Below, piece by piece: positions 1-64,000 of a stretch of DNA of 64,000 bases. Position numbers and translations under genes: made by a program. The first letter of the stretch is position 1. Every line of letters begins with the position of its first letter. The notes below the pieces were generated by a model. It had not been told where the DNA came from, did not search any database, and worked only from the letters and a program-made list of their open reading frames with translations. Origin of the DNA: Marinobacter lipolyticus (GTDB taxonomy: Bacteria > Pseudomonadota > Gammaproteobacteria > Pseudomonadales > Oleiphilaceae); the NCBI RefSeq assembly GCF_018424605.1, contig NZ_QTKT01000003.1, positions 186,001-250,000 on the forward strand, in the 5' to 3' direction.

Positions 1-1497
<1,497 letters not shown>

Positions 1498-1525
1498 GCC
1501 TTTGTCCTCAAACCTTGTGCTGAAA

Positions 1526-2062
1526 TCAGGAGCCCAGAGCCTTGGCCATTCTGGCCAGCTTGCCTCGGACTGAAGCGTCGATAACCAGGTCGCCCGTGTG
1601 AACCACTACACCGCCGATCAGGGACTGATCTGTCGCGGCTTCCAGGGAAACCTTGCGCTCCAGCTTTTTGGACAGTGCGTCGATCAACTGCTGCTGTTGT
1701 TCGGCCGTCATTTCGTAGGCCGTGCTCACCTTCAGGTTCACCGTACGCTCAAGATCGGCACGGTACAGGCTGAACAGGGCTGAAACTTCCGGCAACAGAG
1801 CCAGACGCTTGCTTTCAGCGAGAATCAACAGGAAATTTCTGAGTGCTTCAGGCAGCGGCTCTTCGAAACAGTCTGCGAAGAGTTCCGCCTTGCGTTGCTC
1901 AGACAGGCCGGGATTGGCCAGGATGTTCTTTACCTCTTGGTCAGCCGCCACCTGAGCTGCGAAAGCCAGCGCCTGATCCCACTGATCAACGGCATTCTGG
2001 TCTTGCGCGGCAGCAAAAACGGCCTTCGCGTAGGGTCGGGCTAACGTAGTCAGTTCTGCCAT
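1526..2062 (-). CDS. atpH: ATP synthase F1 subunit delta
   Basis: The 178-residue protein starts [19 protein letters not shown], the typical opening of the delta subunit (OSCP family), and ends with the conserved [20 protein letters not shown] segment. Length is normal for the family. It forms the top of the peripheral stalk that ties alpha3beta3 to the b dimer. It lies between atpF (12 bp gap) and atpA in the classic atpIBEFHA order, so it is cotranscribed with them. Confidence 0.97.
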
Positions 2063-2074
2063 GATGACCCTCTT

Positions 2075-2545
2075 TTAGAGTTCTGCGGCCAGCTTTTCCA
2101 GCATCTCGCTGTGAGCTTTGGCATCTACAGAGGTTTCCAGAATCTTCTCGGCACCGGCAACGGCAAGTGCTGCCACTTCTGCTCTCAGTGCGTCGCGAGC
2201 CTGAACACGCTCCTGTTGAATTTCCGCCCTGGCCTGCTCAATAAGCCGCTCGCCTTCCTTGCGGGCATCGTCTTTGGACGCCTCGACAATCTGGGCGGCA
2301 CGCTTGTTGGCCTGGTCAATCAGGGCTGCAGCGTCTTCTTTCGCCTTGTGCAGTTCCTTGGAGGCTTTTTCCTGCGCAAGTTCGAGATCGCGTGACGCGC
2401 GATCTGCGGCAGAGAGGCCGTCGGCAATTTTCTTCTGGCGCGCTTCCATGGCAGCCGTGATCGGCGGCCATACATACTTGACGCAGAACCAGACGAAAAT
2501 AGCGAAGGCAATCGATTGCCCTATCAACGTAAGGTTTATATTCAC
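2075..2545 (-). CDS. atpF: ATP synthase F0 subunit b
   Basis: A 156-residue protein with one N-terminal membrane segment (about residues 5-28, [20 protein letters not shown]) followed by a long charged, Ala/Glu/Lys-rich helix that would form the coiled-coil stator stalk. Length and layout match the bacterial b subunit. It dimerises and binds delta at its far end. It sits between atpE and atpH. Confidence 0.97.
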
Positions 2546-2640
2546 GGCAATGTACCTCTTGCTATTCGTTGCGTCCTGGTATCCGTAAAACCGGGCGCCA
2601 CCTCAGTTGTGTGAAGCGGTGCCCGACTCTTTCGGCTGAA

Positions 2641-2895
<255 letters not shown>

Positions 2896-2923
2896 TTAAG
2901 GGTTTGTGTTTTAAAGCGTTTAA

Positions 2924-3793
<870 letters not shown>

Positions 3794-4201
3794 TCATCGC
3801 CGTGGTTGCGGCCGGATGAGGAAGCGCAACACTGCACTCATCACAACCATCACAGCAAAAGTGAATAACAGAGCCGGTACGTGTACTGGCTCCATTAAGA
3901 TGAAAACGGCCGCAAAGAACACTGCGGTAAGGGCGATCTTGATGCTTTCCGCCCTGAACATGTTGCCCACCATCAGGCGCGCGTTTCTGGCGCCCTGGTA
4001 CCGGTACATCCGGTGAGCAAAGTACGCGTTTGGTATGACAAATATAAGACCGCCAACAAAAGCGGAACACCCGGCCAAACGACTTTCAATGGTCCACAAC
4101 AGACTCAGAATGACGATCGCTGAAAACTCTATGGCCAACCAACGGGCCAGAGGCAGGCGGGTGATTTGTGAACGCTTAATACTCATACCACCTGCTGTCA
4201 T
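3794..4201 (-). CDS. atpI: ATP synthase protein I
   Basis: A 135-residue membrane protein with about four hydrophobic segments, first gene of the atp operon as usual. AtpI proteins are small, poorly conserved helpers proposed to aid c-ring assembly. The first ATG is at 4201, but a second in-frame ATG at 4186 (MSIKRSQITRL) may be the real start, because the promoter at 4216-4244 would leave almost no leader before 4201. Confidence 0.85.
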   Translation of the reverse strand: MTAGGMSIKRSQITRLPLARWLAIEFSAIVILSLLWTIESRLAGCSAFVGGLIFVIPNAYFAHRMYRYQGARNARLMVGNMFRAESIKIALTAVFFAAVFILMEPVHVPALLFTFAVMVVMSAVLRFLIRPQPRR

Positions 4202-4215
4202 TCCAAGCGCGCGAA

Positions 4216-4244
4216 ATTATATGTGTTAACCGATGGGGGTTCAA
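4216..4244 (-). promoter_or_regulatory. Sigma70-type promoter of the atp operon
   Basis: On the minus strand TTGAAC (4244-4239) and TATAAT (4221-4216) are separated by exactly 17 bp. This is close to consensus and lies just upstream of atpI. Transcription would begin around 4209, giving a very short leader before the first atpI ATG. Confidence 0.6.
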
Positions 4245-4296
4245 CAGAACCGGCGCGAAAATTTGGTGGAAAAATAACCAGAAATTCTTTGGAATC

Positions 4297-4320
4297 ACAC
4301 AACTTTCACACAAGTTGTGT
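4297..4320. repeat. Perfect 9-bp inverted repeat upstream of the atp promoter
   Basis: Arms ACACAACTT and AAGTTGTGT are separated by 6 bp (TCACAC). The dyad is about 50 bp upstream of the atp -35 box and about 75 bp beyond the parB stop. It has no following T tract, so it looks more like a protein-binding site than a terminator. No known operator is recognised. Confidence 0.4.
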
Positions 4321-4347
4321 TCTCTAACCAACACCGTCACGACATGT

Positions 4348-4371
4348 GGTGGTTTCAGGCTTAAAACCACC
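4348..4371 (-). other. Hairpin downstream of parB
   Basis: Arms GGTGGTTT and AAACCACC with an 8-nt loop begin 24 bp after the parB stop codon. It could slow or end parB transcription, but there is no U tract behind it, so Rho-independent termination is doubtful. Confidence 0.3.
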
Positions 4372-4394
4372 GCGCGGACGAATTGTCACATTCC

Positions 4395-5279
4395 TTAACG
4401 GATATGGCCCAAAATCCCGTCAAGCTCATCCAGCGAACTGTATTCGATCACCAGTTTGCCCTTGCCGCGCTGACCATGGGCGATGGATACCCGCGCTCCG
4501 AGACGTTCCGCCAGGTCGTCCTGCAGGGCACGGATGTTGGGATCCACCTGACCGGATGGCTTCTTGCGATCCGGCGTTTCCTGCTGGATGCGGCGAACCA
4601 GCGCCTCGGTCTGGCGCACCGACAGGGATTTTGCCACCACCTGACGCGCCACCTGCATCTGCTGCTCCGGCGGCAGGGTCAGCATGGCACGGCCATGGCC
4701 CATTTCCAGGTCGCCGTGCTCCAGCATCAGCCGCACGTCTTCGGTCAGGCCGATCAGACGCAGCAGGTTGGTGATGGTGGTGCGGCTCTTGCCCACCGCT
4801 TCCGCCACCTGGGCCTGGGTGAGCCCGAATTCGTCCTGCAACCGTTGCAGGGCAAAGGCTTCTTCGATCGGATTGAGGTTCTCGCGCTGGATGTTTTCGA
4901 TCAAGGCCATGGCAATGGCGGCCTCATCGGGCACATCGCGCACGATGGCCGGAATACGGTCCAGCTCGGCCATCTGGGTGGCGCGCCAGCGGCGTTCACC
5001 GGCGATCAGCTCGTAGCGGCCTTCGGCGATGGGGCGCACCACCACCGGTTGCATCACGCCCTGTTGGCGAATGGAGTCCGCCAGCTCCTGCAGCGCAGCC
5101 GGGTCCATATCGCGGCGGGGCTGAAAGCGGCCGCGCTGGATCAGATCCACCGGCACGTCCCGCAATTCGCCGTCGTGGTCTTTCAGCTCCTGATCCAGAT
5201 TGACCCTGGAGCCCTGCAACAGCGCGCCCAGCCCGCGTTCACCCAGTCCTCGTTTCTTCGCCGCCATGGTATTTGTCAT
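4395..5279 (-). CDS. parB: Chromosome partitioning protein ParB
   Basis: A 294-residue ParB/Spo0J protein. The N-terminal CTPase/ParB domain has the signature YELIAGERRWRATQMAEL (around residue 85), followed by the helix-turn-helix parS-binding domain (LTQAQVAEAVGKSRTTITNLLRL) and a C-terminal dimerisation domain. ParB loads at parS and spreads along DNA to form the segregation complex. Homologues begin MAAKKRGLG, so the true start may be the ATG at 5267. It follows parA by 38 bp. Matching parS sites are found in recF at 28640 and 29276. Confidence 0.96.
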   Translation of the reverse strand: MTNTMAAKKRGLGERGLGALLQGSRVNLDQELKDHDGELRDVPVDLIQRGRFQPRRDMDPAALQELADSIRQQGVMQPVVVRPIAEGRYELIAGERRWRATQMAELDRIPAIVRDVPDEAAIAMALIENIQRENLNPIEEAFALQRLQDEFGLTQAQVAEAVGKSRTTITNLLRLIGLTEDVRLMLEHGDLEMGHGRAMLTLPPEQQMQVARQVVAKSLSVRQTEALVRRIQQETPDRKKPSGQVDPNIRALQDDLAERLGARVSIAHGQRGKGKLVIEYSSLDELDGILGHIR

Positions 5280-5317
5280 TCTTCCCGGTGAAAATCAGTG
5301 TGCAAAGGTGGGGTAGT

Positions 5318-6112
5318 TTACACGGCAACCGCCGTGGATGTCTTTTGCGCGCCATGGCGGCGAACCATTTCTCCGGCGAGGGCCAGGTAGGCCACCGCGC
5401 CCTTGGAAACGCGATCGTATTTCAGGGCCGGCATGCCGTAGCTCGGGGCCTCCGCCAGGCGTACATTGCGGGGAATCACCGCCTTGTAGACCTTGTCACC
5501 GAAGTATTCGCTGAGCTGACCGGACACATCCAGGGTCAGGCTGTTGCGGGGGTCGTACATGGTGCGCAGGATGCCTTCCACCTGCAGATTCGGATTGACC
5601 GTTTCCTGGATCTGCTCCACGGTGTTCATCAGCGCCGCCAGCCCCTCCAGGGCGTAGTATTCGCACTGCATGGGGATCAGCACGGTATCCGCCGCCGACA
5701 GGGCGTTGACCGTCAGCAGGCTCAACGAGGGCGGGCAGTCGATCAGGATGTAATCGTAGTTGTCGCGAACGGTATTCAGGGCGAGACGCAGCCGGTGTTC
5801 GCGGCCGATTTCATTCATCAGCTCCACTTCCGCGGCCGTCAGGTCACCGTTGGACGGCATCAGGTCAAAGCCCGAGGCTTCGGCGGCAATGATCACGTCC
5901 GCGGCCGCCGCCCGCTTGGTCAGCATGTCGTAACCGGACAGTTCGAGGGCGTTTTTGTCCACGCCGCTGCCCATGGTGGCGTTGCCCTGGGGGTCCATGT
6001 CCACCAGCAGTACACGGCGTTTGGTGGCCGCCAGGGAGGCAGAAAGATTGACGCAGGTGGTGGTTTTTCCCACACCGCCTTTCTGATTGGTCACTGCAAT
6101 CACGCGCGCCAT
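5318..6112 (-). CDS. parA: Chromosome partitioning ATPase ParA
   Basis: A 264-residue Soj/ParA-type ATPase with the deviant Walker A motif KGGVGKTT near the N-terminus, switch region DMDPQGNAT and Walker B segment ILIDCPPSL. It is the short chromosomal form without an N-terminal regulatory HTH. It makes the nucleoid-bound gradient that moves ParB-parS complexes. A strong ribosome site AAAGGAGG lies 7 nt before the ATG. The gene lies between rsmG and parB. Confidence 0.96.
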   Translation of the reverse strand: MARVIAVTNQKGGVGKTTTCVNLSASLAATKRRVLLVDMDPQGNATMGSGVDKNALELSGYDMLTKRAAAADVIIAAEASGFDLMPSNGDLTAAEVELMNEIGREHRLRLALNTVRDNYDYILIDCPPSLSLLTVNALSAADTVLIPMQCEYYALEGLAALMNTVEQIQETVNPNLQVEGILRTMYDPRNSLTLDVSGQLSEYFGDKVYKAVIPRNVRLAEAPSYGMPALKYDRVSKGAVAYLALAGEMVRRHGAQKTSTAVAV

Positions 6113-6128
6113 GTCTTGCCTCCTTTGA

Positions 6129-6773
6129 TCACTGGGGTTGGGCTGTCCGGTCGATGGTCAGCAGGTGCCGCTCGCCATCGGACCCCGGCACCAGCAACGA
6201 ATGACGGGATTTTACCTGCCACCCGGCTGGAAGAGCAGCCACTTCATCATCCGGAAACTGGCCTTTCATGGCAAGGAACTCGCCGTCATTTGCCAGCAAA
6301 TGTCCGCACCAGCTCACCAGGTTATCCAGTGCGGTAAAGGCACGGCTGCTGATCTGACGATAGCGGCTTTGCGGATCACAGCTTTCGGCGCGGCCGTGGA
6401 TCACCTCCACGTTGCCCAGCCCCAGCTCCAGCACACACTGGGTCAGGAAGCGGGTTTTCTTGCTGTTGCTGTCCAGCAGCGTAAATCGTTTGTCCGGAAA
6501 TACGATGGCCAGGGGAATGCCGGGCAGTCCGCCGCCGGCGCCCACATCCAGCAGGTGATCGGTGGTCACGAACGGCAGGATGCTGAGGCTGTCCAGCAAT
6601 TGTCGCGACACCATGTGGTGGGGGTCCCGCACGGCGGTGAGGTTGTAGGCGCGGTTCCATTTATTGAGCAGAGCCAGAAACGCCAGCAGCTGGCGCTGCT
6701 GGCTCTGGTCCAGCTCAATGCCCATTTCCGCCAGTCCGGTTTCAAGCTGGCGTTGCCAGAGTGCGTCGCTCAT
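6129..6773 (-). CDS. rsmG: 16S rRNA (guanine(527)-N7)-methyltransferase
   Basis: A 214-residue protein with the SAM-binding motif LLDVGAGGGLPGIPLAIVFP and the family's KTRFL and SRAF segments. RsmG (GidB) methylates G527 of 16S rRNA. The chosen ATG at 6773 gives MSDALWQRQLE; an in-frame TTG at 6782 is possible. It follows mnmG almost without a gap, the common mnmG-rsmG-parA-parB order near oriC. Confidence 0.95.
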   Translation of the reverse strand: MSDALWQRQLETGLAEMGIELDQSQQRQLLAFLALLNKWNRAYNLTAVRDPHHMVSRQLLDSLSILPFVTTDHLLDVGAGGGLPGIPLAIVFPDKRFTLLDSNSKKTRFLTQCVLELGLGNVEVIHGRAESCDPQSRYRQISSRAFTALDNLVSWCGHLLANDGEFLAMKGQFPDDEVAALPAGWQVKSRHSLLVPGSDGERHLLTIDRTAQPQ

Positions 6774-6782
6774 GGTCGGCAA

Positions 6783-8669
6783 TCAGGCCGTCTGTTTGCG
6801 CAGCAGGTCGCGCTTCTTCAGGTGCACCAGCAGCTGCGACACCGCCGCCGGAGTGACGCCCTGAATGCGGGAGGCCTGGGCCACGGTTTCCGGGCGTACC
6901 GTTTTGAGCTTCTGCTTGATCTCGTTGGACAGGCCGCCAATGGCGTCGTAATCCAGATCCACCGGCAATGCGGTGTGTTCGTTGCGACGCAGGCGCTCGA
7001 TCTCGTCGGTCTGACGGGAAATGTAACCCTCGTACTTGATCTCGATCTCCACCTGATCCGCCACCACCGGGTCCTCCGCTTTCGCGGCGCCAATGTCGGC
7101 GATGTGGGTGTAACCGATTTCCGGCCGGCGCAGCAGTTCCGCCAGCGACTGGTCGCGGGTCAGCGGCTGCTTGAGAAAGCCGTTGGCCCGCTCACCGGCG
7201 TCGGTGTTGGGGTGAATGCGGGTGGATTCCAGGCGGCTGCGCTCGCTGGCAATGGCCTCGCGCTTGTCGTTGAACTTCTGCCAGCGGTCGTCGTTTACCA
7301 GGCCCAGTTTGCGACCGGTTTCGGTCAGGCGCAGGTCGGCGTTGTCTTCCCGCAGGATCAGCCGGTATTCGGCGCGACTGGTGAACATGCGGTAGGGCTC
7401 GGAGGTGCCCATGGTGATCAGGTCATCCACCAGCACGCCGAGGTAGGCCTCGTCGCGGCGCGGGTACCATTCGTCTTTTTCCTGGGCCTTCAGGGCGGCG
7501 TTGATGCCCGCCAGCAGACCCTGGGCGCCGGCTTCTTCGTAGCCGGTGGTGCCGTTGATCTGGCCGGCAAAGTACAGGCCCTGGATAAACTTGGTTTCCA
7601 GCGTATGGCGCAGATCCTGGGGGTTCAGGAAGTCATACTCAATGGCGTAGCCCGGCCGCGTGATGTGGGCGTTCTCGAATCCGGGAATCGAGCGCACCGC
7701 CGCCAGTTGGATATCGAACGGCAGGCTGGTGGAGATGCCGTTGGGGTAGAGCTCGTGGGTAGTCAGGCCTTCGGGCTCCACAAAAATCTGGTGGGAGTCC
7801 TTGTCGGCGAAACGGTTGACCTTGTCTTCGATCGACGGGCAGTAACGCGGCCCAATGCCTTCGATATTACCGGCGAACATCGGCGAACGGTCAAAACCGC
7901 TGCGGATGATGTCGTGGGTTTCTTCCGTGGTGCGGGTGACGTAACAGCACATCTGCTCGGGGTGCTGGTCGCGGCTGCCGATAAAGGACATCACCGGCGT
8001 GGGGTCGTCGCCCCACTGTTGCTGCATCACCGAAAAGTCCACCGAGCGGGCATCAATACGCGGCGGTGTGCCGGTTTTCAGCCGACCCACGTTGAAGGGC
8101 AGTTCCCGCAACCGTTTGGCCAGGGCGTTGGCCGGTGCGTCGCCGGCGCGGCCGCCGGAGTGGTGCTCCATACCGATGTGGATAACGCCACCCAGGAAGG
8201 TTCCGGTGGTCAACACCACGGTTTTGGCGTTAAAGCGGATGCCGGTCTGGGTCACCACCCCGGTGACCTGCTCGTTTTCCACAATCAGATCGTCCGCCGC
8301 CTGCTGGAACAGGGTCAGGTTGGGCTGGTTCTCCAGAGTATGGCGAATGGCCGCCTTGTACAGCACGCGGTCGGCCTGGGCACGGGTGGCACGCACCGCC
8401 GGACCCTTGCGACTGTTGAGCACGCGGAACTGGATACCGGCACGGTCGGTGGCCTCGGCCATGGCGCCGCCCAGCGCGTCGATTTCTTTGACCAGATGGC
8501 TTTTGCCGATGCCGCCAATGGCCGGGTTGCAGGACATCTGGCCCAGGGTTTCGATGTTGTGGGTCAGCAGCAGGGTCTGCGAACCCATACGCGCCGCCGC
8601 CAAAGCGGCTTCGGTACCGGCATGGCCACCACCAATGACAATGACATCGAAACGGGTCGGAAAATCCAC
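6783..8669 (-). CDS. mnmG: tRNA uridine-5-carboxymethylaminomethyl(34) synthesis enzyme MnmG
   Basis: A 628-residue protein, full length for the family. The FAD-binding motif [19 protein letters not shown] is at the N-terminus, with the conserved [22 protein letters not shown] segment around residue 50, and [10 protein letters not shown] and [14 protein letters not shown] further on. With MnmE it modifies U34 of certain tRNAs; mnmE is also in this window (19436-20806). It is the first gene of the mnmG-rsmG-parA-parB run. Confidence 0.97.
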
Positions 8670-8989
8670 GGTTCACCTCGGAATTCGGGCTGAAATGAAG
8701 GTATTGAAACAGGGCGGCGAGTATAACGCCTTGCCTGGCAAAATGCAGTGGGAATGTGCAAATTTTAACCAGATCGGGGCGCATTGAGAACCTGACGCAT
8801 AAGTGGATTCCGAAATGCTCAGATTTTCAGCAGCTTGGATAGTTGTCCTGAGAAAAGTTTTCAAGAAAGTTATCCACATGCCCGAACACTTGTTAAACAG
8901 CCTTATACATCACCTAACTCTTTGTTATTTCTGCAAACGATATAAACAATCCAACGCTTGTTCGAAGCTTATTCAACCCTTTATCCACA
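8670..8989. other. mnmG-side intergenic region with two DnaA boxes (oriC-like)
   Basis: This 311-bp gap between mnmG and the MFS gene has no gene. It holds two perfect DnaA boxes, TTATCCACA at 8870-8878 and 8981-8989, both in + orientation, flanking an AT-rich stretch (about 8882-8980). The second box overlaps the MFS stop codon (TTA at 8981-8983). A -10-like TATACT for mnmG lies on the minus strand near 8720-8725, with no convincing -35. In E. coli the origin lies beside mnmG (gidA); here the conventional candidate origin is at rpmH-dnaA, so this could be a relic, a second DnaA-binding locus or a DnaA-regulated promoter. Confidence 0.55.
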
Positions 8990-10276
8990 AGAACGGGCGG
9001 TCGTGTGGCGGGACAGCCGCCACACCAGCGCTACCACGATCAGATTGACGAGGGACAACAGCAGCAGGAATCCGGGGATGCCGACACCCAGAACCCCCAG
9101 CACCACGATCCCGGTCAGGGCACTGACAACCATGAACAAGGCGTTCATCACGTTGAGGGCGGCGATGATCCGGGCGCGTTTGAAGCGCGGCGTTTCATGC
9201 TGGATAAACGCATACAGGGGAACAATAAACAGACCACCGCAGACTCCGATACCCAGCAGATCCAGCAGTACCCTGAGATACTCCGCATCGGACAGCAGCG
9301 TCAGCCAGGTGCTGGCCACCGGCGTGGCAGGCACGGCGAAGTACAGGTCCACCCCGAACAGTGACAGCCCGGCGGCGCCCCAGGGCACCAGTTTCAGGGT
9401 GATGTGATGGCCGGTGAGCTTTTCACAAAGCATCGAGCCCACGGAAATGCCGATGGTGAAAAGGGCGAGCAGCAGGGTCACCACCGTTTCATCCCCCAGC
9501 AGACTGGTCTTGGCAAAATTGGGAAACTGGGTGAGGTAGGCGGCGCCCAGGAACCAGAACCAGGAGATCGCCAGTATCGCCAGCAATACCCTGCGCTGCT
9601 CCGCGGCCAGGGTTAACAGCCGCCAGGTTTCTTTCACTGGCTGCAGCCGTTCCAGCGCAGCGGCACCGCGGTTGTCGGTCGGCGGTACCTGGCGCGCGGC
9701 CAGATAACCGAGGATCGCCATCACCACCACGCCCACGGCGGTCAACCGCGCCGCGGTTTCAAACCCCATCAGCACCCCCGCGGCAATCGTACCCAGCAGA
9801 ATGGCCACGAAGGTGCCCATGCCCACCAGTGCGTTACCGCCAACCAGTTCGTCGTCCGCCAGTACCTGCGGCAGGATCGCGTACTTTACCGGGCCAAAGA
9901 AGGTGGATTGCGTGCCCATCAGAAACAGCAACACCAGCAACAGCTCGTACCAGCCGAACCACAGCCCCACCGCCGCCGTGGTCATGATGCCGATTTCCAG
10001 CAGTTTGACCACGCGGATGATGCGGGATTTCTCCAGGCTGTCCGCCAGTTGGCCGGCCATTCCCGAGAACAGGAAAAACGGCAGTATGAAGAGAAACGCC
10101 GCAAAGTTAACCACCACATCCACCGAGAACCCCAGCAACCCACCGGCACTGTAGGTCACCAGCAGCAACAGCGCATTCTTGTAGAGGTTGTCGTTGAAGG
10201 CGCCGGAAAACTGGGTGAGGTAGAACGGCAGGAAGCGCCGCTGGCCCAGCAGGCGGAACTGGCTGTGTGACGTCAT
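8981..10276 (-). CDS. MFS transporter, LplT-like
   Basis: A 431-residue protein with about twelve hydrophobic segments. The N-terminus FLPFYLTQFSGAFNDNLYKNALLLLVTY is characteristic of the MFS group that contains the lysophospholipid transporter LplT. Substrate is not shown by sequence; lysophospholipid transport is inference from this motif. The ATG at 10276 is preferred over the one at 10303 because AGGA lies 7 nt upstream. It is monocistronic. Its stop codon is part of a DnaA box. Confidence 0.8.
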   Translation of the reverse strand: MTSHSQFRLLGQRRFLPFYLTQFSGAFNDNLYKNALLLLVTYSAGGLLGFSVDVVVNFAAFLFILPFFLFSGMAGQLADSLEKSRIIRVVKLLEIGIMTTAAVGLWFGWYELLLVLLFLMGTQSTFFGPVKYAILPQVLADDELVGGNALVGMGTFVAILLGTIAAGVLMGFETAARLTAVGVVVMAILGYLAARQVPPTDNRGAAALERLQPVKETWRLLTLAAEQRRVLLAILAISWFWFLGAAYLTQFPNFAKTSLLGDETVVTLLLALFTIGISVGSMLCEKLTGHHITLKLVPWGAAGLSLFGVDLYFAVPATPVASTWLTLLSDAEYLRVLLDLLGIGVCGGLFIVPLYAFIQHETPRFKRARIIAALNVMNALFMVVSALTGIVVLGVLGVGIPGFLLLLSLVNLIVVALVWRLSRHTTARSCG

Positions 10277-10508
10277 AAAACGGTCCTGTCCTGGTGCGTC
10301 CATGTGCTGATTCGCCCTGTTTTGGCGCGCCGTTTTGCTCGCTTGGGCGTGTTGGCTGTTTGTTGTCGCCGAATTACCCGCACTGGCGACGTATCTTCGT
10401 CTTTTGGCACGAATCTCGCAACAGATTGGGCAACAGCGTCTTTATACCTGCGTTTTAGAGTTGTCACCAATGGCCAGGATGGCTTTAACGTTTACAGGAT
10501 TCCTGACC

Positions 10509-11783
10509 ATGAGTCGTGTTGTTCCCCTGTCCCGGTTTGGCCGCGGCCACAACCGGGCGTCGAATGTGCCGGATATTATTGCCAGTTGTCGCTTCAACTC
10601 AGTGTATCAGCCCATCCTCAGCCCCACCCACCAGAAACTGGTGGGCTACGAAGCACTGGTGCGCGCCTCCCGCGATGACCAACCGCTGGCCCCACCGGCA
10701 GTGTTCAACGAAGCCCGGGCCTGTGAGCAAAGTGCGGAGCTGGACCGCTACCTGTTGCATCTGCACCTGGATAACTTCCGGTCCGGCTCCCACCCGGCCT
10801 GGCTTTTCGTCAATATCAATCCGGACACCTGCATCCATCCACAGGCGTCACTGGAACGGCTGGCCCATCACTGCCGCCGCTCCGGCATCCATCCGGAGCG
10901 GCTGGTGCTGGAACTGGTGGAAACCGCCTCCGACGATCCCCAGGCGTTGCTGGGATTTGTGGAACTGGCCAAAACTTTCGGCTTCCAGATCGCCATCGAC
11001 GATTTCGGCACCGGGGATTCCAACTTCGAACGGCTGTGGCGAATGAACCCGCTGATCGTCAAACTTGATCGCAGTCTGCTGGTGAACGCGGAAAGTCATG
11101 CCCGCGCGCGGATGCTGCTGGAAAGCCTGGTGCGCATGATCCGCGAGAGCGGGAGCCTGGTACTGCTGGAAGGCGTTGAAAACGAGTCCCAGGCGCGGAT
11201 TGCGCTGGATACCGAGGCGGATCTGCTGCAGGGGTTCCTGTTCGCTCGGCCAGGCGCGATCGGAGAACACACCGCCCGGCAGGCGGAAGCGGCCCTGCGC
11301 AAGGCCATGGCGCAGACCAGCGAATCGGGCCTGATGGATATTCAGCGCCAGGAGGGTTTTCTCCGCCTGCTGCGCCTTGAAATGATGGACGCCTGTCACC
11401 GGCTTGCTCGCGATGAACCGTTTGACCGGGCCTGCGGCCGCTTGCTGGAACTGGACAGTGTGAAACGCTGCTTCGTACTGAACCAGGCGGGGGTGCAGCA
11501 GGGCAACCTCGCCCGCGCCACCCCCGATATCCAGCGCGGCAGCTTCAATCCCCTGTATCACTCTGCCGGTGCCTGCTGGTCCCATCGCGAGTATTTCCAG
11601 AATGCCCTGTCCCGGCCGCAGCACATCAGCGTATCCCGCCCTTATGTTGCGTTACCGGATGCCAAACGCACCGTTACTCTGTCGACGGTGATCCACACCG
11701 ACCATGGCCCTCAAGTGGTGTGTGTGGATCTGCATCCCGACGAGCTGTTTGACGGCCAGTTCACCTTCCCGGCCACCCTGTAA
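10509..11783 (+). CDS. EAL-domain c-di-GMP phosphodiesterase with C-terminal PDC-like sensor
   Basis: With the ATG at 10509 the protein has 424 residues. The EAL domain comes first, with YEALVR (E48), VNIN (about 101-104), LVLELVE (E135), IDDFGTGDSN (D164, D165), K185, LLEGVE (E221) and Q241, so the residues needed for metal binding and catalysis are present. The last 150 residues (CFVLNQAGVQ, WSHREYFQNAL, VSRPYVALPDAKRTVTLS) resemble the Cache/PDC-type fold seen at the C-terminus of YkuI-like EAL proteins and probably bind a ligand. There is no GGDEF domain and no membrane segment. It likely lowers c-di-GMP in the cytoplasm in response to an unknown signal. Confidence 0.85.
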   Translation: MSRVVPLSRFGRGHNRASNVPDIIASCRFNSVYQPILSPTHQKLVGYEALVRASRDDQPLAPPAVFNEARACEQSAELDRYLLHLHLDNFRSGSHPAWLFVNINPDTCIHPQASLERLAHHCRRSGIHPERLVLELVETASDDPQALLGFVELAKTFGFQIAIDDFGTGDSNFERLWRMNPLIVKLDRSLLVNAESHARARMLLESLVRMIRESGSLVLLEGVENESQARIALDTEADLLQGFLFARPGAIGEHTARQAEAALRKAMAQTSESGLMDIQRQEGFLRLLRLEMMDACHRLARDEPFDRACGRLLELDSVKRCFVLNQAGVQQGNLARATPDIQRGSFNPLYHSAGACWSHREYFQNALSRPQHISVSRPYVALPDAKRTVTLSTVIHTDHGPQVVCVDLHPDELFDGQFTFPATL

Positions 11784-11792
11784 AACCGGTGC

Positions 11793-14700
11793 TCAGAAAT
11801 CGTCCGCCCCCTTCTGGGGCGCGGCAGCAAAACCCTGGCCACCGGCGGACCCGCCGGCCTGGCGCTCCAGTTCCAGTTCCACCGCGTTCGCGGACTTGGC
11901 GAATCGTGCCAGCAGGTTATACAGCACCGGGATGATGAACAGCGTCAACGTGGTGGCGAACACCAGGCCACCGAGGATCACCACGCCTATGGACGCCCGG
12001 CTCTCGGCGCCGGCGCCCGTGGCAATGACCAGCGGCACCGCCCCGAACACCGTGGAGATGGTGGTCATCAGTACCGGGCGGAAGCGCAGGATGGCCCCTT
12101 CAAGAATCGCATCGCGAACCTCATACCCCTTGTCCCGCAGCTGATTGGCGAACTCCACGATGAGAATGCCGTTCTTGGCCATCAACCCCAACAGCATGAC
12201 GATGCCGATCTGACTGTAAATGTTGAGGCTGATGCCCGACCAGTACAGCGCAAACAACGCCCCGGTGATCGCCAGCGGTACCGACAGCATGATAATCAGT
12301 GGGTGGATCCAGCTCTCGAACTGCGCGGCGAGGACCAGGAACACGATCACGAAGGCCAGGCCGAAGGTGAGGTAAATGGCGGCGGAAGAATCCTGGAATT
12401 CCCGACTCAGGCCCTTGTAACTGATGCGGGCCTCCGGCGGCAGGTTATCCACCGCCAGGTTGTTGAGGTAGGTCAGCGCCGAGCCGAGGTCGTAGCCATC
12501 GGCCAGTGACCCACTGATAACCACCGCAGGCAACCGGTCGACCCGCCGCAAATCCGGATTGGCGCCGATTTCGCTGACCGACACCAGCGCCTGCAACGGG
12601 ATCAGATCGCCACCGGCCCGCGGGCGCAGGAACACCTGGCCCAGATCCTCGGGTGTCGCCCGGTCGGCATCCGCCGCCTGGACGATCACGTCGTATTCGC
12701 GGCCCCGGTCCACGTAGGTGGTTACCTGTCGTGATGCCAGCATGGTCTGCAGCGTCAGGCCCACGTCCTCCACGGTGACATCCAGGTCCGCCGCCCGTTC
12801 ACGGTCGATATTTACCCGCAGCTCCGGCCGGGTCAGCTCAAAGTCGGTCTCGAGGTTCAGCAAGTTGGGGTTTTCCTTGGCCCGTTCCAGCAGCTCCTCG
12901 CTCCAGGCCTGGACCGATTCGTAATCCGGACCGCCCACCACAATCTCTACCGGCTGGTTGAAGCCGCGCTGACCCAGGCCCGGCGGATTCACCGCCACCG
13001 CGCGGATGCCCGGAATCGACGACAGCTTGCCTCGCAGCTCGCTGGTGACCTGCTGCTGCTTGATGTCGCGCTCTTCCCAGGGCCCAAGGCCCATGATCAT
13101 GAAGGCGTTGTCGGCCTCGTTGCGGAAGCCGACGATGGACAGCAGACGGTCGGCGGTGCCGTTATCAAGGTAGGGAATCAGCTTCTCCTCCGCCTTGCGA
13201 ACGTGATGATCGGTGTACTCCACCGTGGACCCCCGCGGCGCGCTGACCGGCATGATAATCACCCCGCGGTCCTCAATGGGCGCCAGTTCCTGGGGCAGTT
13301 TCGGAAACACCACCGCAATCAGCACCATACCCACCAGGCCCAGACCGATCAGCAGGCCCGGCTGGCGCAGGGAGAACCGCAACATGCGCTCGTAGCCCCG
13401 GGTCAGGCCATTCAGGCCGTTTTCGATGAAGGTCCAGATGCGGTGACCCTCTGCGGTTTCCGGGCTGTGTTTAAGCCACTTGGAACACAGCATCGGAGCC
13501 AGTGTCAGCGCCACCAGGCTGGACACCACCACCGCTGCCGCCAGGGTAAAGCCGAATTCAGCAAACAGCCGCCCGATGTTGCCGCCCATGAAGGAAATGG
13601 GCACGAACACCGCCACCAGCGTGAACGTGGTGGCGATGACCGCAAACGCCACCTGTTTGGCGCCCCGGTAGGACGCCAGCAATGGCGGTTCGCCGTCATC
13701 GATGCGGCGCTGAATGTTTTCCAGCATGACGATGGCGTCATCCACCACCAGACCGATGGCCAGAATCACCGCCAGCAGGGTCAGCACATTGATGGAAAAG
13801 CCCAGCGCGCCCAGACCAATGAAGGCGCCAATGACCGCCACCGGGATGGTCACCGCCGGAATCAGCGTGGCCCGCCAGGAGCGCAGGAACACGAAGATCA
13901 CCAGAATAACCAGGGACACGGCGATGGCCAGGGTGATCATCACCTCCTTGATGGAGGCACGGATAAAGATCGACTCGTCGTAGTTAGAGGCAATGGTGAC
14001 TTCCGGCGGCAGGGTTTGGCGAATCTTCTCCAGTTCCGCGGTGACCAGATCCGACACTTCCACGGTGTTCGATTTCGACTGGCGGATAATGCCCATGCCG
14101 ATGGCAGTCAGGCCGTTGGCACGCAGGCGGCTGGTGTCCGATTCCACGCCCATCTGCACATTGGCCACCTCGCCAAGGCGCAGCAGGTCGTTGCCATCGC
14201 GACGAATCACCAGCTCGCGGAATTCCTCAACATTGGATAGCCGCCCCTCTGCGCGTACCGTGAAGTCGCGGGTGGCGGACTCCACCGAGCCGGCTGGCAG
14301 TTCCACGTTGTTGGCGCGGAGGGCCCGCTCCACTTCCGCCACAGTGATATCACGGGCCGCCAGGCGTTCCCGATCCAGCCATACGCGGATGGCGTAACGC
14401 CGCTCGCCACCGATACGCACATCGGCAACGCCATCGAGTACCGACAACCGGTCCGCCAGTACGCGATCGGCAAAATCACTCAGTTCGGCGCTGTCCCAGA
14501 CATCGCTGCGCAGGGTGACCCACATCATCGGGCGGGCATCGGAATCGGCCTTGCTCACCACCGGCGGATCGGCTTCTTCCGGCAATTCATTGCTGATGCG
14601 TGACACCGCATCGCGGACATCGTTGGCGGCGATATCCACATTGCGCGAGGTATTGAATTCGATACTGGTGCGGGATTCCCCCTGTTCGGTGGAGGATTCA

Positions 14701-14939
14701 ATAGAACGGATGCCCTCGATGCCGCTGATCGCGCCCTCGATCACCTGGGTGATCTGGGTGTCGACCACTTCCGCCGCCGCCCCGATGTAATCGGTGGAAA
14801 TCGACACCACCGGCGGGTCGATGTCGGGGTATTCCCGCACCGGCAGACCGAACAGGGCGGCCAGACCGAACACCAGGATCAACAGGCTGAGAACAGTGGC
14901 AAAGACCGGGCGCTTGATGGAAACGTCGGACAGGATCAT
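11793..14939 (-). CDS. RND efflux transporter, inner-membrane permease
   Basis: A 1048-residue protein of the hydrophobe/amphiphile efflux (AcrB/MdtBC-like) family. It opens MILSDVSIKRPVFATVLSLL (first membrane helix), has two large periplasmic loops (VDTQITQVIEGAISGIEG in the first) and twelve predicted membrane helices. VVDDAIVMLENI, in the proton-relay helix, has the paired acidic residues. It would work as a proton-driven trimer with the adaptor encoded 3 bp upstream and a TolC-like outer-membrane protein not found here. Substrate range cannot be told from sequence. Confidence 0.92.
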   Translation of the reverse strand: MILSDVSIKRPVFATVLSLLILVFGLAALFGLPVREYPDIDPPVVSISTDYIGAAAEVVDTQITQVIEGAISGIEGIRSIESSTEQGESRTSIEFNTSRNVDIAANDVRDAVSRISNELPEEADPPVVSKADSDARPMMWVTLRSDVWDSAELSDFADRVLADRLSVLDGVADVRIGGERRYAIRVWLDRERLAARDITVAEVERALRANNVELPAGSVESATRDFTVRAEGRLSNVEEFRELVIRRDGNDLLRLGEVANVQMGVESDTSRLRANGLTAIGMGIIRQSKSNTVEVSDLVTAELEKIRQTLPPEVTIASNYDESIFIRASIKEVMITLAIAVSLVILVIFVFLRSWRATLIPAVTIPVAVIGAFIGLGALGFSINVLTLLAVILAIGLVVDDAIVMLENIQRRIDDGEPPLLASYRGAKQVAFAVIATTFTLVAVFVPISFMGGNIGRLFAEFGFTLAAAVVVSSLVALTLAPMLCSKWLKHSPETAEGHRIWTFIENGLNGLTRGYERMLRFSLRQPGLLIGLGLVGMVLIAVVFPKLPQELAPIEDRGVIIMPVSAPRGSTVEYTDHHVRKAEEKLIPYLDNGTADRLLSIVGFRNEADNAFMIMGLGPWEERDIKQQQVTSELRGKLSSIPGIRAVAVNPPGLGQRGFNQPVEIVVGGPDYESVQAWSEELLERAKENPNLLNLETDFELTRPELRVNIDRERAADLDVTVEDVGLTLQTMLASRQVTTYVDRGREYDVIVQAADADRATPEDLGQVFLRPRAGGDLIPLQALVSVSEIGANPDLRRVDRLPAVVISGSLADGYDLGSALTYLNNLAVDNLPPEARISYKGLSREFQDSSAAIYLTFGLAFVIVFLVLAAQFESWIHPLIIMLSVPLAITGALFALYWSGISLNIYSQIGIVMLLGLMAKNGILIVEFANQLRDKGYEVRDAILEGAILRFRPVLMTTISTVFGAVPLVIATGAGAESRASIGVVILGGLVFATTLTLFIIPVLYNLLARFAKSANAVELELERQAGGSAGGQGFAAAPQKGADDF

Positions 14940-14942
14940 CGG

Positions 14943-16037
14943 TTACGACTCCAGCGACGTGGCAAAGCGGTTATCGGGAATCGCCTTGTCGTCCTCCACC
15001 ACGTTGATGCGGTCACCACTGCTGAGCCGGTCCTGGCCGGTTATGATTACCGGATCGTCCACACTGAGACCCTCGGCCACTTCCACCAGCCCCGGCGTGC
15101 GGGAACCGAGGGTGACGGACACTCGCCGGGCCTTGCCGTCTTCGGCGATGAACACGTACTTGTCGGCGCCGCGCAGCAGCACGGCCTGCTCCGGAATCAC
15201 CAGCGCCTCGCGTTCGCGCAGGGTCAGGTTCGCCGCCATGAACTGGCCGGGGCGCAGTTTGCCGTCCGGATTGTCGATCAGCGCCCGCACCGGCAGGGTA
15301 CGGCTGAGCTCGTTGATGCGGGTGCCCAGTTCCACCAGTTCGCCATGGAAACCTTCCCCGGGATAGGCCGGGGAGGAGCCCTGCACCCGTTGCCCCAGGG
15401 TGATCTGGCCCAGGAAACGCTCAGGCACCGAAAACCCCAGCTCCATGCGCTCGGTGGAATCCAGTGTGGCCACGGCGGTACCGGCGCTCAGGTAGGCACC
15501 CAGGCTGATGTCGCTAAGGCCCACCGCGCCGGTGAAGGGCGCGGTGATGCGGTGATTGTCGAGACGGGTTCGGGCAGCCGCCAATTGGGCCTCGGCCACC
15601 TCCAGCGTGGTGCGCAGCTGATCCACCTGGGCCTGGGAAATGCTGTTGTTGGAGCGCAGGCTCTGGGCCCGCTCCACCTGCCGGCGCGCATCGGCGACCT
15701 CCGCTTCGGCCACGCGCAGGTCAGCCCGGGCCTGGCGATCGTCCAGCCGCAACAGGAGGTCGCCCTCGCGCACCCTCTCGCCGCTGCGCAGATTCAGCTC
15801 CACCACCCGGCCGCTGACTTCGGTGGTCAGTTCCACCGCATTCAGCGCTTGCAGGCTGCCGACCGCATTGACCCGATCACGCACCACCTCACGGGTCGGT
15901 TTGACCGCGTTAACCACCGCCGGCGGGCGCGCCCGCTGTTCGGCACCCTCCGAGCCCCGGTCCAGATACTGGAAGGCCAGGACACCAACCACAGCGAAGG
16001 CCACCAGTACCAGTGCGATCAAACTTTGCTTCAGCAT
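14943..16037 (-). CDS. RND efflux membrane-fusion (adaptor) protein
   Basis: A 364-residue periplasmic adaptor (HlyD/AcrA family). An N-terminal membrane anchor (about residues 5-25) is followed by a lipoyl/barrel-sandwich half (VELTTEVSGRVVELNLRSGERVREGDLLLRLDDRQ), a helical hairpin, the second lipoyl half (ITAPFTGAVGLSDISLGAYLSAGTAVA) and beta-barrel domains. No lipobox cysteine is present, so it is anchored by its helix. It is the partner of the permease just downstream. Confidence 0.92.
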   Translation of the reverse strand: MLKQSLIALVLVAFAVVGVLAFQYLDRGSEGAEQRARPPAVVNAVKPTREVVRDRVNAVGSLQALNAVELTTEVSGRVVELNLRSGERVREGDLLLRLDDRQARADLRVAEAEVADARRQVERAQSLRSNNSISQAQVDQLRTTLEVAEAQLAAARTRLDNHRITAPFTGAVGLSDISLGAYLSAGTAVATLDSTERMELGFSVPERFLGQITLGQRVQGSSPAYPGEGFHGELVELGTRINELSRTLPVRALIDNPDGKLRPGQFMAANLTLREREALVIPEQAVLLRGADKYVFIAEDGKARRVSVTLGSRTPGLVEVAEGLSVDDPVIITGQDRLSSGDRINVVEDDKAIPDNRFATSLES

Positions 16038-16049
16038 ACATCTCTCGAT

Positions 16050-16619
16050 TCAGTCTTTGCTGTTTTTGGAAATGACCAGCACCACTTCCCCGACATCAAT
16101 GCCCCATTTGCTCATGGTGGTCTGATTGATAAGCGTGTCTGGCGTGATCAGATACATCCAGTCGTCCATGCGGACGTCGATGGTGCCATCACCGTATGAC
16201 ACCCGTAATACATAGTTCATATGGATGGCGTTGCCCTGCCACCGCATGGTGCCGGGTTCCACCACGTCGCCGGCATCGGCGTGGTAGCCCTCCTCGGCCG
16301 GCGTCAGGGTCCAGACCCGGGTCTGCACCTCGCCGTCGTCGAAGCGGAACTCCTCGTCCAGGGTGCCCACGCCGTCGGCATCCCAGCTGGCAATGATGTC
16401 CGCATCAAAGGTGCGGATGACCTCGCCGGAAAAGTCCTTGACCACGCCGCGGGCGGAAAGTTCGCCCTGGAAAAACCGTTCAGGTACCAGCTTGGGCTCG
16501 CGGTCGCTGTAATCCTCCAGCGACGGTCCGGCACAGCCACTGAGCAATAGTAGCGACAACCATAACCACGCCAGTGATTTTGGGCCAGCCAGTTTTCTCG
16601 GTGATGAAGGTATTTGCAT
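16050..16619 (-). CDS. DUF3833 lipoprotein
   Basis: From the ATG at 16619 the protein has 189 residues with a type II signal peptide ending LLLLSGCAG, so the mature protein is lipid-linked at the cysteine. The rest (LEDYSDREPKLVPERFFQGEL, KDFSGEVIRTFDADI, MSKWGIDVGEVVLVISKN) matches DUF3833, whose function is unknown. A GTG at 16658 would add 13 residues before the signal peptide and is less likely. It lies 12 bp upstream of the efflux adaptor on the same strand and may be cotranscribed with the pump. Confidence 0.85.
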   Translation of the reverse strand: MQIPSSPRKLAGPKSLAWLWLSLLLLSGCAGPSLEDYSDREPKLVPERFFQGELSARGVVKDFSGEVIRTFDADIIASWDADGVGTLDEEFRFDDGEVQTRVWTLTPAEEGYHADAGDVVEPGTMRWQGNAIHMNYVLRVSYGDGTIDVRMDDWMYLITPDTLINQTTMSKWGIDVGEVVLVISKNSKD

Positions 16620-16865
16620 GACTTTTACACTCTTCAGAGCAGATGAATTTGCGGTCACAGTGCTGGTTAATACGGGCCACCGGCCGGTTTCGATCAGCTC
16701 CTGAGGGCAGCCACGCCCATTACCGTCATTTCAGCCAATTGTCTTTTCTGACAGCCCGGCAGGCGGTTTTCGTCAATGGAACGGCCTGTTGAATGCCGTA
16801 AAACTCTTGCCATCGGAAGGGCTGGCCCCTTCCTCCCGATTTGCCATCAGCACTGAGGTACTGTT

Positions 16866-18686
16866 ATGCCGGTTTACAAGGCGCCCCTGCGCGATATGAA
16901 GTTCCTGCTCAACGAAGTGTTTGATTACCCCGGCCATTACGCCGGCCTGAAAAGCGGTGAAAACGCCACCCCCGACATCGTGGACGCGATTCTCAGCGAA
17001 TGCGGCAAGTTCTGCGAGGAAGTGCTGAGCCCGCTGTACCAACCGGGCGATGAAGAAGGCTGCAAACTGGAGAACGGCGAGGTGACCACCCCGAAAGGCT
17101 ATAAGGACGCCTACCAGCAGTATGCCATGGGTGGCTGGCAGGGGCTGTCCGCACCGGAGGAATACGGTGGTCAGGGCCTGCCCGCCTCCATGGGCCTGCT
17201 GAAGCAGGAAATGATGGGCACCGCCAACTGGCCGTTCTCCATGTACCCCGGGCTGTCGCTCGGCGCCATGAACACCATTTTCCTGCACGGTTCCGAGGAC
17301 CAGAAACAGACCTACCTGGTGCCCCTGACCGAGGGCCGCTGGGGCGGCACCATGTGCCTGACCGAGCCCCAGTGCGGTACCGACCTGGGCCAGGTGAAAA
17401 CCAAAGCCGAACCCCAGGCCGACGGCAGCTACAAACTGACCGGCACCAAGATCTTCATCTCCTCCGGTGACCATGATCTCACCGAGAACATTGTGCACAT
17501 CGTGCTGGCCCGGTTGCCGGACGCCCCCAAGGGCACCAAAGGCATCAGCCTGTTCATCGTTCCCAAGTTCCTGCCGGACGGCAACGGCGGGGTGGGCGAG
17601 CGCAACGGCGTGAGCTGCGGCAGCCTGGAGAAGAAAATGGGCATCAAGGCGTCCGCCACCTGCGTGATGAACTTTGATGACGCCCGCGGTTTCCTGATCG
17701 GGCCCGAGAACGAAGGCCTCAACTGCATGTTCACCTTTATGAACACCGCCCGTATCGGCACCGCCATCCAGGGTGTTGGCCCGGCGGAGCTGTCGTACCA
17801 GTGGGCACTGGACTACGCCAGGGAACGGCGCTCCATGCGCGCGCTGTCGGGCAAGAAGGACCCGGAGCAGGTTGCCGACGCGCTGATCCACCACGCCGAC
17901 GTCCGGCGCATGCTGCTGACCCAGAAAGCCATCGCCGAGGGCGGCCGCGGCATGCTGTATTACGCCGCGCGGGTGGCCGACCACATGGTCGAGGCCCATA
18001 CCGAGGGCAACGACCGCAAAGCGGAAGCCTACGACGACAAACTCGGGTTCCTGACGCCGATTCTCAAGGGCTTCCTGACCGAGCTGGGTAACGAAGCGGC
18101 CAGCCTGGGCATGCAGGTGTTCGGCGGTCACGGCTACATCCGTGAACACGGTATGGAGCAGATCGCCCGCGACACCCGTATTGCCACCCTGTACGAGGGC
18201 ACTACCGGTATTCAGGCGCTGGATCTGCTGGGCCGCAAGGTACTGCTGATGACCCAGGGCGGGGCCGTACGCGAGTTCACCCTGATTCTGGCCAACTTCG
18301 CCCGCAAACACCTGACCGACAAACGGTTGCGGCCCTTTGCCGTGGAGTTGCTGAAGCTCACCGCGCAGTGGAACCTGCTGACCGTGCGGGTCATGCTGTC
18401 GGCGCGCAAGGATCGTGATGTGGTCAGTTCCGCCGCCCACGATTTCCTGATGTACAGCGGGTATGTGTCGATGGCCTACATCTGGGCACGGCAGGCGGCG
18501 GTAGCGGCGGACAAGCTGGACAACGGCGGCGACGACTCCGCGGAATTCTACCAGGCCAAACTGGCCACCGCCGAGTTCTACTACGAGCGTCTGCTGCCTC
18601 GCGCCCAGGCCCACGCCACCAGTATGCTGAGCCCGAGCAAAAACCTGATGCAGCTGGATGCCGAGGATATGAGCTTCACCGCCTGA
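16866..18686 (+). CDS. Acyl-CoA dehydrogenase (large, FadE5-type)
   Basis: A 606-residue flavoenzyme of the long form of the acyl-CoA dehydrogenase family. It has an N-terminal helical domain (DMKFLLNEVFDYPGHY), the FAD/substrate motif MCLTEPQCGTDLGQV, the domain-3 segment FGGHGYIREHGMEQIARDTRIATLYEGTTGIQALDLLGRKVL, which contains the likely catalytic glutamate, and an extra C-terminal helical domain. It would catalyse the first, FAD-linked step of fatty acid beta-oxidation. It stands alone, ending at a strong terminator. Confidence 0.93.
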   Translation: MPVYKAPLRDMKFLLNEVFDYPGHYAGLKSGENATPDIVDAILSECGKFCEEVLSPLYQPGDEEGCKLENGEVTTPKGYKDAYQQYAMGGWQGLSAPEEYGGQGLPASMGLLKQEMMGTANWPFSMYPGLSLGAMNTIFLHGSEDQKQTYLVPLTEGRWGGTMCLTEPQCGTDLGQVKTKAEPQADGSYKLTGTKIFISSGDHDLTENIVHIVLARLPDAPKGTKGISLFIVPKFLPDGNGGVGERNGVSCGSLEKKMGIKASATCVMNFDDARGFLIGPENEGLNCMFTFMNTARIGTAIQGVGPAELSYQWALDYARERRSMRALSGKKDPEQVADALIHHADVRRMLLTQKAIAEGGRGMLYYAARVADHMVEAHTEGNDRKAEAYDDKLGFLTPILKGFLTELGNEAASLGMQVFGGHGYIREHGMEQIARDTRIATLYEGTTGIQALDLLGRKVLLMTQGGAVREFTLILANFARKHLTDKRLRPFAVELLKLTAQWNLLTVRVMLSARKDRDVVSSAAHDFLMYSGYVSMAYIWARQAAVAADKLDNGGDDSAEFYQAKLATAEFYYERLLPRAQAHATSMLSPSKNLMQLDAEDMSFTA

Positions 18687-18707
18687 ATCGCAGCGGTACC
18701 GACCTGA

Positions 18708-18734
18708 AAAAGGAGCCTCACGGCTCCTTTTTTT
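18708..18734 (+). terminator. Rho-independent terminator after the acyl-CoA dehydrogenase gene
   Basis: AAGGAGCC and GGCTCCTT pair around the loop TCAC (18718-18721), followed by seven T. An A run before the stem means it could also serve the convergent DUF2959 gene that ends at 18771. Confidence 0.9.
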
Positions 18735-18770
18735 GTATCTGCGGCATGGCGCCGGGCTACGCCCAGGGTG

Positions 18771-19424
18771 TTACTGGTCGCGGAATCTCTGGATAAAGCG
18801 TTCCGATTCAGCGATCGACGCCTCCATGTTGCGGATCAGCGCGTCCACATCCCCGCTGATGCGTCCCAGCTCGCTCTCCAGTGCACCGATAGCCTGGGCA
18901 TTGAGGTTGTGCTTGAGGTACAGCACCTGATCCTCGAAGGCCTGCAGCACCGGGTCCATCCGTGATTCCGCCTCGTGCATGCGGGTGATGAGCTGCTGGT
19001 ACTGCTGCCGGGTGTCCTTCAGCTGCTGCTCACTGCTGCGCCGCAGCGATGCACTCTCGTAGCGGTCGAGTTCGTCTTCCCATTCCTCGAACAGCGCTTC
19101 CGAGACGTCCTCGACACCGTCGATACGGTCGCGCACCTTGTCCGCGGCGGCCACGCTGTCGTCATAGGCGTCACTGAGGTCGTCGTACTTGGCCTTGAGC
19201 TCGGTGTCCGGAGTGTCGACCGCGTTCTGAAAACGCTCCAATGATGAGCGGAAGGTTTCCTGGGCGTCGCTCTGAGCGTCCCGGGTGTCCTCCACTCGAT
19301 CCACCAGGATCTCGCGCTTTTCAAACCCCAGTTTTTCCATGGTGCTGTAGTACACCGTACTGCAGCCGGACAGGACGAGAAGGCTCACGAGCAGGAGCAG
19401 GGCAGGTCGAAACAGGTTGGCCAT
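18771..19424 (-). CDS. DUF2959 lipoprotein
   Basis: The 217-residue protein starts MANLFRPALLLLVSLLVLSGCSTVYY, with a lipobox LSGC, so it is exported and lipid-modified. The rest is highly charged and helical, with heptad-like runs (RSSEQQLKDTRQQYQQLITRMHEAE), and matches DUF2959. Function is unknown; a coiled-coil periplasmic protein is the most the sequence supports. It lies 11 bp downstream of mnmE on the same strand. Confidence 0.85.
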   Translation of the reverse strand: MANLFRPALLLLVSLLVLSGCSTVYYSTMEKLGFEKREILVDRVEDTRDAQSDAQETFRSSLERFQNAVDTPDTELKAKYDDLSDAYDDSVAAADKVRDRIDGVEDVSEALFEEWEDELDRYESASLRRSSEQQLKDTRQQYQQLITRMHEAESRMDPVLQAFEDQVLYLKHNLNAQAIGALESELGRISGDVDALIRNMEASIAESERFIQRFRDQ

Positions 19425-19435
19425 GGTGGTGTCCT

Positions 19436-20806
19436 TTATTTTCCGATGCAGAAACTGCTGAAGATTTTCCCCAGCAGGTCGTCCGGGGTCATCACCCCGG
19501 TAATTTCGCCCAGTGCGTCCTGGGCCGCGCGCAGATCCTCGGCCAGCAACTCGCCGGCGCCAAAGCCATCGAGCTGGCCCTGGCCCTGCAGCATGGCGGC
19601 GCGGGCCCGCTCCAGCGCATCCAGGTGACGGCGGCGGGCAAGAAAGCCGCCCTCGGTGGTGGCCGCGAAACCCATGCACTGCTTCAGATGGTCGCGCAGG
19701 GTTTCAAGCCCTGCGGCGGACTTGGCCGCCAGACGGACCACCGGCGCGGTCCCGTCTGCGGTCTCCTGGAAGCCTGCGGTTTCACCGCTGAGGTCCACCT
19801 TGTTGCGGATCACCGTGACCGGGGCCGACGCCGGTAGCTGGTCAATAAAGTCAGGCCAGATATCGTGGGGGGCGGTTTCCGTGGTGGTGGTGGCGTCCAC
19901 CATCAGCAGAATGCGATCGGCCTGGCGAATCTCGTCCCAGGCACGGGCAATGCCGATCTGCTCCACCTCGTCGGGGCTGTCCCGCAACCCCGCGGTATCG
20001 ATGATGTGCAAGGGCATGCCGTCGATGTGGATGTGTTCCCGCAGCACGTCGCGGGTGGTTCCCTCGATGGCGGTCACAATCGCCGCTTCGCGGCCGGCCA
20101 GCGCATTGAGCAGGCTGGATTTGCCAGCGTTCGGCCGCCCGGCAATCACCACCTTCATGCCGTCGCGCAGAATGGTGCCCTGCTGCGCTTCGGCGAGGAT
20201 GCCATTGAGCTCGTTGATCAACTGCTGAAGATCCGAGGCCACCTTGCCGTCGGCCAGAAAATCGATCTCTTCTTCCGGAAAATCGATGGCCGCTTCCACG
20301 TAGATGCGCAGGTGGGTAACCGCTTCCACTAGAGCCTCAATGCGGCGGGAGAATACCCCCTGCATGGAGCGCACCGCGCAGCGCGCCGCCTGCTCGGAAC
20401 TGCTCTCGATCAGATCGGCGATGGCTTCGGCCTGGGTCAGATCCAGTTTGTCATTGAGAAACGCCCGTTCGGAAAACTCCCCGGGGCGGGCCAGCCGGGC
20501 GCCCAGCTCACAGACCTGGCGCAGCAGCAGGTCGAGAATCACGGTACCGCCATGGCCCTGAAGCTCGAACACATCCTCACCGGTAAACGAATGGGGGTTG
20601 GGAAAGAACAGCCCTATGCCTTCGTCGATAAGCTGCCGCTGCTGATCGTAGAAGGGACCGTAATGGGCATAACGTGGCCTGGGCTGGTAGCCCAGCATGG
20701 CGCAGGCAATGTCCCGCGCACCGGGGCCGGAGACCCGCACGATCCCGACACCGGCCTGACCGGGCGCCGTAGCAATGGCGGCAATGGTATCGGTGACGTA
20801 GTCCAT
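19436..20806 (-). CDS. mnmE: tRNA uridine-5-carboxymethylaminomethyl(34) synthesis GTPase MnmE
   Basis: A 456-residue protein with the folate-binding N-terminal domain ([22 protein letters not shown]), the inserted G domain ([26 protein letters not shown]) and the C-terminal CIGK motif needed for activity. All landmarks are intact. It partners MnmG in U34 modification. It lies downstream of yidC, separated by a strong hairpin. Confidence 0.97.
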
Positions 20807-20853
20807 GGTGCTCTCTGTGCTCTCTGCGTTGGTTTGCTGTGGCCCTGAACCAG

Positions 20854-20878
20854 CAGAGGCTCCACGAAGGAGCCTCTG
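20854..20878 (-). terminator. Strong hairpin between yidC and mnmE
   Basis: CAGAGGCTCC pairs perfectly with GGAGCCTCTG over a 5-nt loop, between the yidC stop (20912) and the mnmE start (20806). In the transcript the loop is UUCGU. No T run follows on the minus strand, so it may attenuate or process the transcript rather than end it fully. Confidence 0.45.
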
Positions 20879-20911
20879 TCAGGTTACGGTATCAGCGCTG
20901 ATCTGTGCCGA

Positions 20912-22612
20912 TCAGTGCTTTCTCGCCGCGACTTGCGCTTCAATCTTGCGGGTAATGTACCACTGCTGGGCAATGGACAGAATGTTGTTCACCAGCCAGT
21001 ACAGTACCAGACCGGCCGGGAACCAGAGGAAGAACACGGTGAAGATCAGCGGCATCATCTTCATGATCTTCGCCTGCATCGGATCCGGCGGCGTCGGGTT
21101 CAGGCTCATCTGCAGGAACATGCTGGCGCCCATCAGAATCGGCAGGATGAAGTAGGGATCCATCACTGACAGGTCATTGATCCACAGCATGAACGGGGCA
21201 TGCCTAAGCTGAACGCTTTCGAACAGCACCCAGTACAGGGAGATGAACACCGGCATCTGCACCAGAATCGGCAGACAGCCACCCAGCGGATTGATTTTCT
21301 CCCGCTTGTACAACGCCATCATTTCCTGCGACATGCGCTGGCGATCGTCGCCGTACAGTTCCTTCAGCCGGGTCAGCTGGGGGGCTACCGCCCGCATACG
21401 CGCCATGGAGCGGTAACTGGTGGCGGACAGATGGAAGAACACCGCCTTGACCAGCACCGTCAACAGAATGATCGCCACGCCCCAGTTGCCCACCAGACCA
21501 TAGAACCATTCCAGCACGATGAACAGCGGCAGGGCGATGAAGAACAGGAAGCCGAAATCAACGGTGCGGTCGAGGTTCGGAGCCACCGCTTCCAGGCGAT
21601 CGATGATCTTCGGCCCGACGTAGGCACGGGCGCCCACTTCCGCGGTTTCACCGGGAGCCACGGTGGTGGCTGGGTAAACAAAGCCCATCACATAAAGCGG
21701 GCCGCGTTGTGTGGTCTGGAACTGGGCCGGTTGATCCCGCTCCGGTACCCAGGCCGCCAGGTAGTAATGCTGGAGAAACGCCAGCCAGCCGTTGGTCACC
21801 GAGCGGTTGATCGGGTTCTCGTTCAGATCACTGAAATCGTATTTCTCGTAAGGGTCTTCCGGGCTGCTGACCACCATTCCCAGGAAGGCCTGGATACCGA
21901 GGCTGTTCTGGGCGGTTGGATCCGGTGCCTGGTCCCGCACGATCTTTCCGGTCAGGTTGGCCTGCCAGGTATCTGCTGACTGGTTATTGATCAGGTAACG
22001 CACGCCAATCTCATAACTGTCGCGGGCAAACTGGTATTGCTTGGTAATCTCGACCCCGTCGGCGGTGGTATGGGTGAGGTCCACGACCAGTTCGCTGGCG
22101 TCGTCAGACAGCTCATAGCGGGTGGCGGCAGAGTCATACACCGGGGCACCGCCATTGCGGCGACTGTCGATCCCGTCACGGCCAATCAGCCCGCTTTCCA
22201 TGACATAAGTGCGGTTACCGGCGTTGGTCAGGATTTTCAGCGGTTCTTCGCTGTCGAGGGACTTGTCGTGCTTTAGCAGTGAGGATTCCACCAGGTTGCC
22301 GCCAACACGATCGATGGTCAGCTCATAGACGTCGGTGGTGACGGTGATCAGGTTGTCACTGCTATCAACACCGTTGCTGCTACTGACACTGGGGGCGCCG
22401 GTTTCCGGAGTAGAAAACTCCTCGTTATCACTGGTTTCCGATCCGTCGGGCAGTTGCAGGTCCTCACCGCGCCCGGTCTGTCCGGAGACACTGGCGTTTT
22501 CGGTAACCTGGGGCTGCTGTTGCGGCTGGTGATAATCTTCGTTCCAGGCAAGTACCATCAGGTAACTGACAATAGCGAGGCCGGCAAACAATACAATGCG
22601 TTGAATATCCAT
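20912..22612 (-). CDS. yidC: Membrane protein insertase YidC
   Basis: A 566-residue protein starting MDIQRIVLFAGLAIVSYLMVLAW (first membrane helix). A large periplasmic domain follows (to about residue 340), then the conserved five-helix core with LEWFYGLVGNWGVAIILLTVLVKAVFFHLSATSYRSMARMRAV and the GGCLPILVQMPVFISLYWVL segment. YidC inserts small membrane proteins such as AtpE alone or with SecYEG. An in-frame upstream start at 22669 is less likely because homologues begin MDIQR. It follows yidD by 4 bp. Confidence 0.97.
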   Translation of the reverse strand: MDIQRIVLFAGLAIVSYLMVLAWNEDYHQPQQQPQVTENASVSGQTGRGEDLQLPDGSETSDNEEFSTPETGAPSVSSSNGVDSSDNLITVTTDVYELTIDRVGGNLVESSLLKHDKSLDSEEPLKILTNAGNRTYVMESGLIGRDGIDSRRNGGAPVYDSAATRYELSDDASELVVDLTHTTADGVEITKQYQFARDSYEIGVRYLINNQSADTWQANLTGKIVRDQAPDPTAQNSLGIQAFLGMVVSSPEDPYEKYDFSDLNENPINRSVTNGWLAFLQHYYLAAWVPERDQPAQFQTTQRGPLYVMGFVYPATTVAPGETAEVGARAYVGPKIIDRLEAVAPNLDRTVDFGFLFFIALPLFIVLEWFYGLVGNWGVAIILLTVLVKAVFFHLSATSYRSMARMRAVAPQLTRLKELYGDDRQRMSQEMMALYKREKINPLGGCLPILVQMPVFISLYWVLFESVQLRHAPFMLWINDLSVMDPYFILPILMGASMFLQMSLNPTPPDPMQAKIMKMMPLIFTVFFLWFPAGLVLYWLVNNILSIAQQWYITRKIEAQVAARKH

Positions 22613-22616
22613 AAAC

Positions 22617-22862
22617 TTACTGTTCAGTCTGGTTCGAGTTATGGGAATGGGTGCCCGGTACCGGATCATAACCGCCTTCGGCCCAGGGATGACACCTCAA
22701 CAAGCGTCGGGTGGCAAGAAAAAGCCCTTTTAGCGCACCGTGTTGGGTGATGGCCTCAACGGCATACTGGGAACAGGTTGGATAGTGCCGGCAGTGACTG
22801 GCCATCATCGGGCTGATGGCGTACTGGTAAAAGCGGATCGGGAGAAGCAGCAATTTGCGCAT
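22617..22862 (-). CDS. yidD: Membrane protein insertion efficiency factor YidD
   Basis: An 81-residue protein with the full family signature: [28 protein letters not shown] and later [17 protein letters not shown]. Three cysteines and the amphipathic N-terminus are conserved. It overlaps the rnpA stop by one base (TAATG), so translation is coupled. It assists YidC-dependent insertion. Confidence 0.96.
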
Positions 22863-23266
22863 TAATCCGTTCCTTTACCAGCAGAGGATGCGTCGGGAGT
22901 TGACGCCCGGCTATGACGGCTCTTTCTGATCAGGCGTGACCAGAGATCGGTCATTGTTGCAGTCAGGGTGTGATTATCAAGCTGGCTCAGACCCTGTCTG
23001 CCAAGAACAATAATGTCCAGCGCCGGTAGATCGGGCTGAAGCCTGAAGGTTTCCCGTACCCGCCGTTTCACGCGGTTTCTCTGTACGGCAAGTTTCAGAT
23101 TCTTCTTGGAAAACACCAGTCCGATCCTGGCATGACCCAATGTGTTGGGTGTAGCCAGGATCAGAAAATTCCGGTGCGGAACTCTGATTTGGACGTCGTT
23201 GAAGACCTGGCCGTAATCTTTCGGTGTCAGCAACCGGTGCGATTTCGGAAAACCCAACGCCTTCAT
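22862..23266 (-). CDS. rnpA: Ribonuclease P protein component
   Basis: A 134-residue basic protein with the RNR motif [29 protein letters not shown] and an N-terminal [15 protein letters not shown]. It binds RNase P RNA and helps cleave tRNA 5' leaders. The C-terminal 20 residues are Ser/Arg-rich and not conserved. It follows rpmH by 15 bp, the standard pair. Confidence 0.96.
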
Positions 23267-23281
23267 GAAGCGAACGATGTC

Positions 23282-23416
23282 TTACGCAGACAGACGAACA
23301 CGACCTTTCGCACGACGACGGGAAATCACTTTGCGACCGTTGGCAGTGGCCATGCGGGCACGGAAACCGTGAACGCGCTTACGCTTCAGTACGCTTGGTT
23401 GAAACGTTCTTTTCAT
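23282..23416 (-). CDS. rpmH: 50S ribosomal protein L34
   Basis: A 44-residue protein whose translation begins [20 protein letters not shown] and ends [11 protein letters not shown]. This is the exact usual length and pattern of bL34. It is the first gene of the rpmH-rnpA-yidD-yidC run leading leftward from the origin region. Confidence 0.98.
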
Positions 23417-24073
23417 GGTGATGGTCTCACATTACAGGTATTGGAAAATTCATGGTTGGCTGGAAAATGAACAGCCAAAACAGGAGCGGCATTCTATGCA
23501 AAGTGGCGAATGAATTCAATGGTTATTGCGTAGGCAGGAATGCGGATCTCCGGGAACCAGATCGAAGGGGCGAAGTTGTCCCGCCACTAATCATAGTAGT
23601 AAGTCTTTTGTTAATTTTCTTAAGGATTAATTATTACTGTTATTACTGAGCACGTTTTCTGTGGATAAGCGATCTTTAGCGCTAGAAAACAGTAGCTTGC
23701 TCGGTTTACAAAGGGGTTGAAAAGGCTCCCTGAGGCCTGTGTACAGGCCAGGCATGGATTGTGGGTAACCTGGCCTCGGGTGAAAAACCGAAGTTATCCC
23801 TGTATCCGTCAAAGGTCTGCACACAGGGTTAACGGCAGGGTATACACACAGGCCTGTGGGTAACCTTTCGGAGATGAATTTTCTGTACACAAGGCTGTAG
23901 GTAAGTCTGTAAAAAATTGAAAAAAAAGAAAATAGATTTCCACAGGCTGTTCATGAGTGGCTTTTCGCTCTTTTACTTGCGGGGCCCGCGGGTTAGAATT
24001 CCGGGTCATCTCTGAGAACGATTTGCAGCTGATTCGTTTCGAGAAATTCCTGAGGCATCGGAGGCAGGCTGTC
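23417..24073. other. oriC: Candidate chromosomal replication origin (oriC) between rpmH and dnaA
   Basis: This 657-bp gap has no gene. It carries a perfect DnaA box TGTGGATAA (23660-23668, minus) and near-boxes TGTGGGTAA (23760-23768 and 23855-23863, minus) and GTATACACA (23840-23848, plus); weaker matches lie at 23883-23891 and 23937-23945. AT-rich segments that could melt lie at about 23588-23647 and 23906-23938. The position between rpmH and dnaA is the usual origin site in pseudomonads and relatives. A -10-like TAGAAT at 23994-23999 may belong to the dnaA promoter. Confidence 0.85.
23491..23519 (-). promoter_or_regulatory. Sigma70-type promoter of rpmH
   Basis: On the minus strand TTGAAT (23519-23514) and TAGAAT (23496-23491) are 17 bp apart. 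The promoter would begin transcription about 70 bp before the rpmH ATG. Confidence 0.6.
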
Positions 24074-25525
24074 GTGCCGAACACCATCTGGCATCAATGT
24101 CTAGAAGTACTCCGGGACGAGTTTCCCGCCCAACAGTTCAATACCTGGCTGAGGCCCCTGCAGTCTGACCATCGCGAAGGTCAGCTGATGCTGTTTGCGC
24201 CCAACCGGTTTGTGATGGACTGGGTGAACGAAAAGTATCTCAGGCGCATAGAAGAGGTATTGAAGGACCTGAATGGCGGGCAGGCTCCCCGGGTCAATAT
24301 GAAGGTGGGCTCCGCGCCCCGTGCCGGCGACCTGGTGGTGCGGTCGGACCCCGGTAACGATGCCGGTAACGCCGCCCAGGAGGAGGCCACCAGTCGCGTG
24401 ACCGAAGAGGAACGGGGCGTGGCCGCAACGGTGGTGTCGTCGTCGGTCAAGCCGAAAAACGACAGGGAGCGGCGGACGGTCCAGGTTGAAGGCGATATCA
24501 AGCATCAGAGCTTCCTTAATGAAGGCTTCACGTTTGAAACCTTCGTGGAAGGCAAGTCCAACCAGTTGGCCCGTGCGGCCTCCATGCAGGTGGCGGAGAA
24601 CCCGGGCGGCGCCTACAACCCGCTGTTTCTTTATGGTGGTGTCGGGCTTGGTAAAACCCACCTGATGCACGCCATCGGCAACGACATTGTGCGTCGCAAT
24701 CCGTCCGCCAAGGTGGCGTACCTGCGCTCGGAGCGGTTCGTGGCGGACATGGTGAAAGCGTTACAGTTAAACGCCATCAATGAATTCAAGCGCTACTACC
24801 GGTCGGTGGATGCGCTGCTGATTGATGACATCCAGTTTTTCGCCCGCAAGGAACGGTCTCAGGAAGAATTTTTCCACACCTTCAATGCGTTATTGGAGGG
24901 TGGCCAGCAGGTGATCGTGACCTGTGACCGCTTCCCGAAAGAAATCGTCGACATGGAAGAGCGGCTGAAATCCCGTTTCGGCTGGGGCCTGACGGTGATG
25001 GTCGAGCCACCGGAACTGGAAACCCGCGTCGCGATTCTAATGAAGAAAGCCGAGCAGGCGAACGTCAAGCTCAGCAGCGAGGCGGCGTTCTTTATCGCCC
25101 AAAAAATTCGCTCAAACGTGCGAGAGCTAGAAGGCGCGCTTCGTCTGGTGATAGCGAATGCTCACTTCACCGGATCGGAAATCACGCCTCCCTTTATCCG
25201 GGAGAGCCTGAAAGACTTGTTGGCGCTGCATGAAAAGCAGGTCAGTATCGACAATATTCAGCGCACGGTGGCGGAGTATTACAAGATCAAGGTCGCCGAT
25301 CTGCTGTCCAAACGGCGGACGCGGACGGTGACCCGACCGCGCCAGGTGGCCATGTCGCTGTCCAAGGAGCTGACCAACCACAGCCTGCCGGAAATTGGCG
25401 ATGCGTTTGGCGGCCGCGATCACACCACGGTGCTGCACGCCTGCAAGAAGATTATTGAGTTGCAGGAGACGGATCCCAGTATCCGTGAGGATTATCAGAA
25501 TTTTATGAGGCTGCTGACTACCTGA
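24074..25525 (+). CDS. dnaA: Chromosomal replication initiator protein DnaA
   Basis: A GTG start at 24074 is chosen: it gives [25 protein letters not shown], the conserved domain I opening, and GGAGG lies 9 nt upstream. The protein has 483 residues: domain I, a variable acidic linker (about 75-140), the AAA+ domain with Walker [10 protein letters not shown] (188-196) and [10 protein letters not shown], and the C-terminal box-binding domain with [14 protein letters not shown]. It faces the candidate oriC and probably represses its own promoter through the nearby DnaA boxes. Confidence 0.98.
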
Positions 25526-25579
25526 TAGCGGGTTGGTTGCCGACAACATTCACCTTCCGGAAGAAGAATGCTGAGTGCC

Positions 25580-26680
25580 ATGAAACTGACGATCAGCCGA
25601 GAATCATTGCTTACCCCCCTGCAGTCGATCGCCGGGGTTGTCGAGAAAAAACAGACCATGCCGGTACTGTCCAATGTGCTGCTGGTGGCGGAGGACAATA
25701 CCCTCACCATGACCGGCACCAACATGGAAGTGGAACTGGTTGGCCGGATTACCCCGGTGCATGTGGATCAGCCCGGTAAAATCACCGTGCCGGCCCGCAA
25801 GCTGGCGGATATCTGCCGTGCTCTGGGGGACGAGGCGCCGATCGAGCTGGCGCTGGAAGGGGATCGCCTGCATCTGCGTTGCGGCGCCAGCCATTTCACC
25901 CTGTCAACACTGCCGGCGGAGCATTTTCCGAATGTGGAAGACGAGGCCGAGAGTTTCCGGCTGGAACTGCCACAGAAAGAACTGGGCCGGATGCTGGATG
26001 CCACCGCATTCGCCATGGCCCAGCAGGACGTGCGCTATTACCTGAATGGTCTGCTGCTGGAAGTGGACCAGGGGCACGTGCGTACGGTGGCCACCGACGG
26101 CCACCGGCTGGCGATGGCTCATTTCGATCTGCCCACCGGCAGCGATCTTAAACAGGTGATCGTGCCGCGCAAGGGTGTGCTGGAACTGGCGCGGTTGCTG
26201 GACGACGTGGAAACACCGGTAACGCTGGTGATCGGGGACAACCACCTGCGTGCCACCGTGGGCAGTTATACCTTCACCTCCAAACTCATCGAGGGCAAAT
26301 TCCCCGACTACAACCGGGTTATTCCGCGGGGCGGGGATAAAGTGGTGCTCGCCGACCGGTCCACGCTCAAGAACACCCTGCAGCGGGCCGGTATCCTGTC
26401 CCATGAAAACATTCGTGGGGTGCGTCTGAATCTGGCGCCGAACGAGCTGCAGGTGTTCGCCAACAACCCGGATCAGGAACAGGCCGAAGACGCGCTGCCG
26501 GTGGAGTATCAGGGCGAATCACTGCAGATCGGCTTTAATGTAGGCTATCTGGTGGATGTGATGAACGCACTGGACGAAGAACAGGTGAAGATCACCCTGT
26601 CCAATCCCAATGCCAGTGCGCTGATCGAAGCCCAGAACGACAATCGCTGTCTGTACGTGGTCATGCCCATGCGCCTGTAG
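25580..26680 (+). CDS. dnaN: DNA polymerase III subunit beta (sliding clamp)
   Basis: A 366-residue clamp starting MKLTISRESLLTPLQSIAGVVEKKQTMPVLSN and ending CLYVVMPMRL, the standard termini. Three clamp domains are present in the full length. An ATG four codons earlier (25568) follows GGAAGAAGA closely and may be used instead. It lies 54 bp after dnaA. Confidence 0.97.
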   Translation: MKLTISRESLLTPLQSIAGVVEKKQTMPVLSNVLLVAEDNTLTMTGTNMEVELVGRITPVHVDQPGKITVPARKLADICRALGDEAPIELALEGDRLHLRCGASHFTLSTLPAEHFPNVEDEAESFRLELPQKELGRMLDATAFAMAQQDVRYYLNGLLLEVDQGHVRTVATDGHRLAMAHFDLPTGSDLKQVIVPRKGVLELARLLDDVETPVTLVIGDNHLRATVGSYTFTSKLIEGKFPDYNRVIPRGGDKVVLADRSTLKNTLQRAGILSHENIRGVRLNLAPNELQVFANNPDQEQAEDALPVEYQGESLQIGFNVGYLVDVMNALDEEQVKITLSNPNASALIEAQNDNRCLYVVMPMRL

Positions 26681-26770
26681 CATCAGGCGAACCGGGCCGC
26701 TGCCAGGGTGGCGCTTTCTGATGTCGCGGGTGTGGATAAACATCGGATTCAGGACAAGGTGAGGGATGAA

Positions 26771-28048
26771 ATGGTTTTCGGAACGGTGAATAACGGTATC
26801 AAAGGCGCATTCCGCATTGGTCAGACGGTGTCGGTGCTTGGGCGCACCGGCGTCAACTGGCTGCGTGGGGAGCGGCCACCCGCGCCGCGGTTACTCAGAC
26901 AGACCTTCGAATCCCTGGGTGCCACCTACATCAAGCTGGGCCAGTTCATCGCCAGTTCCCCGACGTTCTTTCCCAAGGAATACGTTGAGGAATTCCAGTA
27001 CTGCCTCGATAAAACGCCGAATCTCCCGTTCGGCGTGATCCGCAAGATCATTCGCGATGAGCTGGGTCGTCCTATTGAAGAGGTGTTCTCCGAGATTGAT
27101 CCGGTGGCGCTGGCGTCGGCGTCCATCGCCCAGGTCCACGCTGCCCGGCTGGTCAGCGGCGAAGACGTGGTGATCAAGGTCCAGAAGCCGGGTGTGGAAA
27201 ACATCCTGCTGACCGACCTCAATTTTCTTTTCCTGTCGGCCAAAATCCTCGAGACGCTGGCTCCGAAACTGTCCTGGACCTCGCTGTCCGGTATTGTGGA
27301 AGAAATCCAGCGCACCATGATGGAAGAGTGTGACTTCATCAAGGAAGCTAACAACCTCAAAGTGTTCCGGGATTTTCTCCACAACACCCACAATGAGGAC
27401 GCCGCGGTACCTTTGGTGTACGAACACTGCAGCACCCGCCGGATTCTCACCATGGAGCGTTTCCACGGTGTGCCGTTGACGGACCTGGAGAGTATCCGCG
27501 GTTACGCGCGGGATCCGGAGCGTACGCTGATTACCGCCATGAACACCTGGTTCTCCAGCCTGACCCAGTGCGAGTTCTTTCACGCCGACGTGCATGCGGG
27601 AAATCTGATGGTGCTGAAGGATGGCCGCGTGGGGTTCATTGATTTTGGCATTGTGGGGCGGATTCGCCCGGACACCTGGCAGGCCGTCAGTGACTTTATC
27701 TCCGCCATCATGGTGGGTAACTTCGATGGCATGGCGGACGCGATGATTCGAATCGGAATCACCCGGGAGCACGTTGAAGTGTCGGCGCTGGCCGCGGATT
27801 TGCGCAGGCTCTATCAGCAGATGGACAGGATGGTTCCGGACCAGGTGCCCTATGAGGCGGAACAGGCGGAAGACGATGTGAATAACATCCTGATGGACAT
27901 GGTGAAGATCGGTGAGAGCCACGGCCTGCATTTCCCGCGGGAGTTCGCGCTGCTGCTCAAGCAGTTCCTGTATTTTGACCGCTATGTACACATCCTCGCG
28001 CCGGAAATGGATGTGTTTATGGATGAGCGACTAAACATGTTGCATTGA
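26771..28048 (+). CDS. ABC1/AarF/UbiB-family atypical kinase
   Basis: With the ATG at 26771 (GTGAGGG just upstream) the protein has 425 residues. It carries the family hallmarks in order: the KxGQ motif YIKLGQF (about residue 54), the Ala-rich loop ASASIAQVHAA, the lysine in VVIKVQKPGV, EECDFIKEANN, the catalytic HADVHAGN and the metal-binding DFG. No C-terminal membrane helices are obvious, unlike UbiB itself. The family acts on ubiquinone biosynthesis or lipid-linked processes, but the substrate here is unknown. An earlier start at 26708 is possible. It sits between dnaN and recF, which are normally adjacent. Confidence 0.9.
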   Translation: MVFGTVNNGIKGAFRIGQTVSVLGRTGVNWLRGERPPAPRLLRQTFESLGATYIKLGQFIASSPTFFPKEYVEEFQYCLDKTPNLPFGVIRKIIRDELGRPIEEVFSEIDPVALASASIAQVHAARLVSGEDVVIKVQKPGVENILLTDLNFLFLSAKILETLAPKLSWTSLSGIVEEIQRTMMEECDFIKEANNLKVFRDFLHNTHNEDAAVPLVYEHCSTRRILTMERFHGVPLTDLESIRGYARDPERTLITAMNTWFSSLTQCEFFHADVHAGNLMVLKDGRVGFIDFGIVGRIRPDTWQAVSDFISAIMVGNFDGMADAMIRIGITREHVEVSALAADLRRLYQQMDRMVPDQVPYEAEQAEDDVNNILMDMVKIGESHGLHFPREFALLLKQFLYFDRYVHILAPEMDVFMDERLNMLH

Positions 28049-28182
28049 CGCGGTCGGTGCCGAGGGCTTGGTGATAATACCGGCGTCGCCTTCGGACCTT
28101 GGGTTTTGTACACTAAGGCAGCATTCGCACCGCGGACGCTGCCTTTTTCTTTTCGATACACGCTCCGGAATGTCCTGACTCT

Positions 28183-29313
28183 ATGGCGCTGGTCAAACTG
28201 CAAACGGAAAATTTCCGCAACCTCACCTCTGCGCCTGTTTCTTTTTCCCCGTCCTTCAATCTGTTGTTTGGCGAAAATGGCAGTGGCAAAACCAGCGTGC
28301 TGGAGGCCATTGGCTATCTCGGACTGGGGCGATCTTTTCGGGTCAGTCGGCATCAGGCGGTGGTCAGCCATGGTGAGCAACGGCTCACCGTATTCGGTGG
28401 CCTTGATCAGGGGCTGACGGGGAGCGAAGAACCGGCGGAGTATGGCGATGCGCTGAGACATCGTCTGGGATTCGGCCGGGATGTAGGGCTCAAGGAAACC
28501 ACGTTAAGGGTGGATGGGGAAGCGGTGAAGAACCTGTCCGCCCTGGCCAGACATCTGCCGGTATCGGTAATCGACCCCGGCGTTTTCGAGATCGTTGCGG
28601 GTGGACCGGGCAAACGCCGTCAATTTCTGGACTGGTCAGTGTTCCACGTGGAACCTTCGTTTGCAGGTCTTTGGCAGCAATGCCAAAGAGTGACATCACA
28701 GCGGAATCAAACGCTGAGAAATGGTAGACTAGACGACGCTTTGATCCGTGTCTGGGACAAACAGTACACCCTGCTTGCTGACCGTCTGACGGAGGCTCGC
28801 AGGGCCGCCTTTGACCTGTTCCGGGAAGCGTTCGCCAGACTGGTCCGCGAAGTGGATGCGCCCTGGGTTGAGGGCATGAAAATGGACTTCCACCCGGGCT
28901 GGGATACCAGCCAGTCATTGGCGGACGTGCTCGCATCTCATCGGGAGCAGGAACTGCGAATGGGCCACACGCTGTATGGCCCCAATCGCGCGGATATAAA
29001 AATGCGGTTTCAGGGTCGTCCGGTGGCGGAGACTTTTTCCCGCGGCCAACAGAAGACGCTGGTCATTCTGATGAAAATCGCTCAGGGCATGGTTCTGAGC
29101 TCGCTGGGTAAGCAGGTGACGTTTTTGCTTGATGACATCAACGCGGAGCTGGATGTCGGTCACCGGGCGATGCTGGCAACCAAGCTTCACGAATTGCGGT
29201 GTCAGGTTTTTATCACCTCCATCGAATCGCCCCGGCCAGAGGAACTCTGGCAGGACACGAAACCGGATTATCGAATGTTCCACGTGGAACATGGCACATT
29301 GACGGAAGAATAA
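28183..29313 (+). CDS. recF: DNA replication and repair protein RecF
   Basis: A 376-residue SMC-like ATPase with Walker A GENGSGKTSVLE, the signature FSRGQQKTLVILMKIAQ and Walker B FLLDDINAELD. It loads RecA at gapped DNA together with RecOR. Start MALVKLQTENFRNLTS is typical. Two parS-like palindromes are embedded in the reading frame (28640 and 29276), where they encode FHVEP and FHVEH. Confidence 0.97.
   Translation: MALVKLQTENFRNLTSAPVSFSPSFNLLFGENGSGKTSVLEAIGYLGLGRSFRVSRHQAVVSHGEQRLTVFGGLDQGLTGSEEPAEYGDALRHRLGFGRDVGLKETTLRVDGEAVKNLSALARHLPVSVIDPGVFEIVAGGPGKRRQFLDWSVFHVEPSFAGLWQQCQRVTSQRNQTLRNGRLDDALIRVWDKQYTLLADRLTEARRAAFDLFREAFARLVREVDAPWVEGMKMDFHPGWDTSQSLADVLASHREQELRMGHTLYGPNRADIKMRFQGRPVAETFSRGQQKTLVILMKIAQGMVLSSLGKQVTFLLDDINAELDVGHRAMLATKLHELRCQVFITSIESPRPEELWQDTKPDYRMFHVEHGTLTEE
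28640..28655. promoter_or_regulatory. parS: parS centromere site 1 (inside recF)
   Basis: TGTTCCACGTGGAACC matches the bacterial parS consensus (GTTCCACGTGGAAC core, as in pseudomonads) with one outer base breaking the symmetry. ParB encoded at 4395-5279 should bind here. Confidence 0.9.
29276..29291. promoter_or_regulatory. parS: parS centromere site 2 (3' end of recF)
   Basis: TGTTCCACGTGGAACA is a perfect 16-bp palindrome and an exact form of the parS consensus. It lies 22 bp before the recF stop and 636 bp from site 1. Confidence 0.93.
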
Positions 29314-29372
29314 GACCCGGGTGGCAACGCGTGGTTCTGCCAATGAGCAGCCACCCTGACCGGACCCGGTAA

Positions 29373-31808
<2,436 letters not shown>

Positions 31809-31830
31809 TCACCGGCGCTCAGTCAGCACA

Positions 31831-31860
31831 AAAAAAGGCGACCAGTTGGTCGCCTTTTTT
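31831..31860 (+). terminator. Bidirectional terminator after gyrB
   Basis: AGGCGACCA and TGGTCGCCT pair around GT, with an A run before and a T run after, so it can stop transcription from gyrB and from the convergent membrane-protein gene. Confidence 0.92.
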
Positions 31861-31890
31861 ATTTAAATCAGACTATTGCTGAAGAACCTC

Positions 31891-32628
31891 TTACTTGCCG
31901 CTGTCGTGCTGGGCGGCCAGGTGCGGTGCCATGACCTCTTCCAGGGTATAACCGGTCAGCCGGCGAATGGAGCGCCACAGGTAGTAAAAGATGGCGATCA
32001 TCATGATCATCGAGGGAATGGCGATCATCGGATAGCTCACCAGGGTCATCCGCCCCAGCTCCTCGTTGAATGCCTGGGTGCCGGAGGGGCTGACCACAAT
32101 CCAGCGAGCCAGCACGTAGTTCATGATCGACGAGAACAGGAACGTCAGGCTGAAAAAGTAGGTGGCCTTCAACAACCGCGCCTCGAACTCCGCTTCGCTG
32201 CCCTGCTCTTTCAGCGCCGCCTGGATCTTGTCGACGTTCAGCACCGAGGGGTTATACAGCAGCGTTCGCACCAACGGGTAGCGGGTTCGGGTGGAAATCA
32301 GCACCGCCAGCCCGATGATGGCCGGTATCGCCGCTTCCTTGACCGCGAGCCACCCGGCATCCAGCTCCAGCAGGCCGATGCCGCCGGTCAGGCCGACGCT
32401 GATCAAACCCAGCACGGCGATGAAATTCTTCTTGTGATACCGGATCAGCTCAAAGAGTCCCCAGCCCAGGGGAAAGGCGAGCCCGATCAGCAACGCATTC
32501 ACGCTGCCAAGGTGCTCGTCGCCACTGAATTTCATCAGGATTACGGAGGGGATGATAATACTGACCAGCAAATCGACCCAGGGCCTTGGCTTGTGGTCCG
32601 GAATGTTGGAGGTGTGCGGAGAAGTCAT
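31891..32628 (-). CDS. VC0807-family membrane protein
   Basis: A 245-residue protein with about six hydrophobic segments (WVDLLVSIIIPSVILMKF, NALLIGLAFPLGWGLFELIRY, NFIAVLGLISVGLTGGIGLLEL and others) and a C-terminal helix pair ending RRLTGYTLEEVMAP. It resembles proteins annotated VC0807 family. No function is established. It is single, between two terminators. Confidence 0.7.
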   Translation of the reverse strand: MTSPHTSNIPDHKPRPWVDLLVSIIIPSVILMKFSGDEHLGSVNALLIGLAFPLGWGLFELIRYHKKNFIAVLGLISVGLTGGIGLLELDAGWLAVKEAAIPAIIGLAVLISTRTRYPLVRTLLYNPSVLNVDKIQAALKEQGSEAEFEARLLKATYFFSLTFLFSSIMNYVLARWIVVSPSGTQAFNEELGRMTLVSYPMIAIPSMIMMIAIFYYLWRSIRRLTGYTLEEVMAPHLAAQHDSGK

Positions 32629-32737
32629 GGTTCAGCCTGGTTGGTGAAACAGCCGCAGGCCCCTTGGACCCGGCGGAAAACTCCCGGCAGTATACGACGA
32701 ATCGAAAGTCTGAAGTAAGACGCCGGCCGCCGCCCAC

Positions 32738-32763
32738 AAAAAAGCCGGACCCGAAGGCCCGGC
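32738..32763 (-). terminator. Rho-independent terminator of gabT
   Basis: On the minus strand GCCGGGCC and GGTCCGGC pair (with one G-U) around the tetraloop TTCG and are followed by six T. It lies 30 bp after the gabT stop. Confidence 0.88.
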
Positions 32764-32793
32764 TTGTTGCGCTGGCAGTCGCCTGTGTGGTGT

Positions 32794-34071
32794 TTAGGCG
32801 CCCACTTCCTTCAGGCTTTCCTCAACGATGGCCAGGCCTTCTTCAAGCACCTTGTCCTCGATGGTGACCGGCATCAGGAAACGCAGGGTATTGCCGTACA
32901 TGCCACAGCTGAGCAGAATCAGCCCCTTCTCTTTCGCCTTCTTGGTGACCGCGGCGGCAAGCTCCGGCTTGGGCGTGCGGCTGGATTTGCTCTCCACCAA
33001 CTCAAAGGCCGCCATGGGCCCGAGGTTGCGAACGTTATCCACATGCTCGAACTGCTCCTGCCACTGGCTGAAGCGTTTGTTCAGCTTCTCGCCCAGGGCC
33101 TGGGCCTTACCCAGAATGTCCTCTTCCTTGAACACATCGAAAACCGCCAGCGCCGCGGCACACGCCGTCGGGCTACCGGTGTAGGTGCCGCCCAGGGAAT
33201 TCGGACCGGACGCGTCCATGTGCTTGTCGGTACCGACAATGGCGGAAATCGGCATACCGTCCGCCATGCTCTTGGCCATGGTCATCAGGTCCGGCTCGAT
33301 ACCGCTGTGTTCAATCGCAAACATCTTGCCGGTACGGCCGAAGCCACTCTGCACTTCATCCACGATCATCAGGATGTCGTTTTCGTCGCAGATCTTGCGG
33401 ATTTCCTTGAGGAAGCTGGTCGGCGCGGCATAGAAACCGCCTTCACCCAGCACCGGTTCAATAACAATCGCGGCGGTGTTGTGAGCCGGCGAATCCGCTT
33501 TCATAGTCATCTTCAGGCCACGAAGTGCTTCGTCTTCACTGACGCCGTGATACGGCACCGGGTACGGTGCCCGGTAGACGGTGCCCGGCATGGGGCCGAA
33601 GTCGGTCTGGTAGGGAGCTGCCTTACCGTTCATCGCCATGGTGTAGAAGGTGCGGCCATGGTAGCCGCCGTCGAAACAGATCACGTTGGTCTTGCCCGTT
33701 GCTGCCCGGGCAATCTTCATGGCGTTCTCCAGCGCTTCCGCCCCGGAGTTGGCCAGCATGACCTTGGCGTGTCCCTTGACCGGAACCACTTCGCTGAGCT
33801 TCTGCGCCAGCTTGACGTAGCCCTCGTAGGGCATCACCGTCTGACAGGTGTGCATGAGTTTGTCGAGCTGGGCCTTGACCGCTTCCACCACTTTAGGATG
33901 GCGATGGCCAATGTTAAGGACACCGATACCGCCGGCAAAATCGATCATGCGTTTGCCGTCAGCATCCCACAGTTCCGCGTTGGTCGCGTGGTCGGCAAAC
34001 TGCTCATTGGGACTTGCCGCGCCCGCTGCAACGTAGCGTTCTTTGAGTGCCTGCAATTCTTTATTGCTCAC
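32794..34071 (-). CDS. gabT: 4-aminobutyrate aminotransferase
   Basis: From the GTG at 34071 (GGGAGA 8 nt upstream) the protein has 425 residues and begins MSNKELQALKERYVAAGAAS. It is a class III PLP aminotransferase with the metal/cofactor loop LMIVDEVQSGFGRTGKMFAIEHSGIEPDLMTMAKSMADGMP, in which MAKS holds the PLP lysine, and FDGGYHGRT. This is GabT-like: GABA plus 2-oxoglutarate to succinate semialdehyde plus glutamate. No gabD neighbour is present, so the substrate remains inferred from similarity. Confidence 0.88.
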   Translation of the reverse strand: MSNKELQALKERYVAAGAASPNEQFADHATNAELWDADGKRMIDFAGGIGVLNIGHRHPKVVEAVKAQLDKLMHTCQTVMPYEGYVKLAQKLSEVVPVKGHAKVMLANSGAEALENAMKIARAATGKTNVICFDGGYHGRTFYTMAMNGKAAPYQTDFGPMPGTVYRAPYPVPYHGVSEDEALRGLKMTMKADSPAHNTAAIVIEPVLGEGGFYAAPTSFLKEIRKICDENDILMIVDEVQSGFGRTGKMFAIEHSGIEPDLMTMAKSMADGMPISAIVGTDKHMDASGPNSLGGTYTGSPTACAAALAVFDVFKEEDILGKAQALGEKLNKRFSQWQEQFEHVDNVRNLGPMAAFELVESKSSRTPKPELAAAVTKKAKEKGLILLSCGMYGNTLRFLMPVTIEDKVLEEGLAIVEESLKEVGA

Positions 34072-34160
34072 TTTGCCATTCTCCCTGGGTTCAGGTTCGA
34101 AAGTTTCATTTACCAGTGTAAGTAGTACGGTGACAGGAAACAAACCGACTATTGTCGCCC

Positions 34161-35918
34161 TCAGGCCGCATGGTCGCGAAACTGCAGTCTGGCCAGCCGT
34201 TGATAGAGGCTATTGGACCGCATCAGTTCGTCGTGGGTGCCGACCGCCAGCAGTCGGCCCTGGTCGAGCACCGCGATGCGATCCGCGTCTCGGACCGTCG
34301 CCAGGCGATGAGCGATGACCAGGGTGGTGCGCCCGGCCGTCAGCGCCGGCATGGCCTGCCGGATGAGATTTTCGCTCTCCGCGTCCAGGGCGCTGGTGGC
34401 TTCGTCCAGCAACAGCACCGGGGCATCCGCCAGTAACGCCCGGGCAATGGCCAGGCGCTGCTTCTGGCCCCCGGACAGCCCCAGGCCGGCATCGCCGAGG
34501 CGGGTGTCGTAGCCCTGAGGCAGGTGACGAATAAATTCATCGGCGTGAGCAATCCGTGCCGCCTGCTCCACATCCGCCTGGCTGGCTTCCGGGCGGGCGT
34601 AGCGGATGTTGTCTGCCACCGTTCCATGGAACAGGGCAGGATTCTGCGGCACCAGCGCGAAACACCGACGCAGGGATTCCAGTGACAGCTCTGCGGTATC
34701 CAGACCATCAATCAGGATGCGACCGTCAGTAGGCTGGTAGAAATGCAGCAACAGATCGAACAGAGTGGACTTACCGGCCCCGGAGGGTCCAACGATAGCC
34801 AGGGTTTCTCCCGCATTTACCGTAAGTGAGAGGTCGATCAGGGCCGGTTGCTGACTGCGGCCGGGGTAACTGAACCCGAGGTGTTCCAGCCGGATCTCCC
34901 CGTGGATAGGTTGCGGCAGAACGGTGATGCCGCTGTCGCGAACAAAGTCCGGCTCGGTCTGCAGCAGCTCGAACAGCCGCGCCGCCGACCCCGCCGCCCG
35001 CTGCAGCTCACCGATCACCTCACTGATCGCACCGGCCGCCACACCCACCAACAGGCTGTAGAACACAAAGGCCGCCAGTTCACCGGGGCTGATGCGGCCG
35101 TGGATCACGTCCAGGCCGCCGATCCAGATCACGACGCCCACCGACCCCATCACCAGCGAAATGGCCAGTGTGGTCAGCCAGGCGCGCTGACGGATGCGCT
35201 GCCGGGCAATCTCGAAGGCCCGTTCGGACACTTCCGCAAAAAAGCGCCGATCGTGGGGCTGATGATTGAACGCCTGAACGGTTTTAATCTGGGTCAGGTT
35301 TTCGCCCACGTAGCTACCCACATCCGCGACCCGGTCCTGACTGATCCGGGACAGCGCCCGCACCCGTCGGCCGAAGAACAGGATGGGCGCGATCACCAAC
35401 GGAAAGCCCAACAGAATGATACTGGCCAGCTTGGCGTTGGTGATGAACAGCAGCAGTAACCCGCCAACCAGCATCAGCGCATTGCGCAGCGCAATGGACA
35501 CCGTGGAGCCGATCACCGACTGCAGCACGGTGGTATCAGCGGTAAACCGCGACTGGATTTCCAGAGCCCGGTTCTGCTCGAAGAAGCCCGGGTGCAGATC
35601 GATCAGGTGGTTGAACACCTTCTTGCGAATGTCCGCCACCACCCGTTCACCGATCCAGGACACCAGATAGAAGCGGGCAAACGACCCGAACGCCAGGCCC
35701 AGCACCAATACGAAAAACAGCCCGATGGCCCTGGCCAGATTCTCTGGCGACTCGGTGGCCAGGCCCTGGTCCACCAGGATTCGCAGGCCCTGGCCGAGCC
35801 CCAGGGTAATCCCGGCGGTGATCACCAGTGCCACCAAGGCACCGGCAACGGCCCGGCGATAGGGGCTGATGAACTCGATAACGAGTTTCAGTGCTTTGCG
35901 GTGACGGGTTCTGATGAT
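34161..35918 (-). CDS. ABC exporter, fused membrane and ATPase domains (MsbA/LmrA-like), unusual start
   Basis: A half-transporter of about 585 residues with six membrane helices followed by an ATPase domain: Walker A VGPSGAGKST, Q-loop, signature LGLSGGQKQRLAIARALL, Walker B VLLLDEATSALDAES. No ATG, GTG or TTG opens it before the in-frame TAG at 35931-35933, except a TTG at 35837 that would fall inside the first helix (KLVIEFISPYRRAVAGALVALVITAG). AAAGGAGA lies 4 nt before the tandem ATC codons 35918-35913, so I place the start there tentatively; a CTG at 35891 is another choice. Substrate unknown; lipid or drug export is typical. Confidence 0.8.
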   Translation of the reverse strand: MIRTRHRKALKLVIEFISPYRRAVAGALVALVITAGITLGLGQGLRILVDQGLATESPENLARAIGLFFVLVLGLAFGSFARFYLVSWIGERVVADIRKKVFNHLIDLHPGFFEQNRALEIQSRFTADTTVLQSVIGSTVSIALRNALMLVGGLLLLFITNAKLASIILLGFPLVIAPILFFGRRVRALSRISQDRVADVGSYVGENLTQIKTVQAFNHQPHDRRFFAEVSERAFEIARQRIRQRAWLTTLAISLVMGSVGVVIWIGGLDVIHGRISPGELAAFVFYSLLVGVAAGAISEVIGELQRAAGSAARLFELLQTEPDFVRDSGITVLPQPIHGEIRLEHLGFSYPGRSQQPALIDLSLTVNAGETLAIVGPSGAGKSTLFDLLLHFYQPTDGRILIDGLDTAELSLESLRRCFALVPQNPALFHGTVADNIRYARPEASQADVEQAARIAHADEFIRHLPQGYDTRLGDAGLGLSGGQKQRLAIARALLADAPVLLLDEATSALDAESENLIRQAMPALTAGRTTLVIAHRLATVRDADRIAVLDQGRLLAVGTHDELMRSNSLYQRLARLQFRDHAA

Positions 35919-36004
35919 GTGTCTCCTTTGCTAGTGGTGCTGTAGACTCCTGCTTCAATACGGTTTGTTCTCGGGACAAGACCTATCATACCTTCGGGAA
36001 GAGC

Positions 36005-36114
36005 CCGCATGGGTGGAGGGTCCTTCCGGGACACGCTGTAAATACGTCCATGTACGCTCGGCAAAAGCCATCCATGGCTTTTGACGGTCCCGGAAGGACC
36101 CTCCACCCACGCGG
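36005..36114. repeat. Composite palindrome R1 (long arms, conserved core)
   Basis: Arms 36011-36032 and 36087-36108 are perfectly complementary over 22 bp; the stem extends to 36005 and 36114 with one mismatch. The 54-bp centre has two inner hairpins: TACGT/ATGTA around CC, and AAGCCA/TGGCTT around TCCA. The core shares TCCATGT, ACGCTCGG and GCCATCC with repeat R2 at 37982-38090. It fills most of the gap upstream of the ABC gene at 36192. Confidence 0.85.
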
Positions 36115-36142
36115 CCTCCCAGAATTGAGAGTTCCCTCGTAG

Positions 36143-36168
36143 GTCGGATTAGTCCAGCGTAATCCGAC
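36143..36168. repeat. Short inverted repeat GTCGGATTA...TAATCCGAC
   Basis: Arms GTCGGATTA and TAATCCGAC flank an 8-bp loop GTCCAGCG. A unit of this form is scattered in many proteobacterial intergenic regions. It lies 23 bp before the ABC gene start at 36192. Confidence 0.75.
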
Positions 36169-36191
36169 AAAGCTGTCAAAGGATACTCTCA

Positions 36192-37985
36192 GTGCGCCCC
36201 TACGCCGATCACGACTACCCGGCAGACCACAAACCGGACTGGAAAATTATTTCCGGCCTCTGGCCCTATTTAACGGAATTCCGGGGTCGGGTGGCGTTGG
36301 CGCTGAGCTTGCTGGTGCTGGCGAAACTGGCAACGGTGGCCACGCCAATTGCCCTGAAATACATCGTAGATTATCTCGACCAGAATCGCGGCGCCGATAT
36401 GCTGCTGTGGATTCCGGTGGTACTGGTAGTGGCCTATGGGGCGTTGCGGTTTGGCGCCACTCTGTTCAACGAACTGCGGGATGCGGTATTCGCGCGGGTG
36501 GCGGAGCGGGCCATGCGGCGGGTGTCCCTGCGGGTGTTCGAGCATCTCCACAACCGGGAACTGGCGTTTCACCTGGACCGCAAAACCGGGGGGCTGGCGC
36601 GGGACATCGAACGCGGCACCAACGGCATCAGCTTTCTGCTGCGCTTTACCCTGTTCAACATCGTGCCCACCATTCTGGAAATCCTGCTGGTGGCTGGCAT
36701 TCTGCTGGTGGTGTTCAACGTTGGCTACGTGCTGGCCATTCTGGTGGCGGTGGTGGTCTACGTCGTGTTTTCCATCAGGATTACCGAGTGGCGTACCAAG
36801 TTCGTGCGGGAGGCCAACGCCCGCGATAACCAGTCCAACTCCCGAGCCATCGACAGCCTGCTGAATTACGAGACGGTCAAATACTTCAATAACGAACGTC
36901 ACGAGGCGCAGCTGTACGACCAGAATCTGGATGACTGGGAGCAGGCGAGACTGAAGAACCGCCTGTCACTGGCCACCCTGAACGCCGGCCAGGCACTGAT
37001 TATCGGTGTGGCGATGATTGTGATCATGGCCATGGCCGTTCAGGAGGTGGCCAGCGGTGAGATCACCCTCGGCGATTTCACCATGATCAACGCCTACCTG
37101 CTGCAGCTGTTCATTCCCCTGAACGCGCTGGGCTTTGTCTACCGGGAAATCCGCCAGGCGCTGGTGAACGTGGAGCGGCTGTTCAAGCTGCTCGGTGACC
37201 AGCCCGCCATTCAGGACGCGCCTGATGCCAGACCACTGGCCGTTAATAACGGAGAAGTGCGTTTCGAACACATCCACTTCGCCTACCGACCGGACCGCCC
37301 GATTCTGCAGGATGTGGACTTCACCATCCCCGCCGGGCACACCGTGGCGGTGGTTGGCGCCAGCGGTGCGGGTAAATCCACCCTCGCCCGACTGTTGTTC
37401 CGGTTCTACGACCTCAACCAAGGCGCCATCCGGATTGATGGTCAGGACATTCGCGAGGTTACCCAGGACAGCCTGCGGTCCGCCATTGGTGTGGTTCCGC
37501 AGGATACGGTGCTGTTCAACGACACCCTCTACCGGAACCTGGCCTATGGCCGCCCCGATGCGACGGAAGAAGAGGTTCACCGGGCAGCGCGGTTGGCGCA
37601 TCTGGAGGCCTTTATCCACAGCCTGCCGGAAGGCTATGACACCAAGGTGGGCGAACGGGGGCTCAAGCTGTCCGGCGGCGAAAAGCAGCGGGTGGCGATC
37701 GCCCGGGTGATATTGAAAAACCCGCCGCTGCTGATTCTGGACGAAGCTACGTCGTCACTGGATTCGTTATCCGAACAAGCGATCCTCGGTGCGTTGAAAG
37801 AAGTCAGCCGTCAGCGCACAACGTTGGTCATCGCCCACCGGCTGTCCACCATTCGCGATGCCAACACGATTCTGGTGATGGATGGTGGCCGTATCGTTGA
37901 AAGTGGAAGCCACAGCGAACTGCTGGCCGCCGGCGGCTACTATGCAAATCTTTGGGAACAGCAGCATCGGAGTGGCGAACAGTGA
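36192..37985 (+). CDS. ABC transporter, ATM1/heavy-metal-tolerance type, fused membrane and ATPase domains
   Basis: A 597-residue half-transporter with a GTG start preceded by AAAGGA. Six membrane helices (about 35-320) are followed by an ATPase domain with Walker A GASGAGKST, signature KLSGGEKQRVAIARVIL and Walker B LLILDEATSSLDSLSE. NERHEAQLYDQNL and NDNSNSRAIDSLLNYETVKYF-like segments (DNQSNSRAIDSLLNYET) mark the Atm1/HMT1 branch, which exports glutathione-linked sulfur or metal conjugates. The gene is bracketed by the composite palindromes R1 and R2; R2 overlaps its stop codon. Confidence 0.88.
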   Translation: MRPYADHDYPADHKPDWKIISGLWPYLTEFRGRVALALSLLVLAKLATVATPIALKYIVDYLDQNRGADMLLWIPVVLVVAYGALRFGATLFNELRDAVFARVAERAMRRVSLRVFEHLHNRELAFHLDRKTGGLARDIERGTNGISFLLRFTLFNIVPTILEILLVAGILLVVFNVGYVLAILVAVVVYVVFSIRITEWRTKFVREANARDNQSNSRAIDSLLNYETVKYFNNERHEAQLYDQNLDDWEQARLKNRLSLATLNAGQALIIGVAMIVIMAMAVQEVASGEITLGDFTMINAYLLQLFIPLNALGFVYREIRQALVNVERLFKLLGDQPAIQDAPDARPLAVNNGEVRFEHIHFAYRPDRPILQDVDFTIPAGHTVAVVGASGAGKSTLARLLFRFYDLNQGAIRIDGQDIREVTQDSLRSAIGVVPQDTVLFNDTLYRNLAYGRPDATEEEVHRAARLAHLEAFIHSLPEGYDTKVGERGLKLSGGEKQRVAIARVILKNPPLLILDEATSSLDSLSEQAILGALKEVSRQRTTLVIAHRLSTIRDANTILVMDGGRIVESGSHSELLAAGGYYANLWEQQHRSGEQ

Positions 37986-38090
37986 GGAGGGGAAGCCCTT
38001 CCAAAACACGCTCCTTCGGCACATCCATGTGACGCTCGGGCTCCGCCATCCCTGGCTCCGCACGGTTTTGGAAGGGCTTCCCCTCCTCAC
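37982..38090. repeat. Composite palindrome R2 (long arms, conserved core)
   Basis: Arms 37982-38007 and 38065-38090 are perfectly complementary over 26 bp. The 57-bp centre contains CACAT/ATGTG around CC and GCCA/TGGC around TCCC. Core positions match R1, while the arms differ in sequence but stay self-complementary. The left arm starts at the last bases of the ABC gene; the right arm ends 21 bp before the recD stop. Confidence 0.85.
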
Positions 38091-38110
38091 CGTCGCATCG
38101 GGCTTTGGTG

Positions 38111-40363
38111 TTAGTCTTCTCCCAGACGAAGCGCTAATCCTGAGGCCCGCACCACCTGTTGCTCTACGCTGTCTTTGAACACCTGCGCATCTCCGGTAAT
38201 CAGGCTGAACCAATTCTTCGCCCGAGTGATGCCGGTGTAGACCAGCTCTTTTGTGAGCACCGGGCTGAGTCTGTCGGGAAGCACCAGGCAGGTGTGGTTG
38301 AACTCCGAGCCCTGGGATTTGTGTACCGTCATGGCATACACGGTTTCCAGTTGCTGCAGGCGGCTGGGGGAAATCCAGCGGATGCCGCCGTCGGCATCGC
38401 CGCTGGGGAAGGCCACACGCAGGGCATAGGCCGCTGCGCCGTCAGGCGTTCGGTCCCACGGCACACGGAAGGTGATGCCGATATCACCGTTCATCAGGCC
38501 CAGGTTGTAGTCGTTGCCGGTTATCAGCACGGGGCGTCCGGGGTACCAGCCTTCCGTCCTGTCGATCAATTTTTCAGCCAGCAGATGATGCGCAATACGC
38601 TGGTTCAGGCCCTCGACACCCCAGGGGCCCCGGCGCAGGGCGCAGAGCATCTGGAAGTCGTTGAACGCTTCAAGCACCGCTTTGGCGTGGGTGTCCCAGT
38701 CTTCCCGGGGACTGTCCGCCGTCAGACCGGAATTTTTCATCAATTCCAGATAGTGGCGATAGCCAACGGGCGGTGGAATCACTGCCTCATTCACGGTTCT
38801 GCCTTCCCCGGTGTTGCGGAAAGCGCCGGGCGAACCGGTCACCGCGTGCTGGCAGATCAGCGCCAGCGTCTGTTCAGGATCAGGTCTCGGCGAATTCCCG
38901 TTCAGCCAGATTACGTCCTCGAAGGCCTCCTCCCGGATCTGCTTCTGGATCGTGGGCGTCAGCGCCCGGGTATTCACCGCCTCCGCCAGCTGGCGAATGC
39001 CGCTGTCCTCGCTGAAACGGTAGCTCTTGCGCAGCATGGCCACAGCCTGGTCGAGCGGTTGGCCTGCTTTATCCACAAGGCTATCGGGTACCTGCGCGCC
39101 GGTGATGGCGGCCAGCCACTCGGCCGTATCCGGGGTGTAGTGGGCGTCGAAGGCGCGCTGGCAGAGTTCGCCCAGAACCGCACCGGCGTCTACCGAAGCC
39201 AACTGGTCCTTGTCGCCCAGCAGGATCAACTGGGCGTGGGCGGGCAGGGCGTCGAACACCGAGGCCATCAGGTCAACATCCACCATGGAGGCTTCGTCGA
39301 TCACCAGGATGTCCACCAGCAGCGGATTGTCCCGGTGGTGGCGGAACTGGCGGGTGTCTGGCCGGCTGCCCAGCAACCGGTGCAGGGTGGTCACTTTGGT
39401 GGGAATGTCCTCCAGCTCGACCGAACCGGGCAGCGCTGCCAGTGGCAATCTGCTGACTGCGCCGCCAATGGATTCGTTCAGGCGGGCGGCGGCCTTGCCG
39501 GTGGGTGCGGCCAGGCGGATACGATACTTGTACCCTGCCCGTTCGGGGCTTTCCCCAGCGACGGCCTGCAGGGCGGCCAGCAGGTTCACCACGGTGGTGG
39601 TCTTGCCGGTACCCGGGCCGCCGGTGATCACCGCAAAGCCGTTGCGGGCGGCCAGGGCGCAGGCAAGCTTCTGGTAATCCACCGGTTCTTTTGACTGGAA
39701 CAGCGTGTCGAGTGCCCGGGACAGGGTAAGTGCGGCGACCGACTGCGGGTCGGCCAGAGGCGACGGCAGCGCCAGCCGCTGCCGGATGCCCTCGGCAATG
39801 CGCTGTTCATAGCGCCAGAACCGGCGCAGATACAGCCGGGTGCCGTTCAGCACCAGCGGTGCCGGCACCGAGCCGTCGCTGACCGCACGTGAATGCCTGA
39901 GGGCGATCAGGCAATCGTCCAGTTGCACCCGGGCCAGCAGATCCTGGGGATGGGTTTCGGCCAGATCGGCGGCTTCGATGTCGGTCAGGGTTGGCTTTGC
40001 CGGTTCCTCCGGCGGCAACGCCAGGGTGTGGCCGGCATCGGCCAGCAGCGTGGCCAGGTCAATGCACACGTGACCCCGGCCCACCTGGTGGGAGGTCAGC
40101 GCCGCCAACAGCAGCACCAGCGGCTGCGGGGTATCGCCCTGCTCTTCGCTGAGCTCCCGGATCAGCCGGGCAAAGCCGGTATCCAGCGGGCGAATCCAGC
40201 CGGCCTGTTGCCACTGTGCTAAAAGCGCTTCGGTGTCGCTCAGGGTGGCCAGGCGGTGGGCGTTATCCACAGGCTCCCGCTGACCCGTGTTTGGGGTCCT
40301 CATGGGCGTGTCGTCCCCCAGGTCCAGGGCAAACTGATTCTCCGTGTTGCGGGTGCGGCTCAT
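38111..40363 (-). CDS. recD: Exodeoxyribonuclease V subunit alpha (RecD)
   Basis: A 750-residue SF1B helicase with Walker A VITGGPGTGKTTTVVNLLA (about residue 250), DEASMVDVDLM, and motif VI region VYAMTVHKSQGSEFNHTCLVLPD...VYTGITRAKNWFSLITG. RecD is the 5'-3' motor of RecBCD. It is the last gene of recC-recB-recD, joined to recB by an ATGA overlap. Confidence 0.96.
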   Translation of the reverse strand: MSRTRNTENQFALDLGDDTPMRTPNTGQREPVDNAHRLATLSDTEALLAQWQQAGWIRPLDTGFARLIRELSEEQGDTPQPLVLLLAALTSHQVGRGHVCIDLATLLADAGHTLALPPEEPAKPTLTDIEAADLAETHPQDLLARVQLDDCLIALRHSRAVSDGSVPAPLVLNGTRLYLRRFWRYEQRIAEGIRQRLALPSPLADPQSVAALTLSRALDTLFQSKEPVDYQKLACALAARNGFAVITGGPGTGKTTTVVNLLAALQAVAGESPERAGYKYRIRLAAPTGKAAARLNESIGGAVSRLPLAALPGSVELEDIPTKVTTLHRLLGSRPDTRQFRHHRDNPLLVDILVIDEASMVDVDLMASVFDALPAHAQLILLGDKDQLASVDAGAVLGELCQRAFDAHYTPDTAEWLAAITGAQVPDSLVDKAGQPLDQAVAMLRKSYRFSEDSGIRQLAEAVNTRALTPTIQKQIREEAFEDVIWLNGNSPRPDPEQTLALICQHAVTGSPGAFRNTGEGRTVNEAVIPPPVGYRHYLELMKNSGLTADSPREDWDTHAKAVLEAFNDFQMLCALRRGPWGVEGLNQRIAHHLLAEKLIDRTEGWYPGRPVLITGNDYNLGLMNGDIGITFRVPWDRTPDGAAAYALRVAFPSGDADGGIRWISPSRLQQLETVYAMTVHKSQGSEFNHTCLVLPDRLSPVLTKELVYTGITRAKNWFSLITGDAQVFKDSVEQQVVRASGLALRLGED

Positions 40364-43300
40364 GCGGCCACCTCCCCGGTGATCGGCGCGCCATCGAACA
40401 GGGCGTCCAGCTGTTCCATCAGCGCTCTGGGTGGTTTGTCGGTAAAGGCACCCCCGTTGGGGGCATTCACCCCCCGCAGGAACAGGTAGACCGCGCCGCC
40501 GATGTGCTCATCGTAGTCATAGCCGGGCAGCCGGGCTTTCAGCAGCCGGTGCAGGGCCAGCAGGTAGAGCACGTATTGCAGGTCGTAGCGCTTGTCCAGG
40601 ATGGCCTGGCCCATGGCCTGGTCGGTATAGGCCGGGTCGTCCTCGCCCAGGGTGTTGGATTTGTAGTCCAGAACGTAATACCGGCCCTGGTGTTCAAACA
40701 CCAGGTCGATAAAGCCCTTGAGCATGCCGTTGAACAGGCTGGGCTCAGCCTGAGGACGGTCGGCGCCGTTCAGGGTGTGCTGGGTGACCAGACGGTCAAG
40801 TTGCCGGATATTGACGTCGCGGCTCTCAAACCAGAATTCCAGCTCCGGGCGCAGGCTGGTCAATTGCGCCAGGCTGACAGTTTCCCGACCGTCACGATCC
40901 AGTGTCAGGGGTTTGCGGATCAGCGCCAGCAGCCACTGGTGCAGCGGTTCCACCCACTCGCTCCAGCCCCGGGTGCCGCAGCGGCGTGAAAGTTGAGCGT
41001 GCAGCAGCTCGGGGTGGTCCAGTACCCGTTGAAAGCCCTGGGCGGTGCACCATTCCAGCAGCTCGTGCAGGAAGGTGCCGGGGCCGGCGCCCTTGGGGAA
41101 GTGGTGATGGTTGCGCGCGCCGGGGGCCGCCGGTGTGTCGTCGGTGTCCTCCTGGGCGCTTTCTTCCAGCAGGTTCTGGGTCTGGGCGTCTTCCACCTCG
41201 CCGGTGAAGGTGATGCCGGTGCCTGCCATGCCGGTGTACTCAATGCTGGAGTAACTGGCAATCCACCAGTCCTCTTTGGCTTCGCGATGGGGGACCAGCG
41301 CCGGCCCAAGGGCCTCCGGGGCGGTTTCGATGAACACAGTTTCATCGGGCTCCGGCAGCGGAGTAATGGCGATTTCCGGCCGATCCTGCGCCATTGGTGC
41401 CAAGGACGGCAGGAGACCCTGTTCGGGAGTACCTGCAAGCACGTAGCCCAAACCGCTCTGATGCCAGTTGTCCAGTGCGGCGGCGCCCACCCAGGTGGCA
41501 AACCGGGCCCGGGTCAGGGCCACGTAGAGTTTGCGGATGTCTTCGCCCAGGCGTTCCTGATCGGCTTTATCGATGTCGTCCGGGGTCGGATCAAACACCG
41601 TGACCAGCTTGCTAGTGTCATCGTGGTAGCGCACGTAGGCCTGCTTCTGGTTCTCCGCCCGGAAGGCGGTGCCGAAGGGCAGGAACACCAGTGGGTATTC
41701 CAGGCCCTTGGATTTGTGCACGGTGATCACCTTCACCAGCCCGGCGTCGCTTTCCAGGCGCAGGGTACGGTGTTCGTCTTCTTCGTCGGCCGCCCGGAGA
41801 ATCTGGGTAAAGTGGTGCACCAGCGCGTGTTCGCCGTCCAGTTGCAGGCTGTCCTGCTGCAGCAACTCGGCAATGTGCAGAATGTCAGTAAGTCTTCGCT
41901 CACCGTCTGGTCTTTGCAGCAGACGGCCCGGCACTTCAAAATCCATCAGGAAGCTGCGCAGCATGGGCAGCACGCCCTGTGTCTGCCACTGGTGTTGGTA
42001 ACCTTCGAAGCGGGCGATCTCCGCCTCCAGCACCTGCTCATCGGTTAACAACCGATCCAGCACCTGCCAGCTCTGGCCCAGGGTGGGGGTGGCCAGGGCG
42101 GCGCGAATCAGCGCCAGTTGCCGGGGCTCGGCGAAGGCCCGCAGCCAGCACAAGATTTCGCTCGCTTCCCGGGAGGTCAGCACCGAATCCCGGTCCGACA
42201 GGTACACGCTCTTGATGCGCCGTCGGCCCAGGGCGTCCCGCACCGCCGCCGCCTCGTTGCGATTATTGACCAGCACGGCGATGTCTTTGGGGGCTACCGG
42301 TTCCAGATCCGCGGGGTTTTCCGCCTGGGCAAAACCGGCCTGCCCGGCCTGGCCCAGGGTCAGCAAGCGGGCGATCTCGCTGGCGCAGGTTTCGGCGACT
42401 TCGGCGGTGGCAGTGCCTTTGGCCAGCCCCTTCGGATTACCTTCCTTGTCTTCTTCACCGGATTCCTGGGTCCAGAACACCAGGCTGGGCTGGATCTCAC
42501 CCTGCACTGCCCACAGGCGTTTGGTGCCGTTGGCATCCACGCCCTGGAACGGCAGCGGCGTGCTGTCGCCCTTGCCGAACAGGAAGGCGCCCCGGGGGCT
42601 GTACTGGTCGCTGTGTTCGAACACCCGGTTCACCGCGCTGACCATGGTTTTGGCGGAGCGGTAGTTGGTACCCAGGGTGTAGGTGCGGGCCTGCACTCCC
42701 AGGCGAGCCTGCAGGTAGGTGTAGATGTCCGCGCCCCGGAAGCCGTAGATGGCCTGTTTCGGGTCGCCGATCATCAGCAGGCAGGTGTCAGGGTGGTTGG
42801 CTTCGACGTTGTAGACCCGGTTGAAGATGCGGTACTGCACCGGGTCGGTGTCCTGGAATTCGTCAATCAGCGCCACCGGGAACTGGCGGCGAATGGTGGC
42901 CGCGAGCTGATCACCCCGGGGGCCGTGCAAGGCGTCGTCCAGGCGGGTGAGCAGGTCATCAAAGCCCATCTCCGAGCGCTGCTGCTTTTCCTTCTCCAGC
43001 CGGTCGGCGATCCAGTGGCTGGCGTGGCGCAGGATGTCGGACTTGGCGCTGGGTTGGTTCTGACCGAATTCCAGCAAGGCGTCGATGGCGTCGAAGGCGG
43101 GGTGATGGGGCGCGGGGTCATCTCCCTTCAGAATGTTACCCAGGCCTTTGGGCGTCTGGTTCCTGAAGCCGGCGGCGCTGTCGAGTTTCTCCGGCAGCAG
43201 CTCGTCGGAACCGGCCCAGGCGACCAGGAATTCCCATACTTTGAGCATGGCGTTCTTGCTGGCGCCGTGCAGGCGTTTGCGTTTGTTCAGATCGTTCAGC

Positions 43301-44085
43301 AGGTCGGTGACCTCCTGCTGCCACTGGGCCCAGGGATAGGCTTTCAGCTCACTGGACCGTGCCAGCCGCTGGCGGACCACGCCATCGATGGCCTGGTGCA
43401 CGCTCTCCGGCGGCTGGCCCAGGGCGTCCGGGTCGTCGATCAGGTTGCGCACTGCCTTGCGCAGGTCGGTGGGAGTTTTCCAGTGGCTGAGGGCTTCGTC
43501 CATCAGCGCCGGCGGCAGGGGGTACACAAAGGTGCGCCAGTAATCCCGGGCCACGTCGTCCAGCAGCTCACTCTGGTCGGTTTCCAGGGTGAGTTTGAAC
43601 AGGCTGCCGCTGTCGAAGGCGTGCTCGCTGAGCATGCGGTTGCACCAGCCGTGGATGGTGGAGACGGCCGCCTCGTCCATCCACTCGGCGGCCAGTAGCA
43701 GTTTCTTGCGGCAGTCGGGCCAGGTGGCCGGGTCCGGGTAGCTGTCATCCCGCAGCTTGTGGATCAGGGCAGTTTCCGGTGTCGGCTCCAGACGGTCGGC
43801 GGCGTCGGAAAACACGTCGGCGGCCTGGGTCAACCGGGTGCGAATTCGGTCCCGCAGTTCCTTGGTGGCGGCGTCGGTAAAGGTCACCACCAGCAGGTTC
43901 GGCGGCAGCAGGTTCTGCAGCGGGCTGTCGTCGCTCTGGCCGTGGCCCAGTATCAGCCGCACGTACAGGATGGCGATGGTGAAGGTTTTGCCGGTGCCGG
44001 CACTGGCCTCGATCAGCGCGCTGCCGTTCAGGGGCAGCGCCAGCGGGTTCAGGTTTGGATTGCGGTTGTCGGTTGCCTGGTTCAT
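40360..44085 (-). CDS. recB: Exodeoxyribonuclease V subunit beta (RecB)
   Basis: A 1241-residue protein with the UvrD-like helicase core (IEASAGTGKTFTIAILYVRL, VALIDEFQDTDPVQYRIF, GDPKQAIYGFRGADIYTYL, VITVHKSKGLEYPLVFLPF) and a C-terminal RecB-family nuclease with GFIDLVFEHQGRYYVLDYKSNTLG followed by QAILDKRYDLQYVLYLLAL. Catalytic residues appear intact. The ATG at 44085 overlaps the recC stop (ATGA). Confidence 0.97.
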   Translation of the reverse strand: MNQATDNRNPNLNPLALPLNGSALIEASAGTGKTFTIAILYVRLILGHGQSDDSPLQNLLPPNLLVVTFTDAATKELRDRIRTRLTQAADVFSDAADRLEPTPETALIHKLRDDSYPDPATWPDCRKKLLLAAEWMDEAAVSTIHGWCNRMLSEHAFDSGSLFKLTLETDQSELLDDVARDYWRTFVYPLPPALMDEALSHWKTPTDLRKAVRNLIDDPDALGQPPESVHQAIDGVVRQRLARSSELKAYPWAQWQQEVTDLLNDLNKRKRLHGASKNAMLKVWEFLVAWAGSDELLPEKLDSAAGFRNQTPKGLGNILKGDDPAPHHPAFDAIDALLEFGQNQPSAKSDILRHASHWIADRLEKEKQQRSEMGFDDLLTRLDDALHGPRGDQLAATIRRQFPVALIDEFQDTDPVQYRIFNRVYNVEANHPDTCLLMIGDPKQAIYGFRGADIYTYLQARLGVQARTYTLGTNYRSAKTMVSAVNRVFEHSDQYSPRGAFLFGKGDSTPLPFQGVDANGTKRLWAVQGEIQPSLVFWTQESGEEDKEGNPKGLAKGTATAEVAETCASEIARLLTLGQAGQAGFAQAENPADLEPVAPKDIAVLVNNRNEAAAVRDALGRRRIKSVYLSDRDSVLTSREASEILCWLRAFAEPRQLALIRAALATPTLGQSWQVLDRLLTDEQVLEAEIARFEGYQHQWQTQGVLPMLRSFLMDFEVPGRLLQRPDGERRLTDILHIAELLQQDSLQLDGEHALVHHFTQILRAADEEDEHRTLRLESDAGLVKVITVHKSKGLEYPLVFLPFGTAFRAENQKQAYVRYHDDTSKLVTVFDPTPDDIDKADQERLGEDIRKLYVALTRARFATWVGAAALDNWHQSGLGYVLAGTPEQGLLPSLAPMAQDRPEIAITPLPEPDETVFIETAPEALGPALVPHREAKEDWWIASYSSIEYTGMAGTGITFTGEVEDAQTQNLLEESAQEDTDDTPAAPGARNHHHFPKGAGPGTFLHELLEWCTAQGFQRVLDHPELLHAQLSRRCGTRGWSEWVEPLHQWLLALIRKPLTLDRDGRETVSLAQLTSLRPELEFWFESRDVNIRQLDRLVTQHTLNGADRPQAEPSLFNGMLKGFIDLVFEHQGRYYVLDYKSNTLGEDDPAYTDQAMGQAILDKRYDLQYVLYLLALHRLLKARLPGYDYDEHIGGAVYLFLRGVNAPNGGAFTDKPPRALMEQLDALFDGAPITGEVAA

Positions 44086-47000
44086 GCCTGCTCCTCCGGA
44101 TAGCCCACCTGTTCGGCGGCGGATTTGCCCTGCTCCGCTTCCCACACCGGCACATAAAGCTGGTGCAGCAGCGCTTCGAACTCGCCACTGGCCATCAGGG
44201 TTTCCGGGCTGTCAAACGCCCCGTGCAGGTAGCCGGTGTCCCGTTCCAGCGCGGTGGTGTAGGCCTGCTCTGCTTCGCTGGTGGCGCGCTCGTGGTCACC
44301 CACGTACTTCTTGCCGCCGTAGAAGCTGGTGATCCAGGCAAATCCGGCGTCGCAGTGAACCGGCAGTGCCCGGGTGGTGGCGTCCATCCAGCGGCCGAGA
44401 AGGGCGTCGAAGTGTTGGCGTGCCTGCTCGGGTGCCATCATCGGGAAGTGAAACTTGCGGCCTTCTTCCTTGCCCAGAATCAGGGTGTCGAAGGGCTGGC
44501 CGCTGAGCTGCCCGGCCAGGTGGATCACCCAGTCCCGCAGCAGATTGGCGTAGCGCACTTTCTTCGAGTAGCCGGAGCCGGTGAGCAGGCCAGAGCCGGC
44601 GATCACCAGCCGGCACAGCTGTCCTTCGGGATTGCAGCGCAGGTTGTCGATCAGGTCCGCCACCTCGACAGCCCCGGTGCTATCCGAATAGCAATACTCA
44701 AACGCTAACGGCTCGGCCACCGCTTCCGGCCAGTCGGCCAGGGCACCGCGATAGCGCTCGAACAGGTCCGGCAGTCGGCCAGCCAGTTCGGTGCGCAGGC
44801 GATGTTCGGTCACCCCCATGCCCAGGTCGCCCCGCCGGGCCATGCGGTCCAGGGTGGTTTCCAGCCGTTCGTGCAGTTCTTCCTCGCTGGTAGCTTTCAG
44901 CACGCTTTCACCAATCAGCTCGTTGTCGAGGCGCCAGCGGTCCAGACCGTTCAGGTCAAAGTTTTCGTTGTCCGTGTCCTCGTCTTCCACGGCGTCAAAC
45001 CGCACCTGCAGCCGGCGCTGGTAGAAGGTATCAATGGGCTTTTTCAGGAAGTTGGCCAGGTCACTCAGGGTGAGCGGCTCTTCCGGCGCCTGGTATGGCA
45101 GGGGCTGACTGGCCTGCCCGGTGGCGTCGACACCGTGGGCGCTGCGCCATTCCCGTTCATAGGTGAACAGTCCGCGGGTTTGCCGTATCTCGGCCAGGGG
45201 TCGGGGCTGGGCCTCTTCGCCTTCGCCCACGCCATTAGCTTTCGGGAAATAGTCCCGGCTGAAGGGTTGCAACGGGTGCTGGGTGGTCAGTGCCCTGGTG
45301 ACCGCTTTTTCCGGTTGCCCGGCCACTGTCCACAGGCTGTCCAGGTGATCCTGCAACTGGCCCACCAGCACCGACGGCGGCCGTTCGGAGTCGTCCCGGA
45401 TGCTTCGCCCGACCCAGCTGATGTAGAGCTGTTCCCGGGCCGACAGCAGGGCTTCCAGGAACAGGTAGCGATCGTCTTCCCGGCGGGAACGGTCACCGGG
45501 GCGATAGTCCTGGGCCATCAGGTCGAAATCCACCGGCGGGCGGGAACGGGGGTAGTCGCCGTCGTTCATGCCCAGCAGGCACACCTTGCGGAAGGGAATG
45601 GCCCGCATGGGCATCAGGGTGGCAAAGTTCACCTTGCCGGCCAGGAAGCGCTGGTTCAGGCCGCCTTCGTCCAGGCCCTGCAACAACACGTCCTTGACGA
45701 TGTTCAGGGGAAGCGGCTGGTGATCGAGCCCGGCGGCCAGAGCATCTTCCAGCCATTGCTCCAGCTGGCGGCGGAAGCGGTTCAGCAACAGCAGGTCCTG
45801 GCCTTCCACCTTGTGGAAAAACTGCTCGAGCATGATGGAAAACAGGGCTTCCCATTGTTCCGGGGTACGAGTGGTTTGCAGGGCCTGCCACAGGGTTTCC
45901 AACTGGTGCACGAACTCGCCGATCCGCCCTGCGAGGCTGGCCTGCAGGCCGCCGATCTCGCCATAGGGTTCTACCCCGCCCCAGGGTTCGTCGTCGCCCA
46001 TGCCGTAACCGAGCAGCATGGAGCGCAGGCCAGACTGCCAGGTGTTGCGATCCAGCTCCGCCGGCAGGTCCAGGCTTTCCCGGTGCTGGCCATGCAGGCC
46101 CCAGCGGATGTTGGCGCCTTCCACCCAGCGCCGGGCCAGGGGGATGTCGTCTTCGCCGATATCAAAGCGGTCGCGGATGCCGGGCACTTCCAGCAGGCTG
46201 ATGATCTCGCTCACGCCGAAGCGGCTGCGGGGCAGCGACATCAGGGTTTCCAGGGCAATCAGCACCGGCTCGTGGTGGCGCTGGCCCTGGTCGGAAATGG
46301 TGAACGGAATGTGGCGCTTGCGCCCGGGCGAGTAACGCCCGAACGCCGCCTGGATGTGTGGCGCGTAGACGTTGATGTCCGGCACCATCACGATCACATC
46401 CCGGGGCCGCAGAGTCTCGTCGGCGTTGAAGGAGGCCAGTAACTGGTCGTGCAGGATTTCCACCTCCCGCTGGGGGCCGTGGGCGTCGTGGAACACCACG
46501 GAATGGTCGCGGGCCAGATCCACCGTGCGGTTCTGGGCGCGGATCTCCTGCAGCGGCGTCAGGTTGTGGATATCGTTCTGCAACTGGTGCAGCAGGCAGG
46601 GCGAATCCGCATCGCCATGATCGGTGAAAATATCGATCTTCTGGCCCGGGGTCTGGAAGCTGGCGCGGTAATCGTCAGGGTTGTCGAATTCATCCAGCAG
46701 GCGAATGTAGTCCCGGCCCTGCTTGCCCCAGGCGGCCAGCAGCGGGTTGGCGTGCTGATGCAGTTGGTCCGGATCGTCAATCTGCGACAACACCGGGTGC
46801 ACTGCGCCGCGCTTGCGTTCGGCTTTCAGCAGTTCCCGGTCGCTGATGATGTCGGCCCAGTAGAACTGACAGGGGTTGTGCACGCACAGCACCACCTGGC
46901 TGAAGCGGCTCAGGACGTACAGCGCTTCCAGCGCCTGCCGGGGCAGGGATGACACGCCAAACACCACGATCCGTTTGGGCAAGCGGCCCGGATTGGCAGG

Positions 47001-47684
47001 TTGAGTGATGCGCTGGCCCTGCTCCATAAAGCGGGTGTGGATTTGCGAACGGCTGGTATGGGCTTCACTGCCGACGTCTTCAACCAGCGCCCGCCAGAGC
47101 ATCGGCTGCCAGAGGGTCTCCGCATCCAGGGCCTTTTCTTCGCCCCGGGCGGTGATCACCACATCCTTGCCCTGCTCCCAGGCGGCCAGCCAGTCGGCAC
47201 GGAACACCTGGTACTGGTCGAACAGGTCCGCCACTTTTTCGGCTAACTGGAAGTTGCGCAGGTCGGTATCGCTGCCGTCCAGGAATCGCGCCAGGGGGGT
47301 GAAGGCGTCGTGCTGCCTCACCAGCGCCGGTAGCAAGCGATAAAGCCGCCAGACCAGCCGGGATTTGTCGAAGGGGGACTGTTCCGGTACCTCACCGTCG
47401 GGCAGTACCGCCCGGTACGCCTGCCAGATAAAGCGTGCGGGGAACAGGAAATCCATGCCCGCAGCAATGCCCAGCCCGCCTTCCACGCCATCGTCGGTGC
47501 GCTTCTCCGCCAGCGCCAGCTTCAGCCACTGGGCAATGCCGTTACTCTGCACCAGAAAGGTCTCGCTCTGCAGCGGCGGCATGGGATTCTGCCGGCAGAT
47601 GTACACCACGGCCCGGCGCAGATCTTCCAGGTGGTTGGCGTGGATGGCGTGGAAGCCGGGTTCGATGGCGGTGTTCTGAACCAT
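44082..47684 (-). CDS. recC: Exodeoxyribonuclease V subunit gamma (RecC)
   Basis: A 1200-residue protein starting MVQNTAIEPGFHAIHANHLEDLRRAVVYICRQNPM, with AAGGA 7 nt upstream. RecC has inactive helicase and nuclease folds and scans for Chi. Recognisable segments are ESFLVQSNGIAQWLKLALAEK, RFIWQAYRAVLP and MRAIPFRKVCLLGMNDGDYPRSRPPVDFDLM. No ptrA gene interrupts recC and recB here, unlike E. coli. Confidence 0.96.
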   Translation of the reverse strand: MVQNTAIEPGFHAIHANHLEDLRRAVVYICRQNPMPPLQSETFLVQSNGIAQWLKLALAEKRTDDGVEGGLGIAAGMDFLFPARFIWQAYRAVLPDGEVPEQSPFDKSRLVWRLYRLLPALVRQHDAFTPLARFLDGSDTDLRNFQLAEKVADLFDQYQVFRADWLAAWEQGKDVVITARGEEKALDAETLWQPMLWRALVEDVGSEAHTSRSQIHTRFMEQGQRITQPANPGRLPKRIVVFGVSSLPRQALEALYVLSRFSQVVLCVHNPCQFYWADIISDRELLKAERKRGAVHPVLSQIDDPDQLHQHANPLLAAWGKQGRDYIRLLDEFDNPDDYRASFQTPGQKIDIFTDHGDADSPCLLHQLQNDIHNLTPLQEIRAQNRTVDLARDHSVVFHDAHGPQREVEILHDQLLASFNADETLRPRDVIVMVPDINVYAPHIQAAFGRYSPGRKRHIPFTISDQGQRHHEPVLIALETLMSLPRSRFGVSEIISLLEVPGIRDRFDIGEDDIPLARRWVEGANIRWGLHGQHRESLDLPAELDRNTWQSGLRSMLLGYGMGDDEPWGGVEPYGEIGGLQASLAGRIGEFVHQLETLWQALQTTRTPEQWEALFSIMLEQFFHKVEGQDLLLLNRFRRQLEQWLEDALAAGLDHQPLPLNIVKDVLLQGLDEGGLNQRFLAGKVNFATLMPMRAIPFRKVCLLGMNDGDYPRSRPPVDFDLMAQDYRPGDRSRREDDRYLFLEALLSAREQLYISWVGRSIRDDSERPPSVLVGQLQDHLDSLWTVAGQPEKAVTRALTTQHPLQPFSRDYFPKANGVGEGEEAQPRPLAEIRQTRGLFTYEREWRSAHGVDATGQASQPLPYQAPEEPLTLSDLANFLKKPIDTFYQRRLQVRFDAVEDEDTDNENFDLNGLDRWRLDNELIGESVLKATSEEELHERLETTLDRMARRGDLGMGVTEHRLRTELAGRLPDLFERYRGALADWPEAVAEPLAFEYCYSDSTGAVEVADLIDNLRCNPEGQLCRLVIAGSGLLTGSGYSKKVRYANLLRDWVIHLAGQLSGQPFDTLILGKEEGRKFHFPMMAPEQARQHFDALLGRWMDATTRALPVHCDAGFAWITSFYGGKKYVGDHERATSEAEQAYTTALERDTGYLHGAFDSPETLMASGEFEALLHQLYVPVWEAEQGKSAAEQVGYPEEQA

Positions 47685-47771
47685 GAGGGTCCTTGATGGC
47701 GAATGGTCTTGGGCGCGTCGGGTGTTCACAATGTACCGCAAAAACAGCGTGGATTTCTCGATCCCGCGCCA

Positions 47772-47812
47772 TTGTATTCAATGAGTGCACCTCTATAATG
47801 GGAATGACTTTC
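47772..47812 (+). promoter_or_regulatory. Promoter with Fur-box-like sequence upstream of the imelysin operon
   Basis: TTGTAT (47772-47777) and TATAAT (47794-47799) are 16 bp apart. The 19 bp at 47794-47812 (TATAATGGGAATGACTTTC) agree with the Fur consensus at 13 of 19 positions and cover the -10 box, which fits iron repression of the operon. Confidence 0.5.
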
Positions 47813-47843
47813 ACTACCATTGGCAAATAACAAGGATTCACAT

Positions 47844-49166
47844 ATGAAGCAGGTTTACCGCCCTCTTCCGTTGGCCCTGGCAGTTTCCCTCGTGGCCGTG
47901 GCCGGTTGCAGCAACCAGCAGGAAAGCGATGTAAAGGAATCCGGTACCAGCGAACAAGCTGCTGTTGTAGCCCCGACCAAAGCTCAGGTTGTGGAACATT
48001 ACAGCGACCTGGCGTACGCCAACTTCAGCGATGCGCTGACCACGGCCGAGGCCCTGGACGAGGCGGTGGATACCTTGATCGAGAATCCTACCGAAGCCAA
48101 CCTGGCAGCCGCCAAACAAGCGTGGTTGGCGGCCCGTGTGCCCTACCAGCAGACCGAAGTGTTCCGTTTCGGCAATGCCATTGTCGATGACTGGGAAGGC
48201 CAGCTGAATGCCTGGCCGCTGGATGAGGGGCTGATCGATTACGTCGCCGCCGATGGCTATCAGTACGAGCTGGGCAACGACGGCGCCACCGCTAACATCA
48301 TCGCCAGCCCGAGCATCAACATCGGTGGCAATACCGTCGACGTATCCGAACTCACCCCGGAGCTGCTGGCGAACCTGAACGAGATCGGTGGGTCCGAGGC
48401 CAATGTGGCCACCGGTTATCACGCCGTGGAATTCCTGTTGTGGGGCCAGGATCTGAACGGCTTTGATGCCGGAGCGGGCAACCGGCCGGTCACCGACTAC
48501 GCCCAAGGGGAGGAGTGTACCCACGGCAACTGCGACCGCCGCGCGGCCTATCTGGATGCTGCTACTGATCTGCTGATTGATGACCTGGAGTGGATGGTGG
48601 CGCAGTGGGCGCCGGGTAAGGATGATAACTATCGCGCTGAACTGCTGGCGGAATCACCGGATGCGGCGATCCAGAAAATGTTGTTCGGCATGGGTTCCCT
48701 GTCGCTGGGCGAACTGGCCGGCGAGCGCATGAAGGTGGCGCTGGAGGCCAACTCCTACGAGGACGAACACGACTGCTTCAGCGACAACACCCACAACAGC
48801 CACTATTACAATGGCCAGGGGGTGGCCAACGTCTACAAGGGCACCTACACTCGTGTTGACGGAACCGTGGTCAACGGGCCCTCCCTGTCGGATCTGGTAG
48901 CCGAGGTGAACCCGGAACTGGACAAGACCCTGCGGGTTCAGCTGGTGGAATCCATGGCGGCCCTCGCCACCATGAAGACCGTGGCCGAAACCGACAATCA
49001 ACCGCTGAAATTCGACATGATGATCGCTCCGTCCAGTGAGCGGGGCGCTGACATCGTCAACGGTGCCATTGTTGCCCTGGTCAATCAGACCGGCTCCATT
49101 GAGCAGGCGGCTGGTGAACTGGGCATCGACTCGCTCGAGCCAGACGACGCCGGCCACGCCTTCTGA
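47844..49166 (+). CDS. Imelysin-family lipoprotein (iron-regulated, peptidase M75-like)
   Basis: A 440-residue protein with signal peptide and lipobox VAGCSN (mature Cys near residue 22) and the imelysin motif GYHAVEFLLWGQDLNG, in which GxHxxE is intact. Two imelysin halves appear, with later KMLFGMGSLSLGELAGERMKVAL. AAGGA precedes the ATG at 47844. Imelysins such as IcmP/IrpA are exported proteins linked to iron acquisition. It heads a four-gene operon. Confidence 0.9.
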   Translation: MKQVYRPLPLALAVSLVAVAGCSNQQESDVKESGTSEQAAVVAPTKAQVVEHYSDLAYANFSDALTTAEALDEAVDTLIENPTEANLAAAKQAWLAARVPYQQTEVFRFGNAIVDDWEGQLNAWPLDEGLIDYVAADGYQYELGNDGATANIIASPSINIGGNTVDVSELTPELLANLNEIGGSEANVATGYHAVEFLLWGQDLNGFDAGAGNRPVTDYAQGEECTHGNCDRRAAYLDAATDLLIDDLEWMVAQWAPGKDDNYRAELLAESPDAAIQKMLFGMGSLSLGELAGERMKVALEANSYEDEHDCFSDNTHNSHYYNGQGVANVYKGTYTRVDGTVVNGPSLSDLVAEVNPELDKTLRVQLVESMAALATMKTVAETDNQPLKFDMMIAPSSERGADIVNGAIVALVNQTGSIEQAAGELGIDSLEPDDAGHAF

Positions 49167-49172
49167 TCCGCT

Positions 49173-50576
49173 ATGTCCTTCAGACGTTTGCTTGCACTGA
49201 CAGCACTCGCCCTGGCTTCGGCCAGCGGCGGGGCTGCAGACTCACCGCCGATACAGACAACCCCGATGACCGGTGGCGAGGGTACGGTGGAACAGTTCGA
49301 TCACAACGCCTATTCCCTGCCGCAGGGCAACCTGGCCATGACCAAACGGCTGGACTTCAGCGTTGGTAACAGTTTTTTCCGCAATCCCTGGGTGGAGGCT
49401 CCGGCCAGCACCGATGCCCGGGACGGGCTGGGGCCGCTGTTCAACACCAATTCCTGTCAGGGTTGTCACCTCAAAGACGGTCGCGGCCATCCGCCCACAG
49501 CCGAAGCGCCCTCGGTGTCGCTGTTTCTGCGGCTTGCGGTACCGGCGGATCCGCACACTGACGCCGACCTGCTTCGTACCCGTGGCTTCAAGCCGGCACC
49601 CGTGTACGGCAGCCAGTTACAGACGGCCGCCATCCCGGGCATGAAACCGGAGGCCGACCTGGTGCTGACCTGGCAGGCGCGCACCGAATCCTACCCGGAT
49701 GGTCGCACCGTGGAACTGCGCGCGCCGCAATACGCCATAGATAATCCGAACTATGGTCCGCTGCCGGAGGACCTGCTGGTATCGCCGCGGGTCGCGCCCG
49801 GGATGATCGGGCTGGGATTGCTTGAGGCCATTGAGGAAGCGGATTTGCTGGCCGCTGCGGATCCCGACGACGCCAACGGCGACGGTATCTCCGGCCGTGC
49901 CAACCGGGTCTGGCATGCCCGTACCGAAACTACGGTGCTGGGCCGTTTCGGCTGGAAGGCGGCCGAACCGGACGTGCGCCAGCAGAGTATGGGCGCGTTT
50001 TCCGGCGACATGGGGCTGACCAGCGCCCTGGTGCCGGTCACCGACTGCACATCGGGACAGACCTGCGACCAGTTTGCCGATGGAGGCACACCGGAAGTCA
50101 GCGACAAGGTGGCGGACTTTATCACCTTCTACGCCAGCAGCCTGGCGGTGCCGGCGCGGCGGGAGCTGGACCACCCGCAGGTGCAGCAGGGGGCGACAAC
50201 CTTCAACGAGATCGGATGCGCCGGCTGCCACACGCCCAGACACACCACCGGCCAGGTGCCCGATCGGCCGGACCTGAGTAACCAGACGATCTGGCCCTAT
50301 ACGGACCTGCTGTTGCACGACATGGGCGCGGCGCTGGCCGATGGCCGCGATGAGTTTCTTGCCAATGGCAACGAGTGGCGCACGGCACCGTTATGGGGGA
50401 TTGGTCTGGCCCAGACCGTCAATCCGAGCGCCGGTTTCCTGCACGACGGCCGCGCCCGAACCCTGGAAGAGGCCATTCTGTGGCATGGTGGAGAGGCGTC
50501 CGCCAGCACAGATCGGTTCAAGGCGCTGCCTGCGGATCGACGGGCTGCGTTGATCCGTTTCCTGCAATCCCTTTGA
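49173..50576 (+). CDS. Di-haem cytochrome c oxidoreductase-like protein (DUF1111)
   Basis: A 467-residue exported protein (signal peptide cleaved after about residue 22, ASGGAADSPP). It has two c-type haem sites, NSCQGCHLKDG and IGCAGCHTPRH, and a DUF1111 core including DANGDGISGRANRV and GFLHDGRARTLEEAILWHGGEA. It follows the imelysin gene by 6 bp. Similar proteins accompany imelysins in Pseudomonas (PA4370-PA4373 region); a periplasmic redox role in iron uptake is inferred. Confidence 0.9.
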   Translation: MSFRRLLALTALALASASGGAADSPPIQTTPMTGGEGTVEQFDHNAYSLPQGNLAMTKRLDFSVGNSFFRNPWVEAPASTDARDGLGPLFNTNSCQGCHLKDGRGHPPTAEAPSVSLFLRLAVPADPHTDADLLRTRGFKPAPVYGSQLQTAAIPGMKPEADLVLTWQARTESYPDGRTVELRAPQYAIDNPNYGPLPEDLLVSPRVAPGMIGLGLLEAIEEADLLAAADPDDANGDGISGRANRVWHARTETTVLGRFGWKAAEPDVRQQSMGAFSGDMGLTSALVPVTDCTSGQTCDQFADGGTPEVSDKVADFITFYASSLAVPARRELDHPQVQQGATTFNEIGCAGCHTPRHTTGQVPDRPDLSNQTIWPYTDLLLHDMGAALADGRDEFLANGNEWRTAPLWGIGLAQTVNPSAGFLHDGRARTLEEAILWHGGEASASTDRFKALPADRRAALIRFLQSL

Positions 50577-50619
50577 ACAAGCGGCTTAGCCAAGGTAATC
50601 AACCCGGAATGAACACACC

Positions 50620-51654
50620 ATGAAACACCCAATCCGCACCGCGATCACTGCCGTTGTTATCGGAGCTGCTGCCTGCCCGGCCATGGCACAGGAGCCCGCT
50701 GACACCCGGGCCGTCTGGCACCAACAGGTCGCCGACGGGTATGCGGCGCTGCAGGCCGAAACCGAGGCCCTGGTGAGCCAGACCCTGAGCTACTGTGGCT
50801 CGCCGGCGGACGCACAACGGCAGGCGCTCGAACGCCAGTGGCGGCAAGCGTTCGAGGCCTGGCAGGCGGTGCGCTGGGTGGATTTCGGGCCGGTGGAGCA
50901 GGGCAATCGGGCCTGGCAGTTCCAGTTCTGGCCGGACCCGAAAAACCTGATCGGTCGCAAGGCCAGCCTCCTGCTGCAGACACCGGACGCTGACATCGGT
51001 AAGGCTGTCGCCGAGGGCGGCGTTGCGGTTCAGGGATTTCCCATGGCGGAATACCTGATCTTCGATTCGCGGCTGAACCAGGGTGATCAGGCCCTGCCCG
51101 CCCCGGCCACCTGCCGCGCCCTGCGCGCTGTGGCGGCTTTCGCCGCGGACAACAGTGCCGCCCTGGTCAACGAATGGCAGGTTTTCGAGGCCGCTTATAC
51201 CGCCAACGAGCTCTACCTTGATAGCACCGTGCGCGCCGGCATGACCGCCCTGGACATTCTTGCAGAGCGGCGGCTGGCGGCGCCAATGGGGTTTCGCGGG
51301 AACGACCGGCGCTCGGTCTACCTCGCCGATGCCTGGCGCAGCGAGTATTCGCTGGCGGCCGTACGGGCGAGCCTGGAAGGCCTGCGCCAGCAGTTCTTGC
51401 CGGGCCTGCGCCAGCGGCTGATGCAGGCCGATGAAACGGCCCTGGCAGACCGTATCGCACGGGCCTTCGACGATGCGTTGGCTCGCCTCGACGCCATGCC
51501 GGTTGCCATGAGGCCATTGCTTGATGACGACGAGGCCTTCGGCCAGTTGCAGGGCCTGTACGTGACCATCAGCCAGCTACAACAGCTGGTCAATGGACAG
51601 GCGGCGACCGCCCTGGGCGTGATCCGGGGCTTCAACTCCAGCGATGGCGATTGA
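50620..51654 (+). CDS. Second imelysin-family periplasmic protein
   Basis: A 344-residue protein with a signal peptide likely cleaved after AMA (ACPAMAQEP). Its motif region reads GFPMAEYLIFDSRL, so the GxHxxE histidine is replaced by Met-Ala context, unlike the first imelysin. It has no lipobox. It may be a non-catalytic or differently acting partner. It follows the DUF1111 gene by 43 bp. Confidence 0.85.
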   Translation: MKHPIRTAITAVVIGAAACPAMAQEPADTRAVWHQQVADGYAALQAETEALVSQTLSYCGSPADAQRQALERQWRQAFEAWQAVRWVDFGPVEQGNRAWQFQFWPDPKNLIGRKASLLLQTPDADIGKAVAEGGVAVQGFPMAEYLIFDSRLNQGDQALPAPATCRALRAVAAFAADNSAALVNEWQVFEAAYTANELYLDSTVRAGMTALDILAERRLAAPMGFRGNDRRSVYLADAWRSEYSLAAVRASLEGLRQQFLPGLRQRLMQADETALADRIARAFDDALARLDAMPVAMRPLLDDDEAFGQLQGLYVTISQLQQLVNGQAATALGVIRGFNSSDGD

Positions 51655-51661
51655 GTCGCTG

Positions 51662-52756
51662 ATGTCCCCCTCCCGACGCCAGCTACTCCGGGCCATTTCC
51701 GGCGCACTGGTGGCCACTCCATTGGCGGGTTGCGGAGCCTGGCGGATCGGTGGTTCGCAACCCTCAGTGACCGTCAGCGCAGCCCGCCTGCCGGATGGCG
51801 GACCCGGGGCGGTGGCCTTCGATCCGCACGGGCGGATTCTCTGGCAACGCCGGTTGCCGGCCCGCTGTCACGGGGGCTGTCCGACCCCGGACGGAGCCGG
51901 GGTGGTGTTGTTCGAGCGCCGGCCAGGCTGGCGCGCCTATGTTCTGGATCTGCACACCGGCGAGTCACTGGCGCAGCTGCCGTTGGCGAAGCAGGAGCAT
52001 TTCTATGGTCACGGTGTGTTCAGTCCGGCCGGTGACCGGCTCTACGCCACGGTAAACCACTATGGGACGGGGACCGGACGGGTCGCGGTATACGATGCCC
52101 GCAACGGATACCGCCGCCTCGGCCACATCGACCTTAACGGCATCGGCCCCCATGAGATTGTCCTCAACCCGGTGGACGATACCCTTGTTGTTGCCCTGGG
52201 CGGCATCGAAACTCACCCGGACTACCCCAGGCTAAAGCTGAATGTCGACACCATGGATCCCGCGCTGCTGGTGATCGACCGTCACAACGGTGCCCTTATC
52301 GCCCGTCATCGACCCTCTCACCATCAGCTCAGTTGTCGTCATTTGGCGGTGTCCCCCGCCGGGCGGGTGTGGGTCGGCTATCAGTATCAGGGGCCTTCCC
52401 ATTACCAGCCGCCACTGATGGCGCGGCTTGCCGGCAATCAGATGCTCGAGGTCGCGCTACCTGAGACGATCCAGCGCGGCCTGGACAACTACATTGCCAG
52501 CGTTGCGATCTGTCCGCTCACCGGCCAGGTTGCCATGACCGCCCCCCGCGGAGGCACTACGCTGATACTGGACGACCGCGCCGCGGAGTTGCTACGCACG
52601 GTCAGTATCCCGGACTGCGCCGGTGTCCATGGCGCGCCCGCCGGCGGTTTTTTGCTGACCTCCGGTGAGGGGGCAATGGTGCGGCTTCATCCGGATGGCC
52701 GGTCGGAAGCCCTCACTACCGCGCCCTGCCGCTGGGACAACCATCTGATCGCCTGA
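51662..52756 (+). CDS. DUF1513 protein with Tat-type lipoprotein signal
   Basis: From the ATG at 51662 the protein has 364 residues. It opens MSPSRRQLLRAISGALVATPLAGCGAW: twin arginines, a hydrophobic stretch and a Cys in a lipobox-like LAGC. The body looks like a beta-propeller (repeated VAFDPHGRIL, GVFSPAGDRLYATVNHY, HEIVLNPVDDTLVVALGGIETHPDYPRLKLN). The alternative ATG at 51644 overlaps the preceding gene. It is the last gene of the imelysin operon; function unknown. Confidence 0.85.
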   Translation: MSPSRRQLLRAISGALVATPLAGCGAWRIGGSQPSVTVSAARLPDGGPGAVAFDPHGRILWQRRLPARCHGGCPTPDGAGVVLFERRPGWRAYVLDLHTGESLAQLPLAKQEHFYGHGVFSPAGDRLYATVNHYGTGTGRVAVYDARNGYRRLGHIDLNGIGPHEIVLNPVDDTLVVALGGIETHPDYPRLKLNVDTMDPALLVIDRHNGALIARHRPSHHQLSCRHLAVSPAGRVWVGYQYQGPSHYQPPLMARLAGNQMLEVALPETIQRGLDNYIASVAICPLTGQVAMTAPRGGTTLILDDRAAELLRTVSIPDCAGVHGAPAGGFLLTSGEGAMVRLHPDGRSEALTTAPCRWDNHLIA

Positions 52757-52847
52757 CACCAGCGTGGTGATGACCGCAATGGCTAAAGGATCCGCGGCAC
52801 TTCCCTGCCCGTACCGTTTGAAATAAGATCAGACGAGGGGTGGTGCC

Positions 52848-53288
52848 ATGAACAGCAAACGCATCAATATCCGTAAGACTGCACTACCGATTCTGCTCGG
52901 TGGCCTGGTTGCTGTGCTGATCTGGTCTTCCCACCCCCTTGCCGACGACAAGGACGCAGACATCCGCAACGCCATTCTCAGCCAGATCGAAGCGTTCGCC
53001 AATAACGACAGCGAACAGGCGTGGGCTTACGCCTCCGACGGAATCAAGCGCCGCTTTGGCTCCTCTGAGGTGTTCCTGGCGATGGTGCGGGAGGCCTATC
53101 CCGCCGTACACAGCGCGACGGCCATCGAATTTGCCGAGCGTGTGCCCCACGGGATGTTCGAAATCCAGACCGTGAGGTTGCAGGGTCCCGAGGGTAGGCG
53201 TTGGGACGCTTACTACAACATGGTCCTGACCGATGGGGTCTGGAAGATTGCGGGGGTTCGGCTACAACCGGCTGACATGGGAATCTGA
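52848..53288 (+). CDS. DUF4864 exported protein
   Basis: A 146-residue protein with an N-terminal hydrophobic segment (TALPILLGGLVAVLIWSSHPLA) that is probably a signal peptide. The remainder (IRNAILSQIEAFANNDSEQAWAYASDGIKRRFGSSEVFLAMVREAYPAVHSA) has an NTF2-like pattern and fits DUF4864. Function unknown. It lies directly before the nuclease gene with one base between them. Confidence 0.75.
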   Translation: MNSKRINIRKTALPILLGGLVAVLIWSSHPLADDKDADIRNAILSQIEAFANNDSEQAWAYASDGIKRRFGSSEVFLAMVREAYPAVHSATAIEFAERVPHGMFEIQTVRLQGPEGRRWDAYYNMVLTDGVWKIAGVRLQPADMGI

Positions 53289-53289
53289 A

Positions 53290-54984
53290 TTGAGTATTGA
53301 ACCCCCGCAAACGGCGGACCTTGAAGACCCCCTGTATTACCTGAAGAACATGAACACAGTCGTGTCATGGGTGGTACGCCACCATGGGGATCTTTTGACC
53401 GCCGCAGAACTCAGGGTGCTAGACCAATTTTTAACCCTGCCAACCGCCCCAAGAGCGCTGCTCGTTCGGATGGTGATGCGCACCGGGGAACTGTTCCGCG
53501 TCGACAAGCTGCAGTATCCGGAACTCGGTGTTGCCCAGACCGACGCGCTGGCGGCACTGATCGCCGGTGGCTGGTTGGATGCCGCCCCGGCGCTGTCGAT
53601 TGACCAGTTGTTCCGTCTGTATACCCTCGGCCAGTTGCGGCCGGTGTTTGCACCGGCACTGCAGGAAGCGGGGGCATCGAAAACCGAGCCCAAGGGCCGG
53701 ATGCTGGCGCTTCTTCAGCCGCGGTTTCCCGATCCACAACCGTTGGCGGACTGGCTGGGCCCCTCGGCACCCCCCGTGGTGCGGTTGCGGCACATGGCGC
53801 TGTTCGACCGCGTGCGGCTCATGTTCTTCGGCAACCTCCGCCAGAGCTGGGCCGATTTCGTGCTGGTGGAGCTGGGCCATCAACGCTTCGAACCCGTCCC
53901 TCTCACCCCGGGCTCCCGCGCTTTTCGCCATCGTGACGAAGTGGACCTCTACCTTGCCATGCATCAGTGCCGGGAATGGCTGGATCAGGGCGTTCCAGCC
54001 AGTGAGGTGTGGCCGCAGGTTCCGAGGTCGTCGGATAACGCCTGGCTCAGCAGCCGCCGCAACAGGCTGTTGCTGGAGCTGGGCCGGCAGGCCGAACGGC
54101 AGGGTGAGCGGGAACTGGCGCTGCAAGCCTTTGGCGCCAGTGGCCATCGTGAGGGCCGGCTGAAACAGCTGCGCCTGCTGGAACGGATGAAGCGCCACCA
54201 GCAGGCCTGGGAAATCGCATCCCAGTGGCACACACAGGAACTCAGTGACGCCGAGGCCCAGGGCCTGGCGCGGATCCTCAAGCGTGTTGCCGCCCGGCTT
54301 GGAGAAACGCCGCCGCCGGTGACGCCCGAGGTTACCCTTGAGACGGTCACCCTGACGTTGCCGCGGCCGGCCACTGGCTCTGTAGAGTATGCGGTGCAGG
54401 CACACCTGAACCGGGCAGAGGCCCCGGTGTTTTACGTGGAGAATACCCTGATCAACGGCCTGTTCGGGCTGCTGTGCTGGCAAACGATTTTTGCGCCGAT
54501 ACCGGGTGCGTTTTTTCACCCCTTCCACGTGGGTCCGGCGGACCTGACCCGGGAAGACTTCGTGGCCCGCCGCCAGGCGTTGTTTGATGAGTGCTTTACC
54601 AGATTGGCGGATGGCAGTTACCGGCATCAGATTCTGCAGAATTACCGGGCCAAGCAGGGCATCGCCAATCCGTTCGTGATCTGGCCCGTGGTCACCGAAG
54701 AGGTACTGGAACTGGCTCTGGACTGCATGCCCGCGGTCGATCTTGATCGCCTGTTCCGGCGTCTGCTGCTAAATATCCGCGAGCACCGCAGTGGCTTCCC
54801 CGACCTCATCCGTTTTCGCCGCGGCGATGACGGCGGCGGTCGCGGTTACGACATGATTGAAGTGAAAGGCCCGGGCGACCGTTTACAGGATCACCAGCGT
54901 CGCTGGTTGGCGTTTTTTGCCGAAGAGGGCATTCCGGCGAGCGTGTGTTACGTGCGCTGGCGGGACAATGGGATGACCGGATGA
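53290..54984 (+). CDS. FAN1-like VRR-NUC domain nuclease
   Basis: With a TTG start at 53290 the protein has 564 residues, close to bacterial FAN1. The C-terminal VRR-NUC domain has GFPDLIRFRRGDD (P504-D505), MIEVKGPGD (E524-x-K526) and DHQRRWL, the PD-(D/E)xK metal site. The N-terminal part is helical and resembles the DNA-binding and TPR-like parts of FAN1. Bacterial FAN1 cleaves flap and crosslink-containing DNA. The next gene starts within its stop codon (ATGA). There is no strong ribosome site at the TTG, so the exact start is uncertain. Confidence 0.85.
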   Translation: MSIEPPQTADLEDPLYYLKNMNTVVSWVVRHHGDLLTAAELRVLDQFLTLPTAPRALLVRMVMRTGELFRVDKLQYPELGVAQTDALAALIAGGWLDAAPALSIDQLFRLYTLGQLRPVFAPALQEAGASKTEPKGRMLALLQPRFPDPQPLADWLGPSAPPVVRLRHMALFDRVRLMFFGNLRQSWADFVLVELGHQRFEPVPLTPGSRAFRHRDEVDLYLAMHQCREWLDQGVPASEVWPQVPRSSDNAWLSSRRNRLLLELGRQAERQGERELALQAFGASGHREGRLKQLRLLERMKRHQQAWEIASQWHTQELSDAEAQGLARILKRVAARLGETPPPVTPEVTLETVTLTLPRPATGSVEYAVQAHLNRAEAPVFYVENTLINGLFGLLCWQTIFAPIPGAFFHPFHVGPADLTREDFVARRQALFDECFTRLADGSYRHQILQNYRAKQGIANPFVIWPVVTEEVLELALDCMPAVDLDRLFRRLLLNIREHRSGFPDLIRFRRGDDGGGRGYDMIEVKGPGDRLQDHQRRWLAFFAEEGIPASVCYVRWRDNGMTG

Positions 54985-57239
54985 CGATAAAAGTTGCCGT
55001 TCGCACCCTCTGCGAATTCGCCGCCCGCCACGGCGACCTGGATTTCCGGTACACCCCGGCCCCCACCGCTGAGCAGGGCATCGCAGGTCATCAGGCCATC
55101 CAGTCCCGTCGTGGTTACGGTTATATAAGCGAGTACTCACTGACCGGAAAATGCCTGGGGCTGGAACTGTCCGGGCGCGCCGATCTTTACAACCCCGGCC
55201 GCCGCCGGCTGGAGGAAATCAAGACCCACCGGGGTGATCTGTCCCGCGTGCGTGCCCACCAACGGGCCTTACACCGGGCCCAGTTACGGGCGTACGGGGC
55301 ACTGGTGTGCCGACAGGAGAAGCACAAAACCCTGGAACTCGCCCTGATCTACTACGACACCGGCAACGACAAGGAAACGCCGGTGATAGAAACGGCCACC
55401 GCCGATGAGCTCTGGCAGGAACTCGAAGGCTTGTGTCAGCACTATCGGGGATGGGCTGAACAGGAGGCCCATCATCGGGAACAGCGGGACGCGCTGCTGA
55501 CCGGGCTGGTGTTTCCCTTTGCCGATTTCAGGCCGCGACAACGTCAGCTGGCGGAAACGGTGTACCGCAACTCGGTCATATCCGCGACCCTGCTACTGGA
55601 AGCGCCGACGGGTCTCGGCAAAACCCTGGGCACCCTGTTTCCGGCACTCAAGGCAATGCCGGCCGCCGGGCAGGATCGGTTGTTCTACCTGACCTGCCGC
55701 AACACTGCGCGCGCGCTGGCGATGGACGCGGTGGCGCGTCTACGGTCCGCTCAGGGTGATCCGCGGTGGCCACTGCGAACGCTGGAGCTAGTGTCGAAAG
55801 ACGATGCCTGTGAACATCCGGACAAGGCCTGCCACGGTGATTCCTGCCCGCTGGCGAAAGGGTTTTTCGATCGTCTGCCCGACGCCCGGGCCGAGGCGGC
55901 GCAGGCGACGGGCATCCTTGATCAGACCACCCTGGCAAGAATCGCCGCCGGCCACCACATCTGCCCCTACTTTCTCGCCCAGGAAATGGCTCGCTGGAGT
56001 GATCTGGTGATCGGCGATGTGAACCGGATGTTCGACCAGTCCGCCCTGCTGCACGGCCTGATTCGCCAGAACAACTGGAAAGCCGGTGTGTTGGTGGACG
56101 AGGCCCACAACCTGGTGGACCGGGGCCGGGGCATGTATTCGGTACGCCTGGACCAGCAACGGCTGTTAAAGGTGAAGAAGACGGCCCCGGCGCCATTGAA
56201 ACCGGCACTCGACCGCACCGCCAGGGCCTGGCAGAGCCTGATCCGGGAGCACCCGGGTGTCGACCCTGCTCCGGTCTTTCTCGACACCCTGCCTTCCCGG
56301 CTATTGGGTGCCTTGCAGGCGATGGTTTCCCGGCTCACCGACTACCTGACGGACCACCCGCCGGAACTCGTGCTACAGGAGCTGCTGTTTGAAAGCGTGG
56401 CGTTCCTGAAGCTGGCCGATACCTTTGGCGATCACTCCCTGTGTGAGTTCCAGCGCACGGGCCGCGGTCGCGCCAGCCTGACCATACAGAACCTGATACC
56501 GGCGGACTTCCTGCGTGAGCGGTTCACGGCGGCGCAATCGGTGTTGCTGTTCTCTGCCACACTGAGCCCCGGCGTCTATTACCGGGATCTACTCGGTCTG
56601 CCGCAGGACGCGCGCTTCAAGTCGCTGCCCAGCCCATTCAGCGCCGATCAGTTACAGGTGCAGTTCACCCCGGACATCAGTACCCGCCAGCGGGACCGGC
56701 AACCCTCCCTGCAGCCGATTGCCCAACTGATCGCCCGCCAGTTCCGTGAGCGACCGGGGCATTATCTGGCGTTCTTCAGTAGTTTTCATTACGCCCGCCA
56801 GGTCAGCGAAGTGCTGGCCGACATCGCCCCGGACGTTCCGCAGCGGTCACAGCAGCCGGGTATGTCACCGCAGCAGCGCAAGGAGTTTCTGGCGGACTTC
56901 CGGACGCCCGATGGCAGCGTCGCGTTCGCGGTACTGGGGGGCGTGTTCAGTGAGGGGATCGATTTACCGGGAGATCAGCTGATCGGGGCGTTTGTGGCCA
57001 CCCTGGGCCTGCCGCCCTTCGACCCTTGGCATGACATTCTCAAGGACCGGCTGGAACAGCGTTACGGCGCAGGTTATGAGTACACCTACCTGATTCCCGG
57101 CTTGCAGAAGGTGGCCCAGGCGGCCGGGCGGGTGATCCGCACCCCGGAGGACCGGGGTGTGATCTGGTTGATCGATGACCGCTTTCTGAAGCCGGCCATC
57201 CACCCTCTGTTGCCGCGCTGGTGGTTCGGCGCCAGCTGA
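54981..57239 (+). CDS. DinG/XPD-type iron-sulfur helicase fused to an N-terminal RecB-family nuclease
   Basis: A 752-residue protein. Residues 35-110 hold a RecB/Cas4-type nuclease set: H37, GRADL (D68), EIK (E79, K81), and QLRAY (Q101, Y105). The helicase part has Walker A EAPTGLGKT (207-215), four cysteines (C277, C284, C289, C328) positioned like the Fe-S ligands of XPD/DinG, DEAH (373-376), LLFSATL and QAAGRVIRTPEDRGVIWLIDDRF. It should unwind DNA and may also cut it. It is coupled to the VRR-NUC gene by ATGA overlap. Confidence 0.88.
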   Translation: MTIKVAVRTLCEFAARHGDLDFRYTPAPTAEQGIAGHQAIQSRRGYGYISEYSLTGKCLGLELSGRADLYNPGRRRLEEIKTHRGDLSRVRAHQRALHRAQLRAYGALVCRQEKHKTLELALIYYDTGNDKETPVIETATADELWQELEGLCQHYRGWAEQEAHHREQRDALLTGLVFPFADFRPRQRQLAETVYRNSVISATLLLEAPTGLGKTLGTLFPALKAMPAAGQDRLFYLTCRNTARALAMDAVARLRSAQGDPRWPLRTLELVSKDDACEHPDKACHGDSCPLAKGFFDRLPDARAEAAQATGILDQTTLARIAAGHHICPYFLAQEMARWSDLVIGDVNRMFDQSALLHGLIRQNNWKAGVLVDEAHNLVDRGRGMYSVRLDQQRLLKVKKTAPAPLKPALDRTARAWQSLIREHPGVDPAPVFLDTLPSRLLGALQAMVSRLTDYLTDHPPELVLQELLFESVAFLKLADTFGDHSLCEFQRTGRGRASLTIQNLIPADFLRERFTAAQSVLLFSATLSPGVYYRDLLGLPQDARFKSLPSPFSADQLQVQFTPDISTRQRDRQPSLQPIAQLIARQFRERPGHYLAFFSSFHYARQVSEVLADIAPDVPQRSQQPGMSPQQRKEFLADFRTPDGSVAFAVLGGVFSEGIDLPGDQLIGAFVATLGLPPFDPWHDILKDRLEQRYGAGYEYTYLIPGLQKVAQAAGRVIRTPEDRGVIWLIDDRFLKPAIHPLLPRWWFGAS

Positions 57240-57611
57240 TTACCCGAAGTGGAAAAACGCGAGCTTGTTGCCGTCCGGGTCTTTCACGTAGGCGCCGTAG
57301 AACTGATCAGGAATGCGCTGGCCGGGCTCGCCGTCACAGGTAGCGCCCAGTTCGATGGCCTTGTGGTAGTGGGCGTCCACCGCTGCTTTGGAGCCCGGCT
57401 GCAGCGCCAGCATGTTGCCGTTGCCCGGGTGGTTGGGCTCGCCATTGTAGGGCCGGCATACGGCCAGCATGGGCGATTTCATGTTCTTGCCGATAAAGGC
57501 AATGCGGTCCATATCCAGCAGTACCCTGGCGTCCAGGTCTGCGAGCAGGTCGGTGTAGAATGCCTTGGCTTTTTCCATATCGCTGACGCCCAGGGTGACG
57601 TATCCGATCAT
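57240..57611 (-). CDS. VOC-family (glyoxalase/dioxygenase-fold) protein
   Basis: A 123-residue protein with the two beta-alpha-beta-beta-beta units of the family: MIGYVTLGVSDMEKAKAFYTDLLADL at the start and YGAYVKDPDGNKLAFFHFG at the end. Function (glutathione transferase, bleomycin-resistance or glyoxalase-like) cannot be assigned. It starts right at the end of the convergent helicase gene. Confidence 0.85.
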   Translation of the reverse strand: MIGYVTLGVSDMEKAKAFYTDLLADLDARVLLDMDRIAFIGKNMKSPMLAVCRPYNGEPNHPGNGNMLALQPGSKAAVDAHYHKAIELGATCDGEPGQRIPDQFYGAYVKDPDGNKLAFFHFG

Positions 57612-57670
57612 ATTCGTTCTCCTCTGATGGGTGTTTCGGTTTGTAGAATACGCCGGGTTCGGCGTCGGGA

Positions 57671-58957
57671 TCAGTATCCCGTTTTGGCCACCACCCGGTT
57701 GCGGCCGGATCGTTTGGCAGCGTAAAGCGAGTGATCACAGGCTGCCAGTAGTTCCCGGACCGGGTTTTTCACCATCTGTCCGCCGGACCAGCTGACCACC
57801 CCGGCACTGAAGGTAACATTGAAGGTTTCCCCATCATCGCTCAGGAAATCCGTGGTTTCGAGGGCGAGTCTGAGAGACTCCGCTACCGCTTGCGCTTCTT
57901 CCAGGCTGGTGTGAGGCATCAGGATGATGAACTCTTCGCCACCGGTGCGGGCGACGATGTCCGACTCCCGCATTCGCTGGGCAACCAGTTCCGAAAATCC
58001 GCGTAGCACGGCGTCACCGGTCGGGTGCCCGTAGGCGTCATTGATGGCTTTGAAGAAATCGATGTCCAGCGACACCAGCGAGAAGGTGTCGCCATAGCGC
58101 TTACTTTCGGCCACCGACTCGTCCAGTTTTCTGAGCATGTAGCGGCGGTTGTAGAGCCCCGTCAGTTCATCGGTGATGGAAAGCTGTTCCAGCTCAAGCT
58201 CGAGGGTTTTTTGCCGGTCGATGTTGGTGACCATGCCATGCCAGCAGATGGTGCCGTCGGGGTCCTGTTCCGGTCGGGCCACGCCGCGAACCCAGCTCAC
58301 GCGGTCATTGACCACTACCCGGTATTCGCATACCCATTCCTCCAGCGTGCGAGCAGATTCGTTGATGCTCTCGTGCACCATTGCAAGGTCGTCAGGGTGA
58401 ATCATATTGAAGATGCGCTCGGGGTCGCGGACCCCGTCTTCGGCCGAGACTCCATAGAAGTCGAGGGTTTTTTCACTGAGAAAAGAGAAATAATAGCGTC
58501 CGTCCGGCTCACGCACGAAGGTGTAGATAATGCCGGGCAGCGACCGTGACAGCTGTTCGAGGTGGTGCTGGCTGACCACCTCACGGGTCACGTCAAGATG
58601 GGTACCCATCAGCCAGCGGGTGTCCATGCCCTGCTCGTCGGTCAATAGCGTTCCGCGAGTGTGGATGTAGCGCCATTCCCCTGATTTGTGATGCATGCGG
58701 ATCACGCATTCGAACTGTCCGGCTTCGTTATTCAGATAGCGGGCCAGGGCCACTCTCGCCTCGTGGAGATCGTTGGGATGACACAGGTCTTCCCAGGTCT
58801 GGAAGTTGATGGGTTGCAGTTCGGCAAGGCCGTAGCCGAGCATTTGCGCCCAGCGGTCATTGTAGATGACTTCCTGGGTGTCGAGGTTCCATTCCCAGGT
58901 GCCGGCGCCGGTCCCCTCGAGAATGGCTTTCAGTCGGATTTCCGGTGTCAGTTCCAT
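57671..58957 (-). CDS. PAS-PAS-GGDEF diguanylate cyclase
   Basis: From the ATG at 58957 (GGAG 11 nt upstream) the protein has 428 residues. Two PAS domains (GTWEWNLDTQEVIYNDRWAQML; then IIYTFVREPDGRYYFSFLSEKTLDF) precede a GGDEF domain with ARTGGEEFIILMP, an active-site variant that is catalytically competent in the family. RESD five residues before it is an I-site RxxD, so product inhibition is likely. It has no membrane helix. It follows the GAF-GGDEF-EAL gene by 20 bp. Confidence 0.92.
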   Translation of the reverse strand: MELTPEIRLKAILEGTGAGTWEWNLDTQEVIYNDRWAQMLGYGLAELQPINFQTWEDLCHPNDLHEARVALARYLNNEAGQFECVIRMHHKSGEWRYIHTRGTLLTDEQGMDTRWLMGTHLDVTREVVSQHHLEQLSRSLPGIIYTFVREPDGRYYFSFLSEKTLDFYGVSAEDGVRDPERIFNMIHPDDLAMVHESINESARTLEEWVCEYRVVVNDRVSWVRGVARPEQDPDGTICWHGMVTNIDRQKTLELELEQLSITDELTGLYNRRYMLRKLDESVAESKRYGDTFSLVSLDIDFFKAINDAYGHPTGDAVLRGFSELVAQRMRESDIVARTGGEEFIILMPHTSLEEAQAVAESLRLALETTDFLSDDGETFNVTFSAGVVSWSGGQMVKNPVRELLAACDHSLYAAKRSGRNRVVAKTGY

Positions 58958-58977
58958 GTGATCTATTACTCCGGGGC

Positions 58978-61350
58978 TCAATGGCCGGCTTGGGGTTTTA
59001 TCCTGTTATCCCAGTGGAAATCTTGGACCAGAGCCAGTGCCTGTGTCAGTGGCATGGGGGCGCCATAAACGAGCCCCTGGCCCAGTTCGCAGCCAAGGTC
59101 GACCAGTTGCGCCTCGGCCGCTGCTGAAGTGATTCCCGCGGCGACCTGCCGCCGCCCGAAGCTACGGGACAGGCTGATGATGGCGCCGACGAAGGTCGCG
59201 TGTTCTTCATTATCGGCCAAATCTGTGACAAAAGAAGGATCGATTTTCACTTCCTGCACCGGCAGCCTGCGGAACAGCTCTACCGACGACGCTCCAGTGC
59301 CGTACGCGGCGAGTGAAAAGTTCACGCCGAGCTCGCGACACGCCTGCAGCGTTGAAATCACCTCCGTGGTATCGTCCAGTGCAGTCGTTTCGAGGACTTC
59401 CAGTACGAGGCGGGAGCGCAGCGGTTCTGGGCAATGCGCCAGCACTGTGGTGAGGTCAGCGGTGAAACCCGGGTTCAGCAAGTGGGAGGGGCTCAGGGCG
59501 ACGCTCACGCTGCCGGGCAGTTGCGCGCGGTGGAGCTCCTGGATGCAGGCCACCGCCTCACGGAGCATCAAATTGCCAAGGCTGCGGGCGTGTTCGGTGT
59601 ACTCGATGTGCTCGAGGAAGTCGTCTGCCCCCAATAACCCTTTTTGCGGGTGGTGCCAGCGAACCAGCGCCTCAAGGCCATCGATGGTTTGCCAACTGAA
59701 GCTAAGCCTTGGCTGATAGTGGAGCGATAGCTGGCCAGCACTGATGGCCGTACCAATCTCCTCAATGACCTGTACCCGCTCCTTGCGGGAAATGTGGGCG
59801 TGCAGATCGAATAGTGTGAAGTTGTTCTTGCCGGCCTCCTTGGCCGCGTACATGGCCTGATCCGCGTGGCGAATGAGAAGGTCGGCGTCCGCCTTGTCCT
59901 GTGGATAAACCGTCACCCCCATACTTCCGGACAGGTGGAGCACGTAATGCTTGTAGTTGATGGGTTGGCGAATAGCGTCGAGAATGCGAGCGTAGACCCG
60001 CTCGTCGTCCACGTCGCGCAACACCGCGACAAACTCGTCTCCACCGAGCCTGGCGACGATATCATGGTCGCGCACGCTGGAGAGCAACCGTTCGGCAACC
60101 GATTTGAGTACCGCATCCCCGACCGCGTGACCGTGCGTATCATTGATTTCCTTGAAGCCATCGAGATCGATAAAGCAGACGGACACCAGACCGGAGCGCT
60201 GATCGGCCTCGTACAACTCCTGTTCGAACAGCTCGGTAAGCCGACGTCGGTTGGGCAGCCCGGTCAGCGCGTCGTAATTGGCAGCCTGCTCCAGACTCTT
60301 TTGCTGGTCCTGCTTCTGCTGGTAGAGCCGTTTACGTTTGATCAGGCTGCCGATGGTGTGCAGCAGCGGCGCCAGATCGTCGGCGAGTGATCGTCGGTAG
60401 CCGTCAAGCCGGTTAGCAAGGCCAACCAGCCCGATCTGCCGCTGTTCCGAGAACACCGGGATACCGATGTAGGCGTCAATGGGCGGATGGCCTTCGGGCA
60501 GGCCGCCGCGGCGGGGATCGGACCCCATATCGTTGGCGACAATCACCTCCCCGGTGGTCATCGGTAAGCCCAGAATGTTGTCCAGACGCTCGAAAATCAG
60601 ACCTCGCCGCTCCACCTCCTGGTACAGCGCCTGGGTCGCAGGGCTCCAGGCGATATTGGTGATGGCGCCAATCTTCAGGTACGGCGTCTGGTCGTCCCGA
60701 TACAGCACTTCGCCAATGAAACCGAACTGGCTGCCGGTCAGGGTCAGCAGATCGCTGAGCATCAGCTCGAACGCGCCGCGTTCGTTGTCGTTGGTCAGAA
60801 AAACCGTCTGGGCGCGCTGGATCGCCCGGGTTAGATGGGACACCGGTACGTACTGATTGGTGTCCGAATCCAGATAAGAGCGTTCAATCTCGTCTTCAAC
60901 GATGCTGGCCAGACTTCGCAGAACGTCCAGATCGATTTCGCGCAGCGAGCGTGGTTTGTCGTCGATGATGCACAAGGTGCCGACTTTGTAGCCGCTGGGT
61001 TCACGAACAGGCATGCCAGCGTAAAAGCGGATGTGTGGCTCGCCGGTAACCAGTGGATTTTTCTGGAAACGGGGATCAAGGGCGGCATCCTCCACCAGAA
61101 AAAGCTTGTCCTGTTGGATGGCGTAGTCGCAGAATGCAACGGAACGGGGTGTTTCCGCGATCTCCAGCCCCTGGCGGGATTTGAACCACTGGCGGTCGGC
61201 ATCAATGACCGAAAACAGCGCCGTTTTCACCTGATAGTACTGGCGCGCAATTCTTGTTAGCCGCTCAAAGCGCTCTTCCGGCGGTGTGTCAAGAATGCCC
61301 AGGCGCTCGAGAGCGGCCAGCCTGCGTTGTTCGGTGCCCGGTGATGCCAT
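58978..61350 (-). CDS. GAF-GAF-GGDEF-EAL signalling protein with degenerate EAL domain
   Basis: A 790-residue cytoplasmic protein: GAF domain 1 (about 20-155), GAF domain 2 (about 180-335), GGDEF (350-510) with intact GGDEF at 436-440 and an RxxD I-site (427-430), and EAL (525-785). In the EAL part E560 of EALVRW is present, but the DDFGTG position reads AAYGTG (681-686), the VNIN segment reads VALS, and the later EGVE reads AGIT, so hydrolysis of c-di-GMP is unlikely. It is probably a diguanylate cyclase that senses c-di-GMP or another ligand. Confidence 0.92.
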   Translation of the reverse strand: MASPGTEQRRLAALERLGILDTPPEERFERLTRIARQYYQVKTALFSVIDADRQWFKSRQGLEIAETPRSVAFCDYAIQQDKLFLVEDAALDPRFQKNPLVTGEPHIRFYAGMPVREPSGYKVGTLCIIDDKPRSLREIDLDVLRSLASIVEDEIERSYLDSDTNQYVPVSHLTRAIQRAQTVFLTNDNERGAFELMLSDLLTLTGSQFGFIGEVLYRDDQTPYLKIGAITNIAWSPATQALYQEVERRGLIFERLDNILGLPMTTGEVIVANDMGSDPRRGGLPEGHPPIDAYIGIPVFSEQRQIGLVGLANRLDGYRRSLADDLAPLLHTIGSLIKRKRLYQQKQDQQKSLEQAANYDALTGLPNRRRLTELFEQELYEADQRSGLVSVCFIDLDGFKEINDTHGHAVGDAVLKSVAERLLSSVRDHDIVARLGGDEFVAVLRDVDDERVYARILDAIRQPINYKHYVLHLSGSMGVTVYPQDKADADLLIRHADQAMYAAKEAGKNNFTLFDLHAHISRKERVQVIEEIGTAISAGQLSLHYQPRLSFSWQTIDGLEALVRWHHPQKGLLGADDFLEHIEYTEHARSLGNLMLREAVACIQELHRAQLPGSVSVALSPSHLLNPGFTADLTTVLAHCPEPLRSRLVLEVLETTALDDTTEVISTLQACRELGVNFSLAAYGTGASSVELFRRLPVQEVKIDPSFVTDLADNEEHATFVGAIISLSRSFGRRQVAAGITSAAAEAQLVDLGCELGQGLVYGAPMPLTQALALVQDFHWDNRIKPQAGH

Positions 61351-61530
61351 TGACCATGCTCCGTAAAAAAATCAGCGCTTTGTTGAACGTTACAATGATT
61401 CGCAAAGGTTAGCTCGCTATTTCCGACATTGGTCTGTCCCGCAGGGTTCATACTCGTGGCGCTGCGGGATGGATTCGTACGGTTTGTCGCGTGATGCACG
61501 GATGAACCACTGAGAAAGGAGGCTCCTGTG

Positions 61531-61974
61531 ATGATCTACCCGTTGAAAACCCTGGTTTTTGCCACCCTGACTGCCATTACACCAATTTGCGCTACCGCCG
61601 ATAACGGCGGTGCTGCCGTCGACGAGGTGCTGGTGATAGTTTCAAGCGCATCGCAACAGACCCAGGGCATGGCGATGGTGCTTTCCTCCACGATGCTGGA
61701 GAAGGGGGCAAAGGTGAACGTGCTGCTCTGCGATCAGGCCGGCGACCTGGCTCTGAAAACTTACGACGCGCCGGCGTTGAAGCCCAGGGAGGTCACGCCG
61801 GGGCAATTACTGCGCGGCCTGCTGGCCCAGGGCGCCAGTGTTAACGTTTGCGCACTCTATCTGCCCAACAGCAAGTATGGCCGCGAAGAGTTGTTCGAGG
61901 GTGTGGGCATTGCGATGCCACCGCAGGTTGTGGATCAGATGCTGGATTCCGGGGTGCGAACGTTTGAATTCTGA
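61531..61974 (+). CDS. DsrE-like exported protein
   Basis: A 147-residue protein with a signal-peptide-like start ([23 protein letters not shown]) and a DsrE/YchN-type fold: [46 protein letters not shown], then [23 protein letters not shown] ends 8 nt before the ATG at 61531; a GTG at 61528 is possible. The family handles sulfur or acts in unknown periplasmic roles. It is single. Confidence 0.8.
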
Positions 61975-62027
61975 GTGCCGGCGAATGCCGGAAGGGATCA
62001 AAACGGAAGCGGGATAAAGCGGGAAAG

Positions 62028-62104
<77 letters not shown>

Positions 62105-62139
62105 ATCAACGGCCGGTATTATACGGATTCGCTTTGTTT

Positions 62140-62697
62140 TTACCAGCCCTCCGCGGATAAAAGCGCATCCGTAAATCTGCCGAGATTGTCGTAGATGACC
62201 ACCTCGGCCCCGGGGATCGGGCGGGCATCCAGGTGGCGCTCGGTGTCCAGGCCATTACCCGTGCGGACCAGGACCGGCCGGCAGCCCACCCGATGACCGG
62301 CTTCCAGGTCTTTGCGACTGTCGCCGATCATGATCGCACCCTGCAGGTTCTCGAGGTGAAAATGATCGCGGATCTGCTCCAGCAGGCCAGTCAGGGGCTT
62401 GCGGCAGCGGCATTGGTCATCGGGGTGATGGGGACAATAGGCGATGAAATCGACGCAGCCGCCCTCGGCTTCCACCAGATGCTCGAGCTTGTCGTGCATG
62501 GCGTCGAGGCCGTCGGTGTCGTAGAAGCCACGGGCAATGCCCGACTGGTTGGTGGCAATGGCGATGCGGTGCCCGGCGTTACAGAGCCGGGCAATCGCTT
62601 CAATGCTGCCGGGAATGGGAATCCATTCATCCGCTGAGCAGATGTAGTTGCCATCGTATTCGTTGATGACCCCATCCCGGTCGAGAATGATCAACAT
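62140..62697 (-). CDS. gmhB: D-glycero-beta-D-manno-heptose 1,7-bisphosphate 7-phosphatase
   Basis: A 185-residue HAD phosphatase with the nucleophile motif [23 protein letters not shown] and the zinc loop [14 protein letters not shown] (family zinc ligands Cys, His, Cys, Cys). It dephosphorylates heptose bisphosphate in LPS inner-core biosynthesis in the cytoplasm. It lies 24 bp after glyS on the same strand, the common glyS-gmhB arrangement. Confidence 0.95.
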
Positions 62698-62721
62698 CGT
62701 GCCTTTTCGTTTGCCTCTGTC

Positions 62722-64000
62722 TCAGCTCGCTGTCGGCAGCAGAGAGATATCGGCCACCCGCAGGAACAGGTTACGGAGCTGGTTGAGCATCGCCAGACGG
62801 TTGTTCCGGATAGCCTCATCCTCCGCCATCACCATGACTTCGTCAAAGAAATTGTCCACCGGCTCACGCAGGCTGGCCAGCGAGCTCAGCGCGGTTGCGT
62901 AGTCACCCTGCTCAAACAGCGGCAGCACCTTGTCTGCCTGCTGGCTGATCTGCTCCGCCAGGGCCTGTTCGGCCTGGTCCTGCAGCAGGTTGCGGTCCAC
63001 AGACTCCGCCACGGTGTCGCCACCCTGTTTGGTGAGAATATTCGACACCCGCTTGTTGGCACTGGCCAGGGCCTGGGCTTCAGGCAGCTGGCGGAAGGCC
63101 TCCACCGCCTTGACGCGACGGTCGAAGTCCAGTGGCTGGGTGGGCCGGCGAGCGTGGACTGCCAGGTACACCTCGGCACCGATCCCCTGCTCCTCGTAAT
63201 GGGCGCGGAAACGCTCGAGCATGTAGTCGACCACGGTAGCGGCGGTGTCTTTCTCGGTCAGCACGGTGAAGTTGTCTTCCGCCCACTGGCAGCAGGTCTG
63301 CAGATCCAGCGGCAGCTGCCGTTCGATGATGATGCGCAGCACACCGAGAGAGGCGCGGCGCAGCGCGAACGGATCACGGGTACCGGACGGCGGCTGGTTG
63401 ATGCCGAACAGGCCCACCAGGGAATCCAGCCGATCGGCAATGGCCACCGCGCAGCCGGTCAAGGTGGTGGGCAGGTCGTCGCCGGCGAAGCGGGGCATGT
63501 ACTGCTCGTTCAGGGCGCTGGCCACGTCGGCGGCTTCGCCATCGTTGGCGGCGTAATACTGACCCATGATGCCCTGCAGGTCGGTGAACTCCAGCACCAT
63601 CTCGGTAACCAGGTCGGTCTTGGCCAGCATGGCCGCCCGTTCGGCCTGAGCGGGATCGCCGCCAATGGCTTCGGCGATCTTTTTCGCCAGTGCCGCTACC
63701 CGCACGGACTTGTCGTACAGGCTGCCCAGTTTTTCCTGGAACACGATCGGCTTGAGCTGATCAATTCGCTCTTCCAGCCGGGTTTTGCGGTCGGTTTCGT
63801 AGAAGAAGGCGGCGTCTGACAGGCGCGGGCGGATCACCTTCTCGTTGCCGGAAATGACCTGAGCCGGGTCCTTGCTCTGCAGGTTAGCCACGGTGATGAA
63901 CAGCGGCAGCATGTCGCCATCCGCAGCCACCACGTGGAAATATTTCTGATGTTCCTTCATGGAGGAAATCAGCGCTTCCGCCGGCACCTCGAGGAAGCGT
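62722..64000 (-). CDS. glyS: Glycine--tRNA ligase subunit beta (partial, 5' end outside window)
   Basis: The last 425 residues or so of the beta subunit of the tetrameric glycyl-tRNA synthetase. Visible segments are FLEVPAEALISSMKEHQKYFHVV, FFYETDRKTRLEERIDQLK, MVLEFTDLQGIMGQYYA, GDDLPTTLTGCAVAIADRLDSLVGLFGINQPPSGTRDPFALRRA and the C-terminal NLFLRVADISLL. The family's usual length is about 690, so roughly 265 residues lie outside the window. Confidence 0.96.
   Translation of the reverse strand, partial: RFLEVPAEALISSMKEHQKYFHVVAADGDMLPLFITVANLQSKDPAQVISGNEKVIRPRLSDAAFFYETDRKTRLEERIDQLKPIVFQEKLGSLYDKSVRVAALAKKIAEAIGGDPAQAERAAMLAKTDLVTEMVLEFTDLQGIMGQYYAANDGEAADVASALNEQYMPRFAGDDLPTTLTGCAVAIADRLDSLVGLFGINQPPSGTRDPFALRRASLGVLRIIIERQLPLDLQTCCQWAEDNFTVLTEKDTAATVVDYMLERFRAHYEEQGIGAEVYLAVHARRPTQPLDFDRRVKAVEAFRQLPEAQALASANKRVSNILTKQGGDTVAESVDRNLLQDQAEQALAEQISQQADKVLPLFEQGDYATALSSLASLREPVDNFFDEVMVMAEDEAIRNNRLAMLNQLRNLFLRVADISLLPTAS

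Follow-up and report, generated by a model that had tools for sequence, protein, structure and literature searches.

The closest described counterpart of the locus studied here is the origin region of Pseudomonas aeruginosa. Its chromosome is reported to carry ten parS sites, four of them near oriC, and two of these four lie outside recF. The other two, parS1 (TGTTCCACGTGGAACC) and parS2 (TGTTCCACGTGGAACA), have been listed (PMC4368675, Table 1) and located in recF (PMC5521831, PMC3909081). According to PMC4368675 and PMC5521831, ParB binds best at parS2 and parS3, followed by parS1 and parS4, each of parS1-4 can by itself support segregation, and mutating the intragenic sites while leaving the protein unchanged resulted in weaker ParB binding or a failed silencing test. 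The weakest binding was reported for parS5, which has an altered core (PMC4368675). An excess of ParB reduces expression from PA0003 to PA0015, recF and gyrB included, and in parB-null and parS-null strains expression rises only in PA0010-PA0015, near parS3 and parS4 (PMC5521831); thus repression near the recF sites by ParB at its native level was not seen. Location of parS inside genes has been reported for Caulobacter too (PMC5815017). The chromosomal parS of Bacillus and Caulobacter belong to the same palindrome family, the sites being carried by other genes.

We analysed a window, meaning the whole stretch of 64,000 nucleotides of Marinobacter DNA, for which an earlier note had claimed two parS-type sites inside recF, at 28640 and 29276, the second of them a perfect palindrome. 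Pattern searches of the window and of the genome bore out both statements. The features of the region are the following.

4395 to 5279, minus strand: parB (TIGR00180, 188 bits, cut-off 58)
5318 to 6112, minus strand: parA, named from ParA-type ATPase matches and its position beside parB
23957 to 25525, plus strand: dnaA, an open reading frame named from its position ahead of dnaN
25568 to 26680, plus strand: dnaN (TIGR00663)
26708 to 28048, plus strand: AarF/UbiB-like kinase gene between dnaN and recF, match under the curated cut-off
28183 to 29313, plus strand: recF (TIGR00611, 319 bits, cut-off 172), carrying both sites
28640 to 28655, no strand: putative parS site 1, TGTTCCACGTGGAACC, 1 mismatch from a perfect palindrome, RecF codons 153-158
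29276 to 29291, no strand: putative parS site 2, TGTTCCACGTGGAACA, perfect palindrome, RecF codons 365-370
29394 to 31808, plus strand: gyrB, the gene after recF, by analogy with P. aeruginosa in the possible range of ParB spreading

Both sites are read in the same reading frame of recF, site 1 encoding VFHVEP and site 2, which ends 6 residues ahead of the RecF C-terminus, encoding MFHVEH; the peptides FHVEP and FHVEH of the earlier note are contained in these. Its statement that parA-parB lie about 23 kb from the recF sites agrees with the coordinates above, whereas its wording of an "essential-fold protein" was too loose, given that RecF is dispensable in E. coli. Among named sequences, the window recF matches those from Marinobacter best (85-86% identity). 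For parA, none of the matches listed (the best 25 of 29) scored above the curated cut-off. In E. coli, dnaN and recF are adjacent, whereas the AarF/UbiB-like gene separates them in the window; a match to this gene was present, whatever its place in the locus, in 53 of 54 Marinobacter-type loci.

Because both 16-mers are letter-identical to P. aeruginosa parS1 and parS2, and likewise reside in recF, the Marinobacter pair is the counterpart of the arrangement described there, and the core observation is already known. As far as the P. aeruginosa reports go, the likeness covers the gene, the 16-mers down to the outermost letters (a final C in parS1, a perfect palindrome in parS2) and the placement of parAB across dnaA/oriC from the recF sites. 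The two systems differ in the distance of parAB, reported at about 7 kb from oriC in P. aeruginosa and lying about 18 kb from the dnaA reading frame in the window, and in the number of sites. Whereas P. aeruginosa has its ten, the recF pair represents the only copies with 0-1 mismatch in the whole Marinobacter genome (3.76 Mb, 46 contigs), three further places having 2 mismatches as compared to one for a reversed control pattern. The pair is thus probably the only strong parS of this Marinobacter. Within the window, a search allowing 3 mismatches matched nothing but the two sites, whose actual mismatches are 1 and 0; the threshold itself is loose, with 0.30 matches expected in the window and two reached in 6 of 100 shuffles.

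Several properties argue that these sites are chromosomal parS. Both are 16-bp palindromes of the TGTTYCACGTGRAACA type, and both lie close to the origin, as judged from the dnaN-recF-gyrB neighbourhood, in a genome that carries parA and parB. An alignment to 6t1f showed that the cognate ParB of the window keeps GKSR, N and GHxR (as GHGR), and with them the residues of parS-type specificity, R173 and G201 in Caulobacter numbering; residues of GKSR and GHxR are reported to contact or decide parS in Caulobacter ParB (PMC7383237). By homology and conservation, we identify the recF 16-mers as parS with high confidence. By analogy with P. aeruginosa, ParB would load at both recF sites and then spread across neighbouring DNA, and ParA would move ParB, thereby segregating the origin. 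Taking all data together, we regard it as nearly certain that the two 16-mers form the chromosomal centromere and that selection at the DNA level maintains their palindrome, and we infer that such sites have usually outlasted a clean loss of recF.

To follow the sites among relatives, recF was read in 181 genomes, comprising 110 from the class of the window (which we take, from the taxonomy of Marinobacter, to be the Gammaproteobacteria), 69 around genome G236, E. coli and the window itself. The 110 recF represent the top of an HMM ranking among 231 class genomes with a match over the cut-off and, because they were chosen in this manner, unusual recF genes are under-sampled. The sample around G236 comprised 80 genomes and contributed 69 more recF, so that 72 of its 76 recF-bearing genomes were read. 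Counting genomes as ParB-positive at E ≤ 1e-20 to the window ParB, at least one exact core was present in 145 of 161 ParB-positive recF, with both sites exact in 101, site 1 in 109 and site 2 in 137. Across all 181 recF, the true core occurred 250 times and a reversed-core control not once. Counted by strand, the 104 class genomes with ParB contain 368 matches of the 15-mer, 312 of them in recF; of the 84 class genomes that have both sites, 75 show no 15-mer match outside recF. No exact site was found in 16 of the 161 ParB-positive recF, four of these among the 104 class genomes; three of the four have parS-like matches elsewhere, and G191 has none. The core was also present in each of 10 additional class recF, a count that excludes loci already read, with both sites exact in 9. 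In contrast, 26 recF from beyond the class, ParB status disregarded, were all without the core, even with 1 mismatch allowed and the 200 nt following the gene included. As judged from these comparisons, the parS-in-recF arrangement is old in the Gammaproteobacteria and widespread among relatives. Seven more of the 16 ParB-positive recF without an exact site, L227, L231, L235, L236, L237, L239 and L240 of families f166 and f178, have no site 1 and show CATGTG in place of CACGTG at site 2, which is perhaps a variant or a weakening parS.

A palindrome within a gene could also reflect the encoded peptide, with RecF function preserving FHVEP and FHVEH and codon usage producing the palindromes by coincidence. 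We therefore compared codon use in 55 Marinobacter-type recF, consisting of the window and 54 named loci, two of which bear the names Halomonas and Oleiphilaceae. The longest invariant nucleotide runs coincided with site 2 (19 nt) and site 1 (16 nt), followed by runs of 8 and 6 nt. At 206 codon positions with a degenerate residue conserved to at least 90%, the mean synonymous variability was 0.41, and only 16 positions used a single codon throughout, 10 of these inside the two sites. Likewise, in ParB-positive RecF reading FHV, the histidine was encoded by CAC in 251 of 264 cases and the valine by GTG in 261 of 264, as compared to a recF-wide background of 47% CAC and 38% GTG. The peptide itself proved less constant than the DNA. 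A lysine stood in place of E, with the core intact, in 10 rows at site 1 and 30 at site 2; in 35 of these 40, which are not independent rows, the A creating the lysine was paired with a T in the opposite arm. Residues flanking the intact core varied as well, with M, V, L, R, T and others before it and H, P, Q and R after it. Part of site 1 nevertheless rests on a protein motif, as its F-H is often kept without the palindrome: among 71 rows lacking an exact site 1, F was present in 69, H in 49, V in 11, E in 25 and the last-place P in 36. In 41 rows lacking an exact site 2, H remained in 15. One alignment reading covered only loci with a plus-strand recF match, leaving 14 other-strand loci uncounted, and site 2 was unaligned in 4 of 79 named loci. 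Retrieval of the named loci relied on six peptide patterns, of which DWSVFHVE spans site 1; the site-1 peptide of these loci is therefore biased, while their codon choice there is unbiased.

Because synonymous positions are frozen while the outer-codon residues, which the 16-mer does not fix, vary, selection acting on the DNA itself is a well-supported explanation for the conservation of the recF palindromes among ParB-bearing relatives. The outcome that the earlier note had named as contrary to its reading, related recF genes conserving only the peptide, did not occur. Its view that both functions are constrained stands for the DNA and is weaker for the protein, whose residues drift once the site is absent and whose gene can be dropped altogether. 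Considering, in addition, the absence of the core outside the class and the persistence of sites where recF is gone (see below), we deem conservation of the peptides for RecF function exceedingly improbable as the cause of the palindromes. Rather, the recF reading frame appears to be written through the palindromes, with the FHVE(P) and FHVE(H) peptides being largely a by-product.

Between the two sites, at 28722 to 28730 and about 67 nt behind site 1, recF of the window contains an extended -10-like element, TGnTAnnnT (TGGTAGACT). Among loci in which site 1 was read (54, 10 and 106 loci having been submitted), the element was present in 52 of 52 Marinobacter-type loci and in all 10 loci from elsewhere in the order, but in 3 of 83 in the remaining class sample. 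It overlaps a second block of recF codons that are frozen. Scanning the recF region for sigma-70 promoters yielded 0, with 0.6 expected, and no match with a -35 box. The element, perhaps an intragenic promoter between two parS, is for this reason only a lead.

If the palindromes serve ParB, they should depend on its presence. We compared 18 ParB-negative recF, 17 found by search plus that of E. coli, which was included on the basis that Enterobacteriaceae are reported to be without par genes (PMC3909081). An exact site was absent in 16 of the 18, and one or both sites were present in G282 and G138, whose assemblies are fragmented (about 190 and 300 contigs, respectively). Two recF rows with a weak ParB match had no site. 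Around G236, a parS-like 15-mer with a CAC or CAT centre was present in 62 of 62 strong-ParB genomes and in 0 of 18 others, the latter comprising 17 without a ParB match and one with a weak match and reflecting few independent losses. Within genus g38, the ParB-bearing G059 has both recF sites exact, and the ParB-less G177 and G261 carry 1-2 mismatches in all four. When corrected for kinship, the contrast was not significant, with 4 independent pairs yielding 1 as expected, 0 against and 3 without difference; when G282 and G138 were omitted, 2 pairs remained, one agreeing with the expectation and the other showing no difference. The data thus fit a decay of the sites following ParB loss, short of significance after kinship correction. 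They also bear on whether the palindromes might be targets not of ParB but of a different regulator that binds CACGTG and controls recF or gyrB. Such a role could be entertained given that ParB binding in Marinobacter is a prediction from homology and that the -10-like element lies between the sites in this order. Against it stand the co-occurrence of sites with strong ParB around G236, limited as it is by the few independent losses, the identity of all 16 bp to sites reported as ParB-bound in P. aeruginosa, and the specificity residues retained by the window ParB. We thus give another regulator hardly any credence and continue with parS as the preferred assignment.

We then asked what becomes of the sites when the gene is lost. 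Of 50 class genomes without an over-cut-off recF, 47 were followed, the three omitted being the small G052 and G172 (0.3-0.4 Mb) and a third genome, probably G288, whose best recF match has an E-value of 2.6e-46. The exact parS pattern occurred in 24 of the 47, and surrounding stretches were taken from 20 of them; 16 showed dnaN beside gyrB, and the other four (G216, G119, G291 and G296) had parS elsewhere. gyrB was sought in 31 of the 47, yielding a true GyrB in 21; the other 10, with no match or a weaker ParE-like one, were set aside because their origin region is probably unassembled. With G190 also set aside for an incomplete gyrB, 20 gyrB stretches were read, of which 10 had dnaN beside gyrB and 10 did not. 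The resulting recF-less set comprises 26 (16 + 10) class genomes with dnaN adjoining gyrB, no recF between them and none over the cut-off elsewhere. Not counted were G121, where a recF-like piece separates dnaN from gyrB and a single parS-like place differs by one mismatch, G197, with about 2 kb between the two genes and no parS, and eight genomes whose stretch showed no dnaN: G180, G063, G264, G222, G287, G296, G126 and G047, the last of which carries a single exact parS next to gyrB.

Most of these gaps hold parS: exact sites were found in 20 of 26, two in 13 and one in 7, giving 33 in total, and families f80, f103, f119 and f129 are among those with such gap sites. The 20 gaps span 62 to 864 bp, measured between the dnaN and gyrB BLAST matches, and 19 of the 20 genomes have ParB, G210 showing no match. 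The gap of G297 contains two sites with one mismatch each. No gap parS was present in five genomes (G291, G119, G216, G217 and G120); in the first three, parS lies near mnmG-parAB instead, and G217 and G120 have no exact parS pattern anywhere in the genome. In L154 and L155, the loci of the recF-less G216 and G119, several parS lie in and around mnmG, rsmG and parA, again placing parS in coding genes. The largest gap, 864 bp at 2844-3707 of L152 (G193), contains two perfect parS 722 nt apart. Given that 20 of 26 recF-less gaps hold exact parS, it seems from these sequences that what evolution keeps is the DNA element and not the RecF protein. After a clean loss of recF, the centromere would usually stay in the dnaN-gyrB gap.

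Alternatively, the gap sites could have arisen anew or moved in after recF was lost, in which case nothing outlived the gene. We placed the genomes on a DnaN+GyrB tree of 117 rows, a quick tree with some long branches and partial sequences. On it, recF loss required 9 changes, at least 6 of them forced by well-supported branches, and the 20 recF-less genomes with parS accounted for about 7 changes, at least 4 of them forced. Retention and re-gain are inseparable on a tree. Moreover, paired gap sites lie 25-106 nt apart, aside from the one pair at 722 nt, unlike the spacing of about 600-640 nt within recF, and no recF reading frame was evident around them, as might be expected of newly acquired sites. 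On the other hand, repeated acquisition would have had to deliver all 33 exact sites to the same slot over the roughly 7 changes, and in families f119 and f90 recF-bearing members stand beside recF-less ones, the f90 join being flagged for long branches. While the tree alone is compatible with both histories, we infer that the gap sites were retained, which is the simpler reading, and consider a later gain unlikely. Among the matches listed in a literature search, the retrieved text contained no report of parS being present where recF was lost; the survey by Livny et al. 2007, reportedly genome-wide for parS, lay outside its scope. As far as this search reaches, the persistence of parS in recF-less genomes is the new part of our findings.

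For the Gammaproteobacteria as a whole, we think it likely that the slot between dnaN and gyrB is the ancestral centromere locus and recF its tenant, with parS imposing FHV(E/K) on the protein, and with deletion or decay of recF sparing the centromere, which then sometimes accounts for much of the intergenic DNA that is left. These data indicate that, across much of a class, part of a protein sequence can be set by a bacterial centromere, and that such a centromere can outlast the gene that carries it. Conserved RecF peptides should accordingly not be taken simply as protein motifs. Furthermore, deleting recF in such bacteria may remove the centromere too, and the species that naturally lack recF offer themselves as test cases.
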